Assembly: GCF_001514065.1 (NCBI RefSeq)
Contig: NZ_KQ948432.1
Span: 411,845 to 475,844, forward strand
Source: Streptomyces antibioticus
GTDB lineage: Bacteria > Actinomycetota > Actinomycetes > Streptomycetales > Streptomycetaceae
Direction: 5' to 3'
Length of the DNA: 64,000 nucleotides
The notes under the pieces are model-generated. The model did no database searches, was not told the DNA's origin, and saw only the letters and a list, made by a program, of their open reading frames with translations. Shown piece after piece: positions 1 through 64,000 of the stretch (positions are counted from its first letter, which is position 1; every line of letters begins with the position of its first letter). The translations under genes and the position numbers were made by a program.

Positions 1-124
1 CCAGGACGTACGCCAGTCCATGCAGCGGGTGCGCACCAACCCGTTCCTGCTGCACACCGACGACGTGCGCGGCTTCGTCTTCGACGTGAAGACCGGTCTG
101 CTGCGCGAGATCGACCCCGCCTGA
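1..124 (+). CDS. beta-carbonic anhydrase, C-terminal fragment
   Basis: This reading frame enters from the left edge (first full codon at base 2) and stops with TGA at 122-124. About 40 residues are visible. They resemble the C-terminal end of bacterial beta-class carbonic anhydrases: a helix with an RTNPF motif, an HTD segment, then GFVFDVKTG before the terminal LREIDPA. Beta-carbonic anhydrases interconvert CO2 and bicarbonate with a zinc ion. The zinc ligands and the start lie outside the window, so the family call rests only on this tail. Confidence 0.6.
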   Translation, partial: QDVRQSMQRVRTNPFLLHTDDVRGFVFDVKTGLLREIDPA

Positions 125-374
125 CCCCGCCCGGCCGCGCTCCGAAGCTGTCGTTCTGCTGTTGATTTCCGCTTCCGGCGTACCCAAAGCCCCGCAAGCC
201 CCGACATATCGCAGGCAGTTGTCCACAGGCGAGTGACACGAATCGGTAACGGCAGCAAGAATGCGTGGATGGACGTCACGCGGAACCATTTCCGCGTGGT
301 GTCCGTGATTCGGGGTGGGCCGGTCCGCAACGCAGAGCGTCGGCCCGGAGAAAGAACGGGCCGAGGAGGGCCGG

Positions 375-1406
375 GTGACGACCTATGACGATCGAGCGAG
401 CCTCACTGATCTGACTGCCACTGTGGAGCGAGTCCGCAGTTCGGTGGAGGGAGTGATCGAGGGCAAGCCCGAGGTCGTACGGCTTTCGCTGACCGTGCTG
501 CTCGCCGAGGGGCATCTTCTGATCGAGGATGTCCCCGGCGTCGGCAAGACCATGCTGGCGAAGGCACTGGCGCGGTCCATCGACTGCTCGGTGCGGCGTA
601 TTCAGTTCACGCCCGACCTGCTGCCCTCGGACATCACCGGTGTGTCCATCTGGGATCAGCAGCGCCGGGACTTCGAGTTCAAGCCGGGCGCGATCTTCGC
701 GCAGATCGTGATCGGCGACGAGATCAACCGCGCCTCGCCGAAGACGCAGTCCGCGCTCCTGGAATCCATGGAGGAGCGGCAGGTCACCATCGACGGACAG
801 ACCTACGAGCTGCCCAGCCCCTTCATGGTGGTGGCCACGCAGAACCCGGTCGAGATGGAGGGCACCTACCCGCTGCCGGAGGCCCAGCGCGACCGCTTCA
901 TGGCGCGGGTCTCCATCGGCTACCCCAGCGCGGAGGCCGAGCTGCAGATGCTCGACACCCACGGCGGGGTGAACCCGCTGGACGACCTCCAGCCGGTGGC
1001 CCACGCGCACGACATCGTGAAGCTGGTCGACGCCGTCCGCGGCGTCCATGTCGCCGACCCGGTCCGGCGCTATGCCGTCGACCTGGTCGCCGCCACGCGC
1101 ACCCACCCCGACCTCAGACTCGGCGCCTCCCCGCGCGCGACGCTGCATCTGCTGCGCGCGGCGAAGGCGTCGGCCGCCCTCAGCGGCCGGGAGTACGCGC
1201 TGCCGGACGACGTGCAGGCACTCGCCGTCGCCGTCCTGGCCCACCGTCTGCTGCCCACCGCCCAGGCCCAGCTCAACCGGCGCACCTCGGAGCAGGTCGT
1301 GCAGGAGATCCTGCAGCGCACCCCGGTGCCCCAGCAGCAGGGCGGCATCGGCCTCGGCCACGGCACGCAGGGCTACGGCCAGCAGCCGCCGCGGAGGCTT
1401 GGATGA
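375..1406 (+). CDS. MoxR-family AAA+ ATPase
   Basis: A 343-residue AAA+ ATPase of the MoxR group, which acts as a chaperone-like motor often paired with DUF58 and von Willebrand factor proteins. The Walker A motif is PGVGKT near residue 57 and Walker B is IGDEINRA near residue 115; a QNPVEMEGTYPLPEAQRDRF stretch (sensor 1 to arginine finger region) follows. The start chosen is GTG at 375 because GAGGAGGG lies just upstream; an in-frame GTG at 315 would add 20 residues without a ribosome binding site. The stop overlaps the next start as ATGA, so the DUF58 and transglutaminase genes are probably co-translated with it. The substrate is not evident from sequence. Confidence 0.9.
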   Translation: MTTYDDRASLTDLTATVERVRSSVEGVIEGKPEVVRLSLTVLLAEGHLLIEDVPGVGKTMLAKALARSIDCSVRRIQFTPDLLPSDITGVSIWDQQRRDFEFKPGAIFAQIVIGDEINRASPKTQSALLESMEERQVTIDGQTYELPSPFMVVATQNPVEMEGTYPLPEAQRDRFMARVSIGYPSAEAELQMLDTHGGVNPLDDLQPVAHAHDIVKLVDAVRGVHVADPVRRYAVDLVAATRTHPDLRLGASPRATLHLLRAAKASAALSGREYALPDDVQALAVAVLAHRLLPTAQAQLNRRTSEQVVQEILQRTPVPQQQGGIGLGHGTQGYGQQPPRRLG

Positions 1407-2779
1407 CCACCGCCGCCGGGCCGGGCCACGCGGAGGCCGACCGGGGCGACAAGGGTGGGATGCGCACCGCGCTGGCCGGTCTGACCACCCGCGGCCGGTC
1501 CTTCCTGGCCGCGGGCATCGCCGCCGCCATCTGCGCGTACGTCCTGGGGCAGAGCGATCTGCTGCGGGTCGGCCTGCTGCTGGCCGTGCTGCCCCTGGTC
1601 TGCGCCACCGTCCTGTACCGCACCCGCTACCGGGTCGCCGGCAGCCGCCGGCTCTCCCCCGCGCGCGTGCCCGCCGGCAGCGAGGCCCGCGTCCATCTGC
1701 GGATGGACAACGTCTCGCGGCTCCCCACCGGCCTGCTGATGCTCCAGGACCGGGTGCCCTACGTCCTCGGCCCGCGCCCCCGCTTCGTGCTGGACCGGGT
1801 CGAGGCGGGCGGCCGCCGCGAGGTGTCCTACCGGGTCCGCTCCGACCTGCGCGGCCGCTACCCGCTGGGCCCGCTCCAGCTGCGCCTGACCGACCCGTTC
1901 GGGATGTGCGAACTGACCCGGTCCTTCTCGTCGTACGACACCCTGACGGTGATCCCGCGCGTGGAGCCACTGCCGCCGGTCCGCTTCAGCGGCGAGGCGA
2001 AGGGCTACGGCGACGGACGGCAGCGGTCGCTCGCCCTGGCCGGCGAGGACGACGTCATCCCGCGCGGCTACCGGTACGGCGACGACCTGCGCCGGGTGCA
2101 CTGGCGTTCCACCGCGCGCTACGGCGAGCTGATGGTGCGCCGCGAGGAACAGCCGCAGCGCTCCCGCTGCACGGTGCTGCTGGACACCCGGGGTCTCGCC
2201 TTCCACGGCGCGGGCCCCGACTCGGCGTTCGAGTGGGCCGTCTCGGGCACCGCGTCGGCGCTGGTGCACATGCTCGAACGCGGCTTCTCCGTACGGCTGT
2301 TGACGGACACCGGCAGCTCGGTGCCCGGCGAGGGCGCGGACGGGTTCGCCGGCGCGAACCAGGAGTCGGCGGACGCGGCGGGCCTGATGATGGACACCCT
2401 CGCGGTGATCGACCACTCCGACGGCACCGGCCTGTCGCGCGCCTACGACGTGCTGCGAGGCGGCAACGAAGGACTGCTGGTCGCCTTCTTCGGCGACCTC
2501 GACGAGGAACAGGCCACGGTCGCCGCCAAGATGCGCCAGCGCAGCGGCGGCGCGGTCGCCTTCCTGCTGGACAGCGCGAGCTGGGGGCGGGAACCGACCG
2601 ATGTGGCCGCGCCGTTGGACAGGAGCGAGGAGCGGTTGCGGATGCTGCGCGAGGCGGGCTGGACGGCGCTGCGTGTGCCGCGGGGCGCGGCTCTGACCGA
2701 GCTGTGGCGCCAGGCGGACCGCGAGCGCACCGGTCTCGGTGTGGCGAGCGGCGCAGGCAGTGAGGGGACACCGGCATGA
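1403..2779 (+). CDS. DUF58 domain membrane protein
   Basis: A 458-residue protein with two membrane segments near residues 30-70 followed by a soluble domain. The DUF58 signature (RGYRYGDDLRRVHW, then AR.GELMVRREE) is clear near residues 215-245, and the end of the protein resembles a degenerate vWA-like fold. DUF58 proteins almost always accompany MoxR ATPases and a transglutaminase-like membrane protein, as here. It is joined to both neighbours by ATGA overlaps. The biochemical role of this trio is not settled; envelope-associated protein assembly is the usual inference. In Streptomyces this trio lies close to the division and cell-wall cluster, which fits an envelope role but does not prove it. 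Confidence 0.88.
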   Translation: MTTAAGPGHAEADRGDKGGMRTALAGLTTRGRSFLAAGIAAAICAYVLGQSDLLRVGLLLAVLPLVCATVLYRTRYRVAGSRRLSPARVPAGSEARVHLRMDNVSRLPTGLLMLQDRVPYVLGPRPRFVLDRVEAGGRREVSYRVRSDLRGRYPLGPLQLRLTDPFGMCELTRSFSSYDTLTVIPRVEPLPPVRFSGEAKGYGDGRQRSLALAGEDDVIPRGYRYGDDLRRVHWRSTARYGELMVRREEQPQRSRCTVLLDTRGLAFHGAGPDSAFEWAVSGTASALVHMLERGFSVRLLTDTGSSVPGEGADGFAGANQESADAAGLMMDTLAVIDHSDGTGLSRAYDVLRGGNEGLLVAFFGDLDEEQATVAAKMRQRSGGAVAFLLDSASWGREPTDVAAPLDRSEERLRMLREAGWTALRVPRGAALTELWRQADRERTGLGVASGAGSEGTPA

Positions 2780-5160
2780 GCGGGCGGGCACGACTGGCGC
2801 TGTGCGCCTGGGCGGCCACCCTGATGGCGTCCTGCGCGCTGCTGCCCCTGGTCGAACCGGCCACGTGGATCGTCCAGGCGGCCTTCCTGCTGGGCATCCA
2901 GTCCCTGGTGGGCGCGGCGACCCGGCGGGTGCCGCTGGCCCGGCCGCTGACCGTGGCCTCGCAGGCGCTGGTCACGCTGATGATGCTGACCCTCGTCTTC
3001 GCGCGGGAGCAGGCGGTCGCCGGGATCGTCCCCGGACCCGAGGCCTTCCGGCACTTCGCCGACCTGCTCCAGCAGGGCAGCGACGACATCGCGCGGTACG
3101 CGATCCCGGCGCCGCTGGAGTCCGCCGGCATCCGGCTGATGATCATCGGTGGCGTCCTGGTCATCGGGCTCGCGGTGGACACCCTCGCGGTGACCTTCCG
3201 CAGCGCGGCTCCGGCCGGGCTGCCGCTGCTGGCGCTGTACTCGGTGGCCGCGGGGCTGTCCGACGGCGGCGCCGACTGGCTGTGGTTCGTGGTCGCGGCG
3301 GCCGGCTATCTGATGCTGCTACTCGCCGAGGGACGCGACCGGCTCTCCCAGTGGGGGCGGGTCTTCGGCGGGGCGGCGCGCACTCCCGGCGCCGAGTCCG
3401 GTGCGGTGGCCCCGGTCCGCACCGGGCGGCGCATCGGTGCGGTCGCGCTGGGGCTGGCCCTCGTGGTGCCGATCGCCCTGCCCTCGATGAGCGGCGGCCT
3501 CCTGGACGGCGTGGGCACGGGCGCGGGCGCCGGGAACGGCAGCGGGGGCACGATCTCCGCGGTGAACCCCCTGGTGTCCCTGCGCGACAACCTCAACGCG
3601 GACGACGACCGCCAGGTCCTGTCCGTGCGCTCGGACCCCGAGGCGGCCGCGAGCCAGTATCTGCGGATCGTCTCCCTGGACGACTTCGACGGCACCACAT
3701 GGAAGCCGTCCAAGCGCAGCATCGAGAAGGTTCCGGGCGAGTTCCCCACCCCGCTCGGGCTCGGTGCCGACGTCCGACGGGCCGAGATCACGACGCGGAT
3801 CTCGGCGGCCGACTGGTACCAGCAGGACTGGCTGCCGATGCCGTACCCGCCGAGCGGCGTCGACATCGACGGCAAGTGGCGCTACGAACCCGAGGGCATG
3901 ACGCTGGTCGGCGACCACGGCCAGACCACGCGCGGGGCGACGTACACGGTCAAGAGCCTGGACGTGCGGCCGACGGCCGAACAGCTCGCCACGGCCCCTG
4001 AGCCGCCCACGGCCCTGAAGCGCGAGTACACCAAGCTGCCGAAGTCCCTGCCCGACATCGTCATCAAGACCGCCCGCGAGGTCACCGCCGGCTCCGCGAA
4101 CCACTACGACGAGGCGGTGAAGCTCCAGGAGTACTTCACGGTGACCGGGGGCTTCCAGTACGACACCCAGGTGCAGGCGGGCAGCGGCTCGCAGGCGATC
4201 GCCCGGTTCCTGGAGAACAAGCAGGGCTTCTGCGTCCACTTCTCCTTCGCGATGGCCGCGATGGCCCGGAGCCTCGGCATCCCGGCCCGGGTCGCGGTGG
4301 GCTTCGCGCCGGGCACGCCGCAGGGCGACGGTTCGGTGACGGTGGGGCTGAAGGACGCCCACGCGTGGCCTGAGCTGTACTTCGAGGGGGTGGGCTGGAC
4401 CCGCTTCGAGCCGACCCCGACCCGGGGCACACAGCCCGCGTACACACAGACGGAGACCCCGGGCAACAGCCTGCCGGACACCGGCCGTCCGACGCAGTCG
4501 GCGAGCGCGGCGCCCTCCGCCGCTCCCTCCGCGAGCGAGAGCTGCACAGCGGAGCAGAAGAAGCTGGAGGCCTGCCCGAGCGAGTCCGCGGCGGCCGCGG
4601 TCACCAAGGACGACGACGGCCCGAAGTGGTACGTCCTGCTGGCCTGGGCGCTCGCCGGTCTCGCCGCCCTGGCGATCCCGCTGTCGCCCGCGCTGTGGCG
4701 GACGCGGACCCGGGCGGTGCGCCTGGGGGCGCACGGACGGACCGAGGCGGACGCCGCGCTGCACACCCTGGCGGTCTGGCTGGAACTGACCGACACGGCC
4801 TGGGACTTCGGGATCGTGCCGGACGGGTCGCAGACCCCCCGCAAGGCGGCGGCCCGGATCGTCCGGCTGGGGCATCTCGAACCCGAGGCGGCGGCCTCGG
4901 TGCATCGTGTGGCCGAAGCGGTGGAGCAGGTTCTCTACGCGCCGCGGCCGCGTCCGGTGGCGGGGCTGGCGGAGGACGTCCGGCGGGCGATCGCCGGGCT
5001 GCGCGGTACGGCGCCGCGGGGCACGCGGCTGCGCGCGGTCTTCGCCCCGCGTTCGACCGTCCGGGTGGTGTGGGCCGCCTCGGAGTGGTGGAGCGGCGTC
5101 ACGGCGCGGGTGGCGGCGGCCCGGCCGACCCTGCGCAAACCGTCCGGCCAGCAGAGCTGA
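2776..5160 (+). CDS. transglutaminase-like membrane protein (DUF3488/TgpA type)
   Basis: A 794-residue membrane protein. The first 240 residues hold about six hydrophobic segments (DUF3488 region). An extracytoplasmic transglutaminase-like domain follows with the catalytic triad visible: Cys in GFCVHFS (residue about 487), His in DAHAWPE (about 526) and the acidic position in WTRFEPTP. A Pro/Ser/Ala-rich linker, one more membrane helix near residue 620 and a cytoplasmic DUF4129-like tail close the protein. It is the last gene of the MoxR-DUF58 operon (ATGA overlap with DUF58) and is followed by a strong terminator. The fold is shared with cysteine proteases, so cross-linking, peptidase or amidase activity are all possible; none can be chosen from sequence. 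Confidence 0.9.
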   Translation: MSGRARLALCAWAATLMASCALLPLVEPATWIVQAAFLLGIQSLVGAATRRVPLARPLTVASQALVTLMMLTLVFAREQAVAGIVPGPEAFRHFADLLQQGSDDIARYAIPAPLESAGIRLMIIGGVLVIGLAVDTLAVTFRSAAPAGLPLLALYSVAAGLSDGGADWLWFVVAAAGYLMLLLAEGRDRLSQWGRVFGGAARTPGAESGAVAPVRTGRRIGAVALGLALVVPIALPSMSGGLLDGVGTGAGAGNGSGGTISAVNPLVSLRDNLNADDDRQVLSVRSDPEAAASQYLRIVSLDDFDGTTWKPSKRSIEKVPGEFPTPLGLGADVRRAEITTRISAADWYQQDWLPMPYPPSGVDIDGKWRYEPEGMTLVGDHGQTTRGATYTVKSLDVRPTAEQLATAPEPPTALKREYTKLPKSLPDIVIKTAREVTAGSANHYDEAVKLQEYFTVTGGFQYDTQVQAGSGSQAIARFLENKQGFCVHFSFAMAAMARSLGIPARVAVGFAPGTPQGDGSVTVGLKDAHAWPELYFEGVGWTRFEPTPTRGTQPAYTQTETPGNSLPDTGRPTQSASAAPSAAPSASESCTAEQKKLEACPSESAAAAVTKDDDGPKWYVLLAWALAGLAALAIPLSPALWRTRTRAVRLGAHGRTEADAALHTLAVWLELTDTAWDFGIVPDGSQTPRKAAARIVRLGHLEPEAAASVHRVAEAVEQVLYAPRPRPVAGLAEDVRRAIAGLRGTAPRGTRLRAVFAPRSTVRVVWAASEWWSGVTARVAAARPTLRKPSGQQS

Positions 5161-5181
5161 GGCCGGAGGGCACGCACGCAT

Positions 5182-5230
5182 CACAGCTGAGGCCCCGGTC
5201 CGTGGAAAACGGATCGGGGCCTCAGCTGTG
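5182..5230 (+). terminator. terminator of the MoxR-DUF58-transglutaminase operon
   Basis: A 16-base arm CACAGCTGAGGCCCCG at 5182-5197 is exactly matched by its reverse complement ending at 5230. The short central region (with TCCGT/ACGGA extending the pairing) forms the loop. The stem begins 22 bases after the transglutaminase stop codon. Confidence 0.88.
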
Positions 5231-5301
5231 TCCGCCACTGTCCTTCAGGCACTCACAGGGCCCAGAGGACCGGGGCGAGGGGCCTGGAGAAGGGCGTACG
5301 T

Positions 5302-5336
5302 GAGGGGGTGACCGCCCGGTAGGCGGTCACCCCCTC
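5302..5336 (-). terminator. terminator of the DUF3040 gene
   Basis: A 15-base arm GAGGGGGTGACCGCC (5302-5316) pairs perfectly with 5322-5336 around a 5-base loop. It lies 17 bases past the DUF3040 stop codon on the minus strand. With the hairpin at 5182-5230 it makes a back-to-back terminator pair between converging operons. Confidence 0.85.
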
Positions 5337-5353
5337 ATCGGCTTTTGGTCGAG

Positions 5354-5749
5354 CTACTGGCCGCCCTGTTCGTCGCGGCGCCGCTGCCAGCGCTGCTCGA
5401 TGCGGTCCATCATGGAGCGCTTCTGCCGTGGCTGACGGCGGGCGTGCGGTCCACCTGCCGGGGGTTGCTCGCCCGGCTTGGGGGCCTTGCGCCAACCGGT
5501 CACGGCGAGTACCGCACAGCCCAGCATGACGAGAAAACCCACCACGCTGAGCCAGACCTGCTTGGCGACCATTCCTGCCATGAGGAGCGCGATACCCACG
5601 AGGAAGCCCGCGACCGCCTGGTAGACCCGTCGCCGGGTGTACGTGCGCAGCCCGCTTCCCTCAAGCGCTGTCGCGAACTTGGGATCTTCGGCGTACAGCG
5701 CTCGCTCCATTTGCTCGAGCATTCGCTGCTCGTGCTCCGAGAGCGGCAC
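5354..5749 (-). CDS. DUF3040 small membrane protein
   Basis: A 131-residue protein of the actinobacterial DUF3040 family. It opens with the family hallmark MPLSEHEQRMLEQMERALYA, which is followed by two transmembrane helices near residues 43-85 and a basic, Gln/Arg-rich cytoplasmic tail. No catalytic motif is present and the function is unknown. A plausible promoter lies 50-78 bases upstream. In many actinobacteria DUF3040 genes sit near dinB and cell-wall genes; here the neighbours are a methyltransferase and a HEPN protein on the same strand. Confidence 0.88.
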   Translation of the reverse strand: MPLSEHEQRMLEQMERALYAEDPKFATALEGSGLRTYTRRRVYQAVAGFLVGIALLMAGMVAKQVWLSVVGFLVMLGCAVLAVTGWRKAPKPGEQPPAGGPHARRQPRQKRSMMDRIEQRWQRRRDEQGGQ

Positions 5750-5798
5750 GGAGTCCTCCTCATCGTGCAGTCGCCGGGGCGACCCGGGGGGTCCCTTC

Positions 5799-5827
5799 AG
5801 GATAGGCAGGGAATCGCCCCCGTGAAA
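5799..5827 (-). promoter_or_regulatory. probable sigma-70-type promoter of the DUF3040 gene
   Basis: On the minus strand TTTCAC (5822-5827) is separated by 17 bases from TATCCT (5799-5804). The start codon is about 50 bases downstream. This is motif matching only. Confidence 0.45.
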
Positions 5828-6032
5828 CCCGCCCCTCTACGCCAATTGGCCAACCGGATTCCGCCATGAGCGTCCCGGCCACTGAATCTTCCATTCCCCA
5901 GCGGCCGACCCGTCATGCCGGGCGGTCTCCCTCGATCATACGGCGCTGGGCGCCCGATCGGGGGGCCTGTGGCGTACTCCATCTGCACCCAAGTACCTGA
6001 TCAGCGCGGCACCAGGACGGGGCATCCGGGCC

Positions 6033-6797
6033 TCAGGAGGTCGCCGGCGTCTCGCCGAGCACATGAAGCTGGGTGGCCACGGAGTGGAAGGCGGGCAGCC
6101 CGGCGGCCGCCTCCTCCAGCTTGAGCAGCGCCTCCAGGGCACCGGGCTCGGTGTCGACCAGCACTCCGGGGACCAGGTCGGCGAAGACCCGTACGCCGTG
6201 CACGGCGCCGACCTCCAGGCCCGCGCCCTCGACCAGCGCGGTGAGCTGCTCGGCGGTGAAACGCCTCGGCACGGGGTCACCGGCGCCCCATCGGCCGTTC
6301 GGGTCGGCGAGGGCCTGCTTGGCTTCCTTGAAGTGGCCGGCCAGGGCGCGGGCGAGAACGGCGCCGCCGAGGCCGGACGCGAGCAGGCTGAGGACGCCCT
6401 CGGTGCGCAGCGCGGCGACCACGTTGCGCACCCCTTCGGCGGGGTCGTCGACGTACTCCAGCACGCCGTGGCACAGCACCGCGTCGTAGGCGCCGCGCTC
6501 GACCACGTCGAAGAGGCCGTGGGCGTCGCCCTGGACGCCCTGGACCCGGTCGGCGACGCCGGCCTCGGCGGCGCGGCGCTCCAGGGCGAAGAGGGCATTG
6601 GGGCTGGGGTCGACGACGGTGACACGGTGGCCGAGGCGGGCGACGGGCACGGCGAAGTTGCCGCTGCCGCCCCCGGTGTCGAGCACGTCCAGGGACTCCC
6701 GGCCCGTGGCCTTGACCCGTCGTTCGAGAGCGTCCTGGAGGACCTCCCAGACCACGGCGGTACGGAGGGAGGCGCGGGGTCGCAGCGGGTCCGACAC
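6033..6797 (-). CDS. class I SAM-dependent methyltransferase
   Basis: A 254-residue Rossmann-fold methyltransferase. Motif I reads DTGGGSGNFAVPVARLG near residues 40-56, motif II VTVVDPSPNAL follows, and the post-II CHGVLEYVDDP segment is typical of class I enzymes. The start is ATG at 6797. The methyl acceptor cannot be told. It lies between DUF3040 and the HEPN gene on the same strand, with about 230 bases to the HEPN stop, so it may have its own promoter. Confidence 0.85.
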   Translation of the reverse strand: MSDPLRPRASLRTAVVWEVLQDALERRVKATGRESLDVLDTGGGSGNFAVPVARLGHRVTVVDPSPNALFALERRAAEAGVADRVQGVQGDAHGLFDVVERGAYDAVLCHGVLEYVDDPAEGVRNVVAALRTEGVLSLLASGLGGAVLARALAGHFKEAKQALADPNGRWGAGDPVPRRFTAEQLTALVEGAGLEVGAVHGVRVFADLVPGVLVDTEPGALEALLKLEEAAAGLPAFHSVATQLHVLGETPATS

Positions 6798-7030
6798 GAC
6801 AGTTGACTCCTCGGCGCGGCACCGCCTCTTGCGCGGCGGAGCGAACGGGCACCCTCCCCGCCCGGGCTACGGAGGGCGAAGGGCTTCAGGCGCCTCCACC
6901 CTATTGCCTCCGTTGCCCCACCTGGTCATCACGGGGCGGGGGCCGGGGGGCCGTCTCATACGCCGGACGCGGCACCCTGGCGGCCCTCCTTCTGGCGGCC
7001 GGCGTGGGCGCGTCCCGTCCGTCGACGGTG

Positions 7031-7600
7031 TCACCCCGCGTCCGGCATGTCCCTGCTCCCTGGGTGGTCGTCGGGGTCCGGGTGGTCGGCGTCCTGGCGG
7101 GGCTGGGGCAGGACCGGCTGGAGGACCAGCATCCGCTCGACGAGGCGCAGGAACATCGCCACGTCGCGTATGAGGTCGTCGGCGTCCCGGCGGGAGGCCG
7201 CGCCCTGGATGCCGGCCTCGGCCCGGGCGCGACGCCGGGCCCCGGCGGCGAAGAGCGCGCTCCACTCGGCGAGCTCGGGCGCTATCTCGGGGAGCACTTC
7301 CCAGGCGCTCCGGATCTTGGCGCGGCGTCGGGGCGTGGGCTCCGGGCGGCCTCGCGCGGCGAGCACGGCGGCGGCGGTGCGCAGGGCGGCGAGGTGCGCC
7401 GTCGCATAGCGCTCGTTCGGTGTTTCCAGGACGGCGGCCTCGTCGAGTCCGGCGCGGGCCTGGGCGAGCAGGTCGAGGGCGGCGGGCGGGGCCGTGGTCC
7501 GGCGCAGCACGGGGTGTACGTCGCTCGCCGGTCCGGTCAGTGAGGGGGCAGGGCCGGTGGCGCGGCGCCGGCGGGCGGCTGCTGCGTGATAGCTGGCCAT
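7031..7600 (-). CDS. SAV_6107-type HEPN domain protein
   Basis: A 189-residue, Ala/Arg-rich helical protein of the SAV_6107 HEPN family, first named from Streptomyces avermitilis. After a disordered N-terminus, the core runs ALDLLAQARAGL, then NERYATAHLAALRTAAAVLAARG, then a final helix RDADDLIRDVAMFLRLVERM. Many HEPN domains are RNases with an Rx4-6H motif; I do not see a convincing copy here, so this may be a non-catalytic or RNA-binding version. The start ATG at 7600 has a good AGGAGG at 7607-7612. It is divergent from the ABC-YhgE operon, sharing about 170 bases of promoter region that contains the TetR-type operator. Confidence 0.75.
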   Translation of the reverse strand: MASYHAAAARRRRATGPAPSLTGPASDVHPVLRRTTAPPAALDLLAQARAGLDEAAVLETPNERYATAHLAALRTAAAVLAARGRPEPTPRRRAKIRSAWEVLPEIAPELAEWSALFAAGARRRARAEAGIQGAASRRDADDLIRDVAMFLRLVERMLVLQPVLPQPRQDADHPDPDDHPGSRDMPDAG

Positions 7601-7690
7601 GACGAACCTCCTGTCGTCTGCGTGACGGCGTTGTGGCCGTATGTGCCCATCGTGAGGTATGGCACTGACAATCCGATCTGACCTGCGCTT

Positions 7691-7718
7691 TTGCTTCGAT
7701 CGAAGGTTCGGGTTACTT
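7691..7718 (+). promoter_or_regulatory. putative promoter of the ABC-YhgE operon
   Basis: TTGCTT at 7691-7696 and TTACTT at 7713-7718 are 16 bases apart. The -10 runs directly into the large palindrome at 7717-7742, so a repressor bound there would cover the transcription start. A second perfect 12-base palindrome CTTCGATCGAAG (7694-7705) lies in the spacer. Confidence 0.4.
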
Positions 7719-7742
7719 TTGCACTGACCAGTCAGTTCAAAA
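7717..7742 (+). promoter_or_regulatory. TetR-type operator (26-bp inverted repeat)
   Basis: The core ACTGAC-CA-GTCAGT (7723-7736) is a perfect inverted repeat with a 2-base centre. The symmetry extends outward to TTTTG and CAAAA with one mismatched pair, giving 26 bases. It sits about 30 bases before the ABC ATPase start, and a TetR gene ends this operon, so autoregulation of the transporter is the natural reading. Confidence 0.7.
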
Positions 7743-7769
7743 ACTCGCCACACATTCAGGGGGTGGGCT

Positions 7770-8543
7770 GTGGACGGAATCGCCGTCGCAGCCGAGGGCC
7801 TCGGGCTCAAGGGACCGCGGGGGTGGGCCTTCCGCGGCATCACCTTCGAGGCCGAGCCCGGGTCGCTCATCGCGGTCGAGGGCCCGTCGGGGACCGGCCG
7901 CACATGTCTGCTGCTCGCGCTCACCGGACGGATGAAGGCCACCGAGGGGACGGCGACCGTGGGCGGGGCGCGGCTGCCGAAGCAGCTCGGTGCGGTGCGG
8001 CGGCTCAGCGCCGTCGCCCATGTCGCCGGCGTCACCGACCTCGACCCGGCCCTCACCGTCGGGGAGCACCTGCGGGAGCGGGCCCTGCTCCAGCGCCGGT
8101 TCGGGGACTCCCTGCGCGCCCTGCTGCGGCCCCGCGCGGAGCGCGCGAACGAGGCGAAGCAGCGCATCGACGTCGCCCTGGCCGCCGCCGGTCTCGACCG
8201 GGAGGCCCTGCCCAAGGGCTCGCGGACCGCCGTACGCGATCTGGAGCGGCTGGAGGGACTGCGGCTGTCCCTCGCCCTCGCGCTCATCGGGCGTCCGAAG
8301 CTGCTCGGCGTCGACGACGTCGACCTGAAGCTGTCGGACGCGGAACGGGCGGAGGCCTGGGCGCTGCTGAGGTCGCTCACCGCGGCCGGGACCACGGTCG
8401 TGGCGGTGTGCAGCGAGGCTCCCGAGGACGCTCTGACGATCTCCACCGAGCAGAAGACCGGACAGAAAACCGAGCAGAAGACCGAACAGAAGACCGGGCA
8501 GAAGGAGGAGACCGATGCGCTCGCCGCGACTGGCCGCGCTTGA
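7770..8543 (+). CDS. degenerate ABC-type ATPase, partner of YhgE/Pip protein
   Basis: A 257-residue protein with the ABC ATPase layout but several altered catalytic motifs. Walker A is GPSGTGRT (residues 38-45), with Arg in place of the phosphate-binding Lys. The LSGGQ signature region reads RDLERLEGLRLS. Walker B reads LLGVDDVD near 178-185, so Asp stands where the catalytic Glu is normally found. The tail (residues 226-245) is five TEQK/TGQK units coded by a 60-base tandem repeat. The next gene starts inside its 3' end (29-base overlap), so the two are tightly coupled. It may bind ATP weakly or act as a structural subunit. GTG at 7770 is used because GGGGG precedes it. Confidence 0.8.
   Translation: MDGIAVAAEGLGLKGPRGWAFRGITFEAEPGSLIAVEGPSGTGRTCLLLALTGRMKATEGTATVGGARLPKQLGAVRRLSAVAHVAGVTDLDPALTVGEHLRERALLQRRFGDSLRALLRPRAERANEAKQRIDVALAAAGLDREALPKGSRTAVRDLERLEGLRLSLALALIGRPKLLGVDDVDLKLSDAERAEAWALLRSLTAAGTTVVAVCSEAPEDALTISTEQKTGQKTEQKTEQKTGQKEETDALAATGRA
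8445..8504 (+). repeat. five tandem 12-bp repeats coding TEQK/TGQK
   Basis: Five in-frame copies of ACCGAGCAGAAG-like units (variants GGA/GAA/GGG and AAA/AAG) lie at the end of the ABC ATPase gene. They are followed directly by GAGGAG (8505-8510), the ribosome binding site of the YhgE gene. Copy number is likely to vary between strains. Confidence 0.9.
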
Positions 8544-10599
8544 GCTGCGGCGCTTCGGGCGGGGGAAGCTGCCGCGCGCCGCCCTGGTGGCGCTGCTGGT
8601 GCTGCCGCTGCTCTACGGCGCCCTGTACCTGTGGTCGTTCTGGGACCCGTACGGCCGCCTCGACCGCATCCCGGTGGCGCTGGTGAACGACGACAAGGGG
8701 GCGACCGCCGACGGGAAGAAGATCACCGCGGGGGACGACATCACGAAGGGGCTGCTCGACAGCGACACGTTCGAGTGGCACGAGGTGAGCGCCGCCGACG
8801 CGCGCGCGGGCGTCGAGGACGGCGAGTACTACCTGTCGCTGACCGTGCCGACCGACTTCAGCGCGCGGATCGCCTCCAGCGCGGGCGACTCCCCCGAGAC
8901 GGGCGCGCTCCAGGTCAGGACCAACGACGCGAACAACTACATCGTCGGGCAGATCTCCCGCACGGTCTTCAGCGAGGTCCGCCAGGCCGCGTCCACGAAG
9001 GCGTCGCGGTCCTTCCTGGACCAGATCTTCATCTCCTTCTCCGACATCCACGGCGCGACGGTCAAGGCCGCCAAGGGCGCCGACAAGCTGGAGACCGGCA
9101 CGGTCAAGGCCGAGAAGGGCTCCAAGGACCTCGCCGACGGGCTGAAGGACGCCAAGAGCGGCAGCGGCAAGCTGTCCAAGGGGCTCAAGAAGCTCGACAA
9201 GGGCGCGGGCGACCTCCAGGACGGCTCGGCGCAGGTCGCGGACGGCACCCAGACGCTGGCCGACAGGGTCAACGGGGTCGCGGACAAGGTGGGCCCGTTC
9301 CTGAAGGACAACGAGAAGACGATCGGCGACACCGCCCAGCTCGTCGCGGACTCCGCCGGGGCGATCCGCGACAACCTCGACACCCTGGTGAAGACGGCCC
9401 CCGTCGCCGCCAAGGGCGCCCACAAGGCCTCCGCCACCCTGGACGACGTCTACAAGGCGCGCTGCGAGAACCCGGTCCTGCCGGACGGGGCCTGCGCCGA
9501 CCTGAAGAAGGCCAAGGACGCCGCCGCCGACGTGGCCACGATCGCGGACGACCTGAACACCCTCGTGGCCGACCAGGACGGCGATCTGAAGAGGCTCGAC
9601 AAGAACCTGGCGACCCTCCAGAAGCAGGCCCAGGCCCTCGCCGACCGGGCGCCGAACCTGTCCGAGGACCTCGACGACGCCGTCTCCAAGATCAACAAGC
9701 TGAACGAGGGCGCGGGCAAGGTCGCCGCGGGAGCCAAGACGCTCCACACCGGGCTCGGCACCGCCAAGACCGGCGCCGGTGACCTGGACGAGGGCGTCGG
9801 CAAGCTCAAGACCGGTGCCGAGGACCTCAACGGCGGCATGTTCAAGCTCGTCGACGGCACCGGCAAGCTCTCCGACGGACTGCACGACGGCGCCGGCCAG
9901 ATCCCCGACTACGACAAGGCCGACCGCGACGAGCGCACCGGCGTCATGGCCGACCCGGTCCAGCTCGCCTCCCGGGACCTGCACAAGGCGCCCAACTACG
10001 GCACCGGCTTCGCCCCGTACTTCATCCCGCTGTCCCTGTGGGTGGGCGCGATGGTGGCGTACATGCTGGTGGCGCCGATGAACCGGCGCGCGCTCGCGGC
10101 GGGCGCCCCGGCGTGGCGGATCGCGCTGGCCGGCTGGCTGCCGGTGGTGGCGGTCGGGGTGCTCCAGACCGTCGCCCTGATGTCGGTGCTGCACTGGGCG
10201 ATCGGCCTGCAGATGGTGCGGGCGGCCGGGACCGTGGGCTTCCTTTTCCTGGTCACGGCGTGCTTCGCGGCGATCGTGCAGTGGCTCAACGCCCGCTTCG
10301 GGGCGGCGGGACGCATCCTCGTCCTGGCCTTCCTGATGCTCCAGCTGACGTCCGCGGGCGGCACGTACCCCGTGCAGACCAGTCCCGGCTTCTTCAACGC
10401 GATCCACCCCTTCCTGCCGATGAGCTACGTCGTCGAGGCGCTGCGCCGGCTCATCACGGGCGGCGGGCTCGGTCCGGTGTGGCACGCGTGCGTGGTGCTC
10501 GTCGCGTTCACCGCGGGCGCGCTCGCGCTGACCGCCCTGTCGGCCCGCCGCCGCCAGGTGTGGACGCTCGACCGGCTGCACCCGGAGCTGAGCCTGTGA
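8515..10599 (+). CDS. YhgE/Pip family membrane protein (ABC-2 permease-like)
   Basis: A 694-residue membrane protein. One helix near residues 22-42 leads into a large extracytoplasmic region, and five or six helices fill the last 190 residues (IPLSLWVGAMVAYML, then WLPVVAVGVLQTVALMSVLH, and so on). The middle has heptad-like Lys/Gly/Asp-rich repeats (LADGLKDAKSGSGKLSKGL type) characteristic of YhgE/Pip proteins, which include phage receptor and type VII secretion relatives in Firmicutes. The C-terminal part resembles ABC-2 permeases. Start ATG 8515 follows GAGGAG and overlaps the ATPase gene; the stop overlaps a possible GTG of the TetR gene. The exported substrate is unknown. Confidence 0.88.
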   Translation: MRSPRLAALELRRFGRGKLPRAALVALLVLPLLYGALYLWSFWDPYGRLDRIPVALVNDDKGATADGKKITAGDDITKGLLDSDTFEWHEVSAADARAGVEDGEYYLSLTVPTDFSARIASSAGDSPETGALQVRTNDANNYIVGQISRTVFSEVRQAASTKASRSFLDQIFISFSDIHGATVKAAKGADKLETGTVKAEKGSKDLADGLKDAKSGSGKLSKGLKKLDKGAGDLQDGSAQVADGTQTLADRVNGVADKVGPFLKDNEKTIGDTAQLVADSAGAIRDNLDTLVKTAPVAAKGAHKASATLDDVYKARCENPVLPDGACADLKKAKDAAADVATIADDLNTLVADQDGDLKRLDKNLATLQKQAQALADRAPNLSEDLDDAVSKINKLNEGAGKVAAGAKTLHTGLGTAKTGAGDLDEGVGKLKTGAEDLNGGMFKLVDGTGKLSDGLHDGAGQIPDYDKADRDERTGVMADPVQLASRDLHKAPNYGTGFAPYFIPLSLWVGAMVAYMLVAPMNRRALAAGAPAWRIALAGWLPVVAVGVLQTVALMSVLHWAIGLQMVRAAGTVGFLFLVTACFAAIVQWLNARFGAAGRILVLAFLMLQLTSAGGTYPVQTSPGFFNAIHPFLPMSYVVEALRRLITGGGLGPVWHACVVLVAFTAGALALTALSARRRQVWTLDRLHPELSL

Positions 10600-10628
10600 C
10601 CTCGACGACCTCCCCGGAGCGGGTTGCT

Positions 10629-11264
10629 GTGACAATCAGGGCCATGGAAAGCAGCAGCGGCAGCACGCGCCGCGAGGCCACCCGCCAGAAGCTCTACGAG
10701 GCGGCCGTCACCCTCATCGCGGAGCAGGGCTTCTCCGCCACCACGGTCGACGAGATCGCCGAGCGGGCCGGGGTCGCGAAGGGCACCGTCTACTACAACT
10801 TCGCGAGCAAGTCCGTCCTCTTCGAGGAGCTGCTGCGGCACGGCGTGGGACTCCTCACCGCCTCCCTCAAGGAGGCGTCGGAGCGGACGGCCGCGGCGGG
10901 CGGCAGCAAGACGGACGCCCTGGACGCGATGATCCGGGCCGGTCTGGTCTTCATCGACCGCTACCCGGCCTTCACGCAGCTGTACGTGGCCGAGCTGTGG
11001 CGCACCAACCGGGCCTGGCAGTCCACGCTCATGGTGGTCCGTCAGCAGGCGGTGGCGGTGGTCGAGAACGCGCTGCGCGAGGGCGTCGAGAGCGGCGAGT
11101 TCCACGAGGCGATCGACGTCTCCCTGACCGCGTCCGCGCTCGTCGGCATGGTGCTGGTGGCCGCGCTGGACTGGAAGGCGTTCCAGCCGGAGCGCTCGCT
11201 GGACGACGTCCACTCCGCGCTGTCGCGGCTGTTGCAGGGCCGGGTGAGCGGTACGCGCGCGTAG
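10629..11264 (+). CDS. TetR/AcrR-family repressor of the ABC-YhgE operon
   Basis: A 211-residue TetR regulator. The N-terminal helix-turn-helix is textbook: TRQKLYEAAVTLIAEQGFSATTVDEIAERAGVAKGTVYYNF spans roughly residues 16-57 (quoted here only as a landmark region), and a helical ligand-binding domain follows. I use GTG 10629 because GGAG lies 9 bases upstream; ATG 10644 and GTG 10596 are alternatives. It is the third gene of the operon, and the 26-bp palindrome at 7717-7742 in front of the first gene is its likely operator. The inducer is probably a compound handled by the transporter, which is inference. Confidence 0.88.
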   Translation: MTIRAMESSSGSTRREATRQKLYEAAVTLIAEQGFSATTVDEIAERAGVAKGTVYYNFASKSVLFEELLRHGVGLLTASLKEASERTAAAGGSKTDALDAMIRAGLVFIDRYPAFTQLYVAELWRTNRAWQSTLMVVRQQAVAVVENALREGVESGEFHEAIDVSLTASALVGMVLVAALDWKAFQPERSLDDVHSALSRLLQGRVSGTRA

Positions 11265-11272
11265 ACACGAAA

Positions 11273-11322
11273 GCGCCGGTCCGCTGTGGCCGCGTCCCCC
11301 GCGGGCCACCTCGAACCGGCGC
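11273..11322 (+). terminator. terminator after the TetR gene
   Basis: GCGCCGGT (11273-11280) pairs with ACCGGCGC (11315-11322), and an inner TGGCC/GGCCA pairing strengthens the stem. It begins 8 bases after the TetR stop codon. Confidence 0.7.
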
Positions 11323-11613
11323 CTTCTCGTGCTCCCCCGTTTTCCCCCGTGTCCCCCGTTGGACCCCCGTTCGGTCGTTCCCCCGGGCCCCGTGCCTCGC
11401 TCCCGCCGACTGCCGCCGGCGGAAGGAGCGGATCCGGGGCGGCTCCGCTCCGGCGCCCCGTGTCGCCGGTGCCGGAGCCGTTCCCCTTCTCCGTGGCTCC
11501 ACTCTCTCGTTCACGCAGGTCGCGACCCATCCGCGCGCGTACTCATCTCGCCCACTAGGTACGGATACTCAGGACTGCGCACTCAGGCCCAGGACGCCCC
11601 GTTGCCGACTGGT
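11323..11613. other. intergenic stretch without a recognisable gene
   Basis: With the terminator and the promoter on either side, 362 bases (11265-11626) lie between the TetR and DUF4126 genes. Codon-position bias is weak here and no family-like protein emerges on either strand. Two ACTCAGG copies lie near 11573-11593, close to the downstream promoter. I see nothing else. Confidence 0.5.
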
Positions 11614-11619
11614 TACGAT
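11614..11619 (+). promoter_or_regulatory. -10 element of a probable leaderless DUF4126 transcript
   Basis: TACGAT ends exactly 7 bases before the GTG start at 11627. There is no ribosome binding site in between, the arrangement expected when transcription starts at the first base of the start codon. Confidence 0.45.
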
Positions 11620-11626
11620 CGCCTCC

Positions 11627-12244
11627 GTGTCGGTACTCCCTCTCGTCTTCACCAGCGGCTGGGCCAGCGGAATCAACGCGTACGCCGTCGTGCTGCTGCT
11701 CGGCGTCTTCGGCGCGACCGGGCTGAGCGACGACGTCCCCGAGACCTTGCAGCGCCCTGAGGTCCTCGTCACAGCGGGCGTGCTGTTCCTGTGCGAGGCC
11801 GTCGCGGACAAGATCCCGTACGTCGACTCGGCGTGGGACTCCGTGCACACACTGATCCGGCCCGCCGCGGGCGCCTGGGTGGGCGCGGTGCTGGCCGGTC
11901 AGAGCGGCTCGCTCAACGACGCGGTCGCGGGCCTGGTCGGCGGTTCGACGGCGCTGGCCAGCCACGCGGTCAAGGCCGGGACGCGGATGGCGGTGAACAC
12001 CTCGCCGGAGCCGTTCAGCAACGTGATCGTGAGCCTGGCCGAGGACCTCGGTGTCGCCGGCCTCGTCACCTTCGCGATCTTCAACCCGCAGGCGGCGGCG
12101 ATCATCGCGGCGGTGCTGCTGATCGGAGGGCTGGTCATACTGATCTTCCTGATCTCCCGCATCCGCCGGTTCCTGCGGCGCCGGGCCCAGCGCCGGGAGG
12201 AGAAGCGGCTCGCGGGCCGGTCGGGGTCGCCGCCCGGCTGGTGA
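11627..12244 (+). CDS. DUF4126 membrane protein
   Basis: A 205-residue membrane protein of the DUF4126 family. The N-terminus VLPLVFTSGWASGINAYAVV is a family hallmark. Further hydrophobic segments lie near residues 42-58, 80-120 and 150-180, and the tail is strongly basic (RIRRFLRRRAQRREEKR). Function is unknown. The GTG at 11627 matches the family start and lies 7 bases after a TACGAT -10 box, suggesting a leaderless message. The next gene begins 48 bases downstream with its own apparent promoter. Confidence 0.82.
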   Translation: MSVLPLVFTSGWASGINAYAVVLLLGVFGATGLSDDVPETLQRPEVLVTAGVLFLCEAVADKIPYVDSAWDSVHTLIRPAAGAWVGAVLAGQSGSLNDAVAGLVGGSTALASHAVKAGTRMAVNTSPEPFSNVIVSLAEDLGVAGLVTFAIFNPQAAAIIAAVLLIGGLVILIFLISRIRRFLRRRAQRREEKRLAGRSGSPPGW

Positions 12245-12279
12245 TCCCACCTGTCACCAGGGCTGTCAGTGGCGGCCGA

Positions 12280-12285
12280 TAAAGT
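12280..12285 (+). promoter_or_regulatory. -10 element of a probable leaderless oxidoreductase transcript
   Basis: TAAAGT ends exactly 7 bases before ATG 12293 and no Shine-Dalgarno sequence is visible. The -35 region is not convincing. Confidence 0.4.
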
Positions 12286-12292
12286 CGCGGGC

Positions 12293-13801
12293 ATGGCACG
12301 GATTGCGGTGATCGGCGCCGGGATGGGCGCGATGGCGGCCGCTGCCCGGCTGGCCGTCGCGGGCCACCGGGTGGCGGTGTACGAGCGTACGGAGACGTAC
12401 GGCGGTGCGGTGCGCCGCTTCGAGCGCGACGGGTTCGCCTTCGACACCGGTCCGGGACTGCTGCCGCTCCCCGCCGTCTACCGCGACCTCTTCGTCAAGA
12501 CCGGCAAGGAGCCCCTGGAGTCGGTCGTCGAGCTGGTCCAGGTCGACCCGTCGTCGCGGCATCTCTTCGCGGACGGCACCGGGGTCTCCCTGCCGAACGC
12601 GTCCCGCGCGGGCGTGGTCGCGGCGCTCGACGAGGCCCTCGGTGCGGGCGCCGGTGACCGCTGGGGCGACTTCCTGGTCCGGGCCCGCGAGGCCTGGGAC
12701 CGTACGCGCCGGCCGCTCCTGGAGGAGCCGCTGTGGCCCAACTGGTCGGTGCTGGCCGACCGCGAGCCCTATCCGTCGGTCCCGCACAAGAAGCTCCTGC
12801 GCACCCGTCGCGCGAGCACGCTCGCCGAGATCGGCGCCTGGGAGCTGCGCGACCCCCGACTGGCCGCGCTCCTGGACGGCTACGCGCTGGCGTACGGCCT
12901 CGACCCGAGCACCGCCCCGGCGAGCGCGGCGGTGCTGCCGTACCTGGAGCATGCCTTCGGGACCTGGTATGTCCGCGGCGGCCTGCGGGAGTTGGCGCGC
13001 GCGGTGTACGAGCGGTGTGTGGCGCGCCGGGTGGAGTTCCACTTCGGCGCCGAGGTCACCGGGGTGCTGGAGAAGGACGGCCGGGCGGCGGGGGTCGAGT
13101 TCGCCGGCGGCGGTGTGACGGAGGCGGACCATGTCGTGGCGGGCGTGGACCCGGCCCGGCTCGCCGGTCTGACGGAGCACCCGCTGTACGGCGAGGGTGG
13201 GGTGCGGCCCGATCCGGCGGCGGACCGGCCGGGGAGGTTCACGGTGCTGCTGGCGCTGCGCGGCGCGCGTGAGGCCGGTGCGGTCCATCGCACGGTGGTG
13301 CACGCCCCGGACCGCGCGGCCGAGTTGGACTTCCTCGGCTCCGCGCGCGGTGAGCCGGCGCGTCCCACCGTGACGGTGCTGCGGCCGGGTGATCCCGCGC
13401 TGCACCCCGAGGGGGACTTCGAGTCGGTGGTGCTGTCCGCCACGGTGCCGACCCGGGCCGACTGGGGTGTCGACGCGACCGACGACCGGTTCGCCGACCT
13501 CATGGCGGCAGCCGCGGAGGCGGCCGTGCCGGGGCTGCGCGAGCGGCTGATGTGGCGGGAAGTGCGTACACCCGAGCACACCGAGGCCGAGACCGGCGCC
13601 GCGTTCGGCGCCGTACCAGCCCCCGCGCTGGCCGCCGGCCAGGGCCGTTTCCTGCACCCGGCCAACACGACCCCGCTGCCGGGGCTGTACCGGGTGGGTG
13701 GCTGGGCGCATCCCGGCGGCGGTCTTCCGCACGCCGGGATGTCAGGGGCGCTGGTCGCCGGACTGATCGTGGAGGGACCGGACTTCCGGGGCTCTCAGTG
13801 A
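12293..13801 (+). CDS. CrtI-like FAD-dependent oxidoreductase
   Basis: A 502-residue flavoprotein of the phytoene desaturase/protoporphyrinogen oxidase fold. The N-terminal dinucleotide site is IAVIGAGMGAMAAAARLAVAG (shown as a landmark) with the acidic residue in VYERTETYGG, then a GFAFDTGPGLLPLP motif typical of CrtI relatives. The C-terminal FAD motif is PLPGLYRVGGWAHPGGGLP with GMSGALVAG. There are no carotenoid genes around it, so the substrate is unknown and phytoene should not be assumed. ATG 12293 is used; the upstream in-frame ATG at 12269 would overlap the promoter region. Confidence 0.8.
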   Translation: MARIAVIGAGMGAMAAAARLAVAGHRVAVYERTETYGGAVRRFERDGFAFDTGPGLLPLPAVYRDLFVKTGKEPLESVVELVQVDPSSRHLFADGTGVSLPNASRAGVVAALDEALGAGAGDRWGDFLVRAREAWDRTRRPLLEEPLWPNWSVLADREPYPSVPHKKLLRTRRASTLAEIGAWELRDPRLAALLDGYALAYGLDPSTAPASAAVLPYLEHAFGTWYVRGGLRELARAVYERCVARRVEFHFGAEVTGVLEKDGRAAGVEFAGGGVTEADHVVAGVDPARLAGLTEHPLYGEGGVRPDPAADRPGRFTVLLALRGAREAGAVHRTVVHAPDRAAELDFLGSARGEPARPTVTVLRPGDPALHPEGDFESVVLSATVPTRADWGVDATDDRFADLMAAAAEAAVPGLRERLMWREVRTPEHTEAETGAAFGAVPAPALAAGQGRFLHPANTTPLPGLYRVGGWAHPGGGLPHAGMSGALVAGLIVEGPDFRGSQ

Positions 13802-13826
13802 GCCACGGGCCGGCCGCCCCTCGGCG

Positions 13827-14783
13827 TCAGAAGCGGTACTGCTCGTCGTAGCCGTTCCCCTGCTGGCCGTTGCCCTGGTAGGGGTACTGCTGCTCCGGCG
13901 GGAGCTCGCCGCCGTAGGAGTCGTCGGACCGCTGCTGCGGGACCCAGACGCCGCCGGCCGGGGTCTCGCCGCCGTAGGTCGGGTTGCCGTACTGGTCCTG
14001 GCCGTAGGCCTGCTGGTCGTAGCTCTGCTGGCCGCCGTACGAGGTGTCGTAGCCGGCGCCGCCGTAGGTCTGGGTGCCGATGTACGGGTCGGAGTAGGCG
14101 GCGTACTGCTGCTGTCCGGCCATGTCGTAGCCGTACTGCTGCTGGTCGTAGCCGGTGTAGCCGTCGTAGGAATAGCTCTGGTCGGCGCCCTGGGCGGCCG
14201 TCGCGTACTGGTCCTGGCCGGCATAGGTGCCGTCGCCGGTCGCCGTCGGGTACGGGGTGTCGCCGTATATGCCGTAGGAGCCGGTGTCGTCCGGCATCGG
14301 CTGGGGCTCGTAGACCGCGGTGGTCTCGGCCGCCGCGGCGGGGCGGGCGGGCGTGAAGACGTCGTCGCGGTCGTAGTCGTCGCCGTAACCGGCCGGGTCC
14401 TGGCGGTAGTTGGCCTCGTCGCCGTAACCCGCGTCCGAGGCCTCCAGGTCGGAGACCTCAAGGGTGGGCTCCTCGCGACCGCGCTCGCGGCGGGGACGCT
14501 TGCCGCCGGTCAGGCCGCCCAGGGCCGCCGGCGGATTGACCGCCCAGCCCTGTTCGAAGCCGCGGCGGAAGGAGAGCGTGACGTACGTCTGGCCGATCGC
14601 GAAGGCCATGGCGCCCAGCCCGATGACGACGACCGACGGAATCAGCACACCGAGGACGACGCCGAGGAAGCCCGCGAACGCGAGCAGCCGCCAGCGCAGC
14701 CGCGCCTTGTACTGGAGCAGCACCTCGCCGAGCAACCACAGCGCGACGATGCCGAACGCGATGTAGAGGACCGTCCAGCCCAT
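13827..14783 (-). CDS. membrane protein with Tyr/Gln/Gly-rich C-terminal tail
   Basis: A 318-residue protein. The first 80 residues hold three hydrophobic segments (TVLYIAFGIVALWLLGEVLL; a double hydrophobic stretch near 35-70), then YVTLSFRRGFEQGWAVNP. The remaining two thirds are acidic then extremely rich in Tyr, Gln, Gly, Asp and Ser, with many YG, GYD and QQYG motifs: a low-complexity, prion-like composition. The start ATG 14783 has GAGAGGGG upstream. I recognise no catalytic domain. Related proteins are conserved next to metF in Streptomyces. The tail may be a cytoplasmic scaffold or condensate-forming region, which is inference. Confidence 0.75.
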   Translation of the reverse strand: MGWTVLYIAFGIVALWLLGEVLLQYKARLRWRLLAFAGFLGVVLGVLIPSVVVIGLGAMAFAIGQTYVTLSFRRGFEQGWAVNPPAALGGLTGGKRPRRERGREEPTLEVSDLEASDAGYGDEANYRQDPAGYGDDYDRDDVFTPARPAAAAETTAVYEPQPMPDDTGSYGIYGDTPYPTATGDGTYAGQDQYATAAQGADQSYSYDGYTGYDQQQYGYDMAGQQQYAAYSDPYIGTQTYGGAGYDTSYGGQQSYDQQAYGQDQYGNPTYGGETPAGGVWVPQQRSDDSYGGELPPEQQYPYQGNGQQGNGYDEQYRF

Positions 14784-14839
14784 GTACGCCCCTCTCCCAG
14801 TGGCCGCTACGCAGTGTGTCGTATATCCGTGCGGCCGGT

Positions 14840-15772
<933 letters not shown>

Positions 15773-15885
15773 TTAGCCAGGGGGCGCTGGTCACCCAACC
15801 AGATCGCGGAAATTTGCCCGTTTTGTCGATTTGTTGTCCACCCCTCGGACAGTTTTCGGACAGCCGGGGCCCACGAGGTGGCCGG

Positions 15886-16551
15886 TCACCGCCGGCGCAG
15901 GCGCTTGGCGAACTCCGCGGCGGCCGCGCCGGGGTCGGTCGCCTCCGTGATGGCGCGTACGACGACGACCCGGTCCGCGCCCGCCTCCAGCACCTCGTCG
16001 AGGTTGCCGAGGTCGATGCCGCCGATGGCGAACCAGGGGCGGTCGGTGCGCAGGGCGGCGGTGTGGCGGACCAGGTCGAGGCCGGGGGCGTGGCGGCCGG
16101 GCTTGGTGGGGGTGGGCCAGCAGGGGCCGGTGCAGAAGTAGTCGACGCCGGCCTGGCCGGCCGCGGCCGCCGCTTCCGACTCGGCGTGGGTGGAGCGGCC
16201 GATGAGGACGTCGTCGCCGAGGATCGCGCGGGCCGCGGGGACCGGGAGGTCGCCCTGGCCGAGGTGGAGTACGTCGGCCTGGGCCGCGTGGGCGACGTCG
16301 GCTCGGTCGTTGACCGCGAGCAGCTTGCCGTGGCGGGCGCAGGCATCGGCGAAGACCTGGAGGTGCTCCAGCTCCTCGGCGGCCTCCATGCCCTTGTCGC
16401 GGAGCTGCACGATGTCGACGCCGCCGGCCAGGACCGCGTCGAGGAACTCCGGGAGGTCGCCCTGGCGCTTGCGGGCGTCCGTGCAGAGGTAGACGCGGGC
16501 GTCGGCGAGCTGGGCGCGGGTGGTGTGGGCGGCGTCGGCTGCGGCGGTCAT
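15886..16551 (-). CDS. thiE: thiamine-phosphate synthase
   Basis: A 221-residue ThiE, which joins hydroxymethylpyrimidine diphosphate and the thiazole phosphate to make thiamine phosphate. Seen motifs: [20 protein letters not shown] (substrate-binding RDK), [42 protein letters not shown] and [11 protein letters not shown]. The start ATG 16551 matches the family, with GGGGGA upstream. No TPP riboswitch precedes it, unlike the thiO operon 2.5 kb away. The 260 bases between it and the next gene upstream hold no recognisable element. Confidence 0.95.
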
Positions 16552-16810
16552 GTTCGGTCCCCCGGGGTCGGTGGCGTACGGGCCGTGGACGAGTGCGGTC
16601 GGCCTCGGCGGGCGGTAGTGAACCACAGGTGGGTCGGGGTGGGGGCATGCCGGGGTGGGGCGCGCGGGCCGGGGCGGGTGTCACTCACCCGCGTTGGCGG
16701 GGAGCTGCTGCGCCCACCCGTGCCGCCCCAGCGGCACGACTGCCCGCAGCTGCGTAAGGAGATGGCTCGCAGCTACAGCAGACGGCCCCTGGGGCCGGAC
16801 GGCGTTCGAC

Positions 16811-17182
16811 TCAGACCGCCAATGCCTGGGCCCGGCGTTTCACCTCCGTGCCGCGGTTCTCGCTCAGGGCCTGGGCCGGGGTGCCGGGCAGGCTGTCGTC
16901 CGGGGTGAAGAGCCACTCCAGCATCTCTTCGTCGCTGAAGCCGTCGTCCCTCAGAAGCGTCAGGGTCCCGGCGAGGCCCTTGACGACCTTCTGCTCGGCC
17001 CCGTCGATGAAGGCGGCGGGGACGTGCAGTGCGCGGTTCTCACCTCGGCGTACGGCGATGAGCTGGCCCTCCTTGACCAGCTGCCGCACACGCGTCACCT
17101 CGACGTCCAGCATTTCTGCGATGTCGGGGAGGGTGAGCCAGGCGGGGACGAGAGCATCGATCTTTGCGTCAATCTCGGTCAC
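16811..17182 (-). CDS. Rv2175c-like winged-helix DNA-binding protein
   Basis: A 123-residue homologue of M. tuberculosis Rv2175c, a DNA-binding wHTH protein known there as a substrate of the kinase PknL. The N-terminal half carries the HTH (PAWLTLPDIAEMLDVEVTRV, then RQLVKEGQLIAVRR). The C-terminal half has the LTLLRDDGFSDEEMLEWLFTPDD segment of the family. The N-terminal Thr (TEIDAK) is where a kinase might act; that is a guess. GTG 17182 is chosen; an in-frame GTG at 17206 is possible. A PASTA kinase is about 4 kb away at 21298. Confidence 0.85.
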   Translation of the reverse strand: MTEIDAKIDALVPAWLTLPDIAEMLDVEVTRVRQLVKEGQLIAVRRGENRALHVPAAFIDGAEQKVVKGLAGTLTLLRDDGFSDEEMLEWLFTPDDSLPGTPAQALSENRGTEVKRRAQALAV

Positions 17183-17258
17183 GGAATCAAGCCTGCCATC
17201 CCGCACTGACAGTCGGAAGCCGGGGCCGCCCGAAACGGCCCCAGCCTCGACATTTCCG

Positions 17259-18479
17259 CTAGACCACGGCCGCCTTCAACGGCCGCCCCGGGTCCGACAG
17301 CAACCCGGTGTCCAGTTCCGTCCCCGCCTCGATCAGGCGCCGCCCCTGTGCCAGGTCCCGCGGCCGGCCCACCGCCAGCAGCGCGACCAGCCGGTTCTCC
17401 CGCAGCCAGCAGACCGACCAGGCCGGTCCGGACGGGTCCCCGCGCCACAGGACGGTGTCGGCGGACGTGTGGTGACCGGCGTACTGGACGAAACGGCCGA
17501 ACTGCTCGGACCAGAAGTACGGCACCGGGTCGTAGACCGACGGCGTCTCGCCGATGATGTTGGCCGCCACCGTGCGCGGCCCCTGGAGGGCGTTGTCCCA
17601 GTGGTGGACGAGCAGGCGCTCGCCGTAGCGGCCCGAGGGGAAGGACGCGCAGTCGCCCACGGCGTACACGTCCGGGACCGACGTGCGCAGCTCCGCGTCG
17701 GCCACGACCTCTCCGTGCGCGCCGAGGTCGATGCCCGAGCCGGCCAGCCAGGACGTGGCCGGGCGGGCGCCGATGCCGACCACGACCGCGTCGGCGGGGA
17801 GCCGGGAGCCGTCGTCGAGGACGACCTCGCCGGGCTCGACGTGGGCCACGCGCGCGTGGGTGCGCAGAGCGGCCCCCGCGTCGGCGTACCAGGCCGCCAT
17901 CGGCGTGGCGACCTCCGCGGGCAGGGCGCCCGCCAGCGGCCGGTCGGCGGCCTCGACGACGGTCACCGCGCAGCCCGCGTCGCGCGCGGCGGTGGCGAAC
18001 TCGGCGCCGATCCAGCCCGCGCCGACGACCACGATGTCGTGCTGCCGGGCGAGCACCGGGCGCAGCCGTTCGGCGTCGTCGAGGGTGCGCAGCAGATGGA
18101 CGCCGGGGACGCCCTCCGCGCCGGGCAGCCGGATCGGTTCCGCGCCGGTGGCGAGGACCAGGACGTCGTACGGCACCGGCCCGCCCTCGGCGTCCAGTTC
18201 GCGGTCGGCCGGGCGGACGCCCAGCACCTCGACTCCGAGCCGCAGTTCGATGCCGAGCGCCTCGAAGTCGACGTCGAAGGCGGAGCCCTCGGCCTTGCCG
18301 AGCAGCACCGCCTTGGACAGCGGCGGCCGGTCGTAGGGCTGGTGGGGTTCCGCGCCGATCAGCGTCACCGTGCCGGTGAAGCCCTGTTCGCGCAGGGCCA
18401 CCGCCGTCTGTACGCCGGCCATGCCCGCGCCGACCACGACCGCACGCCGCCGCGCCTGCGTCTCCGTCTCGTCGCTCAC
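17259..18479 (-). CDS. NAD(P)/FAD-dependent ferredoxin-reductase-type oxidoreductase
   Basis: A 406-residue flavoprotein of the rubredoxin/putidaredoxin reductase group, which passes electrons from NAD(P)H to ferredoxin-like partners. The FAD site is VVVGAGMAGVQTA near residue 12, followed by PYDRPPLSK. The NAD site is IVVVGAGWIGAEFA near residue 152, and YAVGDCASF is the second FAD motif. The C-terminal reductase domain ends RPLKAAVV. No cognate ferredoxin lies next to it. GTG 18479 is chosen from the family start. A perfect 17-bp palindrome sits 17 bases upstream, suggesting dedicated regulation. Confidence 0.88.
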   Translation of the reverse strand: MSDETETQARRRAVVVGAGMAGVQTAVALREQGFTGTVTLIGAEPHQPYDRPPLSKAVLLGKAEGSAFDVDFEALGIELRLGVEVLGVRPADRELDAEGGPVPYDVLVLATGAEPIRLPGAEGVPGVHLLRTLDDAERLRPVLARQHDIVVVGAGWIGAEFATAARDAGCAVTVVEAADRPLAGALPAEVATPMAAWYADAGAALRTHARVAHVEPGEVVLDDGSRLPADAVVVGIGARPATSWLAGSGIDLGAHGEVVADAELRTSVPDVYAVGDCASFPSGRYGERLLVHHWDNALQGPRTVAANIIGETPSVYDPVPYFWSEQFGRFVQYAGHHTSADTVLWRGDPSGPAWSVCWLRENRLVALLAVGRPRDLAQGRRLIEAGTELDTGLLSDPGRPLKAAVV

Positions 18480-18495
18480 CTGATCACCATAGACA

Positions 18496-18512
18496 ACTGA
18501 CAATTTGTCAGT
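18496..18512. promoter_or_regulatory. 17-bp perfect palindrome, candidate operator
   Basis: ACTGACAATTTGTCAGT is an exact inverted repeat (8-base arms, 1-base centre). It lies between two minus-strand genes: immediately after the stop of the 18512-18862 gene and 17 bases before the GTG of the FAD reductase. The stem is too AT-rich and short for a strong terminator, so an operator is more likely. No regulator gene is adjacent. Confidence 0.5.
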
Positions 18513-18862
18513 CAGGAGTCCTGCACAGTGACCTGCTCCACAACGCTGGTCCCGCTGCCGGGCTGCGACTCCCACTCCCAGCGCTCCTCAAGGCGCACCC
18601 GCCCGTCCGCGAGCTCCACGACCGTCGACACGCAGTGCCCGGAGGAGGTCGTCCCGTCGTGCTTCAGCTGGACGTACCGGAAGTCGAGCCGGTCGCCCGC
18701 GCGCGTGCCCACCAGATGTCCGCGCACGACGTCGCCGCCCGCGTACTCGGCCCAGATCTCGCCGTCCTTCTCGTGGTACGTGAACCGGGTCCGGGTACCC
18801 ACCTGACCTGGGGACTGGTCGGCGACCGGGGCGAGGACGAGACCGTCGAGCGAGCGTGCCAC
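18512..18862 (-). CDS. conserved small beta-strand protein (n-acetylglutamate synthase-like annotation in databases)
   Basis: A 116-residue protein predicted to be mostly beta: RTRFTYHEKDGEIWAEYAGG, VVRGHLVGTRAGDRLDFRYV and RVRLEERWEWES read as successive strands of a small barrel. Similar proteins in Streptomyces are often labelled n-acetylglutamate synthase, a label I see no support for in the motifs. It could bind a small ligand. GTG 18862 is supported by GGGAG 8 bases upstream. It is divergent from the thiO operon and its start lies just outside the thiO promoter. Confidence 0.6.
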   Translation of the reverse strand: MARSLDGLVLAPVADQSPGQVGTRTRFTYHEKDGEIWAEYAGGDVVRGHLVGTRAGDRLDFRYVQLKHDGTTSSGHCVSTVVELADGRVRLEERWEWESQPGSGTSVVEQVTVQDS

Positions 18863-18876
18863 CGAGAGAGGCTCCC

Positions 18877-18906
18877 TTACTGAGACATACGGCGTCGGGC
18901 TAGGGT
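18877..18906 (+). promoter_or_regulatory. putative promoter of the thiO operon
   Basis: TTACTG at 18877-18882 and TAGGGT at 18901-18906 are 18 bases apart. Transcription would begin a few bases before the TPP riboswitch aptamer. Confidence 0.4.
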
Positions 18907-18921
18907 GGCCAACGTAGAGCA

Positions 18922-19012
18922 CTCGCGGGAGCCCGGACGCACCGGGCTGAGAGGGAGGCTGGCGGCCTCCGACCGTACGAACCTGATCCGGGTCATGCCG
19001 GCGAAGGGAGGG
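18922..19012 (+). ncRNA. TPP riboswitch (THI element)
   Basis: The conserved aptamer blocks appear in order: CGGGAGCCCGG at the left stem, GGGCTGAGAGGG (pyrimidine-sensing loop), then GACCGTACGAACCTGATC, CGGGTCATGCCGGCG and AAGGGAGGGG. This is a standard thiamine pyrophosphate aptamer. It ends about 12 bases before the thiO start, so the GAAGGGAGGGG segment can serve both as aptamer 3' strand and ribosome binding site; TPP would then block translation of thiO-thiS-thiG. Confidence 0.97.
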
Positions 19013-19023
19013 GCTGGACGCCC

Positions 19024-20184
19024 ATGTCCTCACGTACGTCAGACGTCCTCGTCGTCGGGGGCGGAATCATCGGCCTCGTCACGGCCTGGCGGGCCGCGCA
19101 GCGCGGTTTCGCCACGGCCGTCGTGGACCCCGAACCGGGCGGCGGGGCCGCCCAGGTGGCGGCCGGCATGCTCGCCGCCGTCACCGAACTGCACTTCGGC
19201 GAGCAGACCCTGCTCGGCCTGAACCTGGCCTCGGCCCGCCGCTATCCGGACTTCGCGGCCGAGCTGACCGACCTGACCGGGCTCGACCTCGGCCATCGCC
19301 GCTGCGGCACGCTGGCCGTCGCCCTGGACGCCGACGACCGCGCCCACCTGCGCGAACTGCACGCCCTGCAACAGCAGTCGGGCCTGGAGTCGGAGTGGCT
19401 GTCGGGGCGGGAGTGCCGGCGTCTGGAGCCGATGCTCGCGCCGGGTGTGCGCGGCGGGCTGCGGGTGGACGGCGACCACCAGATCGACCCCCGGCGGCTG
19501 ACCAAGGCGCTGCTGACCGCCTGCGAGCAGGCCGGTGTGGTGTTCCACCGCGACTGGGCCGAGCGGCTCGACGTCGTGCGGGACCGGGCCGCCGGCGTCA
19601 CGACGACGGGCGGTACGCGGCTGGGCGCGGGCCAGGTCGTGCTGGCGGGAGGCAGCCTCAGCGGACGCCTCGCCGGTGTCCCCGACGCCGTACTGCCGCC
19701 CGTCCGCCCGGTGAAGGGCCAGGTGCTGCGCCTGACCGTGCCGCAGCGCTACGCGCCGTTCCTGAGCCGGACCGTGCGGGCCGTGGTGCGCGGCAGCCAG
19801 GTCTATCTGGTGCCGCGTGAGAACGGTGAGCTGGTGATCGGGGCGACCAGTGAGGAGCAGGGCTGGGACACGACGGTGACCGCGGGCGGGGTGTACGAGC
19901 TGCTGCGCGACGCCCATGAGCTGGTGCCCGGCATCACCGAGCTGCCGCTGACGGAGACCCGCGCGGGGCTGCGCCCCGGCTCCCCCGACAACGCGCCCCT
20001 GCTCGGCCCGACCGAGCTGCCGGGGCTGCTGCTGGCCACCGGCCACTACCGCAACGGCGTGCTGCTGACGCCGGTCACCGGCGATGCCCTGGCCCATGCC
20101 CTGACCACCGGTGAACTCCCGGACGAGGCCCGCCCCTTCACCCCCAGGCGATTCACGAAGCACCTCACGGAGCAGCCCGCATGA
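19024..20184 (+). CDS. thiO: glycine oxidase
   Basis: A 386-residue ThiO of the D-amino-acid-oxidase fold, which oxidises glycine to dehydroglycine for the thiazole half of thiamine. The FAD site is DVLVVGGGIIGLVTAWRAA near the N-terminus; GGGAAQVAAGMLAAVTE follows, and the C-terminal RAGLRPGSPDNAPLLGPT with GHYRNGVLLTPVTG is diagnostic for ThiO. It is the first gene after the TPP riboswitch and overlaps thiS as ATGA. Confidence 0.96.
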   Translation: MSSRTSDVLVVGGGIIGLVTAWRAAQRGFATAVVDPEPGGGAAQVAAGMLAAVTELHFGEQTLLGLNLASARRYPDFAAELTDLTGLDLGHRRCGTLAVALDADDRAHLRELHALQQQSGLESEWLSGRECRRLEPMLAPGVRGGLRVDGDHQIDPRRLTKALLTACEQAGVVFHRDWAERLDVVRDRAAGVTTTGGTRLGAGQVVLAGGSLSGRLAGVPDAVLPPVRPVKGQVLRLTVPQRYAPFLSRTVRAVVRGSQVYLVPRENGELVIGATSEEQGWDTTVTAGGVYELLRDAHELVPGITELPLTETRAGLRPGSPDNAPLLGPTELPGLLLATGHYRNGVLLTPVTGDALAHALTTGELPDEARPFTPRRFTKHLTEQPA

Positions 20185-20381
20185 ACATCTCCGTCAACGG
20201 GGAGCCGCGCCAGTTCGCCCCCGGTACGGCGCTCGACACGGTCGTGCGCGCCCTCACCCCGGCACCCTCCGGAGTGGCCGCCGCCCTCAACGAAACCGTC
20301 GTCCCGCGCGCACAGTGGCCGTCGACGCCCCTCGCCGAGGGGGACCGCGTCGAGGTCCTGACCGCCGTCCAAGGAGGCTGA
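20181..20381 (+). CDS. thiS: sulfur carrier protein ThiS
   Basis: A 66-residue ubiquitin-like sulfur carrier. It begins MNISVNGEPRQF and ends in the required Gly-Gly (AVQGG), the site that becomes a thiocarboxylate and donates sulfur to the thiazole ring. The start overlaps the thiO stop (ATGA) and thiG begins 3 bases after its stop, so the three are one translational unit. Confidence 0.96.
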   Translation: MNISVNGEPRQFAPGTALDTVVRALTPAPSGVAAALNETVVPRAQWPSTPLAEGDRVEVLTAVQGG

Positions 20382-21179
<798 letters not shown>

Positions 21180-21284
21180 ACGTACGTTCGAAGAGATTCG
21201 GGAGCGGGTGCGAGGTCCGTCACAGCTCGGCTTCAGTCCCGCCCCGATCTCACCCGAACCCCCGGCCCTGTCAGTCACGGCTCG

Positions 21285-21290
21285 TACACT
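21285..21290 (+). promoter_or_regulatory. -10 element of a probable leaderless kinase transcript
   Basis: TACACT ends exactly 7 bases before the GTG at 21298, with no ribosome binding site. The -35 region is weak. Confidence 0.45.
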
Positions 21291-21297
21291 CACCTGC

Positions 21298-23226
21298 GTG
21301 GATACGACCCTTCAGGACCCTCTGGTCGGGCAGGTGCTCGACGGCCGGTACCGCGTGGAAGCGCGGATCGCCGTCGGCGGGATGGCCACGGTCTACCGGG
21401 CCCTGGACACCCGCCTCGACCGCGTGCTCGCCCTGAAGGTCATGCACCCCGGCCTCGCCGCCGACGCCACCTTCGTCGACCGCTTCATCCGCGAGGCCAA
21501 GTCCGTCGCCCGGCTCGCCCACCCCAACGTGGTGCAGGTCTTCGACCAGGGCACCGACGGGTCGTACGTCTATCTCGCCATGGAGTACGTCGCCGGCTGC
21601 ACCCTGCGGGACGTGCTGCGCGACCGCGGGGCGCTGCAACCGCGGGCCGCGCTCGACATCCTGGAGCCGGTGCTGGCCGCGCTCGGCGCCGCGCACCGCG
21701 CCGGGTTCGTGCACCGCGACATGAAGCCCGAGAACGTCCTCATAGGGGACGACGGTCGGGTCAAGGTCGCCGACTTCGGGCTGGTGCGCTCGGTCGACAC
21801 CGTCACCAACACCAGCGGTGCCGTGCTCGGCACCGTCTCCTATCTCGCGCCCGAGCAGATCGAGCAGCCGGGCGCCGCCGACGCCCGCGTCGACGTGTAC
21901 GCGTGCGGTGTCGTGCTGTACGAGATGCTGACGGGCGAGAAGCCGCACGACGGCGACTCCCCCGCCATCGTCCTCTACAAGCACCTGCACGAGGACGTCC
22001 CGCCGCCCTCGGCGATCGTGCCGGGCCTGCCGTTCGAGCTGGACGAGCTGGTCGCGTCGGCGACCGCCCGCACCCCGGACGTCCGCCCGTACGACGCGGT
22101 GGCGATGCTCGCCCAGGTCCGCGAGGCGCGTGCCGCGCTCAGCGCCGACCAGCTGGACGCCGTACCGCCGCAGGCGCTGACCACCGAGCACGACAACACC
22201 GAGGACCGGACGAGTGTGATCCCGCGCTCGTTGACGGTGCCGCGGCCGCTGCCGGTCGACGGGGACGACGAGGCCGCGCTCAACCGCACCAGCGTGTTCG
22301 CGACCCCACCGCCCCCACCGCCCCGGCGCCGCCGCTCGGGCGTTCCGCGCGGGCCGCTCGCGATCGTCGTCGCGCTCCTGCTGATCCTCGGTGTCGGCGC
22401 GGGCGTCTGGTACATCAACTCCGGCCAGTTCACCAAGGTCCCGGCGCTGATCGGCAAGACCGAGGCGCAGGCCCGCGAGCGCCTCTCCCAGGAGGGTCTC
22501 GACGTCGGCAAGGTGAAGCACGCCTACAGCGACACCGTGAAGCGGGGCCGGGTCATCAACTCGGACCCGGGCGTCGGCACCCGCATAAGAAACAACGACT
22601 CGGTGACGCTGACCGTCTCCGACGGGCCCGAGACCGTGCAGCTGGCGGACCTCAAGGGCTACCGGCTGGACAAGGCGCGGCTCCGGCTCAAGAACGACGG
22701 CCTGGAACCGGGCATGGTGACCCGGGAGTTCAGCTCCGACGTCATCAGGGGCTTCGTGATCCGCACCGACCCCGAGGCCGGCAACAAGCTCCACGCGGGC
22801 ACGGCCGTCGCCCTGGTCGTCAGCAAGGGCAGCCCGGTCGACGTCCCGGACGTCACCGGCGAGAGCCTGGAGGACGCCAAGGCGGATCTGACGGAGGCGG
22901 GCCTGAAGGTCAAGGTCGCCACCGAGCAGGTCAACTCCGAGTACGACAAGGGTCAGGTCGCCGCCCAGACGCCGGGCGAGGGCAGCGAGGCCGCCGAGGG
23001 CGACACCGTGACACTGACGATCTCCAAGGGCCCCGAGATGGTCGAGGTTCCGGACGTGGTCGGCGACAGTGTCGACGACGCGAAGGCCGCGCTGGAGGGC
23101 GCCGGGTTCGAGGTCGATGAGGACCGCGGCCTCCTCGGGCTGTTCGGTGACACCGTCAAGAGCCAGTCCGTGGACGGCGGCGACACCGCGCCCAAGGGGT
23201 CGACGATCACGATCGAGATCCGCTGA
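21298..23226 (+). CDS. PASTA-domain Ser/Thr protein kinase (PknB/PknL class)
   Basis: A 642-residue receptor-type kinase. The kinase domain spans about residues 18-285: glycine loop AVGGMATVY, ATP-binding Lys47, catalytic loop HRDMKPEN (Asp141), DFG at 159-161 and APEQ at 184. A Pro/Arg-rich juxtamembrane stretch leads to one transmembrane helix (about 353-372). Four PASTA repeats then run to the end, the type that binds peptidoglycan fragments or lipid II. By position relative to Rv2175c-like and DAHP synthase genes it matches PknL of mycobacteria, although PknL itself lacks PASTA repeats, so orthology is uncertain. The GTG lies 7 bases after a -10 box. Confidence 0.93.
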   Translation: MDTTLQDPLVGQVLDGRYRVEARIAVGGMATVYRALDTRLDRVLALKVMHPGLAADATFVDRFIREAKSVARLAHPNVVQVFDQGTDGSYVYLAMEYVAGCTLRDVLRDRGALQPRAALDILEPVLAALGAAHRAGFVHRDMKPENVLIGDDGRVKVADFGLVRSVDTVTNTSGAVLGTVSYLAPEQIEQPGAADARVDVYACGVVLYEMLTGEKPHDGDSPAIVLYKHLHEDVPPPSAIVPGLPFELDELVASATARTPDVRPYDAVAMLAQVREARAALSADQLDAVPPQALTTEHDNTEDRTSVIPRSLTVPRPLPVDGDDEAALNRTSVFATPPPPPPRRRRSGVPRGPLAIVVALLLILGVGAGVWYINSGQFTKVPALIGKTEAQARERLSQEGLDVGKVKHAYSDTVKRGRVINSDPGVGTRIRNNDSVTLTVSDGPETVQLADLKGYRLDKARLRLKNDGLEPGMVTREFSSDVIRGFVIRTDPEAGNKLHAGTAVALVVSKGSPVDVPDVTGESLEDAKADLTEAGLKVKVATEQVNSEYDKGQVAAQTPGEGSEAAEGDTVTLTISKGPEMVEVPDVVGDSVDDAKAALEGAGFEVDEDRGLLGLFGDTVKSQSVDGGDTAPKGSTITIEIR

Positions 23227-23294
23227 ACCGGACCGGCACCGGACCCTGGACCGCCGACGGGGCACTGCCCCGCGCATGACACCCTGAACGGGTG

Positions 23295-24155
23295 ATGACT
23301 CAGCGCAACCCCGTCGGCGGCCACGTCCCCGTGGCCGGCGGTCTGAACTCCGTCGGACTGTCCTACGCCCGTGACCTCAAGGCCGAGACCGTGCAGGTCT
23401 TCGTCGCCAACCCGCGCGGCTGGGCCACGCCGGCCGGCAACCCGCGGCAGGACGAGGAGTTCCGGGCGGCGTGCGCGGCGGAGTCGATCCCGGCGTACGT
23501 GCATGCCCCGTATCTGATCAACTTCGGCTCGCACACCGAGGCCACCGTGGAGAAGTCGGTGGAGAGCATGCGGCACTCGCTGCGGCGCGGGCGGGAGATC
23601 GGGGCGCTCGGCGTGGTCGTGCACACGGGCAGCGCGACCGGCGGACGGGACCGGTCCGTGGCCCTGAAGCAGGTCCGGGAGCACATGCTGCCGCTGCTCG
23701 ACGAACTCACCCACGACGACGACCCCTTCCTGCTCCTGGAGTCGACCGCCGGACAGGGCGCCTCGCTCTGCTCGCGCACCTGGGACTTCGGACCGTACTT
23801 CGAGGCCCTGGACGCCCACCCCAAGCTGGGGATCTGCCTCGACACCTGCCACATCTTCGCGGCCGGACACGATCTGACCGGCCCGTCCGGCATGCACCAG
23901 ACCCTCGACCTGCTGGTCGACACCGTCGGCGAGGGGCGACTGAAGCTGATCCACGCCAACGACTCCAAGGACGTCGTCGGCGCCCACAAGGACCGGCACG
24001 AGAACATCGGCGCCGGTCACATCGGCGAGGACCCGTTCCGGGCGCTGATGACCCACCCGGCCACGGCAGGCGTACCGCTGATCATCGAGACACCCGGCGG
24101 GAAGGAAGGGCATGCCGCGGACGTGGAGCGACTGAAGAAACTTCGCGACGCGTAA
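23295..24155 (+). CDS. endonuclease IV-type AP endonuclease (TIM barrel)
   Basis: A 286-residue xylose-isomerase-like TIM-barrel enzyme matching deoxyribonuclease IV. Zinc-site landmarks are VHAPYLINFGS, VVHTGS, LLLESTAGQG, GICLDTCHIFAAGHD, IHANDSKD, KDRHENIGAGHIG and IIETPGG. Endonuclease IV cuts 5' of abasic sites during base-excision repair. It starts ATG 23295 (GTG 23292 is an adjacent in-frame alternative) 65 bases after the kinase stop. It is slightly longer than E. coli Nfo. Confidence 0.9.
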   Translation: MTQRNPVGGHVPVAGGLNSVGLSYARDLKAETVQVFVANPRGWATPAGNPRQDEEFRAACAAESIPAYVHAPYLINFGSHTEATVEKSVESMRHSLRRGREIGALGVVVHTGSATGGRDRSVALKQVREHMLPLLDELTHDDDPFLLLESTAGQGASLCSRTWDFGPYFEALDAHPKLGICLDTCHIFAAGHDLTGPSGMHQTLDLLVDTVGEGRLKLIHANDSKDVVGAHKDRHENIGAGHIGEDPFRALMTHPATAGVPLIIETPGGKEGHAADVERLKKLRDA

Positions 24156-24166
24156 CCCGTGACGGA

Positions 24167-24183
24167 ATACCCCTGGGGGGTAT
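24167..24183 (+). promoter_or_regulatory. CsoR-type copper-responsive operator
   Basis: ATACCCC-TGG-GGGGTAT is a perfect 7-base inverted repeat with a 3-base centre. It matches the G-tract palindrome recognised by CsoR/RcnR-family repressors (consensus around TACCCC...GGGGTA). It lies 49 bases before the DUF4396 start. Copper rather than another ligand is inferred from the motif and the His-rich protein. Confidence 0.75.
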
Positions 24184-24231
24184 ACGGTTCTTGCTCGAAG
24201 CAGGAACCGTCATCCGACGTTGGGGGCACTC

Positions 24232-24711
24232 ATGCAGCACGAGGCGCACACGGAACACGCTCACCACCAGGCGCCCGGTGGCAGCTGGTCCATGGCCGTC
24301 CAGGCCACCCTCCACTGCCTCACCGGCTGCGCCATCGGCGAAGTGCTCGGCATGGTCATCGGCACCGCGCTCGGCTGGGGAAACCTGCCGACGACGATCC
24401 TCGCGATCGTCCTCGCGTTCTTCTTCGGCTACTCGCTCACCCTGCGCGGTGTCCTGCGCTCCGGCCTCGGTCTCCGGGCCGCCGTGCGGGTGGCGCTGGC
24501 CGCGGACACCCTGTCGATCGCCGTGATGGAGCTGGTCGACAACGGGGTGATCGTGCTGTGGCCGGGCGCGATGGACGCGGAACTGGGCGACCTGCTGTTC
24601 TGGGGCGCGCTGGCGATCTCGCTGGCCGTCGCGTTCGTCGTCACCGTGCCGGTGAACAAGTGGATGATCGGCCGGGGCAAGGGGCACGCGGTGGTGCACC
24701 AGCACCACTGA
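24232..24711 (+). CDS. DUF4396 His-rich membrane protein
   Basis: A 159-residue integral membrane protein. The N-terminus is His-rich (MQHEAHTEHAHHQ) and the C-terminus ends HAVVHQHH; between them are four hydrophobic segments with TLHCLTGCAIGEVLGMVIG (two Cys) as the DUF4396 signature. The function of DUF4396 is not established, but the metal-ligand-rich termini and the CsoR-type operator in front argue for a copper-stress role. ATG 24232 follows TGGGGG. No copper ATPase or chaperone gene is adjacent, so it seems to be an orphan member of the regulon. Confidence 0.8.
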   Translation: MQHEAHTEHAHHQAPGGSWSMAVQATLHCLTGCAIGEVLGMVIGTALGWGNLPTTILAIVLAFFFGYSLTLRGVLRSGLGLRAAVRVALAADTLSIAVMELVDNGVIVLWPGAMDAELGDLLFWGALAISLAVAFVVTVPVNKWMIGRGKGHAVVHQHH

Positions 24712-24720
24712 CCGGGGCGC

Positions 24721-25353
24721 CTACGCCTCGGGCCCGTCCCCCGGCTCCTCCTGGTACGAGTACCGCTGCTCTTTCCACGGGTCGCCGATGTTGTGATAGC
24801 CGCGTTCCTCCCAGAAGCCGCGGCGGTCGGCGGTCATGTACTCGACGCCGCGGACCCATTTGGGCCCCTTCCAGGCGTACAGATGGGGGACGACGAGGCG
24901 GAGCGGGAAGCCGTGCTCGGCGGTCAGCAGCTCGCCGTCCTTGTGGGTGGCGAAGATCGTGCGGTCGGCGGCGAAGTCCGCGAGGCGCAGGTTGGAGCTG
25001 AAGCCGTACTCGGCCCACACCATCACATGGGTGACGTCCGGGGCCGGCGGGGCGATCTCCAGGACGGTCCGGGCGGGGACCCCGCCCCACTCGGCGCCGA
25101 GCATGCTGAACTTCGTCACGCAGTGCAGGTCCGCCACGACGGAGGTGTACGGCAGGGCCGTGAACTCCTCGTGGTTCCAGCAGCGCTTCTCGCCGTCCGC
25201 GGTGGCGCCGAAGACCCGGAACTCCCAGCGCTCGGGCCGGAACTTGGGGACCGGCCCGTAGTGCGTGACGGGCCAGCCACGCTGCAGTCGCTGCCCCGGC
25301 GGTAGCTCGGAATGCGCCGCTTCTCCACTTTCGCGCTCCACCGGCTGACCCAT
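24721..25353 (-). CDS. sulfite-oxidase-like molybdopterin-binding protein
   Basis: A 210-residue protein of the sulfite oxidase/YedY molybdopterin fold. Seen landmarks: WPVTHYGPVP and WEFRVFGA at the front, VADLHCVTKFSMLGAEWGGVP with the Mo-ligand Cys, YGFSSNLRLADF, LTAEHGFPLRLVVPHLYAWKGPKWV, and EERGYHNIGDPWKEQRY near the end. Unlike YedY it shows no twin-arginine signal, so it should be cytoplasmic. The substrate is unknown; the name sulfite oxidase-like describes the fold only. It converges on the DUF4396 gene with a 9-base gap. Confidence 0.85.
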   Translation of the reverse strand: MGQPVERESGEAAHSELPPGQRLQRGWPVTHYGPVPKFRPERWEFRVFGATADGEKRCWNHEEFTALPYTSVVADLHCVTKFSMLGAEWGGVPARTVLEIAPPAPDVTHVMVWAEYGFSSNLRLADFAADRTIFATHKDGELLTAEHGFPLRLVVPHLYAWKGPKWVRGVEYMTADRRGFWEERGYHNIGDPWKEQRYSYQEEPGDGPEA

Positions 25354-25419
25354 GACTCCATCCTGACAGACCAGCGACGGTGCACCTGACCAACCCCATC
25401 CGGATTCACCTCAAACCGG

Positions 25420-25457
25420 ACTAAGCATGGACTTACTTACTAAGCGAAGACTTACTG
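25420..25457. repeat. two 19-bp direct repeats upstream of bfr
   Basis: Units ACTAAGCATGGACTTACTT (25420-25438) and ACTAAGCGAAGACTTACTG (25439-25457) match at 15 of 19 positions and abut exactly. They lie 70-108 bases before the bfr start and are AT-rich for this genome, as expected for a regulatory site. Confidence 0.6.
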
Positions 25458-25527
25458 GACGATCTTCGGTGACGGTGCAAGGATGCGGCGCAACCTGCCA
25501 GTTCCCCCTTTGGAAGGAGCCTCTGCG

Positions 25528-26007
25528 ATGCAGGGCGACCCCGAGGTCATCGAATTCCTCAACGAGCAGCTCACCGGCGAGCTCACCGCGATCAACCAGT
25601 ACTTCCTGCACGCGAAGATGCAGGAGAACTTCGGCTGGACGAAGCTCGCGAAGTACACACGCCACGAGTCGTTCGACGAGATGAAGCACGCCGAGGTGCT
25701 CACCGACCGGATCCTGTTCCTGGACGGGCTGCCGAACTACCAGCGCCTGTTCCATGTCCGGGTCGGACAGACGGTCAAGGAGATGTTCGAGGCGGACCGG
25801 CAGATCGAGGTCGAGGCGATCGACCGCCTCAAGCGCGGGATCGAGGTGATGCGCGCCAAGGGCGACATCACGTCGGCGAACATCTTCGAGTCGATCCTGG
25901 AGGACGAGGAGCACCACATCGACTACCTCGACACCCAGCTGGAGCTCCTGGAGAAGCTCGGTGAGGCCCTGTACATCGCCCAGCTGATCGAGCAGCCGGA
26001 GAGCTAG
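25528..26007 (+). CDS. bfr: bacterioferritin
   Basis: A 159-residue bacterioferritin, the heme-containing 24-subunit iron store. Ferroxidase ligands are visible: Glu in LTGELTAINQYF, ExxH in YTRHESFDEMKHAE, and ESILEDEEHHIDYLD. The heme-binding Met is in FLDGLPNY-preceding helix region (DEMKHAEVLTDRILFL). ATG 25528 has GGAAGGAG upstream. Its stop codon overlaps that of bfd on the other strand through a shared CTAG, and two 19-bp direct repeats mark its promoter region. Confidence 0.96.
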   Translation: MQGDPEVIEFLNEQLTGELTAINQYFLHAKMQENFGWTKLAKYTRHESFDEMKHAEVLTDRILFLDGLPNYQRLFHVRVGQTVKEMFEADRQIEVEAIDRLKRGIEVMRAKGDITSANIFESILEDEEHHIDYLDTQLELLEKLGEALYIAQLIEQPES

Positions 26008-26222
26008 GCGGCTTCCTCGAGGCCGGAGAGGACCGGGTCGACCACGGTCGCCCTGGTCGGGCAGGCCCCCCGGCCCAGGATCGCCTGGATGCGTCGTACG
26101 CACGAACCGCAGTCGGTGCCCGCTTTGCAGGCGGAGGCTATCTGGCGCGGCGTGCAGGCGCCGTTCTCCGCGTGTTGCATGACCTGGGTCTCGGTCACAC
26201 CGAAGCAGCTGCAGACGTACAC
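26004..26222 (-). CDS. bfd: bacterioferritin-associated ferredoxin
   Basis: A 72-residue [2Fe-2S] protein. The cluster ligands follow the Bfd pattern: Cys4 and Cys6 in VCSCFG, then Cys38 and Cys41 in CKAGTDCGSC. Bfd reduces stored ferric iron so that it leaves bacterioferritin. It is convergent with bfr (4-base overlap of stops). GTG 26222 has GGGAGG before it, and an iron box lies 27 bases upstream, so bfd should be induced in iron starvation while bfr stores iron when it is plentiful. Confidence 0.95.
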   Translation of the reverse strand: MYVCSCFGVTETQVMQHAENGACTPRQIASACKAGTDCGSCVRRIQAILGRGACPTRATVVDPVLSGLEEAA

Positions 26223-26248
26223 GCGGATTCACCTCCCGCCGAGATCGA

Positions 26249-26267
26249 TAAGGCTAACCTAACCTTA
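26249..26267 (-). promoter_or_regulatory. iron box (DmdR/IdeR-type operator) of bfd
   Basis: Read on the minus strand, TAAGGTTAGGTTAGCCTTA matches 15 of 19 positions of the DmdR/IdeR consensus TTAGGTTAGGCTAACCTAA. It lies directly upstream of the bfd ribosome binding site. Confidence 0.78.
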
Positions 26268-26297
26268 CCCGGCGCTCGGGAACCGCAAAAGTGGAGC

Positions 26298-26327
26298 GGG
26301 GCGCGGATCGTATGTGATCCGCGCCCC
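26298..26327 (-). terminator. terminator of the DAHP synthase gene
   Basis: GGGGCGCGGATC (26298-26309) and GATCCGCGCCCC (26316-26327) form a perfect 12-bp stem with a 6-base loop. On the minus strand it lies 29 bases past the DAHP synthase stop and is followed by a short T run. Confidence 0.88.
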
Positions 26328-26355
26328 ATTCACGTCCCTGTAACAGGTGACCCCG

Positions 26356-27708
26356 TCACTGGTCCCGGTACATCTCCGCCACGAGGAAGGCCAGGTCGAG
26401 CGACTGGCTGCGGTTCAGCCGGGGGTCGCAGGCCGTCTCGTAGCGCTGGTGCAGGTCGTCGACGAAGATCTCGTCGCCGCCGCCCACGCACTCGGTGACG
26501 TCGTCGCCGGTGAGCTCCACGTGGATGCCGCCCGGGTGGGTGCCCAGCGCCTTGTGGACCTCGAAGAAGCCCTTGACCTCGTCGAGCACGTCGTCGAAGC
26601 GGCGGGTCTTGTGACCGGAGGCCGCCTCGAAGGTGTTGCCGTGCATCGGGTCGGTCACCCAGGCGACCGTCGCACCGGAGGCGGTGACCTTCTCGACCAG
26701 CTCGGGCAGCTTGTCGCGGACCTTGTCCGCGCCCATGCGCACGATGAAGGTGAGGCGGCCCGGCTCGCGGTCCGGGTCGAGGCGCTCGATGTACTGGAGC
26801 GCCTCCTCGGCCGTGGTGGTCGGGCCGAGCTTGATGCCGATCGGGTTGCGGATCTTCGAGGCGAACTCGATGTGCGCGTGGTCCAGCTGCCGGGTGCGCT
26901 CGCCGATCCACACCATGTGCGCGGAGACGTCGTACAGGCTGCCGGTGCGCGAGTCCACGCGGGTGAGGGCCGACTCGTAGTCGAGCAGCAGCGCCTCGTG
27001 CGAGGAGTAGAACTCGACGGTCTTGAACTCCTCCGGGTCGGTGCCGCAGGCCCGCATGAAGTTCAGCGCGTTGTCGATCTCCCGGGCGAGCTGCTCGTAG
27101 CGCTGGCCGGAGGGGGACGACTTCACGAAGTCCTGGTTCCAGGCGTGCACCTGGCGCAGGTCGGCGTAGCCGCCGGTGGTGAAGGCACGCACCAGGTTGA
27201 GCGTGGAGGCGGAGGCGTTGTACATCCGCTTCAGGCGCTCGGGGTCCGGGATGCGGGCCTTCTCGTTGAAGTCGAAGCCGTTGACCGAGTCGCCGCGGTA
27301 GGTCGGCAGGGTCACGCCGTCGCGGGTCTCGGTGCCCTTGGAGCGCGGCTTGGAGTACTGGCCGGCGATCCGGCCGACCTTCACGACCGGCACCGAGGCG
27401 GCGTACGTCAGCACGGCGCCCATCTGGAGCAGGGTCTTGAGCTTGTTGCGGATGTGGTCGGCGGACACGGCGTCGAAGGCCTCGGCGCAGTCGCCGCCCT
27501 GGAGGAGGAACGCCTCTCCCTTGGCGACGGCCGCCATCCGGGCGCGCAGCTGATCGCACTCGCCCGCGAAGACGAGCGGCGGATACGACTCCAGCTCCGC
27601 AACGACTGCGCGCAGAGCCTCGGGGTCGGGGTACTCGGGCTGCTGCGCCGCGGGCAGTTCTCGCCAGGTGTTGCCAGCGCTCGCGCTGGTCTTAGCGTTC
27701 ACGGTCAC
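26356..27708 (-). CDS. aroG: class II 3-deoxy-D-arabinoheptulosonate-7-phosphate synthase
   Basis: A 450-residue class II (plant-type) DAHP synthase, the first enzyme of the shikimate pathway, condensing phosphoenolpyruvate and erythrose 4-phosphate. Class II landmarks: FLLQGGDCAEAF (metal Cys), GRIAGQYSKPRS, GDSVNGFDF, VEFYSSHEALLLDYE, WIGERTRQLD, NPIGIKLGP, WVTDPMHGNT and HVELTGDDVTECVGG. GTG 27708 gives the usual length and is 7 bases after a TAATGT box, so the message may be leaderless. It supplies the pathway that trpEG, 1.6 kb away, draws upon, and corresponds in position to Rv2178c. Confidence 0.96.
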   Translation of the reverse strand: MTVNAKTSASAGNTWRELPAAQQPEYPDPEALRAVVAELESYPPLVFAGECDQLRARMAAVAKGEAFLLQGGDCAEAFDAVSADHIRNKLKTLLQMGAVLTYAASVPVVKVGRIAGQYSKPRSKGTETRDGVTLPTYRGDSVNGFDFNEKARIPDPERLKRMYNASASTLNLVRAFTTGGYADLRQVHAWNQDFVKSSPSGQRYEQLAREIDNALNFMRACGTDPEEFKTVEFYSSHEALLLDYESALTRVDSRTGSLYDVSAHMVWIGERTRQLDHAHIEFASKIRNPIGIKLGPTTTAEEALQYIERLDPDREPGRLTFIVRMGADKVRDKLPELVEKVTASGATVAWVTDPMHGNTFEAASGHKTRRFDDVLDEVKGFFEVHKALGTHPGGIHVELTGDDVTECVGGGDEIFVDDLHQRYETACDPRLNRSQSLDLAFLVAEMYRDQ

Positions 27709-27715
27709 CCCGTAA

Positions 27716-27721
27716 ACATTA
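27716..27721 (-). promoter_or_regulatory. -10 element of a probable leaderless DAHP synthase transcript
   Basis: On the minus strand TAATGT is followed by exactly 7 bases and then the GTG start at 27708. No clear ribosome binding site intervenes. Confidence 0.45.
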
Positions 27722-27809
27722 CGTGGTCGTGTCGTGCGTCCATCCACCTGCTCATCAAGTGAGACGCATTCCGCTCGTACGGGGTCACGCTCCGCGACCC
27801 CGTACCTGG

Positions 27810-29053
27810 TCAGCGGTCGAAGCGCACCCGGAGCCGGGGACGTCCCCGTTCGTCCGTATACGGCTCGACGCCCGTGGCGCCCCGGTCTGCGCCCTGCATC
27901 GCGGTGGCGATGTCCCCGGCGAAGGTCATGGCGACCGTCGCGGGCAGCAGCGTGATGTTCTCCACGTCCTCCTCGCCGCCGAGGGCGACGGACGGGACGT
28001 AGGCCCAGTGCTGGTCGGGGGCGATCGGGCCGTGCCGGTGGACGGCCTCGACGACGAGGACGTCGTACGGCTCCTTGGCGTTGCGCAGCAGCTCGTCGGC
28101 GAAGAACGCCTCGAAGCCCGGGGCGATGACCTCGGGGCGCAGCAGCACCCCCTCCAGGAAGTGGACCTCCGGGGCCAGGCCGCCGCCGGGGAGGCGGCGG
28201 TAGGCGTACGAGTCGCCGAAGGCGGTCTCGCCGAAGATCACGAAGTCGTCGATCCGGTCGTCCCAGGCGAACCTCCAGGTGTCGTACGCGTTCCAGGCGG
28301 CCAGGTCCAGCGCGTCCCGCCGTCCGATGCGACCTGCCACTTGCTGGAGGAGGCGAGCGTGGTGGCGGTGGCGGAACCGGTCTCGCCGTCGGGGGCGGCG
28401 GCGACCACGAACACCGTGTCCGGGTCGGCGGCCACCTCGGCGGAGAGGGTGTGGGTGACGAGATCGATGCGGCTCTTGACCGGGCTGCTCTTCTCGCAGG
28501 CCGCCGCGCGGGGCGTGGTGAGCGCGCACGCCGGTTTGGCGACGAGCCGGAGGCGGGTCTCGAAGTCGGCGCCGAAGGCCCGGCGGAAGCCGGAGGTGTC
28601 GACGCGGACGCCCACGCGGTCGGCGGGGTCGGCGGCTTCGAGTGTGAACGCCGTGGCGTGGCCGCCGAGTTGGCGGGCCTTGGTGTTGCCGTACGCCTTG
28701 ACCTCGACCGTTTCGGGAGCGGCGGTACGGCTGCGGGGCGCGGTCACCGCTACGGCGGTGCCGGCGGCGCGGGCGGGCTTGGTGCCGACGGTGACGGTGT
28801 CCTCGCCGGCGTCGGGCCAGTCGACCTTCGCGGCCCCGGCGGCGGCGAGAGGTCTGCCCTGGGGGTCGACGGGTCTGGTGTCCGGACGGGCGCCGGCCCG
28901 TAACTCGGTGCGGTCGATCGTGGTGACGGATCCGTCCGCGTCGGCGATCGAGGTGGTCTGCCTCGATGCGGCCTGGGCGAGCGCCGGCGGTAAGCCCGAA
29001 AGGCCCATCGCCAGGACGACCGCCGCGACGCAGGATGACCGGAAGCGCTTCAT
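27810..29053 (-). pseudogene. degraded Rhs toxin / SUKH-type immunity locus (fused remnant)
   Basis: Two different reading frames join here. From 29053 to about 28330 (271-residue frame, stop 28238) a signal peptide (MKRFRSSCVAAVVLAMGLSG, AQAA cleavage) leads into the N-terminal region typical of secreted Streptomyces Rhs/YD-repeat proteins: GFRRAFGADFETRLRLV, PACALTTPRAAAC and ATATTLASSSKWQV. The YD repeats and toxin tip that should follow are missing. In another frame, about 28345-27810 reads as the C-terminal two thirds of a SMI1/KNR4-like (SUKH) immunity protein (FVIFGETAFGDSYAYR, FEAFFADELLRN, PLGGEED-like PSVALGGEEDVEN). The order toxin then immunity on one strand fits a deletion that removed everything between. 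The SUKH call is the less certain half. Confidence 0.6.
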
Positions 29054-29161
29054 GAGTCCCCCTCCACCCGTGAGGCCTCAAGCGTCACGGCGGGGCATGA
29101 GCACGTCAACGGACATGCCGAGGCATTCCTGTGAAGAGACCGTGAGGCGTGGAGGGTGGTG

Positions 29162-29167
29162 TAAGGT
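29162..29167 (+). promoter_or_regulatory. -10 element of the trp leader transcript
   Basis: TAAGGT ends 7 bases before the ATG of the leader peptide. Transcription would begin at or next to that ATG, making the leader peptide leaderless. Confidence 0.5.
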
Positions 29168-29174
29168 CCCTGGC

Positions 29175-29231
29175 ATGTTCGCGCACTCGACCCAGAACTG
29201 GTGGTGGACCGCTCATCCGGCGGCCCACTGA
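29175..29231 (+). CDS. trpL: trp leader peptide
   Basis: An 18-codon open frame MFAHSTQNWWWTAHPAAH with three consecutive Trp codons. It is followed by a hairpin terminator and then trpEG. Ribosome stalling at the Trp codons when charged tRNA-Trp is scarce would prevent the terminator from forming, the usual attenuation logic. Confidence 0.92.
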   Translation: MFAHSTQNWWWTAHPAAH

Positions 29232-29253
29232 CTCGCGCGTACACAAGACTTCG

Positions 29254-29280
29254 CGAAGGCCGCCCGAGGGGCGGCCTTCG
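29254..29280 (+). terminator. trp attenuator hairpin
   Basis: CGAAGGCCGCCC (29254-29265) pairs exactly with GGGCGGCCTTCG (29269-29280) around a 3-base loop, 22 bases after the leader peptide stop. There is a TTT a few bases after the stem but no long U run, which is usual in Streptomyces. Confidence 0.85.
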
Positions 29281-29307
29281 GCGTTTCCGGGGCCGTTCCT
29301 CACCGCA

Positions 29308-29331
29308 ATCGACGTATCGACGTATCGATGG
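29308..29331 (+). repeat. 8-bp tandem repeats before trpEG
   Basis: ATCGACGT occurs twice in a row (29308-29323) followed by ATCGATGG. The run sits between the attenuator and the trpEG ribosome binding site GAAGAGGAA. Confidence 0.6.
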
Positions 29332-29341
29332 AAGAGGAACC

Positions 29342-31222
29342 ATGGACCTGGCACAGCTCGTGACCGACCCGCGCCCCTTCGCCTTGCTGCGCCGCCGCAC
29401 GCCGGGCCATGACGACAACACCGTCGAGGTGTTCCTCGGCCCGGTCTCCTCGTACGACCGCCTCGCCGACCTCCCCGACGAGGGCCTCGCCCTGGTCCCC
29501 TTCCGGCAGATCCGCGAGCGCGGCTTCGACGTGCGGGACGACGGGACACCGCTGACGGTGCTGGTCCCGGAGGAGACGCACACGCTGGCCCTGCCGGACG
29601 CCCTGGCGCAGCTCCCCGCCCATGACGTGCGCGTCGAGGACGGCGGCTTCGACGTCGCCGACGAGGAGTACGGCGAGATCGTCGGCCGGGTGCTGCGGGA
29701 GGAGATCGGGCGGGGCGAGGGCGCGAACTTCGTGATCCGGCGGACGTACGAGGGCGGGATCCCGGGGTTCTCACGGAGGGACGCCCTTGCCCTCTTCCGG
29801 CGGCTCCTCGTGGGCGAGCGCGGCGCCTACTGGACCTTCGTCGTCCACACCGGCGACCGCACGCTCGTCGGCGCCAGCCCCGAGGTGCATGTGCGGATGT
29901 CCGGCGGCACGGTCGTGATGAACCCGATCAGCGGGACGTACCGCTATCCCGCCGAGGGCCCCACCCCCGAGCATCTGCTCGACTTCCTCGCCGACGGCAA
30001 GGAGATCGAGGAGCTGTCGATGGTCGTCGACGAGGAGCTCAAGATGATGTGCACGGTCGGCGACATGGGCGGAGTGGTGATCGGGCCCCGCCTGAAGGAG
30101 ATGGCCCACCTCGCGCACACTGAGTACGAGCTGCGCGGGAAGTCCTCGCTGGACGTCCGGGAGGTGCTCAAGGAGACCATGTTCGCGGCCACCGTCACCG
30201 GCTCCCCGGTGCAGAACGCCTGCCGGGTCATCGAGCGGCACGAGGTCGGCGGGCGGGGCTACTACGCGGGCGCGCTGGCCCTGCTCGGCCGGGACTCGGG
30301 GGGCGCCCAGACCCTCGACTCCCCCATCCTGATCCGCACCGCCGACATCGCCGCCGACGGCCGCCTCCGGGTCCCGGTCGGCGCCACCCTGGTCCGCGGT
30401 TCGGACCCGGCGAGCGAGGTCGCGGAGACGCACGCGAAGGCGGCGGGCGTGCTGGCTGCGCTGGGTGTACGCCCCTCACGACCGCGTGCGGAGGAGGCGC
30501 GCCCGAGGCTGTCCGACGACCCCCGGGTGCGGGCCGCGCTCGACGGGCGCCGGTCGTCCCTCGCACCGTTCTGGCTGCGGATGCAGGAGCGCTCGGAGGA
30601 ACTGGAGGGCCACGCGCTCGTCGTCGACGGCGAGGACACCTTCACGGCGATGCTCGGGCACGTCCTGCGCTCCAGTGGGCTGGCGGTGACCGTACGGCGC
30701 TACGACGAGCCCGGTCTGCGCGAGGCGGTCCTCGCCCACGAGGGCCCGGTCGTCCTGGGCCCGGGCCCCGGCGACCCCTCCGACCTGACCGACCCGAAGA
30801 TGCGCTTCCTGCGCGACCTCACCGCCCACGTCATCGGCAGGCACCGGCACGGCGTGCTCGGCGTCTGCCTCGGCCACGAGCTGATCGCGGCGGAGCTGGG
30901 CCTGGAGATCGTACGCAAGGAGGTGCCGTACCAGGGCGCGCAGACGACGGTCGACCTGTTCGGGCGGGAGGAGACCGTCGGCTTCTACAACAGCTTCGTG
31001 GCGCGCTGCGACGACGAGACGGCGGCCGAGCTGGCCGCGCACGAGGTCGAGGTGAGCCGGAGCGGGGCGTACGAGGTGCACGCGCTGCGCGGACCCGGCT
31101 TCGCCGGTGTGCAGTTCCACCCGGAGTCGGTGCTGACGCTGAACGGGGCCGCGATCGTACGGGAGTTGACGGCTCAGCTGCGCGGCACGAGCACGTTCTC
31201 CGAGCGGCGGCCGGCCTTGTAG
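29342..31222 (+). CDS. trpEG: fused anthranilate synthase (TrpE-TrpG)
   Basis: A 626-residue fusion. Residues 1-400 are the chorismate-binding TrpE part (FVIRRTYEGGIPGF, GASPEVHVRMSGG, NPISGTYRYP, EIEELSMVVDEELKMM, FAATVTGSPVQNACRVIERHE shown as landmarks, GRGYYAGALALLGRD). Residues about 425-620 are the glutamine amidotransferase TrpG part, with GPGPGDPSD, the nucleophile Cys in GVCLGHELIA and the HPESVLT His/Glu. The enzyme makes anthranilate from chorismate. The single-chain arrangement is known from Streptomyces primary and secondary metabolism. Trp attenuation points to the tryptophan pathway. Its 3' end overlaps the dehydrogenase gene on the other strand by 49 bases. Confidence 0.95.
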   Translation: MDLAQLVTDPRPFALLRRRTPGHDDNTVEVFLGPVSSYDRLADLPDEGLALVPFRQIRERGFDVRDDGTPLTVLVPEETHTLALPDALAQLPAHDVRVEDGGFDVADEEYGEIVGRVLREEIGRGEGANFVIRRTYEGGIPGFSRRDALALFRRLLVGERGAYWTFVVHTGDRTLVGASPEVHVRMSGGTVVMNPISGTYRYPAEGPTPEHLLDFLADGKEIEELSMVVDEELKMMCTVGDMGGVVIGPRLKEMAHLAHTEYELRGKSSLDVREVLKETMFAATVTGSPVQNACRVIERHEVGGRGYYAGALALLGRDSGGAQTLDSPILIRTADIAADGRLRVPVGATLVRGSDPASEVAETHAKAAGVLAALGVRPSRPRAEEARPRLSDDPRVRAALDGRRSSLAPFWLRMQERSEELEGHALVVDGEDTFTAMLGHVLRSSGLAVTVRRYDEPGLREAVLAHEGPVVLGPGPGDPSDLTDPKMRFLRDLTAHVIGRHRHGVLGVCLGHELIAAELGLEIVRKEVPYQGAQTTVDLFGREETVGFYNSFVARCDDETAAELAAHEVEVSRSGAYEVHALRGPGFAGVQFHPESVLTLNGAAIVRELTAQLRGTSTFSERRPAL

Positions 31223-32169
31223 TCGAGGACGTTGCGCACCGTGGCGTCGACGATCTGGCCGACGGCGTCCTCGGTGTAGTACGCCTGGTGGGACGTGACC
31301 AGGACGTTCGGGAAGGTGACCAGGCGGGCCAGGGTGTCGTCCTCGATGGCCTCCAGGGACTTGTCGAGGAAGAACAGGCCCGCCTCCGCCTCGTACACGT
31401 CGAGGCCGACGCCGGTGAAGCGGCCCGCGCGCAGCTCGGTGACGAGGGCCGCGGTGTCGATCAGGCCGCCGCGGCTGGAGTTCACCAGGATCGCGTCGTC
31501 CCGCATCGCCCGCAGGGCGGCGGCGTCGATGAGGCGCTGGGTCTCCGGCATCAGCGGGACGTGCAGGGTGACCAGGTCGGACTCGGCGAGGAGCTGCTCC
31601 TTGGGGACGTACTTCATGCCGAGTTCCAGGCAGGCGGGGTTCTCGGCGACGTCCCAGCCGAGCAGCTTCATGCCGAAGCCGTGGGCGATCCGGGTGAAGG
31701 CCTCGCCGATCTTGCCGGTGCCGAGGACGCCCGCGGTGCGGCCGTGCAGGTCGCGGCCCATCAGGCCGTCCAGGCGGAAGTCGAAGTCGCGGGTGCGGGT
31801 GGAGGCGCGGACGATCCGCCGGTTGACGGCCATGGCGAGGGTCCAGGCGAACTCGGCGACCGAGTACGGCGAGTAGTACGAGACGCGGGCGATCGTCATG
31901 CCGAGCCGCTCGGCGACCTTGAGGTCGATGTTGTTGAAGCCGGTGGAGCGCTGGGCGATCATCCGGGTGCCGCCGGCCGCCAGGACCTCCAGGACGCGCG
32001 GGCCGAGCTCGGCGTTGACGCTGGTGGAGACGACCTCGTAGCCGGCCGCGATGGGGGCGGTGTCCTCGTTGAGGAAGACGTCCAGGCAGCGGACCTCGTG
32101 GTGGCCCTGGAAGGCGCGCTCGATCAGGGGCTTCTCGTCGGCCTGGACACCGAAGGCGAGGATCTCCAC
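31174..32169 (-). CDS. D-lactate dehydrogenase-type 2-hydroxyacid dehydrogenase
   Basis: A 331-residue NAD-dependent D-2-hydroxyacid dehydrogenase, the length of fermentative D-lactate dehydrogenases. Landmarks: QRSTGFNNIDLKVAERLG, RVSYYSPYSVAEFAW, the NAD motif GVLGTGKIGEAFTRIA, HVPLMPETQRLID, VNSSRGGLIDTAAL with catalytic Arg, and VTSHQAYYTEDAV with the catalytic His. It converts pyruvate to D-lactate or acts on a related 2-oxoacid. GTG 32169 has GGAGG upstream. It lies 47 bases after the CHAT-operon membrane protein gene on the same strand and may receive read-through from that operon. Confidence 0.9.
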   Translation of the reverse strand: MEILAFGVQADEKPLIERAFQGHHEVRCLDVFLNEDTAPIAAGYEVVSTSVNAELGPRVLEVLAAGGTRMIAQRSTGFNNIDLKVAERLGMTIARVSYYSPYSVAEFAWTLAMAVNRRIVRASTRTRDFDFRLDGLMGRDLHGRTAGVLGTGKIGEAFTRIAHGFGMKLLGWDVAENPACLELGMKYVPKEQLLAESDLVTLHVPLMPETQRLIDAAALRAMRDDAILVNSSRGGLIDTAALVTELRAGRFTGVGLDVYEAEAGLFFLDKSLEAIEDDTLARLVTFPNVLVTSHQAYYTEDAVGQIVDATVRNVLDYKAGRRSENVLVPRS

Positions 32170-32216
32170 GCGGCCCTCCGGGGGTGCGCCGGAATTGTCT
32201 GGTCCTGGCGAATATC

Positions 32217-33068
32217 TCACAGACCCCTGCGGAGCCGCTCCGTGAGCGCGCGCCCCTGTTGCGGGGACGGGCGGGGCTCGGCGAGGCGGGTGTGGAGGCG
32301 GTCGAGGTGCAGATCGACGGTGGCCTCGACGAGCTCGGCGTAGACCTCGGCGGTGAGGGTGGCGCGGCGCCAGGAGACGAACGCCGTGACCAGCGCGATC
32401 AGCGCCGCGGGCCACCAGTACACGGCGAGCGGCAGATACAGCGCCGCCCAGCCGCCGAGCGTGAACGCCGCGTCGAGGCGGGTGCGGGCCTCGGTGAGGG
32501 TGTCGCGGGTCGGGGTGGGGAGCAGGAGCCACAGGCGGGGCCAGACGGTGGCCAGGTCGATGCCGTACTCCTGGCGGAGGCGGACGGCGGGGGCGCGGAG
32601 GCGGTCGCCGAGGCGGGTGGGGTGTTCGGGCGGGATGAGGGAGAGGGCGTTGCGACGGGCGGCCCGCTCCGGGTCGCGGTGCTCGCGGTAGGCGGCGTCC
32701 TCGGCCGCCCAGGTGTCGCCCCGTCGGCGGGTCCGGCGGGCCGACAGGCCGGCGAAGGGGCGCGGCCAAGGGCCGCACAGGACGCGTTCGACAGGGCCCG
32801 CCAGCGCCTGGGCGACGGCTCCGAGGGTGGCCGACACCGGTACGGCCGCCAGGACGAGCAGGATCGCCCGTACCGCGAGGGCGTTCTGGTCGTTGCCCTC
32901 GGTGAGCGTGGTGAAGCCGTCCCACAGCTCATGCCCGTCGCGCCAGTCGCGCTGCCCCAGCCTGAACGCCGCCGCGGCGACCAGGACATAGGCCAGCCCC
33001 GGCAGGACCAGCAGGGTGAACCAGCGCTCGGCCAGCTTCCGGCCCAGCTCGGCGAGGAACCCGGTCAC
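32217..33068 (-). CDS. membrane protein of the CHAT operon
   Basis: A 283-residue protein that I cannot assign to a named family. Two hydrophobic segments lie near residues 18-37 and 65-90, then a long Arg-rich cytoplasmic region, and a closing hydrophobic pair near 205-230 (LGGWAALYLPLAVYWWPAALIALVTA region). This gives four probable membrane helices. The tail is charged and helical. GTG 33068 lies 10 bases after the stop of the small Cys/His gene, with GAGGG before it. Its membrane location and tight linkage to a protease make it a candidate target, pore or anchor of the system. No catalytic motif is seen. Confidence 0.7.
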   Translation of the reverse strand: MTGFLAELGRKLAERWFTLLVLPGLAYVLVAAAAFRLGQRDWRDGHELWDGFTTLTEGNDQNALAVRAILLVLAAVPVSATLGAVAQALAGPVERVLCGPWPRPFAGLSARRTRRRGDTWAAEDAAYREHRDPERAARRNALSLIPPEHPTRLGDRLRAPAVRLRQEYGIDLATVWPRLWLLLPTPTRDTLTEARTRLDAAFTLGGWAALYLPLAVYWWPAALIALVTAFVSWRRATLTAEVYAELVEATVDLHLDRLHTRLAEPRPSPQQGRALTERLRRGL

Positions 33069-33078
33069 CGGTCGGCCC

Positions 33079-33453
33079 TCAGGCGTCCGGCACGAAGGTC
33101 AGGACGCGTTCGTGGACGAGGCACTCGGGTGGGCCGTCTCCGGCGTACCGCTGCTCGACGCGGTGGCAGGCGCCCACGGGGCACAGGTAGGTGCCGGGGA
33201 CGGGCGGGCCGTGGGTGGCGACCGGGGGTGGCGCACTCCGGCCGCGCAGCGGCTCTGTGACGCTGACGGGGAGGGCGGCGATGACTTCGTCCACGGCCGC
33301 CCCCTCACGCAACCGTCGTACCGCCTGTTCCAGGGCCGCGCGCCGGGGTCCGCTGAAGAGCCGCAAGGTCGCCAACTCCCGGCAGAATTCGGCGTGCAGA
33401 TCATTGTCGGCTGGTTCCACGGAACTGATCGTAAAGCCGCTCACGCCTCTCAC
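33079..33453 (-). CDS. small Cys/His-rich protein of the CHAT operon
   Basis: A 124-residue protein. The N-terminal half is helical (LHAEFCRELATLRLFSGP, then RRAALEQAVRRLREGAAVDE). A Pro-rich linker follows, then a likely zinc-binding tip: YLCPVGACHRVEQRY, then PPECLVHERVL, giving a C-x4-C ... C-x2-H pattern. Its start codon overlaps the CHAT stop as GTGA (33450-33453), so it should be translationally coupled to the protease; GTG 33444 is an alternative. In actinobacterial conflict operons similar small zinc-tip proteins accompany CHAT proteases, so it may be a sensor, adaptor or substrate. Confidence 0.68.
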   Translation of the reverse strand: MRGVSGFTISSVEPADNDLHAEFCRELATLRLFSGPRRAALEQAVRRLREGAAVDEVIAALPVSVTEPLRGRSAPPPVATHGPPVPGTYLCPVGACHRVEQRYAGDGPPECLVHERVLTFVPDA

Positions 33454-36400
33454 ACCCCCGTATGCACATGCGCCGCCCAGCTCAACGGCCGTTCCGGCCA
33501 CCGCTTCCGCACCTGTCGTACGGCGTCCCACAGCGCCCGCGCTGCGGGCGGCGCCCCCGGCCCTGCGGCGGCGAGCCGGCCGTAGACCTGTGCGGCGATC
33601 TCCGCGGACGAGTCGTCGTCCACCCGCCACAGCGTGCCGATCACCTGGGAGAACCCGGCGAGTTGGAGCGAGCCCGCGAGATGCAGCGCCTCGTCGGGCA
33701 GCCGGGCGCCGCCGACGGCGGTCTCGCAGGCCGAGAGGTAGGCGAACTCGGCGGCGGGCAGGTGGAGTCGGGTGACGTCGAGGACGGACAGGGCCCCGTC
33801 AGGGAGCAACAGCCGTCCCTGCGAGGGCTGTTCGGGGTCCTGGACGCCATGGCAGGCGAAGTGCACCCAGGGGTGGGCGTGCAGCGCGTCCCGTACGGCA
33901 CCGGCTCGCACCTCCTGGCCCCGCCACAACGCGCCGCCGATCGACCGGTGGGCCAGCTCGGCCTCGCGCAGGGCGCCCGGCAGCGGGGCCTGTCCGTCCA
34001 GTTCCGGTACGGCGACGATCAGCGGCTCCCGGCCACCCGCGGGCGCCGCCCTCCCGCGCGCCCGCAGCAGGGCCGCGAGGCTCGGGGTGTACGAGGAGAC
34101 GACCCGGTCGGGAACGGCGCCCGCGGCGTGCAGGGGGAGGAAAGTGAGCGGACCGGAGGGGCACCACCACAGGCGGGGCGGCTCCGCGCCGGGCGGGGGT
34201 GGGCCGGTGATGCCGAGGGTGTCGAGGACCGGCTCGGCGACGGTGGTCCACAGCCACTCCAGGAGATCGGCGACGAACTGTTCGGCGAAGGCGCGGGCCA
34301 GTCCGGAGCGTCCGGCCGCGGCGACCGCCTGGAACAGCAACTCGCTGCGCTCTCTGACCTCTTGGTGGGTGAGGCCGGGCAGCGGGCAGACCTTGAGACC
34401 GCCGCGGTCGAGGAGCAGGGCGTGGCCGGTGCCTTCCTGGCCGACGGTGAGGACGACGACGGGGCCGTCGGCGCCCGCCGACATCAGACGCCCTGCCCCG
34501 GGCGGCCGCAGGAAGTCCTCGAAGCCGTCCCGGGCCCGGATCTCGTCGAGGGTCTCCTGCCACAGGCGGGCCAGCCGGTGGCGGCGGTCGGCGCCGGATG
34601 CGGAGAGGTCGTCGGTGGCCCGTTCCAGTTCCCCGCGCAACTCGGTGAAGCGCCGGCCCAGTTCGGGGTGCGTGGCGGTCAGTTCATCGGCGTCGGTGCG
34701 CAGTTCCAGGGCCTGTGCGGCGAGCACACCGCGGCCGGCCTCCAGCAGCTCCAGGGCGTCGTACGGTCTGTCGGCGGCCAGCGCGACCTTCGCGGCGAAC
34801 GACCCCAACTCGGTGTTGCTGAGGCTCTGTTCGTGGTCGGAGCGGTCGCCGCCGCGCCACACCACCAGGGGCAGCATGTCCACCGCGTCCCGCACCGCGG
34901 CCAGCGCCCGCTCCGCGTCCCCGACCGCGTGCGCCACGCCCGCCAGCCGCAGCGCGGCGGCGGCGCGGACGCCGGGAGGCACCGCCGGGTCGGCGGCGAG
35001 TTCGGTGTTGACGGCGAGGGCCTGGTCGCGGATCTCGTCGTAGCCGCCGTCCGCCTCGGAGATGTCCCGCAGCACCCACGACAGGGCACCGAGCACGCCG
35101 CCGCGCAGCGGATGCCCGCAGGGCATGAGGCGCACGCTCTTGAGGGCGGCCGCGAGCGCGATGTCGAGATCCTCGCGGTCCCCGGCACGGCGGTGGCGCT
35201 GGCGCAGCGCGTGCGCCAGGTTGCCGTACAGGGCGGCGCGGCGCAGCGGGTCGGCGGGCGGGTTCGCGAGGGACCGCTCGAAGTGGTCGACGGCGGCCTG
35301 GGCGACCTCGGCGTCGCTGCCGGGCACGCTGACGCGGGCGAGCAGCAGGCTGCCCTGCGCGGACTCCAGATGGTGCCGCGCGTGATGGCCGGGCCGCAGG
35401 CCGGCGAGGGCGCGCCGCACCAGTTTCCGGGCCCGTTCCAGTTCGGCCCGGTCCCTGGTCCGGCGGGCGTACTCGATCATCAGAGCGGTCACATTGCCGA
35501 GGACGACCGGGGTCTCCGCCTCGAACTTCGGCAGGCCCTCGACCATGTCCTCGGCCACGTCGATGGCCTCGCGCAGGGCGGCGAGGTGCCCGGTGCGGGT
35601 GTGCCGCTCAGTGAGGACCATGATCAGGCTGCCGCGCAGGGTCATCAGGTCCTCGGTGTCCACGTGCGCGCCGGACAGGGTGTCGAAGGCCTGGCGGCAG
35701 CAGTCCACGGCCTCGTCGAGCACGGCCAGGTCGTAGCCGAACCGGTAGCGGTGCACCAGCACCGTGGCGAGCAGCGAGAGGGCGTGGGCCCGGTCCATGG
35801 CGGAGCGGGAGAGGGCCAGGGCCCGGCGGGCGGCCTCCTCGGCGGGGCCGAAGTCGGGATCGGTCCCGCCCTCGGTGCCGGCCAGCCGCAGCGCGCTCAG
35901 GCCGCGCAGGGCCGAGGGGGCGTCGGCGTGCGGGCCTTCCGGCGCGACGAGCGGGCTCACGACGGCCAGGGCCCGGACGATCACCTCCGCGTCGCCGGTC
36001 TCCCGGAACTCCTGCACCGCGGCGGTGCCGTACGAGCTCACGGCCTCGTCCGAGGCGTCCGGCCCCGTCAGGCCCTCCCCCATGAGGTCCAGCGCGCGGC
36101 GCCGGTCGGCGGTGTCGCCGCGCATCTGGTAGCGGTACTGGAGATGCCGGCCGAGATCTGCGGCGTAGCGCCGCGGCTGGGCGGCGTACAGCTTCTCGTA
36201 GACCTCGACGGCCTCCTGGAGGACGTCCAGGTCCCGGCGGCGGGCGAAACGCTGGGCGAGCAGGCCCGCGAAGATCGGCTCGTTCCCCTCCCGGCGGTCG
36301 GCGAAGAGCGGGTGCCGGAAGATCTCGCGCTGCAACTCCAGTCCTTCGTCGAGGAGTTCGACGTCCTTCAGCTCGTGGACGGTGGCGGTGACGAAGGCGC

Positions 36401-37145
36401 CCACGGCCGTCATCGCGTACGCGAGCCACTGCGGGCTCTCGGGGTCGAGTCCGGCGAGTTCGGTCCGCACGAGGGCGGGCACGCCCGCCATACCGGAGGC
36501 GTCCCGCAGGCGCGCGCAGCGCTCGGACAGCAGCCGGGCGAGTCCGACGGCCCATTCGGCGGCCGGGTCGCGCGGCGTCCGCAGGTCGTAGGCCGCGCGA
36601 GCGTGGGCGATCGCCGTGTCCTGGTCGCCGGGATCCCCGGATGCCTTGAACCGCAGCTCCGCGATGCCCGAGACGAACATGAGCAGCCGGGGCCGGCGCG
36701 GGTCGTCGGCGGCCGAGCCGTTCAGACAGCGGGTGCCACAGAGCAGGGCGGCGTCCACGCACCAGCGGCGCAGATGGTGCGGAGTGCCCTCGTCCTGAGC
36801 GAGCTGGAAGAAGCGGACGGCCATCTGAGCCGCCGAGTTCACGTCGACGACGCCGAGAGGTGCCGTCGGGTCGATCAGCGGGCGCAGTGCGGCGGGCGTG
36901 GCCACGGGGTTCGTGCGGTGCCAGCGGGCCATGGCGAGGATGATCACCGCCGTCTCGGGCGGGTTCTCGTCGCCGCGGGACGCACGCCCGACGGCGAGCA
37001 ACAGGGCCGCGGCGCCTCGCAGTTGGTCAGCACTCGACGGGGGTAACGGCACGCCGTCACGGAACGCGGGCCAGACGGCGGCCAGTTCGTCGCCGTGCCG
37101 CTCGAGAAGTGCCCGCAGCTCCCGCCCGCTCCACCAGCCGACCAT
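33450..37145 (-). CDS. TPR-CHAT caspase-like protease
   Basis: A 1231-residue protein. Residues about 40-880 are Ala/Leu/Arg-rich helical hairpins consistent with TPR-like repeats (for example AVEVYEKLYAAQPRRYAADL; AALREAIDVAEDMVEGL; ALRQRHRRAGDREDLDIALA). The last 280 residues are a CHAT domain: LWWCPSGPLTFLPLHAAG, SYTPSLAALL, catalytic His near 1099 in VHFACHG and catalytic Cys near 1140 in AYLSACETAVG, then GFSQVIGTLWRVDD. Both active-site residues are intact. CHAT proteases act in conflict and regulated cell-death systems by cutting partner proteins. ATG 37145 has GGGGGAGA upstream and lies 19 bases after a long palindrome. The downstream genes are coupled. Confidence 0.9.
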   Translation of the reverse strand: MVGWWSGRELRALLERHGDELAAVWPAFRDGVPLPPSSADQLRGAAALLLAVGRASRGDENPPETAVIILAMARWHRTNPVATPAALRPLIDPTAPLGVVDVNSAAQMAVRFFQLAQDEGTPHHLRRWCVDAALLCGTRCLNGSAADDPRRPRLLMFVSGIAELRFKASGDPGDQDTAIAHARAAYDLRTPRDPAAEWAVGLARLLSERCARLRDASGMAGVPALVRTELAGLDPESPQWLAYAMTAVGAFVTATVHELKDVELLDEGLELQREIFRHPLFADRREGNEPIFAGLLAQRFARRRDLDVLQEAVEVYEKLYAAQPRRYAADLGRHLQYRYQMRGDTADRRRALDLMGEGLTGPDASDEAVSSYGTAAVQEFRETGDAEVIVRALAVVSPLVAPEGPHADAPSALRGLSALRLAGTEGGTDPDFGPAEEAARRALALSRSAMDRAHALSLLATVLVHRYRFGYDLAVLDEAVDCCRQAFDTLSGAHVDTEDLMTLRGSLIMVLTERHTRTGHLAALREAIDVAEDMVEGLPKFEAETPVVLGNVTALMIEYARRTRDRAELERARKLVRRALAGLRPGHHARHHLESAQGSLLLARVSVPGSDAEVAQAAVDHFERSLANPPADPLRRAALYGNLAHALRQRHRRAGDREDLDIALAAALKSVRLMPCGHPLRGGVLGALSWVLRDISEADGGYDEIRDQALAVNTELAADPAVPPGVRAAAALRLAGVAHAVGDAERALAAVRDAVDMLPLVVWRGGDRSDHEQSLSNTELGSFAAKVALAADRPYDALELLEAGRGVLAAQALELRTDADELTATHPELGRRFTELRGELERATDDLSASGADRRHRLARLWQETLDEIRARDGFEDFLRPPGAGRLMSAGADGPVVVLTVGQEGTGHALLLDRGGLKVCPLPGLTHQEVRERSELLFQAVAAAGRSGLARAFAEQFVADLLEWLWTTVAEPVLDTLGITGPPPPGAEPPRLWWCPSGPLTFLPLHAAGAVPDRVVSSYTPSLAALLRARGRAAPAGGREPLIVAVPELDGQAPLPGALREAELAHRSIGGALWRGQEVRAGAVRDALHAHPWVHFACHGVQDPEQPSQGRLLLPDGALSVLDVTRLHLPAAEFAYLSACETAVGGARLPDEALHLAGSLQLAGFSQVIGTLWRVDDDSSAEIAAQVYGRLAAAGPGAPPAARALWDAVRQVRKRWPERPLSWAAHVHTGV

Positions 37146-37164
37146 CCGGTCTCCCCCGTGACAT

Positions 37165-37201
37165 CCTCGACGCCGTCACGGTTACCGTGACGGCGTCGAG
37201 G
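37165..37201 (-). terminator. pfkA terminator / 37-bp palindrome upstream of the CHAT gene
   Basis: An 18-base arm beginning CCTCGACGCCGTC (37165-37182) is perfectly matched by 37184-37201 around a single T. As RNA it forms a very strong hairpin 34 bases past the pfkA stop on the minus strand. It ends only 19 bases before the CHAT start, so it might also act as an operator or a leader structure for that gene. Confidence 0.8.
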
Positions 37202-37235
37202 CCCAGAGGTCAATTCGCCTTGCGGGAAGAGCCGT

Positions 37236-38264
37236 TCAGCCGAAGAACACCCCGACCTCCGCGTACAGCTCCGGGTCGACCGTCTTCAGCTTGGCCGTGG
37301 CGTCCGAGATCGGTACGCGCACGATGTCGGTGCCGCGCAGCGCGACCATCTTGCCGAAGTCGCCGTCCCGTACGGCGTCGATGGCGTGCAGGCCGAAGCG
37401 GGTGGCGAGCCAGCGGTCGAAGGCGCTGGGGGTGCCGCCGCGCTGGATGTGCCCGAGCACGGTCGTCCGGGCCTCCTTGCCGGTCCGCTTCTCGATCTCC
37501 TTGCCGAGCCATTCGCCGACCCCGGACAGCCGGACGTGCCCGAAGGAGTCCAGCGACCCGTCCTTGAGGACCACGTCGCCGTCCTTCGGCATGGCCCCCT
37601 CGGCGACGACGACGATCGGGGCGTACGAGGCCTTGAAGCGGGAGGTGATCCAGGCGCACACCTGGTCGAGGTCGAAGCGCTGCTCGGGGATGAGGATGAC
37701 GTTGGCGCCGCCGGCGAGGCCGGAGTGCAGGGCGATCCAGCCGGCGTGCCGGCCCATCACCTCGCAGACCAGGACCCGCATATGGGACTCGGCGGTGGTG
37801 TGCAGCCGGTCGATGGCCTCGGTGGCGATGCCGACCGCGGTGTCGAAGCCGAAGGTGTAGTCGGTGGCGGACAGGTCGTTGTCGATGGTCTTCGGTACGC
37901 CGACGACGGAGACGCCGTACTCGTCGGTGAGCCGCGCTGCCACACCCAGGGTGTCCTCGCCGCCGATCGCGATCAGCGCGTCGACCTCCAGCTTGGCGAG
38001 GTTCTCCTTGATGCGGCGGATGCCGTTCTCCTGCTTCAGGGGGTTCGTCCGCGAGGAGCCGAGGATGGTGCCGCCGCGGGGCAGGATGCCGCGCACCGCG
38101 GGGATGTCGAGGCGGACGGTGTCGCCCTCCAAGGGCCCGCGCCAGCCGTCCCGGAAGCCGACGAAGTCATAGCCGTACTCCTGCACGCCCTTGCGGACGA
38201 TGCCCCGGATGACGGCGTTGAGCCCGGGGCAGTCGCCGCCTCCGGTCAGTACTCCGACCCGCAT
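37236..38264 (-). CDS. pfkA: 6-phosphofructokinase
   Basis: A 342-residue group III PfkA. Landmarks: MRVGVLTGGGDCPGLNAVIR, VPKTIDNDLSATDYTFGFDTAVG region (IDND catalytic loop), CEVMGRHAGWIA, and LGHIQRGGTPSAFDRWLATR. The phosphoryl-donor loop reads GGEDTLG; an Asp at this place occurs in pyrophosphate-dependent enzymes, yet Streptomyces and Amycolatopsis homologues with the same loop include both ATP- and PPi-dependent members, so the donor cannot be fixed. ATG 38264 has AGGGA upstream. It commits glucose-derived hexose phosphate to glycolysis, matching glkA nearby. Confidence 0.94.
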   Translation of the reverse strand: MRVGVLTGGGDCPGLNAVIRGIVRKGVQEYGYDFVGFRDGWRGPLEGDTVRLDIPAVRGILPRGGTILGSSRTNPLKQENGIRRIKENLAKLEVDALIAIGGEDTLGVAARLTDEYGVSVVGVPKTIDNDLSATDYTFGFDTAVGIATEAIDRLHTTAESHMRVLVCEVMGRHAGWIALHSGLAGGANVILIPEQRFDLDQVCAWITSRFKASYAPIVVVAEGAMPKDGDVVLKDGSLDSFGHVRLSGVGEWLGKEIEKRTGKEARTTVLGHIQRGGTPSAFDRWLATRFGLHAIDAVRDGDFGKMVALRGTDIVRVPISDATAKLKTVDPELYAEVGVFFG

Positions 38265-38365
38265 GGAAATGTCCCTTCGCCGCGGTTGCCTGGTGAAGGC
38301 CACGCTAATGGTGATCCAGGTCACACAGGGATGGGCGGGAAGGGCAATTCCGGTGAATCAGCGGG

Positions 38366-38397
38366 CGGTTGGTTTACTCGTCGGTTGGTTCACTCGT
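38366..38397. repeat. 16-bp tandem duplication between pfkA and macR
   Basis: CGGTTGGTTTACTCGT (38366-38381) is followed directly by CGGTTGGTTCACTCGT (38382-38397), 15 of 16 identical, then another CGG. It lies in the pfkA upstream region, before the hairpin at 38395-38411. Confidence 0.7.
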
Positions 38398-38411
38398 CGG
38401 CAAAACCGACG
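38395..38411 (-). terminator. short hairpin after the macR-like gene
   Basis: CGTCGG (38395-38400) and CCGACG (38406-38411) pair around CAAAA, 7 bases after the response regulator stop codon. It is a weak terminator at best. Confidence 0.45.
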
Positions 38412-38417
38412 GTCTGC

Positions 38418-39095
38418 CTACTCGTCGTCCAGGCCGCGCTCTATCGCGTACCTGACCAGCTCCACCCTGTTGTGCAGCTGGAGCTTGCCGAGGGTGTTCT
38501 GGACGTGGTTCTGGACCGTGCGGTGGGAGATGACCAGGCGCTCGGCGATCTGCTTGTAGCTCAGGCCCTTGGCGACGAGGCGCAGCACCTCGGTCTCACG
38601 GTCGGTGAGTTCGGGCGCCTTGGGCTGGTCGGCGTCGGCGGCGGGCGCGGGCTCGGAGGCGAGGCGGCGGTACTCGCCGAGGACGAGACCGGCGAGGCCC
38701 GGCGTGAACACCGGGTCGCCGACCGCCGTCCGGCGCACCGCGTCGAGCAGCTCCTCCGTGGACGCCGACTTCAGCAGATAGCCCGTCGCACCCGACTTCA
38801 CGGCCTCCAGGACGTCGGCGTGCTCGCCGCTGGCGGACAGCACCAGGACCCGCAACGCCGGGTTGTGGCCGACGAGTTCCTTGCAGACCTGGACGCCGGG
38901 CTTGAGCGGCAGGTTCAGGTCGAGCACGAGCACATCGGGCCCGGCCGCCTTGGCCCGGCGCACCGCCTGGTCGCCGTCGCCCGCGGTGGCCACCACCTCG
39001 AAGCCGGACTCGCCCAGGTCGCGGGCGACCGCGTCGCGCCACATCGGGTGGTCGTCGACCACCATCACCTTGATCGGGCCCTGCTGCTCACTCAT
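38418..39095 (-). CDS. macR: MacR-like NarL/LuxR response regulator
   Basis: A 225-residue response regulator. The receiver domain (1-120) has the acidic pair in VMVVDDHPMW, phosphoacceptor Asp in VLVLDLNLP and the Lys in GYLLKSAS. The LuxR-type HTH (LTDRETEVLRLVAKGLSYKQ, then SHRTVQNHVQNTLGKL) occupies residues 160-220. Its start overlaps the kinase stop as ATGA. Its place between pfkA and a sensor kinase matches MacR of S. coelicolor, described as a regulator of morphogenesis and actinorhodin production through membrane-protein genes. Orthology is inferred from position and domains. Confidence 0.87.
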   Translation of the reverse strand: MSEQQGPIKVMVVDDHPMWRDAVARDLGESGFEVVATAGDGDQAVRRAKAAGPDVLVLDLNLPLKPGVQVCKELVGHNPALRVLVLSASGEHADVLEAVKSGATGYLLKSASTEELLDAVRRTAVGDPVFTPGLAGLVLGEYRRLASEPAPAADADQPKAPELTDRETEVLRLVAKGLSYKQIAERLVISHRTVQNHVQNTLGKLQLHNRVELVRYAIERGLDDE

Positions 39096-40306
39096 CGCTG
39101 TCCTGCCTTCCCCCGTGAAGCCTTCGGTACCTTCAGTTCGACCTCCGTGCCCTGCCCGGGCACCGAGATCAGCTCGGCGCTGCCGCCGAGGTCGCGCAGC
39201 CGGCCCCGGATCGACAGGGCCACCCCCAACCGCCCCTCACCCTCGGCCTGGGCGAGCCGCCCCTCCGGGATGCCGGGCCCGTCGTCCCGTACGGTCACGA
39301 TCACCTCGCCGGGCTCGTCCTCGACCAGGATCCACGCGCGCGCCTGCTCCCCCGCGTGCTTGCGTACGTTGTCCAGCGTGGCCCCCACCGCGGCGGCCAG
39401 CTCCCGCGCGGCGGCCGGGGGCAGCTCCACCGGGGCACCGGGCTCGGCGAAGCTGACCTTGGCGGCGGCGAACGGGGCGAGCAGCGCGCGGAGATCGACG
39501 GGACCCTCGGGCTCCGGCTCGTCGACGGCCCGTACGACCGCGCCCTGGGTCACGTCCTCGGACACCCAGGAGACCCGTGTCAGGCCGCCGGAGACCAGGG
39601 TGCGCAGCGCCACCTCCTGCTCGCCCGCCATCCGGCCCAGCTCCGCCGCCTCGCCGCCGAGGACGGCGCCGCGCCGCTGCACCATGGCCAGCACCTGGAG
39701 CACGCCGTCGTGGATGTCCCGGGCCAGCCGCTCCCGCTCCCGGGTCGCCGCCTCGATCTCCAGGGCGCGGGCGAGGGTGCGCTCGGAGGCGCGGGCGACC
39801 TCGACGACGTAGCCGATGGCGATGGAGGCGACCCAGACCAGGATCACGTTGTGGACGGTGTCCCGGGCGGGGGCGCCGCGCTCGATGATGTTGGCGACGG
39901 CGACCGGCGTGGAGGCGAACGCCGCCCAGCGCCAGCCGCCCTTGATGGCGAACGCGAGGACCGCGCCGGCCGTCCATATCGACGGCAGTGTGGGGCCGCC
40001 GTTGTCGATGTGCGCGTCGTTGACGACCAGCGGGGTGAGCACGATGCCGGTGAGGGCGACGGTCAGGTCCGCGGCGAGGAAGCGCTTGGTGCAGGCCGCC
40101 TCGTTCTGGACGCGGGGCAGCGTGGCGAGCGTCCATCCGCACAGGACGACGTAGTAGCCGATGGCGATGCCCGGGCGGTCGTAGTCGTCGTACTGCGTGG
40201 CGAACAGGCCGACCGCGTACAGCATGGTCAGCACCCGGTAGCCGGTCAGCGCACGCCACAGCGGCAGTTCGACCGACATCTTCATGACACGCTCACGCCT
40301 GGTCAT
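39092..40306 (-). CDS. macS: MacS-like sensor histidine kinase
   Basis: A 404-residue NarX/DesK-class histidine kinase. Four or five membrane helices fill residues 15-165 (for example GYYVVLCGWTLATL; DLTVALTGIVLTPLVV; VHNVILVWVASIAIGYVV). The dimerisation helix holds the phospho-His in ERLARDIHDGVLQVLAMVQR. The ATPase part has ATLDNVRKHAGEQA (N box), VRDDGPGIPEG and LGVALSIRGRLRDLGG. It should phosphorylate the adjacent response regulator. ATG 40306 is chosen with GGGGG upstream; GTG 40315 and ATG 40285 are possible. Confidence 0.87.
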   Translation of the reverse strand: MTRRERVMKMSVELPLWRALTGYRVLTMLYAVGLFATQYDDYDRPGIAIGYYVVLCGWTLATLPRVQNEAACTKRFLAADLTVALTGIVLTPLVVNDAHIDNGGPTLPSIWTAGAVLAFAIKGGWRWAAFASTPVAVANIIERGAPARDTVHNVILVWVASIAIGYVVEVARASERTLARALEIEAATRERERLARDIHDGVLQVLAMVQRRGAVLGGEAAELGRMAGEQEVALRTLVSGGLTRVSWVSEDVTQGAVVRAVDEPEPEGPVDLRALLAPFAAAKVSFAEPGAPVELPPAAARELAAAVGATLDNVRKHAGEQARAWILVEDEPGEVIVTVRDDGPGIPEGRLAQAEGEGRLGVALSIRGRLRDLGGSAELISVPGQGTEVELKVPKASRGKAGQR

Positions 40307-40339
40307 GTCCCCCACCCCACCCTGCCCCCGCGCCCCATC

Positions 40340-41101
40340 TCAGGACTCGGCGCGTTCCTTCTCAGCCTGCGCGAGGGCGGCCTTGGCCGCCTTCTCCGCT
40401 TCCTTCTCGGCCTTGGCGGCCTCCGCGATCTGCCGCTTGGCGGCGGTCGCGTAGATGTCGACGTACTCCTGGCCGGAGAGCTTCATGATCTCGTACATGA
40501 CCTCGTCGGTGACCGCGCGGAGCACGAACCGGTCATGCTCCATGCCGTGGTACCGGCTGAAGTCCAGCGGCTTGCCGATGCGGATGCCCGGCCGCATGAT
40601 CTTGGGCATCACCTTGCCCGGCGGCTGGATCTTCTCCGTGTCGATCATGGCGACCGGGATGACCGGCGCGCCGCTGGCGAGCGCCACGCGCGCGAGGCCG
40701 CCCGGCTTGCCCCGGTAGAGGCGGCCGTCGGGCGAGCGGGTGCCCTCCGGGTAGATCCCGAACAGCTCACCGCGCTCCAGGACCTCGATGCCGCTCTTGA
40801 TGGCCGCCTCGCCCGCGCCGCGCGCACCGGAGCGGTCCACGGGGAGCTGGCCGACGCCCTTGAAGAAGGCGGCCGTCAGACGGCCCTTCACACCGGGCGT
40901 GGTGAAGTACTCGGCCTTCGCGATGAAGGTGACCTTGCGGTCGAGGACCGCGGGCAGGAAGAAGGAGTCCGAGAAGGAGAGGTGGTTGCTCGCCAGGATC
41001 GCGGGGCCCTCGGCCGGGATGTTCTCGGCGCCCTCCACCCAGGGCCTGAAGGCGACCTTCAGCGGCCCTCCGATGGCGACCTTCATCGTTCCGTACAACA
41101 A
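40340..41101 (-). CDS. 1-acylglycerol-3-phosphate O-acyltransferase (PlsC family)
   Basis: A 253-residue membrane-associated acyltransferase that makes phosphatidic acid. The catalytic block I is SNHLSFSDSFFLP (NHxxxxD), block II KVTFIAKAEYF, block III GIYPEGTRSPDGRLYRGKPG and block IV VIPVAMIDTE. The tail is an Ala/Lys/Glu-rich coiled stretch (EAAKAEKEAEKAAKAALAQAEKE, landmark only). TTG 41101 is preferred because AGGAGG lies exactly 7 bases before it; ATG 41086 is an alternative. It matches Rv2182c in the mycobacterial block, where an envelope role is known for neighbouring genes. Confidence 0.9.
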   Translation of the reverse strand: MLYGTMKVAIGGPLKVAFRPWVEGAENIPAEGPAILASNHLSFSDSFFLPAVLDRKVTFIAKAEYFTTPGVKGRLTAAFFKGVGQLPVDRSGARGAGEAAIKSGIEVLERGELFGIYPEGTRSPDGRLYRGKPGGLARVALASGAPVIPVAMIDTEKIQPPGKVMPKIMRPGIRIGKPLDFSRYHGMEHDRFVLRAVTDEVMYEIMKLSGQEYVDIYATAAKRQIAEAAKAEKEAEKAAKAALAQAEKERAES

Positions 41102-41210
41102 CCGAGTGCCTCCTGTGTCTGTCGATCAGACCTTAACCCGGAGCACCGTCAAAGGAGCCGACGACCCTGGTCGGTGTCAGTGCGGTCGCGTACGGTGAAG
41201 TACCTGCGCA

Positions 41211-41241
41211 CGACCCCATGAGCACGCAACCGACCCCATGA
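41211..41241 (+). repeat. duplicated CGACCCCATGA before the esterase gene
   Basis: CGACCCCATGA is present at 41211-41221 and 41231-41241, 20 bases apart. Both copies contain an ATG; only the second is in frame with the esterase. Confidence 0.6.
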
Positions 41242-41255
41242 ACAGGAGACCGAAG

Positions 41256-42038
41256 GTGCCGGTCCTCCCTGGAGCCGAGCCGTTCCGCCACGAGGGCGGG
41301 GAGACGGGTGTCCTCCTCTGCCACGGTTTCACCGGTTCCCCGCAGTCGCTGCGCCCCTGGGCGGAGCACCTCGCCGAGCGCGGCCTGACGGTGTCGCTGC
41401 CCCTGCTGCCGGGCCACGGCACTCGTTGGGAGGACATGCAGCTCACCGGCTGGCAGGACTGGTACGCCGAGGTGGACCGCGAGCTGCGCGCCCTCACCGA
41501 GCGCTGCTCCGACGTGTTCGTGGGCGGCCTGTCGATGGGCGGCGCGCTCGCCCTGCGCCTTGCGGCGAAGCACGGCGACGCGGTGCGCGGCGTGATCGTC
41601 GTCAACCCTGCGAACCGTATGCACGGCCTCGCGCCGTACGCCCTTCCGGTGGCCCGTCATCTCCTGCGGTCGACGCCGGGCATCGCCGACGACATCGCCA
41701 AGGAGGGCCGGCACGAACTGGGCTACGACCGGGTGCCACTGCACGCCGCGCACTCCCTGCGGGCCTTCTTCCGGCTGGTCGACGGCGAGTTGCCGCAGGT
41801 CACCCAGCCGCTGTTGCTGCTGCGCAGCGCCGAGGACCATGTCGTGCCGGCCGCCGACTCCGCGCGCGTGCTGAGCCGGGTGTCTTCGACGGACGTGACG
41901 GAGATCGTCCTGGAACAGAGCTATCACGTGGCGACGTTGGACCATGACGCGGAGCGGATCTTCGAGGAGAGCTCCGCGTTCATCGGCCGGCTCGCCGCCG
42001 GCTCCGGCAGCAAGGAAGGGACGGCCGTACGTGGCTGA
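41256..42038 (+). CDS. carboxylesterase-type alpha/beta hydrolase
   Basis: A 260-residue alpha/beta hydrolase resembling Est30-type carboxylesterases and monoacylglycerol lipases. The oxyanion motif is LLCHGFTGSPQS, the nucleophile elbow GGLSMGGALA (Ser near residue 95), acid Asp in LLLRSAEDHVVP and His in SYHVATLDHD. It is cytoplasmic. I choose GTG 41256 because AGGAG lies 7 bases upstream; ATG 41238 has no ribosome binding site. It is divergent from plsC, so a lipid-ester substrate is plausible but unproven. The next gene overlaps its end by 8 bases. Confidence 0.88.
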   Translation: MPVLPGAEPFRHEGGETGVLLCHGFTGSPQSLRPWAEHLAERGLTVSLPLLPGHGTRWEDMQLTGWQDWYAEVDRELRALTERCSDVFVGGLSMGGALALRLAAKHGDAVRGVIVVNPANRMHGLAPYALPVARHLLRSTPGIADDIAKEGRHELGYDRVPLHAAHSLRAFFRLVDGELPQVTQPLLLLRSAEDHVVPAADSARVLSRVSSTDVTEIVLEQSYHVATLDHDAERIFEESSAFIGRLAAGSGSKEGTAVRG

Positions 42039-42660
42039 GTACGACTCGGACCGCGAGGACCGGGAGAACCGCGACGACCCCGAGGGCCGCGACGGTCTCG
42101 GCCCGGAGGAGCAGCACGTCCCCTTCGACGAGGCCGCCGCCTGGGAGGCGATCGTCGCCGGGTACGGCGAGGAGCCGCCGGACCCGCCGGGCGCCAAGCC
42201 GTTCAAGTCGGTGGAGGACCTGGCGCTGCTGGAGCCGGAGACCAACGACAGCGGCACCGACACGGACACCGCCGCCGCGGAGCGCCCGAAGGCGGACGAG
42301 AAGCCCGCGCCGGCCAAGCCCCTGGGCAGCTCCGTCGCCTTCGCGCCCGGCGTCGGCCCGCGCGACTACACGGCGCCGGAGCCGACGGAGGAGGACTTCG
42401 ACGAGGACGACGAGGGCCACTTCGTCCCGCCGGAGCCGCCCCCGCTGCCGGACGCCGACACCACGGCCAAGTTCGCCTGGCTCGCGGTGCTGGGCGGCCC
42501 GCTGCTCCTGCTGCTGGCGGTGCTGCTCGGCTGGGACATGACCTGGTGGCTCAGCACGATCGGGATCGGCGGCTTCCTGGGCGGCTTCGCGACGCTGGTG
42601 ATGCGGATGCGGACGGACGAGGACGAGGACGACGACCCCGGGCGGGGAGCCGTCGTCTAG
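42031..42660 (+). CDS. conserved acidic membrane protein
   Basis: A 209-residue protein without a recognised domain. The first 145 residues are acidic and disordered (YDSDREDRENRDDPEGRD; PTEEDFDEDDEGHF). Two transmembrane helices follow (FAWLAVLGGPLLLLLAVLLG and STIGIGGFLGGFATLVMRM) and a short acidic tail ends the protein. GTG 42031 overlaps the esterase stop, and AGGAAGGG is upstream. The pairing with an esterase is conserved in Streptomyces as far as I recall. Its stop shares a CTAG with the nuclease gene on the other strand. Confidence 0.75.
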   Translation: MAEYDSDREDRENRDDPEGRDGLGPEEQHVPFDEAAAWEAIVAGYGEEPPDPPGAKPFKSVEDLALLEPETNDSGTDTDTAAAERPKADEKPAPAKPLGSSVAFAPGVGPRDYTAPEPTEEDFDEDDEGHFVPPEPPPLPDADTTAKFAWLAVLGGPLLLLLAVLLGWDMTWWLSTIGIGGFLGGFATLVMRMRTDEDEDDDPGRGAVV

Positions 42661-43370
42661 CCGGCGGGAACTCTGAGGGTGGCCAGGACCGGAAGGTGGT
42701 CCGTGGCCGCCCTCAGGTCTGTCTCGGGCAGGTGCAGCGGCACTCCGCAGCCGAGCACCTCGATGCCCTTCGTCGCGAAGATCGCGTCGATGCGCTGGTG
42801 CGGTTCGCTGTGGGTCCAGGTGTGCTCGCCGCCGTCGGGGGCCACCGCCCAGCCGTCCTGGAGGCTCGCGGTGAGGCGGCGGAACGTACGGCCGCCGGGG
42901 CGCTCGTTGAGGTCGCCGCCCGCGACGGCGTGCTCGACGCCCATGCCGGCGACACGGTCGAGGAGCATGCCGGCCTGCTCGTAGCGCTCGTCGTTCCGGA
43001 GGCTGAGGTGACAGCTGAGGACGCCGAGGCGGGCGTTGCCGAACCGGACGACGGCCGTCGCGAAGCCGCGCCTGTGCTGCCCCGGCGTGAGCGGGAGAAG
43101 GACGTCCTCCGTGCGCTCCACGGTGGCGCGGAGACTGCACAGGATGGCCGGGCCCGCTGCGGTCGCGCCGCCGGTGAGGATGACGAGGTCGGCTGCGCGG
43201 GCCAGGCGGGCGAGTTTCTTGCGCCAGCGGAAGAATCGGGGGGCTTCTTGGACGAGGACGAGGTCGGGGGCGCAGGCCTTGATGACTCGGGCCAGGGCAG
43301 CGGTGTCATCGCGTAGGGAACGGACGTTGTAGCTGAGGACTCGGACGAGGGCTGCATCGTCAGATGGCAT
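42657..43370 (-). CDS. endonuclease/exonuclease/phosphatase-fold protein
   Basis: A 237-residue member of the EEP (DNase I-like) superfamily. Metal and catalytic landmarks: LSYNVRSLRDD (Asn), VLVQEAPRFFRW (Glu), VLSCHLSLRNDERYEQ (His), AVAGGDLNERPG (Asp-Asn), RIDAIFATKGI and ATDHLPVLATL (Asp-His). The fold covers nucleases, phospholipases and inositol phosphatases; the substrate is unknown. ATG 43370. It converges with the acidic membrane protein through CTAG. Upstream lies a dispersed Streptomyces repeat and then glkA. Confidence 0.85.
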   Translation of the reverse strand: MPSDDAALVRVLSYNVRSLRDDTAALARVIKACAPDLVLVQEAPRFFRWRKKLARLARAADLVILTGGATAAGPAILCSLRATVERTEDVLLPLTPGQHRRGFATAVVRFGNARLGVLSCHLSLRNDERYEQAGMLLDRVAGMGVEHAVAGGDLNERPGGRTFRRLTASLQDGWAVAPDGGEHTWTHSEPHQRIDAIFATKGIEVLGCGVPLHLPETDLRAATDHLPVLATLRVPAG

Positions 43371-43384
43371 GTCGTTGATTTTTG

Positions 43385-43472
43385 CGCCCCATGGCTCGGG
43401 GCGCGAGGTGTGTATGCGCGACTGACCCACCGTCGTGGCTTGTCGCGCAGTTCCCCGCGCCCCCAAAAGCCT
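43385..43472. repeat. dispersed Streptomyces intergenic repeat
   Basis: The stretch holds GCGCCCCATGGCTCGGGGCGC (hairpin) and TGTCGCGCAGTTCCCCGCGC followed by CCCCAAAAGCC. The GCGCAGTTCCCCGCGCCCC motif is a familiar dispersed intergenic element in many Streptomyces genomes. It lies between the EEP nuclease start and the glkA stop. Confidence 0.6.
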
Positions 43473-43486
43473 TCCCCGCCCCCCGA

Positions 43487-44440
43487 TTACATGATCGGGT
43501 CGGGTTCCCGCGCCAGGTCCGCCGCGCCGACCATTCCCGCCTTGTTGCCCAGCTGAGCGGCGATCACATCCGCCACCGGGCGCCAGTTGCCGCCCACCAG
43601 CCAGCGCTTGTACGACTTGCGGATCGGGTCGAGGACCAGTTCGCCCTCGTCCGAGAGGCCGCCGCCGACGATGAAGGCGGACGGGTCGAAGAGGGAGGCC
43701 AGGTCGGCGAGGCCGGCGCCGGCCCAGCGGGCCAGCTCGCGGTAGGAGTCGACGGCGACCGGGTCGCCCTGCCGGGCGGCGACGGAGATGTGCTTGCCCT
43801 CGATGCCCTCGGGCGAGCCGTCGCCGAGGGCGAGCAGCACCTCGGCGCGCTCGGGGGTGGCGTTGGCGCGCTGCTTCGCGTACCGGACGAGGGCGCGGCC
43901 GGAGGCGTACTGCTCCCAGCAGCCCTGCGAACCGCAGCCGCACAGCAGCCCGTCCGGCACCATGCGGATGTGGCCGAACTCGGCGGCGACGCCGAAGTGG
44001 CCGCGGCGCAGCTTGTTGCCGATGATGATGCCGCCGCCGAGGCCGGTGCCGAGCGTGATGCAGATGACGTTGCGGTGGCCCTTGCCGGCGCCGAACTTGT
44101 ACTCGCCCCACGCGGCCGCGTTGGCGTCGTTCTCGACGACGACGGGGAGGCCGACGCGGGCCTCGACCTTCTCCTTCAGCGGCTCGTTGCGCCAGTCGAT
44201 GTTGGGCGCGAAGTAGACCTCGGAACGCTGCCGGTTGACGTAACCGGCGGCTCCGATGCCCACGCCGATGATCTCGTGACCTGCGCGTGCGCCCTCGACG
44301 GCGGAGGCGATGGCGTCCACGATGCCCTCGGGCGTGCCCGGGGTCGGCACCTTGAAGGTCGAGAGGATGTTGCCTTCCTCATCGACCACGCCGGCCGCAA
44401 TCTTCGTGCCGCCGATGTCGACGCCGATGGTGAGTCCCAT
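43487..44440 (-). CDS. glkA: ROK-family glucokinase
   Basis: A 317-residue ROK glucokinase, which phosphorylates glucose and in Streptomyces also takes part in carbon catabolite repression. Landmarks: IGVDIGGTKIAAGVVD (ATP site), VENDANAAAWGEY (catalytic Asp), LGTGLGGGIIIG, EFGHIRM and the zinc motif CGCGSQGCWEQYASG. The length and the upstream DUF5304 gene match S. coelicolor glkA and its SCO2127-type neighbour. ATG 44440 has GAGGGA upstream. Confidence 0.96.
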   Translation of the reverse strand: MGLTIGVDIGGTKIAAGVVDEEGNILSTFKVPTPGTPEGIVDAIASAVEGARAGHEIIGVGIGAAGYVNRQRSEVYFAPNIDWRNEPLKEKVEARVGLPVVVENDANAAAWGEYKFGAGKGHRNVICITLGTGLGGGIIIGNKLRRGHFGVAAEFGHIRMVPDGLLCGCGSQGCWEQYASGRALVRYAKQRANATPERAEVLLALGDGSPEGIEGKHISVAARQGDPVAVDSYRELARWAGAGLADLASLFDPSAFIVGGGLSDEGELVLDPIRKSYKRWLVGGNWRPVADVIAAQLGNKAGMVGAADLAREPDPIM

Positions 44441-44494
44441 GAATCCCTCAGTTTCGGTCGAGCCCCGCTACGGCCCACCGTACCCGAGCGCCCT

Positions 44495-44974
44495 CTAGTC
44501 CAGGTCGATGCGCTCCCCCGGACCGGCCTCCTCGCCGCCCTCGCGGGGCTTGGTGTCCCGCTGGGTCCAGCGCTGTTCCTGGGCCTGGACCGCGGAGCGG
44601 TAGGCGGCCAGCAGTTCGTTGCCGGCCGCTGCCAGGTGGTCGAAGACGTCCGGGTTGCGTTCGATGACGGGCTCGACGGCGGCCTTGGCCTGCTGGACGA
44701 CCTGCTGCACCACCTGCTGGGCGGCCGGTCCGGCGACCGCCCCGAACAGCGGCGACTGGATCGAGGACAGCTTGTCGCTGACGGCGTCGACGAGCTTGCG
44801 CAGTTCCTCGGCGGCCGAGCCGGGCGGCGGGCCGTAGCTCGCGCGACGGCGGGCCTTCTCCGCCGCGAGGTCCTCGGCGGTCGCCGTCGCCCACGCGTCG
44901 GCGTCGGTGGCCCGCACCTCGTCCACGGCCTCTTGCCCCGAGGCGTCGTCTGACGGGCGGAGCTCTTCGCTCAT
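44495..44974 (-). CDS. DUF5304 protein (SCO2127-like)
   Basis: A 159-residue, Ala/Gln/Glu-rich soluble protein (DUF5304). A helical centre (AEELRKLVDAVSDKLSSI; QQVVQQVVQQAKAAVEPVIE) is flanked by disordered ends. Its place directly before glkA on the same strand, with 54 bases between, matches SCO2127 of S. coelicolor, reported to influence glucokinase production and catabolite repression. The molecular mechanism cannot be read from sequence. ATG 44974 has AGGAG upstream. Confidence 0.82.
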   Translation of the reverse strand: MSEELRPSDDASGQEAVDEVRATDADAWATATAEDLAAEKARRRASYGPPPGSAAEELRKLVDAVSDKLSSIQSPLFGAVAGPAAQQVVQQVVQQAKAAVEPVIERNPDVFDHLAAAGNELLAAYRSAVQAQEQRWTQRDTKPREGGEEAGPGERIDLD

Positions 44975-45031
44975 GACGGACTCCTGACTGCGTTGCGTCC
45001 TTACGACGTTACCCGAACGGCCGCACCGGAT

Positions 45032-46201
45032 TCACCGGGTCTGCGGCCAGAGATCCGGGTCCGGCGCGAACCGGACCCGCAGCTCCCCGTCCCGCAGCGC
45101 GGCCCCGGCGACCGTGCACCGGCGCAGCGCGGACGGCAGCGGCACGATCCGCCGGAACTGCCCCGCGGCGACGACGAGTTCGTCCCCGCGCCGGATGAGG
45201 TCCAGGGTGTCCCGTATCGCGCCGGGCAGCGGCACGTGCCACACCAGCACGCCGTCCTCGGCCAGCCGGTCGACGACCGGCCAGTCGACGCACGAGGAGG
45301 TCTCCGGCGCCCCGGGCACCACGAGGGCGTCGAGGTCGTCGAGGCCGCGCGGGTCCCGTCCGGGGTGGGCGATCTCCACGACCTCGTACGTCTCCCGCCA
45401 CTCCTCCAGCGTCTTGCGCTGCTGGGCGACGAGCCCGGTGAGCCAGCTGTCGGCGGGCGCGTCGGGAAGGACCCGGTTGGCGATCAGGTGCTCGGGCCGC
45501 AGCCCGCGCAGGGCGAGCCCGAGGGCGGCGTCGCGCACGGCGTCGGCCCCGCCCGGACCGGGTTCGGCGACGAGCCGTACGACGGTCCTGCGGTCGGCGA
45601 TGACGGCCTCGACGGCGGCGAGCTCCAGGTCCCAGCGCGCGGTGGTCTCGTACAGCCACTCCGAGGGCATCGGCACCCCGGCCAGCCGTCCGAGCACGGG
45701 CCTGAGGGCTCGCGCGGCCTGCCGTTCGGGCGGCAGCAGCCGGCGCAGATAGCGACGCAGTTCCTCGGGGAGGGCGAGGAGGGCGAGGGCCTGCGGGGTG
45801 GGCGGCAGGTCCACGACGAGCAGGTCGTGGCGTTCGGAGAGGGACGCGTCCCGCAGGGCACGCAGGAGGGTGAGCTCCTCGGCGCCGGGCAGCGGGGTGA
45901 CCTCTTCGGGGTCGAGGCGGGAGGCGCCGAGCAGGTCGAGGACGGAGGAGGCGCGCTCCTGGAAGCCGGCGAGGTCGTCGCGGAAACCGGCGGTCGCATC
46001 GGGCCGCCAGGTGGTGAGCCCATCCCGGACCTCGACGGGCACCGGCCCCGTGGCCACGCCCAGGACCGCGCCGAGGGTGTCGGTCCGGTCGCCGCTGAGG
46101 AGGAGGGTCCGGTCACCCGCGCGTGTGGCGGCGAGTGCGGTGGCGGCGGCAAGGGTCGTACGACCGCTGCCGCCGGGACCGGTGATCAGGAGGGTGCGCA
46201 T
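45032..46201 (-). CDS. ArsA/GET3-like P-loop ATPase
   Basis: A 389-residue ArsA-like protein. The N-terminal P-loop reads GPGGSGRTT (residues 8-16): the signature Lys of the deviant Walker A motif is Pro and the main Lys is Arg. The following LLLSGDRTDTLGAVLG and LLVVDLPPTPQALALL (switch regions) keep the ArsA layout, and PLPGAIRDTLDLIRRGDELVV precedes a small C-terminal Hsp20-like strand region. No arsenic genes are near. It corresponds to Rv2184c in the mycobacterial block. ATG 46201; the upstream ribosome binding site is weak. Confidence 0.85.
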   Translation of the reverse strand: MRTLLITGPGGSGRTTLAAATALAATRAGDRTLLLSGDRTDTLGAVLGVATGPVPVEVRDGLTTWRPDATAGFRDDLAGFQERASSVLDLLGASRLDPEEVTPLPGAEELTLLRALRDASLSERHDLLVVDLPPTPQALALLALPEELRRYLRRLLPPERQAARALRPVLGRLAGVPMPSEWLYETTARWDLELAAVEAVIADRRTVVRLVAEPGPGGADAVRDAALGLALRGLRPEHLIANRVLPDAPADSWLTGLVAQQRKTLEEWRETYEVVEIAHPGRDPRGLDDLDALVVPGAPETSSCVDWPVVDRLAEDGVLVWHVPLPGAIRDTLDLIRRGDELVVAAGQFRRIVPLPSALRRCTVAGAALRDGELRVRFAPDPDLWPQTR

Positions 46202-46235
46202 GGGAGTGAACGGTAGATCCCCCCGCGGCAAATCC

Positions 46236-46679
46236 CTATTCCGCTCCGGACTCCACCCGCTTCTTCAGCCCGGCGAGCGCCCGGTCGATGATGACCTTCT
46301 CGGCCTTGCGCTTGATCATCCCCAGCATCGGGATCTTGACGTCGACGGTCAGGAGGTAGGTGACCTCGGTCGACCCGGTGCCGGTGGCCTTGAGGATGTA
46401 GGAGCCGTCCAGCTGGCGCAGCATCTGGGACTTCACCAGCGTCCAGGAGACCTCGTTCTCCCCGGTCCAGGTGTAGCCGAGGACCTGGTCGTCCTTGATG
46501 GCGCCGGCGTCCATCACGAGGCGTACCTGCTCGGCGCGGCCGGCGGCGTCCGTCGCGAGGACCTCCGCCTGCTTCACCTCGCCGGTCCAGTCCGGGTAGC
46601 GGGCGAAGTCGGCGATCACCGCCATGACGTCGGCCGGTGCCGCCTCGATCGTGATGCTCGAGCTGGTGTGTTCCGCCAT
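46236..46679 (-). CDS. SRPBCC (polyketide cyclase/START-like) protein
   Basis: A 147-residue SRPBCC-fold protein. ITIEAAPADVMAVIADFARYPDWTGEVKQ is the typical first strand-helix unit, SWTLVKSQMLRQLDGSYIL a middle strand, and KAEKVIIDRALAGLKKRVE the long C-terminal helix that closes the hydrophobic cavity. It probably binds a lipid-like ligand. ATG 46679 has GGAGG upstream. It lies 34 bases before the ArsA-like gene on the same strand, the same order as Rv2185c-Rv2184c in mycobacteria. Confidence 0.88.
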   Translation of the reverse strand: MAEHTSSSITIEAAPADVMAVIADFARYPDWTGEVKQAEVLATDAAGRAEQVRLVMDAGAIKDDQVLGYTWTGENEVSWTLVKSQMLRQLDGSYILKATGTGSTEVTYLLTVDVKIPMLGMIKRKAEKVIIDRALAGLKKRVESGAE

Positions 46680-46805
46680 CGCCGTGGCTCCTCCAGATGC
46701 GGGCCGGTAGGTCATGAAGCATGCGCACGTGGGTGCAGCGTGAAGGCTACCGCGCACGTGAGCGGCCGACTTCACCGCCCGTCACCCTTCGGGCGCACCG
46801 CCCGC

Positions 46806-47603
46806 TCACCATTCGAGCGCCCACGGCCGGCCGCTCCCCGCGAAGTGCCCGACGTTGACGCACTCGGTCACCCCGATCCGCATCCGGCGCGCGAGCGGTT
46901 GGTGGACGTGACCGAACAGCGCGTACCGGGGGCGGGTGCGCCGGATCGCGTCCAGCAACGCGCGGCTCCCCCGCTCGAAGCGGCGCGCGACGGTGTCGTA
47001 GACCAGCTCCGGCACCTCGGGCGGGATGTGCGTGCACAGCACGTCGACCTCGCCGACCGCCTCGATCTTCGCCGCGTACTCCTCGTCGCTGATCTCGTAC
47101 GGGGTGCGCATGGGGGTGCGCAGGCCGCCGCCGACGAAGCCGAAGACCCGGCCGCCGATCTCCACGCGCTCGCCGTCGAGGACCGTGGTGCCCGGTCCGG
47201 CGTACTCCGCCCACAGGGGCGGCATGTCGACATTGCCGTAGGTGGCGTACGTCGGTGTCGGGAACGCGGCGAACAGCTCGGCGTACTGCTTGCGTACGGC
47301 CTTCTCGATGGCGCTCGCCCGGTCCGTACCGATCCCGGCCCACAGGCGGGCGCCGAACTCGCGGGCCTCCTCGAAGCGGCGGGCGGTGCGCAGCTCGACG
47401 ATGCGGTCGGCGTTCTCGGTGCCGAACAGGTCGGGGAAGATGCCGCGGGAGTGGTCGGCGTAGTCGAGGAAGAGGACCAGGTCACCCAGGCAGATCAGGG
47501 CGTCCGCGCCCTCGCCGGCGCGGGCCAGGTCACGGGCGTTGCCGTGCACGTCGCTGACCACATGGACGCGTGTCCTGCGGTTTCCGGGTGGTGAGGGTGC
47601 CAT
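46806..47603 (-). CDS. calcineurin-like metallophosphoesterase
   Basis: A 265-residue metallophosphoesterase. Metal ligands appear in order: VHVVSDVHGNARDL (D-x-H), ALICLGDLVLFLDYA (GD), TYGNVDMPPL (GN), CTHIPPEVPEL (H) and LFGHVHQPLAR (GHxH). Substrate unknown. ATG 47603 lies 8 bases after a TACCCT box on the minus strand with no ribosome binding site, so the message may be leaderless. It is divergent from the acyl-CoA synthetase gene. Confidence 0.9.
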   Translation of the reverse strand: MAPSPPGNRRTRVHVVSDVHGNARDLARAGEGADALICLGDLVLFLDYADHSRGIFPDLFGTENADRIVELRTARRFEEAREFGARLWAGIGTDRASAIEKAVRKQYAELFAAFPTPTYATYGNVDMPPLWAEYAGPGTTVLDGERVEIGGRVFGFVGGGLRTPMRTPYEISDEEYAAKIEAVGEVDVLCTHIPPEVPELVYDTVARRFERGSRALLDAIRRTRPRYALFGHVHQPLARRMRIGVTECVNVGHFAGSGRPWALEW

Positions 47604-47611
47604 GGCGATCA

Positions 47612-47617
47612 AGGGTA
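47612..47617 (-). promoter_or_regulatory. -10 element of a probable leaderless phosphoesterase transcript
   Basis: On the minus strand TACCCT is followed by 8 bases and the ATG at 47603. A TTCACG lies about 15 bases further upstream as a possible -35. Confidence 0.4.
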
Positions 47618-47789
47618 GGCGCGTGCGGCATACGTGAACAGTGGCGGCCGGACCTGCGGTTACTGGCCAGTCATCAGAGGCCTCGACTACTGTGCGCTCA
47701 GAAACACCAATCCGTGTGACGCAGCGAACATCTCGCCGGGACCCCCTGTCGGAGACGCCATACCGGCGGGTAACGTCCGGGCAGTCCAG

Positions 47790-47826
47790 TCGTGCTCGGG
47801 ATTTCAACATCTGAATCCCTGAGCAC
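47790..47826 (+). other. imperfect hairpin in the acyl-CoA synthetase leader
   Basis: GTGCTC-GGGATTTCA pairs with TGAATCCCT-GAGCAC with small bulges, 70 bases before the start codon. It may be a 5' leader structure; no riboswitch class is recognised. Further upstream (47661-47672) is the palindrome ACTGGCCAGT and a possible -10 TACTGT at 47688-47693. Confidence 0.35.
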
Positions 47827-47899
47827 CTGCCCGAGCCTTGGACCGCACCGTCGCATCGCACAACGTCGTGGCGCCGGCGCCTTATTAGGAGCAGCAGTC

Positions 47900-49696
47900 T
47901 TGCGCGAGTTCAGCCTTCCGGCCTTGTACGAGGTCCCTGCGGACGGAAACCTCACCGACATCGTCCGCAGAAACGCCGCGCAGCATCCGGACGTCGCCGT
48001 CATCGCCCGCAAGGTCGACGGTGCCTGGCAGGACGTGACGGCCACGACCTTCCTCGCGGAGGTGCACGCGGCCGCGAAGGGTCTCATCGCCTCGGGTGTG
48101 CAGCCCGGCGACCGGGTGGGCCTGATGTCGCGGACCCGCTACGAGTGGACGCTGCTGGACTTCGCGATCTGGTGCGCGGGCGCGGTCACCGTGCCGGTGT
48201 ACGAGACCAGCTCGCCGGAGCAGATCCAGTGGATCCTCGCCGACTCCGGCGCGACCGCCTGCATCGTCGAGCTGGACAACCACGCGGCGGCCGTGGAGTC
48301 GGTGCGCGACCGGCTGCCCGAGCTCAAGCACGTCTGGCAGATCGAGGGCGGGGGCGTGGCGGAGCTGGGCCGGGCCGGCCAGGACATCAGCGACGCGGCC
48401 GTCGAGGAGCGCAGCTCGCTGGCGAAGGCGGACGACCCGGCGACCATCGTCTACACGTCCGGCACCACCGGTCGCCCCAAGGGCTGTGTGCTGACCCACC
48501 GCAGCTTCTTCGCGGAGTGCGGCAACGTCGTGGAGCGGCTGCGCCCGCTGTTCCGCACCGGTGAGTGCTCGGTGCTGCTCTTCCTGCCGCTCGCGCATGT
48601 CTTCGGACGGCTCGTGCAGGTCGCGCCGATGATGGCGCCGATCAAGCTGGGCACCGTCCCGGACATCAAGAACCTCACCGACGAGCTGGCCTCCTTCCGG
48701 CCGACGCTGATCCTGGGCGTGCCGCGCGTCTTCGAGAAGGTCTACAACTCGGCGCGCGCCAAGGCGCAGGCGGACGGCAAGGGCAAGATCTTCGACAAGG
48801 CCGCCGACACCGCGATCGCGTACAGCAAGGCGCTGGACACCCCGTCGGGCCCGTCCCTCGGGCTGAAGATCAAGCACAAGACCTTCGACAAGCTGGTCTA
48901 CAGCAAGCTGCGCGCGGTTCTCGGCGGCAAGGGCGAGTACGCCATCTCCGGCGGCGCCCCGCTGGGTGAGCGTCTCGGCCACTTCTTCCGCGGCATCGGC
49001 TTCACGGTCCTGGAGGGCTACGGCCTCACCGAGTCCTGCGCGGCCACCGCCTTCAACCCCTGGGACCGGCAGAAGATCGGCACGGTCGGTCAGCCGCTGC
49101 CCGGCTCGGTGGTCCGCATCGCGGACGACGGCGAGGTGCTGCTGCACGGCGAGCACCTGTTCAAGGGCTACTGGAACAACGAGGCCGCGACCGCCGAGGC
49201 GCTGGCCGACGGCTGGTTCCACACCGGTGACATCGGCACCCTCGACGAGGACGGCTACCTCAGGATCACCGGCCGCAAGAAGGAGATCATCGTCACCGCG
49301 GGCGGCAAGAACGTCGCCCCGGCCGTGATCGAGGACCGTATCCGGGCGCACGCGCTGATCGCCGAGTGCATGGTCGTCGGCGACGGACGGCCCTTCGTGG
49401 GCGCGCTGGTCACCATCGACGACGAGTTCCTGGGCCGTTGGGCGGCCGAGCACGGCAAGCCGGCGGGTTCCACCGCGGCGTCGCTGGCCGGGGACGCGGA
49501 CCTGAACGCTGCCGTCCAGGCCGCGATCGACGACGGCAACGCCGCGGTGTCGAAGGCGGAATCGGTGCGGAAGTTCCGCATTCTGTCCTCCCAGTTCACG
49601 GAGGAGTCGGGCCACCTGACGCCGTCCCTGAAGCTCAAGCGCAACGTGGTGGCGAAGGACTACGCGGACGAGATCGAGGCGATCTACCAGAAGTAG
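47900..49696 (+). CDS. long-chain fatty acyl-CoA synthetase
   Basis: A 598-residue AMP-forming ligase activating long-chain fatty acids. Landmarks: the P-loop TIVYTSGTTGRPKGCVLTHR (landmark), FLPLAHVFGRLVQ, YAISGGAPLGERLGHFF, GYGLTESCAA, GWFHTGDIGTLDEDGYLRITGRKKEII region and the C-terminal LKLKRNVV with the catalytic Lys. TTG 47900 is the start: AGGAGC precedes it by 7 bases and it gives the family N-terminus. It corresponds to FadD15 (Rv2187c), next to pimB' in mycobacteria as here. Confidence 0.94.
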   Translation: MREFSLPALYEVPADGNLTDIVRRNAAQHPDVAVIARKVDGAWQDVTATTFLAEVHAAAKGLIASGVQPGDRVGLMSRTRYEWTLLDFAIWCAGAVTVPVYETSSPEQIQWILADSGATACIVELDNHAAAVESVRDRLPELKHVWQIEGGGVAELGRAGQDISDAAVEERSSLAKADDPATIVYTSGTTGRPKGCVLTHRSFFAECGNVVERLRPLFRTGECSVLLFLPLAHVFGRLVQVAPMMAPIKLGTVPDIKNLTDELASFRPTLILGVPRVFEKVYNSARAKAQADGKGKIFDKAADTAIAYSKALDTPSGPSLGLKIKHKTFDKLVYSKLRAVLGGKGEYAISGGAPLGERLGHFFRGIGFTVLEGYGLTESCAATAFNPWDRQKIGTVGQPLPGSVVRIADDGEVLLHGEHLFKGYWNNEAATAEALADGWFHTGDIGTLDEDGYLRITGRKKEIIVTAGGKNVAPAVIEDRIRAHALIAECMVVGDGRPFVGALVTIDDEFLGRWAAEHGKPAGSTAASLAGDADLNAAVQAAIDDGNAAVSKAESVRKFRILSSQFTEESGHLTPSLKLKRNVVAKDYADEIEAIYQK

Positions 49697-49715
49697 CAGG
49701 CTTTCTGAGCGAACG

Positions 49716-51371
<1,656 letters not shown>

Positions 51372-51393
51372 TTATTCGGTTCCGCCTAGACGG

Positions 51394-52548
51394 CTAGAGC
51401 AACGTCTTCAACTTTTCTGCCAGCAGGTCCCAGCGCCACTTCTCCTCGACCCAGGCCCGCCCCCGCTCCCCCATGCGCTGCCGCAGCTCGGCGTCACCCA
51501 GGAGCGCGAGAATCCGCTCGGCACAGTCCTCGACCGACCCGCCCCGTACGACCCACCCGGTCTCCCCGTCGAGCACGGCGTCCGGCGCGCCGCCGGAGTC
51601 CCCGGCGACGACCGGCAGCCCCGTCGCGGAGGCCTCCAGATACACGATCCCGAGCCCTTCCACGTCCAGCCCGCCCCGCCGCGTCCGGCACGGCATCGCG
51701 AACACGTCCCCGGCGCCGTAGTGCGCGGGCAGCTCGGACCAGGGCACGGAGCCGGTGAAACGGACGGAGTCGGCGACCCCGGTCTCGCGCGCCAGCCTGC
51801 GCAGCTCCTTCTCGTACGGCCCGCCCCCGACGATCAGCAGCACCGCGTCCGGCTGATCGGCGAGAATCCGCGGCATCGCCAGGATCAGCGTGTCCTGCCC
51901 CTTGCGCGGCACCAGCCGCGAGACGCACACCACCACCGGCCGGTCGGTCAGCCCCAGCCGGGCCCGGACGGCCTCACCGCCCGACCCGGGATGGAAGGTC
52001 TTCTCGTCCACCCCCGGCGGCAGCTGCACCATCCGCGACGCCGCCTCCGGCGTCAGCGCGCCGGCGATCCGCGACCGCGTGTACTCGCCGAGGTAGGTGA
52101 TCGTGTCCGTGCTCTCGCCGATCCGGCGCAGCAGCTGCCGCGCGGCGGGCAGCTGGGCCCATCCCGCCTCGTGCCCGTGGGTCGTGGCCACCAGCCGCTC
52201 GGCCCCGGCCTTACGGAGTGCGGGCGCCATCAGCCCGAGCGGCGCCGCCGCCCCGAACCACACCGACGTACAGCCGTGTTCCCGCAGGAGTCCGACCGCC
52301 GTACGCGTGGCCGCGGGCGTCGGCAGAAGCATCGTCGTACGGTCGCGTACGACGGTGAAGGGCTGCTCGGCGTCGAAGGCGGCCGTGGCCTCTACGCCCT
52401 CCCGGCCCCGCTTCCAGGTCGACGCGTAGACCACGAGCCGCTCGGGATCGAGGCGCAGCGCCATGTTGTGCAGGAACGCCTGGATACCGCCTGGCCTGGG
52501 CGGAAAGTCGTTCGTGACGATCAGGGTCTTGGACATCGTCGTGCGCAT
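51394..52548 (-). CDS. pimB: PimB-like GT4 mannosyltransferase
   Basis: A 384-residue GT-B glycosyltransferase of family 4. Landmarks: VTNDFPPRPGGIQAFLHNMA (landmark), THGHEAGWAQLP, VVCVSRLVPRKGQDTLI, LIVGGGPYEKELRRLA and the donor-binding EGLGIVYLEASATGLPVVAG with E-x7-E. PimB' adds the second mannose to phosphatidylinositol monomannoside in actinobacteria; the gene order with fadD15-like and GT87 genes supports that function. Start ATG 52548 is used: TAGGGT lies 8 bases upstream; ATG 52536 is an alternative. Confidence 0.88.
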   Translation of the reverse strand: MRTTMSKTLIVTNDFPPRPGGIQAFLHNMALRLDPERLVVYASTWKRGREGVEATAAFDAEQPFTVVRDRTTMLLPTPAATRTAVGLLREHGCTSVWFGAAAPLGLMAPALRKAGAERLVATTHGHEAGWAQLPAARQLLRRIGESTDTITYLGEYTRSRIAGALTPEAASRMVQLPPGVDEKTFHPGSGGEAVRARLGLTDRPVVVCVSRLVPRKGQDTLILAMPRILADQPDAVLLIVGGGPYEKELRRLARETGVADSVRFTGSVPWSELPAHYGAGDVFAMPCRTRRGGLDVEGLGIVYLEASATGLPVVAGDSGGAPDAVLDGETGWVVRGGSVEDCAERILALLGDAELRQRMGERGRAWVEEKWRWDLLAEKLKTLL

Positions 52549-52556
52549 CGCCGCCG

Positions 52557-52562
52557 ACCCTA
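52557..52562 (-). promoter_or_regulatory. -10 element of a probable leaderless pimB transcript
   Basis: On the minus strand TAGGGT is followed by 8 bases and ATG 52548, with no Shine-Dalgarno sequence. Confidence 0.4.
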
Positions 52563-52700
52563 TCCAACGGCGTGGCCACCGCTGCTGCACGACCCCCGCA
52601 CAGCCGGCCGCGGCCGCGTTTATGGCACCCTCACAGCAGGTCGGGACATCATGGCCATCTCAATCACGGCACGGACAGCAACGCGCGAACAGGGGCTCCG

Positions 52701-53948
52701 GTGGACATTGCGGGTGCGAGGCGGTCTCCGGCGGGGCTGCTGGTGACCTGGGGCCTGACGAGGCTGCTGCTGTTCCTGTTCGTCCTGAAGGTGTACGTCT
52801 TCCCCGGCCCGGACGTCACGAGCGATGTGTCGGTGATCTACCAGGGCTGGTACGACGTGCTGCGCACCGGCACCTTCCCGCAGGACGACGTCACCTGGCA
52901 GTATCCGCCGGCCGCCGCGCTGGCGATCCTCTCCCCCGCGCTGCTGCCGTTCCTCCCGTACGCGACGGCGTTCTTCGTCCTCGCCTTCCTCGCCGACCTG
53001 GTGGTCTTCTCCCTGCTGCTGTACGCGGGCCTGCGCCCCGGCCGGAGCCTGCGCGGCGCCTGGGTGTGGGTGGTGGGCGTCCCGCTGCTCGGCCCGACCG
53101 TGTACGCCCGCTACGACGTGATGGTCACCGCCGTCGTCGTGGCCGCGCTGCTCGCGGGCGCCCGGCGTCCGCGCGTGATGGGCGCCCTGATCGGCTTCGG
53201 GGCGATGCTCAAGGTGTGGCCCGTGCTGCTGCTGGTGGCCGTCCGCAGGCGCGGTGTCTGGATGTCGGCGGCGGTCACGGCGGCCGGCCTCGCCGCCCTC
53301 TTCGCGGTGACCATGCCCGGCTCCTTCGCGTTCCTGACCTTCCAGGCCGACCGGGGCACCGAGGTGGAGTCGCTGGGCTCGCTGGTCTTCCATGTGGCCA
53401 GGCAGTACGGCTGGGACGGCCAGGTGCTGCTGAACTACGGCTCGGTGGAGTTCCTCGGCCCGTGGGTGAACGTCGTCAGCACCGCCGCGCTCGCCCTCAC
53501 CGGCATCGCCTTCGGCTGGCTGCTGCTGTGGCGGCTGATCGCGACCCGCTTCGAGGCGCACACCACGGCGGACGCCGCGTTCGTGGCGGTGCTGCTGTTC
53601 ACGACCACGAGCCGGGTGATCAGCCCGCAGTACATGGTGTGGCTGATCGGCCTCGCCGCGGTCTGCCTGTGCTTCCGGGCGACCCGGATGGCGAAGCCCG
53701 CGCTGCTGGTCCTGGCGGCGTCCTTCGTGACGGTCCTGGAGTTCCCGGTCTACTTCGCGAACGTCGTCGCCAGCGACGGCCTCGGCGTCACGCTGCTCTT
53801 CCTGCGCAACGGCCTCCTCGTGGCCGCGACCGTGCTGGCGGCCGTCGAGCTGTGGCGGGCCACGGTGAGCGCGCCCACCGAGGACGACGAGGAGCCTCAG
53901 CCGGCACAGGCCACGGAGGAGTCGTCGGAGACCTCGGTCACCTCCTGA
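52701..53948 (+). CDS. GT87-family polyprenyl-phosphate mannosyltransferase-like membrane protein
   Basis: A 415-residue protein with about ten transmembrane helices (GT-C fold). The first extracytoplasmic loop contains PGPDVTSDVSVIYQGW, with the acidic pair expected for GT-C catalysis, then WQYPPAAALAILSPALL and the later LKVWPVLLLVAVRRRG typical of GT87. Family members such as Rv2181 add mannose to lipoglycans from polyprenyl-phosphate-mannose. GTG 52701 has AGGGG upstream. It is divergent from pimB and its end overlaps the MATE gene by 52 bases on the opposite strand. Confidence 0.87.
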   Translation: MDIAGARRSPAGLLVTWGLTRLLLFLFVLKVYVFPGPDVTSDVSVIYQGWYDVLRTGTFPQDDVTWQYPPAAALAILSPALLPFLPYATAFFVLAFLADLVVFSLLLYAGLRPGRSLRGAWVWVVGVPLLGPTVYARYDVMVTAVVVAALLAGARRPRVMGALIGFGAMLKVWPVLLLVAVRRRGVWMSAAVTAAGLAALFAVTMPGSFAFLTFQADRGTEVESLGSLVFHVARQYGWDGQVLLNYGSVEFLGPWVNVVSTAALALTGIAFGWLLLWRLIATRFEAHTTADAAFVAVLLFTTTSRVISPQYMVWLIGLAAVCLCFRATRMAKPALLVLAASFVTVLEFPVYFANVVASDGLGVTLLFLRNGLLVAATVLAAVELWRATVSAPTEDDEEPQPAQATEESSETSVTS

Positions 53949-55213
53949 CGCCGGGACCGCCCGAGGATCACGCCCACCACCGCGCACTGCACGGCCATGG
54001 CCGACGCCATGGCGAGGCACACCCCGGGCAGCCCGAGCCCGGACAGCCCGTACGCCAGCGGCAGTTGGACCGCGGTACCGAGCAGTGTCACCCTCAGCAG
54101 CACCGGCGCGCCCCCGCTCCCCTCGAAGACCCCGCCCAGCGCGATGAAGCAGGCCATCAGCAGCAGATAGGGGCCGACGCAGCGCAGGAACAGCACCCCC
54201 TCGCCGGCGACCTCGCCCCTGGCGCCGAAGGCGGCCATGATCCAGGGCGCGGTCACGGCGAACAGCACGGCGGCGGCCGCCCCGAAGGCGCCGGACACCA
54301 CGACCGCCTCCCGACCGATCGCCCGCCGCGCGTCCCGGCCGGCGCCCAGCAGATGCGCGGTGTGGATGGAGGCGGCCTGCCGCACCGCGTAGAAGCCCAT
54401 GGTGGCCACGTACAGGACCTTGTACGCGATGGCGTACGCGGCCACCGCCGTCACCCCGAGCCGCGCCACGATCCCGACCAGCACCAGCGCCCCGCCCTGT
54501 CGCACGGTGAAGTCGGCGGCCATGGGCAGCCCGGTCCGCAGCACTCTCCGGAAGGCGGTCCCGGGCCCGGTGGCCGTCCGCAGCAGCGCGTTCCGCCGCA
54601 GGGCGAGGAGTCCCGCCCCCAACGCCACGCACCGGCACAGCACGGTCGAGGCGGCGGCGCCCTGGACGCCGTAGAGGTGGATGAAGAGCGGGTCGCAGAC
54701 GAGGATCAGCCCGTTGGCGAGCAGTGCGAGGCGCATCGGCGTCCTGGTGTCTCCCGTCCCCTTCAGAATCCCGTCGACCAGCTGCTGGGCGAAGAACACG
54801 GCGATGCCCGGCATCGATATCGCGAAGTACCCGACGGCGAGCGGCAGCGCCGCGCCCCCGCCGAGGACCAGCCGCGCCAGCGGCTCCCGCAGCAGATGTC
54901 CGCCCACCGCGACCACCGGCGTGACCAGCCCGAACACCGCCCAGCCCCCGCGCACGGCGGCCCGTACCGCGCCCGGGTCCCTCGCGCCTCTGGCATGCGC
55001 GACCAGCACGGTCGTGCCCGAGCCGAAGACCAGGGCGACCCCCAGCAGCACGTTCTCGGCGTTCGTCGCCACGGCGACGGCCGCCACCGCCGCTCCGCCG
55101 AGCCGGGAGACCCAGACGGTGTTGATGATCCCGGCGGCCACGGAGGCGAGCAGCGAGAAGTAGACGGGATGGGCGAGCGCGATGAGCCGACGCCGATGGC
55201 TGTCCTTGACCAC
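53897..55213 (-). CDS. MATE-family efflux pump
   Basis: A 438-residue transporter with about twelve hydrophobic helices and the MATE layout of two six-helix halves (LASVAAGIINTVWVSRLGG and ILKGTGDTRTPMRLAL in the first, GLPMAADFTVRQGGALVLVG and FYAVRQAASIHTAHLLGAGR in the second). MATE pumps expel cationic drugs or metabolites using Na+ or H+. GTG 55213 is supported by GAGGGGG 6 bases upstream. It is divergent from a PadR repressor with nested palindromes between them. Confidence 0.9.
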   Translation of the reverse strand: MVKDSHRRRLIALAHPVYFSLLASVAAGIINTVWVSRLGGAAVAAVAVATNAENVLLGVALVFGSGTTVLVAHARGARDPGAVRAAVRGGWAVFGLVTPVVAVGGHLLREPLARLVLGGGAALPLAVGYFAISMPGIAVFFAQQLVDGILKGTGDTRTPMRLALLANGLILVCDPLFIHLYGVQGAAASTVLCRCVALGAGLLALRRNALLRTATGPGTAFRRVLRTGLPMAADFTVRQGGALVLVGIVARLGVTAVAAYAIAYKVLYVATMGFYAVRQAASIHTAHLLGAGRDARRAIGREAVVVSGAFGAAAAVLFAVTAPWIMAAFGARGEVAGEGVLFLRCVGPYLLLMACFIALGGVFEGSGGAPVLLRVTLLGTAVQLPLAYGLSGLGLPGVCLAMASAMAVQCAVVGVILGRSRRQEVTEVSDDSSVACAG

Positions 55214-55222
55214 AGCAACCCC

Positions 55223-55255
55223 CTCGAAACGAGCTACCTCGTTTCGAGGTAGCTC
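55223..55255. promoter_or_regulatory. nested PadR-type operators between MATE and padR genes
   Basis: Two perfect inverted repeats overlap. CTCGAAACGAG (55223-55233) pairs with 55238-55248 across CTAC; GAGCTACCTCG (55231-55241) pairs with 55245-55255 across TTT. Each has 11-base arms. They sit 10 bases before the MATE start and 47 bases before the PadR start, so bound PadR could repress both. Confidence 0.75.
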
Positions 55256-55301
55256 GATAAGAGGTACCATGACGTCACGACGACCACAAGGAGGAATCGG
55301 C

Positions 55302-55859
55302 GTGCTGGAGCTGTCGATCCTGGGCTTCCTGGCCGAAGAGCCCTTGCACGGCTACGAGTTGAAGGAGCGCATCAGGGCGCTCAGCGGCCATGTCCGCCCG
55401 GTCAGCGACGGCGCCCTCTATCCGGCCATCACCCGGCTGATCAAGGCGGGCAAGCTCGACGAGCACACCGAGCCGGGCGCGAGCGCGGCCCCGCGGCGCA
55501 CGCTCTCCCTCACCGACACGGGCCGCGCTGACCTCCTGGAGCGATTGCGGCATCCCAAGCCGGTGGAGATCTCCGACCAGGTCCGCTTCAACACGGTCCT
55601 GACGTTCCTGCGCCATCTCCCGGACCGCCGCGAACAGGCCGCGGTGCTCCGCCGCCGCCTGGAGTTCCTCGACACGCCCACGAGCTTCTTCTACGACGAG
55701 GGCAGACCCGTGCGCGCGGAGGACGCGGCGGACCTGTTCCGGGAGGGCATGCTGCGGGTCGCGCGGGCGACCGGAGAGGCGGAACGCACCTGGCTGGAGG
55801 AGGCCGTCGAGCGGCTCAGTCGAGCTGATCCCGAAGGTACTCACGCCACTGGGCCGTGA
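55302..55859 (+). CDS. PadR-family transcriptional repressor
   Basis: A 185-residue PadR regulator. The winged HTH is VLELSILGFLAEEPLHGYEL, KERIRALSGHVRPVSDGALYPAITRL and RRTLSLTDTGRADLLERL (landmarks, residues 1-85), followed by the dimerisation helices of the Vir_act_alpha_C type (FNTVLTFLRHLPDRREQAAVLRRRL). GTG 55302 has AAGGAGGA upstream. It probably represses the divergent MATE pump and itself through the nested palindromes. Its 3' end overlaps the lipoprotein gene by 44 bases on the opposite strand. Confidence 0.9.
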   Translation: MLELSILGFLAEEPLHGYELKERIRALSGHVRPVSDGALYPAITRLIKAGKLDEHTEPGASAAPRRTLSLTDTGRADLLERLRHPKPVEISDQVRFNTVLTFLRHLPDRREQAAVLRRRLEFLDTPTSFFYDEGRPVRAEDAADLFREGMLRVARATGEAERTWLEEAVERLSRADPEGTHATGP

Positions 55860-57006
55860 ACTCGCCCAGGTCCGTGCCGAGCACGGTCTTCAGCGCGTCC
55901 TCGACCGCCCCGGCGCGCTGCTTGTGGGCACCCACGGCCTGGTAGAACACCCGCAGCCGTTCCGTCCCCCACCGGTCCGCGATCATCCGGCAGGCCAGCC
56001 AGCCGCTCTCGTAGGCCTGCGCCAGCTTGGTCGCGTCGCCGCTGAACCCGAAGTCCGCGTCCGCGGGCAGCCCCTTCGGCGCCCGCCCTTCGGTCACGGC
56101 CTGCCACAGCTCCGGCGCGGCCTGGACCGGCGACCGGCCGGAGTCGAGGTAACCGACCCAGTCCGCGTACCCCTCGGACAGCCACAGGGGTGTGGCGGCG
56201 GTGGTGTGGTCGCGGGTGGCGACATGGGTGGTCTCGTGGGTGAGCACGACCTGCTTGCCGACGCTGCCGAGGACGCCGTACGCGTCGGGATTGACGATGA
56301 TCCGGTCCGCGGGCGCGCGCGCCGGGGCGCCCGTCTCCCCTGTGGTGACGGCGGCGATCCCGCGGTACGAGGAGGCGGGCGAGCCCAGCAGCCCCGCCAT
56401 GCCCTCCAGCGACGTCGGTACGAGCACGACGACGTGCCGCGTCCAGTCGGTGCCCCACTCCGCCGACACCGCCGGAACGGCATGGTCCGCGAGATCGGCG
56501 TAGATCTGCAGCGCCGCGCTCGACCGCCCGACGCCGAGGACGAGGCTGTGCTTTCCGCGGACGACGTCCACCTCGCCCTGGTCCCACAGCTGCTGGGCGG
56601 ACTTCTTCGCGGGCCGCTCCTGATCGACGTACCACTCGCCGCCCGCGTCCAGACTGAGGGTGAGCGTGCGGCCGACGGTGACGGGGGCGCTGTCGTAGCC
56701 CTGTATGCGGTACTTGAGCTCGACGTCCGCGGTGGCCTCGGCGCCGTCCTGATAAAACCCCGTCAGCCGGTACGCCCACGCCGCGAACGGCACGCCCCGC
56801 GCGTTCTCGAACCAGTCCAGCGAGCCCGTCTGCATGAACGCCGCCCGGTCCCGGTCGAGCACGGCCACCGACCGCCGGTCGAGCAGCTCCTGGACATCGG
56901 CCTTGGCGGCCCTGGTCCCCGGCTTGCCCCCACAGGCCACCAGGGAGACCAGCAGCAGACACAGCGCGAGGACCCCATGTCTCGACGCCCGCCTTCGACC
57001 AGCCAT
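55816..57006 (-). CDS. lipoprotein with gluzincin-like metallopeptidase domain
   Basis: A 396-residue predicted lipoprotein: signal peptide with lipobox LVAC at residues 22-25. The N-terminal half is an extracytoplasmic domain of unknown class. The C-terminal half carries HETTHVATRD (HExxH) and, about 20 residues later, TPLWLSEGYADWVG, the Glu expected for a gluzincin. It could therefore be a surface zinc peptidase. The substrate is unknown. ATG 57006. Confidence 0.8.
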   Translation of the reverse strand: MAGRRRASRHGVLALCLLLVSLVACGGKPGTRAAKADVQELLDRRSVAVLDRDRAAFMQTGSLDWFENARGVPFAAWAYRLTGFYQDGAEATADVELKYRIQGYDSAPVTVGRTLTLSLDAGGEWYVDQERPAKKSAQQLWDQGEVDVVRGKHSLVLGVGRSSAALQIYADLADHAVPAVSAEWGTDWTRHVVVLVPTSLEGMAGLLGSPASSYRGIAAVTTGETGAPARAPADRIIVNPDAYGVLGSVGKQVVLTHETTHVATRDHTTAATPLWLSEGYADWVGYLDSGRSPVQAAPELWQAVTEGRAPKGLPADADFGFSGDATKLAQAYESGWLACRMIADRWGTERLRVFYQAVGAHKQRAGAVEDALKTVLGTDLGEFTAQWREYLRDQLD

Positions 57007-57051
57007 TTCACGATCGTACGGCGGGCGGGGCGCCAGGGTCAGAGGGCAGGG

Positions 57052-58071
57052 TCAGACCCGGGTGACCGTCGCGCCCGGCATCATGCCCACCGGGTCGTAG
57101 CGGACGGGGGCGCCGGGGTAGGGGGCGTGGATCACCTGGCCGTTGCCGACGTACATGCCGACATGGCTCGCATCGCCCCGGTAGGTGACCAGGTCGCCGG
57201 GCTGCGCCTGGGAGAGCGGGACCTGCCGGCCCGCGTAGCGCTGGCCCTGCGAGGTGCGTGGCAGGGAGACGCCGGCATGCCGGTACGACCACACCATCAG
57301 GCCCGAACAGTCGAAGCCGGAGGGGCCGGTCGCGCCCCAGACGTACGGCTTGCCGAGCGCGGCGCGGGCCGCGGCGACCGCGGCGGCGGCCCGGGCGTTG
57401 GGCGGCAGCGCGCCACTGAGGTCGGGCATCTCGTCACGGCCGGAGCGGGAGGCCCGGTCGTAGGCGGCGCGCTCCTCGGACGGCAGGGAGTTGAGCAGGC
57501 GCCGGGCCTCGGCGAGCTTCTTCTCGACCGTCTTCTTGTGGGTCGCGACCGCCTTGCGGCTCTTCTCCAGCTCGGCCAGCTGCCCGGCCGCCTCCGCGCG
57601 CTCCTGGGCGAGTTCCCGCATCGCCGACTGGAGGTCCTTGAGCTCACCGGCCTGATGGGCGGTGAGCCGGTCGAGGGCGGCGGCCTTGTCGAGGTAGTCG
57701 TCCGGGTCGTCGGAGAACAGCAGGGCGAGGGACGGGTCGAGGCCGCCGGAGCGGTACTGGGCGCCGGCCAGCGAACCGAGCGTCTCCCGCATGGCGTTGA
57801 TGCGGTCCTGCTGCCGGGCGATCCGGTCCTGCGCGGTGCCGACCTGCTTCTTCAGTGAGTCGGCGCGTTCGTCGGCCTTGTTGTAGGCCTCGGTCGCCTT
57901 CTCGGCCTCCTCGTAGAGGCGGTCCACCTCGGCACGGGTGTCGTCGTGCGGGGCGGCCGTGGCCGGTACGGCCCCGAGGGCCGCGGCGGTGGCGGTCAGG
58001 ACGCAGAGCGCGGCACTGGCGCCCCGGTCGAACCCGGACGATGTCGATGCAAGGCGGCGATGGGACCCCAC
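57052..58071 (-). CDS. NlpC/P60 peptidoglycan endopeptidase (copy 1)
   Basis: A 339-residue secreted hydrolase. A signal peptide (cleavage near ATAA-PHDD) is followed by a long coiled coil (residues 40-210) and a C-terminal NlpC/P60 domain: catalytic Cys in GFDCSGLMVWSY, His in SHVGMYVGNGQVIHAP. Such enzymes cut D-Glu-mDAP links in cell-wall peptides and the coiled coil restrains the active site. GTG 58071 aligns with the paralogue; GTG 58083 is an alternative. It is a tandem paralogue of the gene at 58294 and corresponds to Rv2190c. Confidence 0.92.
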   Translation of the reverse strand: MGSHRRLASTSSGFDRGASAALCVLTATAAALGAVPATAAPHDDTRAEVDRLYEEAEKATEAYNKADERADSLKKQVGTAQDRIARQQDRINAMRETLGSLAGAQYRSGGLDPSLALLFSDDPDDYLDKAAALDRLTAHQAGELKDLQSAMRELAQERAEAAGQLAELEKSRKAVATHKKTVEKKLAEARRLLNSLPSEERAAYDRASRSGRDEMPDLSGALPPNARAAAAVAAARAALGKPYVWGATGPSGFDCSGLMVWSYRHAGVSLPRTSQGQRYAGRQVPLSQAQPGDLVTYRGDASHVGMYVGNGQVIHAPYPGAPVRYDPVGMMPGATVTRV

Positions 58072-58171
58072 GAGAAGCCGCACCCCTTCCGCTGGCGGAC
58101 AGGAAACGCGGCCGACAGTAGCCCTGCGACAAGGGCGCTTCCAAAGACCTCCACGGCCACACAACGTGACA

Positions 58172-58201
58172 CCCCGCCACCGACGCAGGTCAGTGGCGGG
58201 G
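58172..58201 (-). terminator. terminator between the two NlpC/P60 genes
   Basis: CCCCGCCAC (58172-58180) pairs with GTGGCGGGG (58193-58201) around a 12-base loop, about 90 bases past the stop of copy 2 on the minus strand. Confidence 0.65.
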
Positions 58202-58253
58202 CACGGGGTCAGTTCACGTCGCCGGGATTCGCCCGAACGGGCGGCGGGGTGTC

Positions 58254-58301
58254 GTGATCTTGAGGGTGATCCCCGGAGTGATCCTTGGGGTGATCAGATC
58301 C
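58254..58301. repeat. four 12-bp units at the 3' end of NlpC copy 2
   Basis: GTGATCTTGAGG, GTGATCCCCGGA, GTGATCCTTGGG and GTGATCAGATCC follow each other exactly, sharing GTGATC. The last unit contains the stop codon of copy 2. Confidence 0.7.
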
Positions 58302-59328
58302 GGACGCCGAACTGGAACGGCATGTTGCCGATCGACTCGTAGCGCACGACGGTGCCGGTGCGCGGGGCGTGGATCACCTGGCCGTTGCCGGCGTAGAGGC
58401 CGACGTGGTGCAGGTCGCTGTAGAAGATGACGAGGTCGCCGACCTTGAGCTGGCTCTGGGAGTAGATCTTGGTGCCGGCGTTGGCCTGCGCCTGCGAGGT
58501 GCGGGGTATGGAGACACCGGCCTGGGCGTAGGCCCAGGAGGTGAGGCCCGAGCAGTCGTAGGAGGCGGTGCCCGTGGCGCCGTAGACGTACGGCTTGCCG
58601 AGCTGGGTCTGGGCGGCCTGGAAGGCGGCGGCGGCGAAGTTGGAGGCGGGCGGGGTGTCGCCCAGGTTCACGCGCTCGCTGGCGGAGCGGCTGGCGCGCG
58701 CGTCCTCGGCGGCGAGGGCGGCCTTCTCGGCGGCCGTCAGCGTGTTGAGCAGCTTCTGCGCCTCGGCGAGCTTGGCCTGGACTTCCTTCTTCTTCTTGGC
58801 CAGTTCGGTCCGGGTGGAGGAGAGGTCCTTGAGCTTCTCGGAGGCCTCGGCACGCTCCTGCGCGAGCTCGCGCTGCTTCTCCTGGATCTTCTTCAGCGCC
58901 TCGACCTGCTGGGCGCTCAACTGGTCGGCCGTGGAGGCCTTGTCCAGATAGTCGTCCGGGTTGGACGACAGGAAGAGCTGCAGGGAGGCGTCTATGGATC
59001 CGGTGCGGTACTGGGCGGCGGCCGCGAGGCCCATGGAGTCACGGAGCCCGTTGAGGTCCTCCTGGCCGCGGGCCACGGTGTCCTGGATGGCGGAGATCTC
59101 CTTCTGGAGCTTCTCCTGCTTCTCCTTGGCGCCGTTGAGCTTCTCGGTGGCCTGCTCGGCCTCCTCGTAGAGCTTGTCGACCTTGGACTTGACCTCGTCC
59201 TTGCTGGGCTTCTCGCTCGGCGCCGCGTTGGCGGCGTTGGCGCTCAGCGCGACGGCGGCGGCAGCAGCGGTGGTCAGCACGGTCACGCGCGTGCGGCTCG
59301 GCTGCTTGGGTCGACGGTGGGACGCCAC
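58294..59328 (-). CDS. NlpC/P60 peptidoglycan endopeptidase (copy 2)
   Basis: A 344-residue secreted hydrolase, paralogous to copy 1 across its whole length. After SHRRPKQPSRTRVTVLTTAA signal peptide, a Lys/Glu-rich coiled coil covers residues 50-210; the NlpC/P60 domain has Cys in SYDCSGLTSWAY and His in LHHVGLYAGNGQVIHAPR. GTG 59328 has AGGAG 9 bases upstream. A good promoter is visible 53-82 bases before the start. The coiled coil is richer in Lys than copy 1, so the two may respond differently in the wall. Confidence 0.93.
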   Translation of the reverse strand: MASHRRPKQPSRTRVTVLTTAAAAAVALSANAANAAPSEKPSKDEVKSKVDKLYEEAEQATEKLNGAKEKQEKLQKEISAIQDTVARGQEDLNGLRDSMGLAAAAQYRTGSIDASLQLFLSSNPDDYLDKASTADQLSAQQVEALKKIQEKQRELAQERAEASEKLKDLSSTRTELAKKKKEVQAKLAEAQKLLNTLTAAEKAALAAEDARASRSASERVNLGDTPPASNFAAAAFQAAQTQLGKPYVYGATGTASYDCSGLTSWAYAQAGVSIPRTSQAQANAGTKIYSQSQLKVGDLVIFYSDLHHVGLYAGNGQVIHAPRTGTVVRYESIGNMPFQFGVRI

Positions 59329-59380
59329 GGAGGTGAGCTCCTTCTTGTGAGTGATCACCCGTTCGGAGGTTCGAGCCCAG

Positions 59381-59410
59381 ACCCTAGTGACCTTCTTGTG
59401 ATCAGTTCAA
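59381..59410 (-). promoter_or_regulatory. promoter of NlpC/P60 copy 2
   Basis: On the minus strand TTGAAC (59405-59410) and TAGGGT (59381-59386) are separated by 18 bases. The motif TGATCAC...ACAAGAAGG occurs both in the spacer and again just before the ribosome binding site. Confidence 0.6.
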
Positions 59411-59538
59411 ATCCTCGCGCGAAAAAATCGGTCACGGACTGCATTCTTTACACACAACTCACGTGCGGTAATGCTCGATTGACACTACGTTGCGTGACGA
59501 TTCCGCCAATTCGGGCATTAAACCTGGAAGTTAGATGA

Positions 59539-60882
59539 TCAGGACAGGCGCTTCAAAAGCATCGCCGAAGCGACAGGCCTGGCCCCCGCCTTGGCCACCC
59601 CGTCGGCGACCTCCCGGTCGGTGGAGGCGACGATGACCGGCCGCCCCGGCGGCTCGGCGCGCACCAGCTGGCGGATCAGTTCGTCGGCCGTGACACCCGG
59701 CTTGGAGAACAGCACCCGCACCCCGCGCGGCGGCGCGAGCAGCACCGGCGCGGCCAGCTCGGCGCCGTCGAAGACACAGGTGACCTCCGCCCCGGTCTGC
59801 GCCGCGAGCTGCGAGAGCTGACCGAGCAGCCGCAGCCGCTGCTTCTCCAGCGGCATCTGGGGATAGCCGGTCTTGGTGACGTTGTAGCCGTCGACCACCA
59901 AGTGGGCCTGCGGCAGGGCCAGCAGCTGGTCCAGAATGGCCGGATCATGCTCGGACAGGGCCCGCGCGGCGATGTCCTTCGGTGTCATTCGTCCCGGTTC
60001 GACCGCGTCGACGGTCTCCGCGGGCCGTACCGACACGGGCGGCAACGCCAGCTCCCGGCGCAGCCCTTGAGCCGCGTCGAGCACGGTGTCCAGCAGCAGC
60101 CTCACGCGCATGTCCTCGACGCTGCGCCCCTCACGCGCCGCCCTGCGTGTCGCCTCCAGGGCCGCCTCGACCTCGCCCAGCCGGGCCTTGAGCCGCCGCG
60201 TCTCGACCTCGGCGGCGGACACCTGCGTCTGCCCCTCGGCGCGCACGGTGTCCATCTCGCCCTGCAGCTTGCGCAGCGCCGCCTCACCTCGCTTGACGTC
60301 GCTGAGCGCGGCCCGCAGCTTGCGGTGAAGCGATTCGGCTTCCTTCTTCGCCGACTCCATTTCGGCGCGCAGCCGCTCGGTCTCGGTCCGGGTCTGCTCC
60401 CGGGCCGCCGTCAGCTCCTCGCGCAGCCGCTCCAGCTCGACCCGGCTCTCCTCGTCGGCGCGCTCGGCGTCGGCCCGCTGGGCCTCCTCGCCGGCCGCGG
60501 TCACGAGTTTCACCCAGCCCGTGGGGCGCAGAACATAGGCCGCGGCCGCCACGTCGAGCGGATCCGCGGCCGGGGGCGGCGAGCCGGTGTCGAGAGCGCC
60601 GGACAGCTCCGGCTGGGCCTCTCTGAATTTCTCGCCGATCCGTTGCCGGAACAGCGGATCGGTCTCCAGGGCCGCCGCCATCGCGTTGCCGGCGAACTTG
60701 GCACGCCGGTTCGGCGCGAACCGCGCGTACTGTCTGAGCTGCGCGGGCAGTTCACCGACGGTCAGTCCGCCGAAGCCGTCGGACACGATCTGTACGACGC
60801 GGCGGCGCACCCCGTCGGGCAGCGGACGGTCGAGCACCTCAGCGGCGCCGTCGCCCGGCCCCCCGCCTTGTGACTCCACCAT
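59539..60882 (-). CDS. coiled-coil NYN (PIN-like) domain RNA-binding protein
   Basis: A 447-residue protein. Residues 20-130 form a helical N-terminal domain, 140-260 a long coiled coil (REELTAAREQTRTETERLRA type), and 325-447 a YacP-like NYN nuclease domain: LVVDGYNVTKTGYPQ, VTCVFDGAELAAP, VIVASTDREVADGVAKAG. The acidic residues of the PIN-like site are kept. Related YacP/Rae1 proteins cut mRNA on ribosomes in Bacillus, so an RNA-processing role is plausible. It is conserved in this position in Streptomyces. Confidence 0.87.
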   Translation of the reverse strand: MVESQGGGPGDGAAEVLDRPLPDGVRRRVVQIVSDGFGGLTVGELPAQLRQYARFAPNRRAKFAGNAMAAALETDPLFRQRIGEKFREAQPELSGALDTGSPPPAADPLDVAAAAYVLRPTGWVKLVTAAGEEAQRADAERADEESRVELERLREELTAAREQTRTETERLRAEMESAKKEAESLHRKLRAALSDVKRGEAALRKLQGEMDTVRAEGQTQVSAAEVETRRLKARLGEVEAALEATRRAAREGRSVEDMRVRLLLDTVLDAAQGLRRELALPPVSVRPAETVDAVEPGRMTPKDIAARALSEHDPAILDQLLALPQAHLVVDGYNVTKTGYPQMPLEKQRLRLLGQLSQLAAQTGAEVTCVFDGAELAAPVLLAPPRGVRVLFSKPGVTADELIRQLVRAEPPGRPVIVASTDREVADGVAKAGARPVASAMLLKRLS

Positions 60883-60919
60883 CCGTCAACACCCCAACCT
60901 GTGTGCGGGCCCCGCTCCC

Positions 60920-61159
60920 TCAGGAGCCGGCGCCCGGCCTGTCCACGAGTTCCACCTGATCCACGGCGTTGCACCAGCGGCAGCGCACCGACTCGATGGT
61001 CTCACTGACCACCTCGCGCTCCTCGACCTTCGGCTCACCGGCCAGGTCGAGGTGGACGTACTCGACGACCTTCGACGAGCGGGTCACGTCGAACCGCGTG
61101 AGGTTGCCGCAGAGGGTGCAGCGCCACCGCGTCGAGGCGGTCGGCAGGGGAACCGTCAT
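60920..61159 (-). CDS. small four-cysteine zinc-ribbon protein
   Basis: A 79-residue protein with two CxxC pairs: WRCTLCGNLTRFDV near the start and VRCRWCNAVDQVE near the end, enough for one zinc site. The strands between (SSKVVEYVHLDLAG; VEEREVVSETIESV) suggest a small beta ribbon. ATG 61159 is taken with GAAAGAG upstream; ATG 61192 would add 11 residues and has no ribosome binding site. It lies 37 bases before the NYN gene on the same strand, so a shared RNA-related role is possible. Confidence 0.72.
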   Translation of the reverse strand: MTVPLPTASTRWRCTLCGNLTRFDVTRSSKVVEYVHLDLAGEPKVEEREVVSETIESVRCRWCNAVDQVELVDRPGAGS

Positions 61160-61351
61160 CGTGCCTGTGCTCTTTCCTGCTAGGTCTTCCATTGTCCGCG
61201 ACACACCGGACACGGTGCGTGTACCGGACCCGGTGCGTGTGGCTCGTAACCCTACGGCCTGGCGGGTACTCGTCGCTCGGCCGTCCACGTCGCCCGCCCG
61301 GCGGCGAGGCGGTCTGTTCGGTTGCGTCCCGTTACGTCATGCTCTGTGTTC

Positions 61352-62092
61352 ATGATCAGCAACTGGAGGGTGACGGTCGGTGGCGCGAGCAGGTCGTTGT
61401 GGGGGGCGGCGCCGATCACCTACGGCCTGATCGCCCTGTGCTGTCTGCTGTTCCTGATCGGCCCGGCGGCGGGCCTGAATCCGGCCTACGGCACCGGTGA
61501 CGAGCTGCTGGCCGCGCAGCGGGCCTATTTCCACCGCTGGGGCGTGGTCCCCGCGGAACTGTTCGAAGGCTCCGCTCGCGCCACCCTGACCCCCGCGACA
61601 GCCCTCTTCGTGCACGGCAGCTGGGTCCACCTCCTCGGCAACATGCTCTTCCTCTATGTCTTCGGAGTGCTGACCGAGGAACGGATGGGCCGCGTCCAGT
61701 TCACGCTGTTCTACGTCGGCTGCGGCTATCTGGCGCTGCTCGGCTACGCGGCGGCGAACTCCGACTCCGACCAGTCGCTGGTGGGCGCCTCCGGGGCGAT
61801 CTCCGCCGTGCTCGGAGCGTTTCTCTACCTGTTCCCCGGCGCCCGGGTGACAAGCCTGCTCCCGTTCCTCTTCTTCCTCCCGCTGCGCTTCCCGGCATGG
61901 GTGGTGCTGCCCTTCTGGGCGGCGCTGCAATGGCTGGCGGCGGGCCGGGCGCCGAACGGCCCCGGAGTGGCGTATCTGGCGCACCTGGTGGGCTTCGGCC
62001 TGGGCTTCGCCTTCGCGTGGGTGCGGTTCCCCCCTGCGACTAGAGTGAAGCCCGCCCCAGCTCCGGCCCCCGAGGGAGAGAACCAGCCGTGA
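61352..62092 (+). CDS. rhomboid family intramembrane serine protease
   Basis: A 246-residue rhomboid with six membrane helices. The family pattern is clear: HGSWVHLLGNMLFLYVFG (oxyanion region), catalytic Ser in LVGASGAISAVLGAF and catalytic His in YLAHLVGFGLGFAFAW. It cleaves transmembrane helices. ATG 61352 is chosen; an earlier ATG at 61322 in frame lacks support. The stop overlaps the start of the Lrp-type gene as GTGA. The C-terminus is a short Pro/Ala tail. Confidence 0.9.
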   Translation: MISNWRVTVGGASRSLWGAAPITYGLIALCCLLFLIGPAAGLNPAYGTGDELLAAQRAYFHRWGVVPAELFEGSARATLTPATALFVHGSWVHLLGNMLFLYVFGVLTEERMGRVQFTLFYVGCGYLALLGYAAANSDSDQSLVGASGAISAVLGAFLYLFPGARVTSLLPFLFFLPLRFPAWVVLPFWAALQWLAAGRAPNGPGVAYLAHLVGFGLGFAFAWVRFPPATRVKPAPAPAPEGENQP

Positions 62093-62370
62093 TCACCGCG
62101 ATCGTCCTCATCAAGACCAGCGTGGACCGGATCCCCGAGATCGCCGAGTCGATCGCGGCCCTGGACTCCGTCAGCGAGGTCTTCTCCGTCACCGGCACCT
62201 ACGACCTGATCGCCATGGTCCGCGTCCGGCAGCACGAGGACCTCGCCGAGGTCATCCCCGGCAGCATCAGCAAGATCCCGGGTGTGGAGGCCACCGACAC
62301 CCACGTCGCGTTCCGCACGTACTCCCAGCACGACCTGGAAGCGGCGTTCGCGATCGGCCTCGACAACTAG
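62089..62370 (+). CDS. stand-alone Lrp/AsnC effector-binding (RAM) domain protein
   Basis: A 93-residue protein consisting only of the Lrp/AsnC ligand-binding domain (ITAIVLIKTSVDRIPEIAES; EVFSVTGTYDLIAMVRV; IPGVEATDTHVAFRTYS) with no DNA-binding part. Such proteins form oligomers that bind amino acids and may adjust partner proteins. GTG 62089 overlaps the rhomboid stop. Its own stop shares a CTAG with the kinase gene on the other strand. Confidence 0.92.
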   Translation: MITAIVLIKTSVDRIPEIAESIAALDSVSEVFSVTGTYDLIAMVRVRQHEDLAEVIPGSISKIPGVEATDTHVAFRTYSQHDLEAAFAIGLDN

Positions 62371-64000
62371 CCGCTGACGTCGAGGGCGACGATGCCCTTG
62401 TTCGTGCCGGCGTAGACGCGGCGGCCGTGGACGACGGGGGTCAGCAGGACGCCCGGATCGGGACCCACCTCGGCTGTCCAGAGCACCTTGCCCTTCAGGT
62501 CGAGGGCGTGGACCTCGGTGTCGGTGCGCACGTGGACCGTGGAGTCCACCAGCACCGGGTCGGAGAAGGCCCCGCCCCCGCCGTACGACCAGACCGCGTC
62601 CCCGCGCGCCGTGGTGGCCTTGAGCACCGCCCCCAGGTTGGTCACCCCCAGGAAGGCGAAGGCGTCCGCGTTCGCCGGGACGTAGGAACCGGCGAGGTCC
62701 GGCTCCCGCCACAACAGGCGGCCCGCCAGATCCAGCCCGAACAACTCGGCGGCTTGGTTCCCGGTGCTCACGACCACCCTGTCGCTGCTGACGGCGGGCC
62801 GGCCGACATCACCGTCCATCGTTGCGTCGAACGCCGTGGCGCCACCCTCGCGGATGCCGTAGAGGTGGTTGTCGTAGCAGGGCACGTAGAGGACGTCGCC
62901 GGCCACGACGAGTTCCTCCGACGGCGCACCGCCCACCGCGGCGTCCCAGCGCACCTTGCCCCGGCCGTCGTACGCCTGCACGACACCCGGACCGTCGAAC
63001 GTGCCCTTCGCGGACCCTACGACGACATTGCCCCCGAGCACCGCGGGCTGACGGAAGAACGGACTCGGCAGATTCTGCGTCCACATCTCCTCGCCCTCGG
63101 CGCTCACCGCGATGAGCCGGCCTGCTTCGGCCGCGGTGTCGTCGGCCGCGGCGACGAAGATCCCGTCGGCCGTGACGACCGGCCTGGTGATGAAGTTCGC
63201 CCCCTTGAAGAGGGGCGCCTTCCAGCGTTCCCTGCCGTCGCTGCCCAGGGCCCGCAGCGTCCCGTCGTCCCCGGCGAAGTACAGCGTCCGGCCGTCGGCG
63301 GAGAGCGCCCCGAGGGCACCGCCGGCCACATGCGGCGGGCCGGCGGCCTCGTACGTCCACTTCACGGACGCCTTCCGCACGACGGACCCCGGCGCCTTCG
63401 CGCTCCCGCTCTTCCCCCCGCCCTCACCCTCACTACCGGTCTCCGACTGCCCGAACCACCACCAGGCGCCCGCTCCCCCGGCCCCGGCGACCACGGCCCC
63501 GCCCACGGCGAGGCGCAGCAGCCCGCGCCGCGAAGGCCGCACATCCGCGGCTTCCACCTCGGGCGGCGCCACAGCGGGCGTCTTGACCACCGGCGCCACC
63601 TCGGACGTCTCCGCCACCGGCGCCACATACTCGACCCGGCTCTCCCGCTCCCCCGACTCCCGGTCCGGAAGCCAGAGTTGGGCTCCCGGAGAGGTATCGG
63701 GCCCCGGCCCCGCACCGGTGTACCAGCCCGGACGCAGACCGCCGCGCAGGGAACCCCCCACGGCCTCGACGACGTCCTTCGGCATCGGCCGCTGCCCCGG
63801 CTCCTCCTTGAGGCAGGCCTCCACCAGGGGCAGCAGGTCCTTCGGTACGCCCGTCAGGTCGAAGTCCCGGGTCAGGATGCGCAGCAGGATCACCGAGTCC
63901 TGGCCCTCGCCGAAGGGCTCGCGCCCGCTCGCCGCGTAGGCGAGGACGGCCCCCAGGGAGAAGACGTCGCTCGACGGTCCGACCTTGCCGCCGTTGCGGA
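62367..64000 (-). CDS. Ser/Thr protein kinase with PQQ-like beta-propeller sensor, N-terminus outside window
   Basis: The visible 544 residues begin inside a kinase C-lobe (SSDVFSLGAVLAYAASGREPF; LVEACLKEEPGQRPMPKDVVEAV). A Pro/Glu-rich linker leads to one membrane helix (LLRLAVGGAVVAGAGGAGAWWWFG, about 140 residues in). The rest is a PQQ-type propeller: GTLRALGSDGRERWKAPL, GRLIAVSAEGEEMWTQ, VVQAYDGRGKVRWDA, LFGLDLAGRLLWREP, VHALDLKGKVLWTAEV. The propeller would lie outside the cell and sense a ligand or surface. The catalytic loop is outside the window, so activity cannot be judged. Confidence 0.9.
   Translation of the reverse strand, partial: RNGGKVGPSSDVFSLGAVLAYAASGREPFGEGQDSVILLRILTRDFDLTGVPKDLLPLVEACLKEEPGQRPMPKDVVEAVGGSLRGGLRPGWYTGAGPGPDTSPGAQLWLPDRESGERESRVEYVAPVAETSEVAPVVKTPAVAPPEVEAADVRPSRRGLLRLAVGGAVVAGAGGAGAWWWFGQSETGSEGEGGGKSGSAKAPGSVVRKASVKWTYEAAGPPHVAGGALGALSADGRTLYFAGDDGTLRALGSDGRERWKAPLFKGANFITRPVVTADGIFVAAADDTAAEAGRLIAVSAEGEEMWTQNLPSPFFRQPAVLGGNVVVGSAKGTFDGPGVVQAYDGRGKVRWDAAVGGAPSEELVVAGDVLYVPCYDNHLYGIREGGATAFDATMDGDVGRPAVSSDRVVVSTGNQAAELFGLDLAGRLLWREPDLAGSYVPANADAFAFLGVTNLGAVLKATTARGDAVWSYGGGGAFSDPVLVDSTVHVRTDTEVHALDLKGKVLWTAEVGPDPGVLLTPVVHGRRVYAGTNKGIVALDVSG

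Follow-up and report, generated by a model that had tools for sequence, protein, structure and literature searches.

A mobile three-gene TPR-CHAT protease and membrane-protein module in Streptomyces with a possible role in conflict

Described caspase-like systems and the Streptomyces antibioticus locus

In bacterial gasdermin operons, a protease acts on a membrane-active partner. Another arrangement is the ternary conflict system CATRA, reportedly described by Burroughs and Aravind in 2020. A passage of one later article names caspase-dependent CATRA (PMC8195603), and passages of another present the EACC1-caspase system, prevalent in actinobacteria, as two genes encoding a single-TM EACC1 protein and a protein with the caspase at its N-terminus (PMC7159879). 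In Craspase, a trigger is coupled to a TPR-CHAT protease, whose cleavage target is the partner protein Csx30 (PMC11106740).

We analysed a 64,000-nucleotide stretch of the Streptomyces antibioticus contig NZ_KQ948432.1 (hereafter the window), in which a preliminary description had proposed one tight operon for a TPR-CHAT protease, a small Cys/His protein and a four-helix membrane protein (here CHAT, SMALL and MEM). The three open reading frames, their order, the GTGA overlap and the 10-base gap were all reproduced, and the features of the locus are as follows.

31174..32169, minus strand: flanking ldh-like gene, which, from its sequence, we take to encode a D-2-hydroxyacid dehydrogenase
32170..32216, minus strand: ldh-side boundary of the insertion, as judged against six empty sites
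32217..33068, minus strand: MEM, a 283-aa membrane protein with three hydrophobic regions, a positively charged loop (95-200) and conserved GDR and WPRLW motifs
33069-33078, minus strand: 10-base gap between SMALL and MEM
33079..33453, minus strand: SMALL, 124 aa, with a C-terminal CPxxxC...PxC motif and conserved C24, C91, C96 and C111
33450..33453, minus strand: GTGA overlap of the CHAT stop and the SMALL start
33450..37145, minus strand: TPR-CHAT caspase-like protease, 1231 aa, with an arm at about residues 1-900, the CHAT domain at 961-1230, and His1099 and Cys1140
37146..37235, minus strand: insertion boundary on the pfkA side, containing a perfect inverted repeat
37236..38264, minus strand: flanking pfkA, presumably encoding a 6-phosphofructokinase-like enzyme, as named from its sequence

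The CHAT, SMALL and MEM genes occupy 4,929 of the about 5,070 bases between pfkA and ldh, and no mobility gene was found inside this insertion. The inverted repeat (37165-37201, with 18-base arms around a 1-base centre) lies after the pfkA stop and before the CHAT start and might serve as a terminator for pfkA or as an operator; similar but imperfect inverted repeats are visible at the same site in two other loci, L115 and L120.

A conserved and mobile trio

The preliminary description had taken ldh and pfkA to be neighbours in S. coelicolor and proposed that the locus is an insertion between them, and a comparison of this interval across Streptomyces bears out both points. Among the matches listed for the two flank proteins (199 genomes each), we hand-picked pairs with both genes on one contig in 83 Streptomyces genomes; the gap measures 64-379 bp in 74 of them, compared with 5,069 bp here. 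In the other 8 of the 83 the gap is at least 388 kb and the ldh match is only 64-73% identical, so that it may be a different gene, while 39 of 115 ldh matches had no pfkA partner listed on the same contig and are uninformative. Before ldh, four of the six empty sites carry GGGCCGTATATTCGGCCC and two a variant, and a remnant of GGGCCGTATATTCGGCCC is recognisable in the occupied Streptomyces justiciae locus. The occupied arrangement recurs with both flanks in L115 (S. justiciae), L117 and L120, with ldh alone in L116, L126 and L127, where the contig ends upstream, and with pfkA alone in L118, whose fetched stretch holds no ldh match above 55% identity; the insertion is therefore common to a group of species.

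MEM-type matches, distant ones included, occur in 65 of 199 Streptomyces genomes, and at the family level in 43 of 150 genomes from 8 of 17 genera. Phylum-wide, a MEM search that scored only 7 candidates per genome matched 3 of 296 genomes, below the expectation from the named collection, and a SMALL search matched 6 of 100, two of them Streptomyces and the other four giving marginal matches near E 1e-4. Partners were counted by six-frame profile searches because gene calling missed some genes. Of 36 neighbourhoods, taken mostly from the top of the Streptomyces MEM match list and overlapping with the 79 loci described below, 29 contained SMALL and 27 a CHAT domain by the profiles built here; in two further neighbourhoods (L040 and L045), the contig end falls within a CHAT-like frame.

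The 79 named loci were found with MEM, represent the best 80 of 150 matching stretches and lean to close relatives; they come from Streptomyces, Nonomuraea, Streptosporangium, Actinomadura, Amycolatopsis, Nocardia, Kribbella, Micromonospora and other genera of several actinomycete orders. In 76 of them SMALL immediately precedes MEM on the same strand, the remaining three being cut by a contig edge, and the spacing between profile ends is 60 nt or less in 75 of these 76. A CHAT gene was detected within the 7-kb flanks of MEM in 69 of the 79, arranged divergently upstream in 43, downstream on the same strand in 17, upstream on the same strand in 6 and convergently in 3. Among the ten loci lacking it, L141, L142, L165 and L172 have full flanks and six have a flank cut by the contig end. 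Streptomyces genomes hold few CHAT domains (46 matches in 19 genomes, about 163 Mb, or about one per 3.5 Mb), and one would thus fall within 7 kb on either side of MEM by chance in about 0.4% of cases, compared with the 69 of 79 observed; the linkage is therefore far beyond chance at this density, which is taken from Streptomyces only, some other actinomycetes carrying more CHAT genes, up to 16 in one genome. The distance matrices of CHAT, SMALL and MEM also agree (r 0.70-0.80, with 0 of 2000 permutations as high) over 77 loci, left from 85 after redundancy removal, with 75 used for the arm comparison. The trio is a real conserved unit, and the co-occurrence across genomes on which the operon proposal depended is borne out by these counts.

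Several loci depart from this layout. One locus (entered as L046, L112 and L172) is an apparent remnant with SMALL split in two frames and no CHAT in the fetched flanks, and another (L047 and L114) appears to be a remnant with TPR fragments, but no CHAT domain, beside SMALL and MEM. L110 and L111 contain two CHAT genes, each beside a similar 222-residue protein, in a different CHAT pairing; the 222-residue protein of L110 has no Pfam match.

The module is mobile, because copies lie on plasmids, the flanks differ and the loci span several actinomycete orders. The flanking genes vary from locus to locus, and MEM matches were found on nine plasmid records, with 11 records, partly the same, for a second query. 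On the four plasmids inspected, CHAT lies near MEM in all four and SMALL is matched in three; the fourth, from Rhodococcus opacus, carries a 132-residue gene at the SMALL position that does not match the SMALL profile. Among viruses, no match to the module was obtained in 50,697 phage records or in an IMG/VR scan. PADLOC matches around the module showed no clear excess when 100 neighbour proteins were set against 51 other window genes, a comparison that is weak either way, the neighbours being drawn from 178 genes of 22 of the 79 loci and the control being a single region. The mad8 and mad3 models each matched 4 of the 100 neighbours and are absent among the control families listed (best 25), and PD-T4-6 models appear in both sets, where the family lists give the best 25 of 44 and the best 25 of 36.

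The three proteins, their relatives and rates of change

The CHAT domain at residues 961-1230 matches Pfam PF12770 (E 4.7e-42), the sole family above cut-off among the three proteins. In a sequence search of solved structures, His1099 and Cys1140 align on the CHG and ACE motifs of solved Csx29-type TPR-CHAT chains, in which we take these residues to be the catalytic pair. All 90 unique near-full-length CHAT domains keep the pair, a count from which 6 of 96 domains were removed as duplicates and partial domains left out, and the assignment of the two catalytic residues in the preliminary description is thus confirmed. As a member of the CHAT peptidase family PF12770 with both His and Cys present, the intact-looking protein is predicted to be a competent protease. 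Its N-terminal arm gives only a sub-threshold TPR match (TPR-S, E 0.51), yet among 17 proteins of the family scanned, TPR_10 was found in 9 and TPR-S in 6; the arm is therefore probably of the TPR type, as had been proposed, on the strength of its relatives.

SMALL conserves four Cys residues (C24 in 91, C91 in 96, C96 in 95 and C111 in 96 of 96 sequences), whereas position 114 is His in just 29 of the 96, so that the earlier label of a Cys/His protein holds for its Cys and not for its His. A four-Cys metal site is a reasonable guess from this pattern. Against Pfam, 15 members gave a best E of 0.02 with no family recurring, and the best match among solved structures (E 0.023) was taken as chance. 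The SMALL match is broken across two frames in L046/L172 (one contig) and in L040 with MEM still open, and because of these split matches the reading of SMALL as an obligate or simple antitoxin is weakened.

For MEM, the averaged hydropathy of the family shows three hydrophobic regions (19-residue window centres 21-31, 68-85 and 207-225) instead of the four helices first described, the third being weaker and perhaps a hairpin. Residues 95-200 bear a net charge of about +7, and W16, P23, R116, G154, D155, W176, W207, W219, P220 and E248 are conserved in at least 99 of 101 sequences. Eighteen members gave nothing above the Pfam cut-off (best E 0.015), and the best match among solved structures (E 0.63) was again attributed to chance. 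At E up to 1, PADLOC-DB 2.0.0 returned 0 families for the CHAT, SMALL and MEM proteins, and NCBIfam (searched with the three window proteins and ten others), like Pfam for the partners and their distant relatives, gave no more than weak or sub-threshold matches for the partners. The HMM check thus places neither partner in a housekeeping family, an assignment that would have spoken against the preliminary description, and SMALL and MEM appear to represent two uncatalogued protein families.

Distant MEM proteins carrying an LPTxLGN motif are related to MEM, as judged by a profile comparison (probability 99.7%, E 2e-25). They occur with CHAT and a small protein that has just the C-terminal Cys motif in common with SMALL in L075-L077, L194 and L195, beside CHAT with no small gene between in L107 and L196, and with a 90-residue Cys-containing protein in L201. 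CHAT is absent from the fetched flanks of L050, L089, L202, L086/L203 (one locus) and L198-L200, and in L050 the distant MEM has a Cys-motif small protein.

The distant MEM-like proteins of L202 (about 6.5-7.5 kb) and L086/L203 have neither a CHAT nor a SMALL match nearby, and the genes near them are presumably those of succinate dehydrogenase subunits. A small protein encoded upstream of the distant MEM in L198 (L198:5344-5838) matches EACC1 at a sub-threshold level (E 0.0017), which may point to a connection with EACC1 systems.

We estimated dN/dS between the window copy and four pfkA-adjacent copies, of which L115, L117 and L120 have both flanks and L118 has one, also scanning in 100-codon windows; because the window copy takes part in every comparison, the four are not independent. 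Residues 1-900 of the protease gave 0.53-0.74 versus 0.26-0.35 for residues 901-1231, with disjoint 95% intervals in four of four pairs. Within the protein, residues 401-600 reached 0.85-1.10, with intervals including 1, and residues 1101-1200 gave 0.10-0.25. The values were 0.23-0.36 for MEM, 0.27-0.38 for SMALL and 0.12-0.29 for pfkA and ldh; in the comparisons with L115 and L120, two of the four, the intervals of SMALL and the arm overlap. No interval lies wholly above 1 across the compared regions. From these estimates, the N-terminal arm is taken as a probable fast-changing recognition part on a more conserved machine, in a pattern that falls short of proving positive selection, and the contrast between the arm and the rest fits a chain of sensor, protease and membrane protein.

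Proposed function and relation to described systems

We propose, with a probability of roughly 0.45, that the trio is a mobile three-component conflict module, in which a sensing TPR-CHAT protease works with a SMALL-MEM membrane pair and MEM disturbs the membrane. Our confidence is held at this level because no clear defence-island signal was seen. The TPR arm would recognise a sign of invasion or damage and thereby switch on the CHAT cysteine protease; SMALL and MEM, whose genes are linked, would be co-produced as a pair at the membrane, possibly in a physical complex. The active CHAT protease would cut SMALL or a cytosolic part of MEM, and MEM would then disturb the membrane, thereby causing the hyphal compartment to die or cease growing before the invader spreads. 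The cleavage, the membrane damage and the role in defence are all steps that we infer. Several observations count against this model: no conserved cleavage site was noticed in the module partners in an unsystematic look, some distant MEM relatives lack CHAT in the fetched flanks (for example L050, L089, L198 and L202), and the module is absent from the viruses searched and shows no PADLOC excess in its surroundings. A bolder version, a non-gasdermin execution system of actinomycetes in which the arm senses the invader and CHAT cleaves SMALL or MEM to release a new membrane executioner carried on a mobile cassette, seems doubtful to us. If the proposed conflict module is real, a common and compact caspase-plus-membrane system with two uncatalogued families would join the bacterial conflict repertoire, and whether cell death is driven by TPR-CHAT proteases outside CRISPR could be tested directly on it.

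The order of events might also be reversed, with MEM and SMALL as the membrane sensor or anchor, CHAT as an effector that, after recruitment, cuts several host proteins, and the TPR arm docking or choosing the targets. MEM and SMALL indeed travel together with rate estimates below that of the N-terminal arm, SMALL-MEM pairs occur without CHAT in the searched flanks (L113, L141 and L165), and distant MEM proteins are accompanied by small proteins with only the C-terminal Cys motif in common, as a membrane platform might be. However, it is the TPR arm, the part expected to carry recognition, and not MEM that changes fastest, and we regard this order as unlikely.

Quite improbable, in our estimation, is a proteolytic system for stress or envelope signalling that serves the physiology of hyphal growth and has no part in conflict. 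The patchy presence in Streptomyces (65/199), the carriage on plasmids and arm rates up to about 1.1 all speak against it, whereas the lack of a clear defence-island signal and the ordinary-looking chromosomal neighbourhoods of some members of the MEM superfamily (L198, L202 and L203) would suit it.

A further reading takes the module as a divergent form of CATRA. Both consist of CHAT, a small protein and a third component, and the CHAT tree bears on this reading. One branch with support of 100/99 mixes the CHAT domains of CATASP-bearing loci with those of the module; its 43 rows comprise 35 module, 5 CATRA-group, 1 distant-MEM and 2 other rows, the last being CHAT genes without a nearby MEM match. 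All five CATRA-group rows fall inside this branch and 8 of the 9 distant-MEM rows outside it, in a tree whose module rows are the window and 34 loci drawn at random from the other 76 of the module, whose rows in some cases had over-long envelopes before column trimming, and in which three long branches were flagged, some of them possibly falsely joined. The L071 row represents a CHAT about 10 kb from CATASP, and the incomplete CHAT adjoining CATRA in that locus is absent. A CHAT clade exclusive to the module, for which the tree would need 8 label changes, was rejected.

The control loci L071-L074 carry CATASP, with CATRA-N/C in L071, L072 and L073. In contrast, Pfam scans detected no CATASP (PF20271) among 15 SMALL members, no CATRA-N or CATRA-C (PF20269, PF20270) among 18 MEM members, and none of these families in the CHAT, SMALL and MEM proteins of the window; a profile comparison of SMALL with CATASP gave a probability of 0.5%, with only 5 CATASP sequences, and of 19 Streptomyces genomes 0 yielded a CATASP match. 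We therefore rejected the module as a member of the CATRA system, and its being a divergent one is very improbable. That the three genes are chance neighbours without shared function has negligible probability, being refuted in effect by their recurrence and congruent distances.

As a separate observation on CATASP, its gene in L071 (L071:13353-15057) adjoins a protein with ThsA macro and BTAD domains, and in L074 it adjoins an NB-ARC/TPR protein; CATASP is therefore not tied to CATRA proteins alone.

Among the matches listed in open-licence PubMed Central, supplements being outside that scope, we found no earlier account of the trio. As far as the passages on the EACC1 system go, it shares with the module a caspase-superfamily protease and a membrane component in actinobacteria, but it has two genes and an N-terminal caspase, whereas the module has three genes, a C-terminal CHAT domain and a MEM protein with three hydrophobic regions. 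The EACC1 domain (PF19953) is not listed for the three window proteins or for the SMALL and MEM members, and together with the differences in gene number and protease position this led us to reject the module as an EACC1 system. The module protease has the TPR-CHAT architecture of Csx29 in Craspase, with matching motifs, but its 1231 residues compare with 670-822 aa in the chains matched. It was rejected as a Csx29 system, since it scores 33.1 bits against the cut-off of 300 for the NCBIfam model NF041237; by gene content, neither Cas7-11 (gRAMP) nor any further operon gene lies between pfkA and ldh. With gasdermin operons, the module would share the idea of a protease working on a membrane-active partner, although MEM contains hydrophobic regions of its own and the 18 members scanned have no gasdermin family listed.

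The closest relation is to CATRA, with a CHAT protease on the same branch and a compact locus that holds a small and a third protein; CATRA has CATASP and CATRA-N/C, where the module has a four-Cys protein and a membrane protein instead. The preliminary description had proposed an undescribed system with different partners, and the partners do differ, but the kind of system is not wholly new because its CHAT domain shares a clade with CATRA-type loci. We read the module as a sister of CATRA, in which a sensing caspase-like protease would act on or with a membrane pair, and the occurrence of one CHAT branch in both CATRA-type loci and the trio points to partner exchange around a shared protease.
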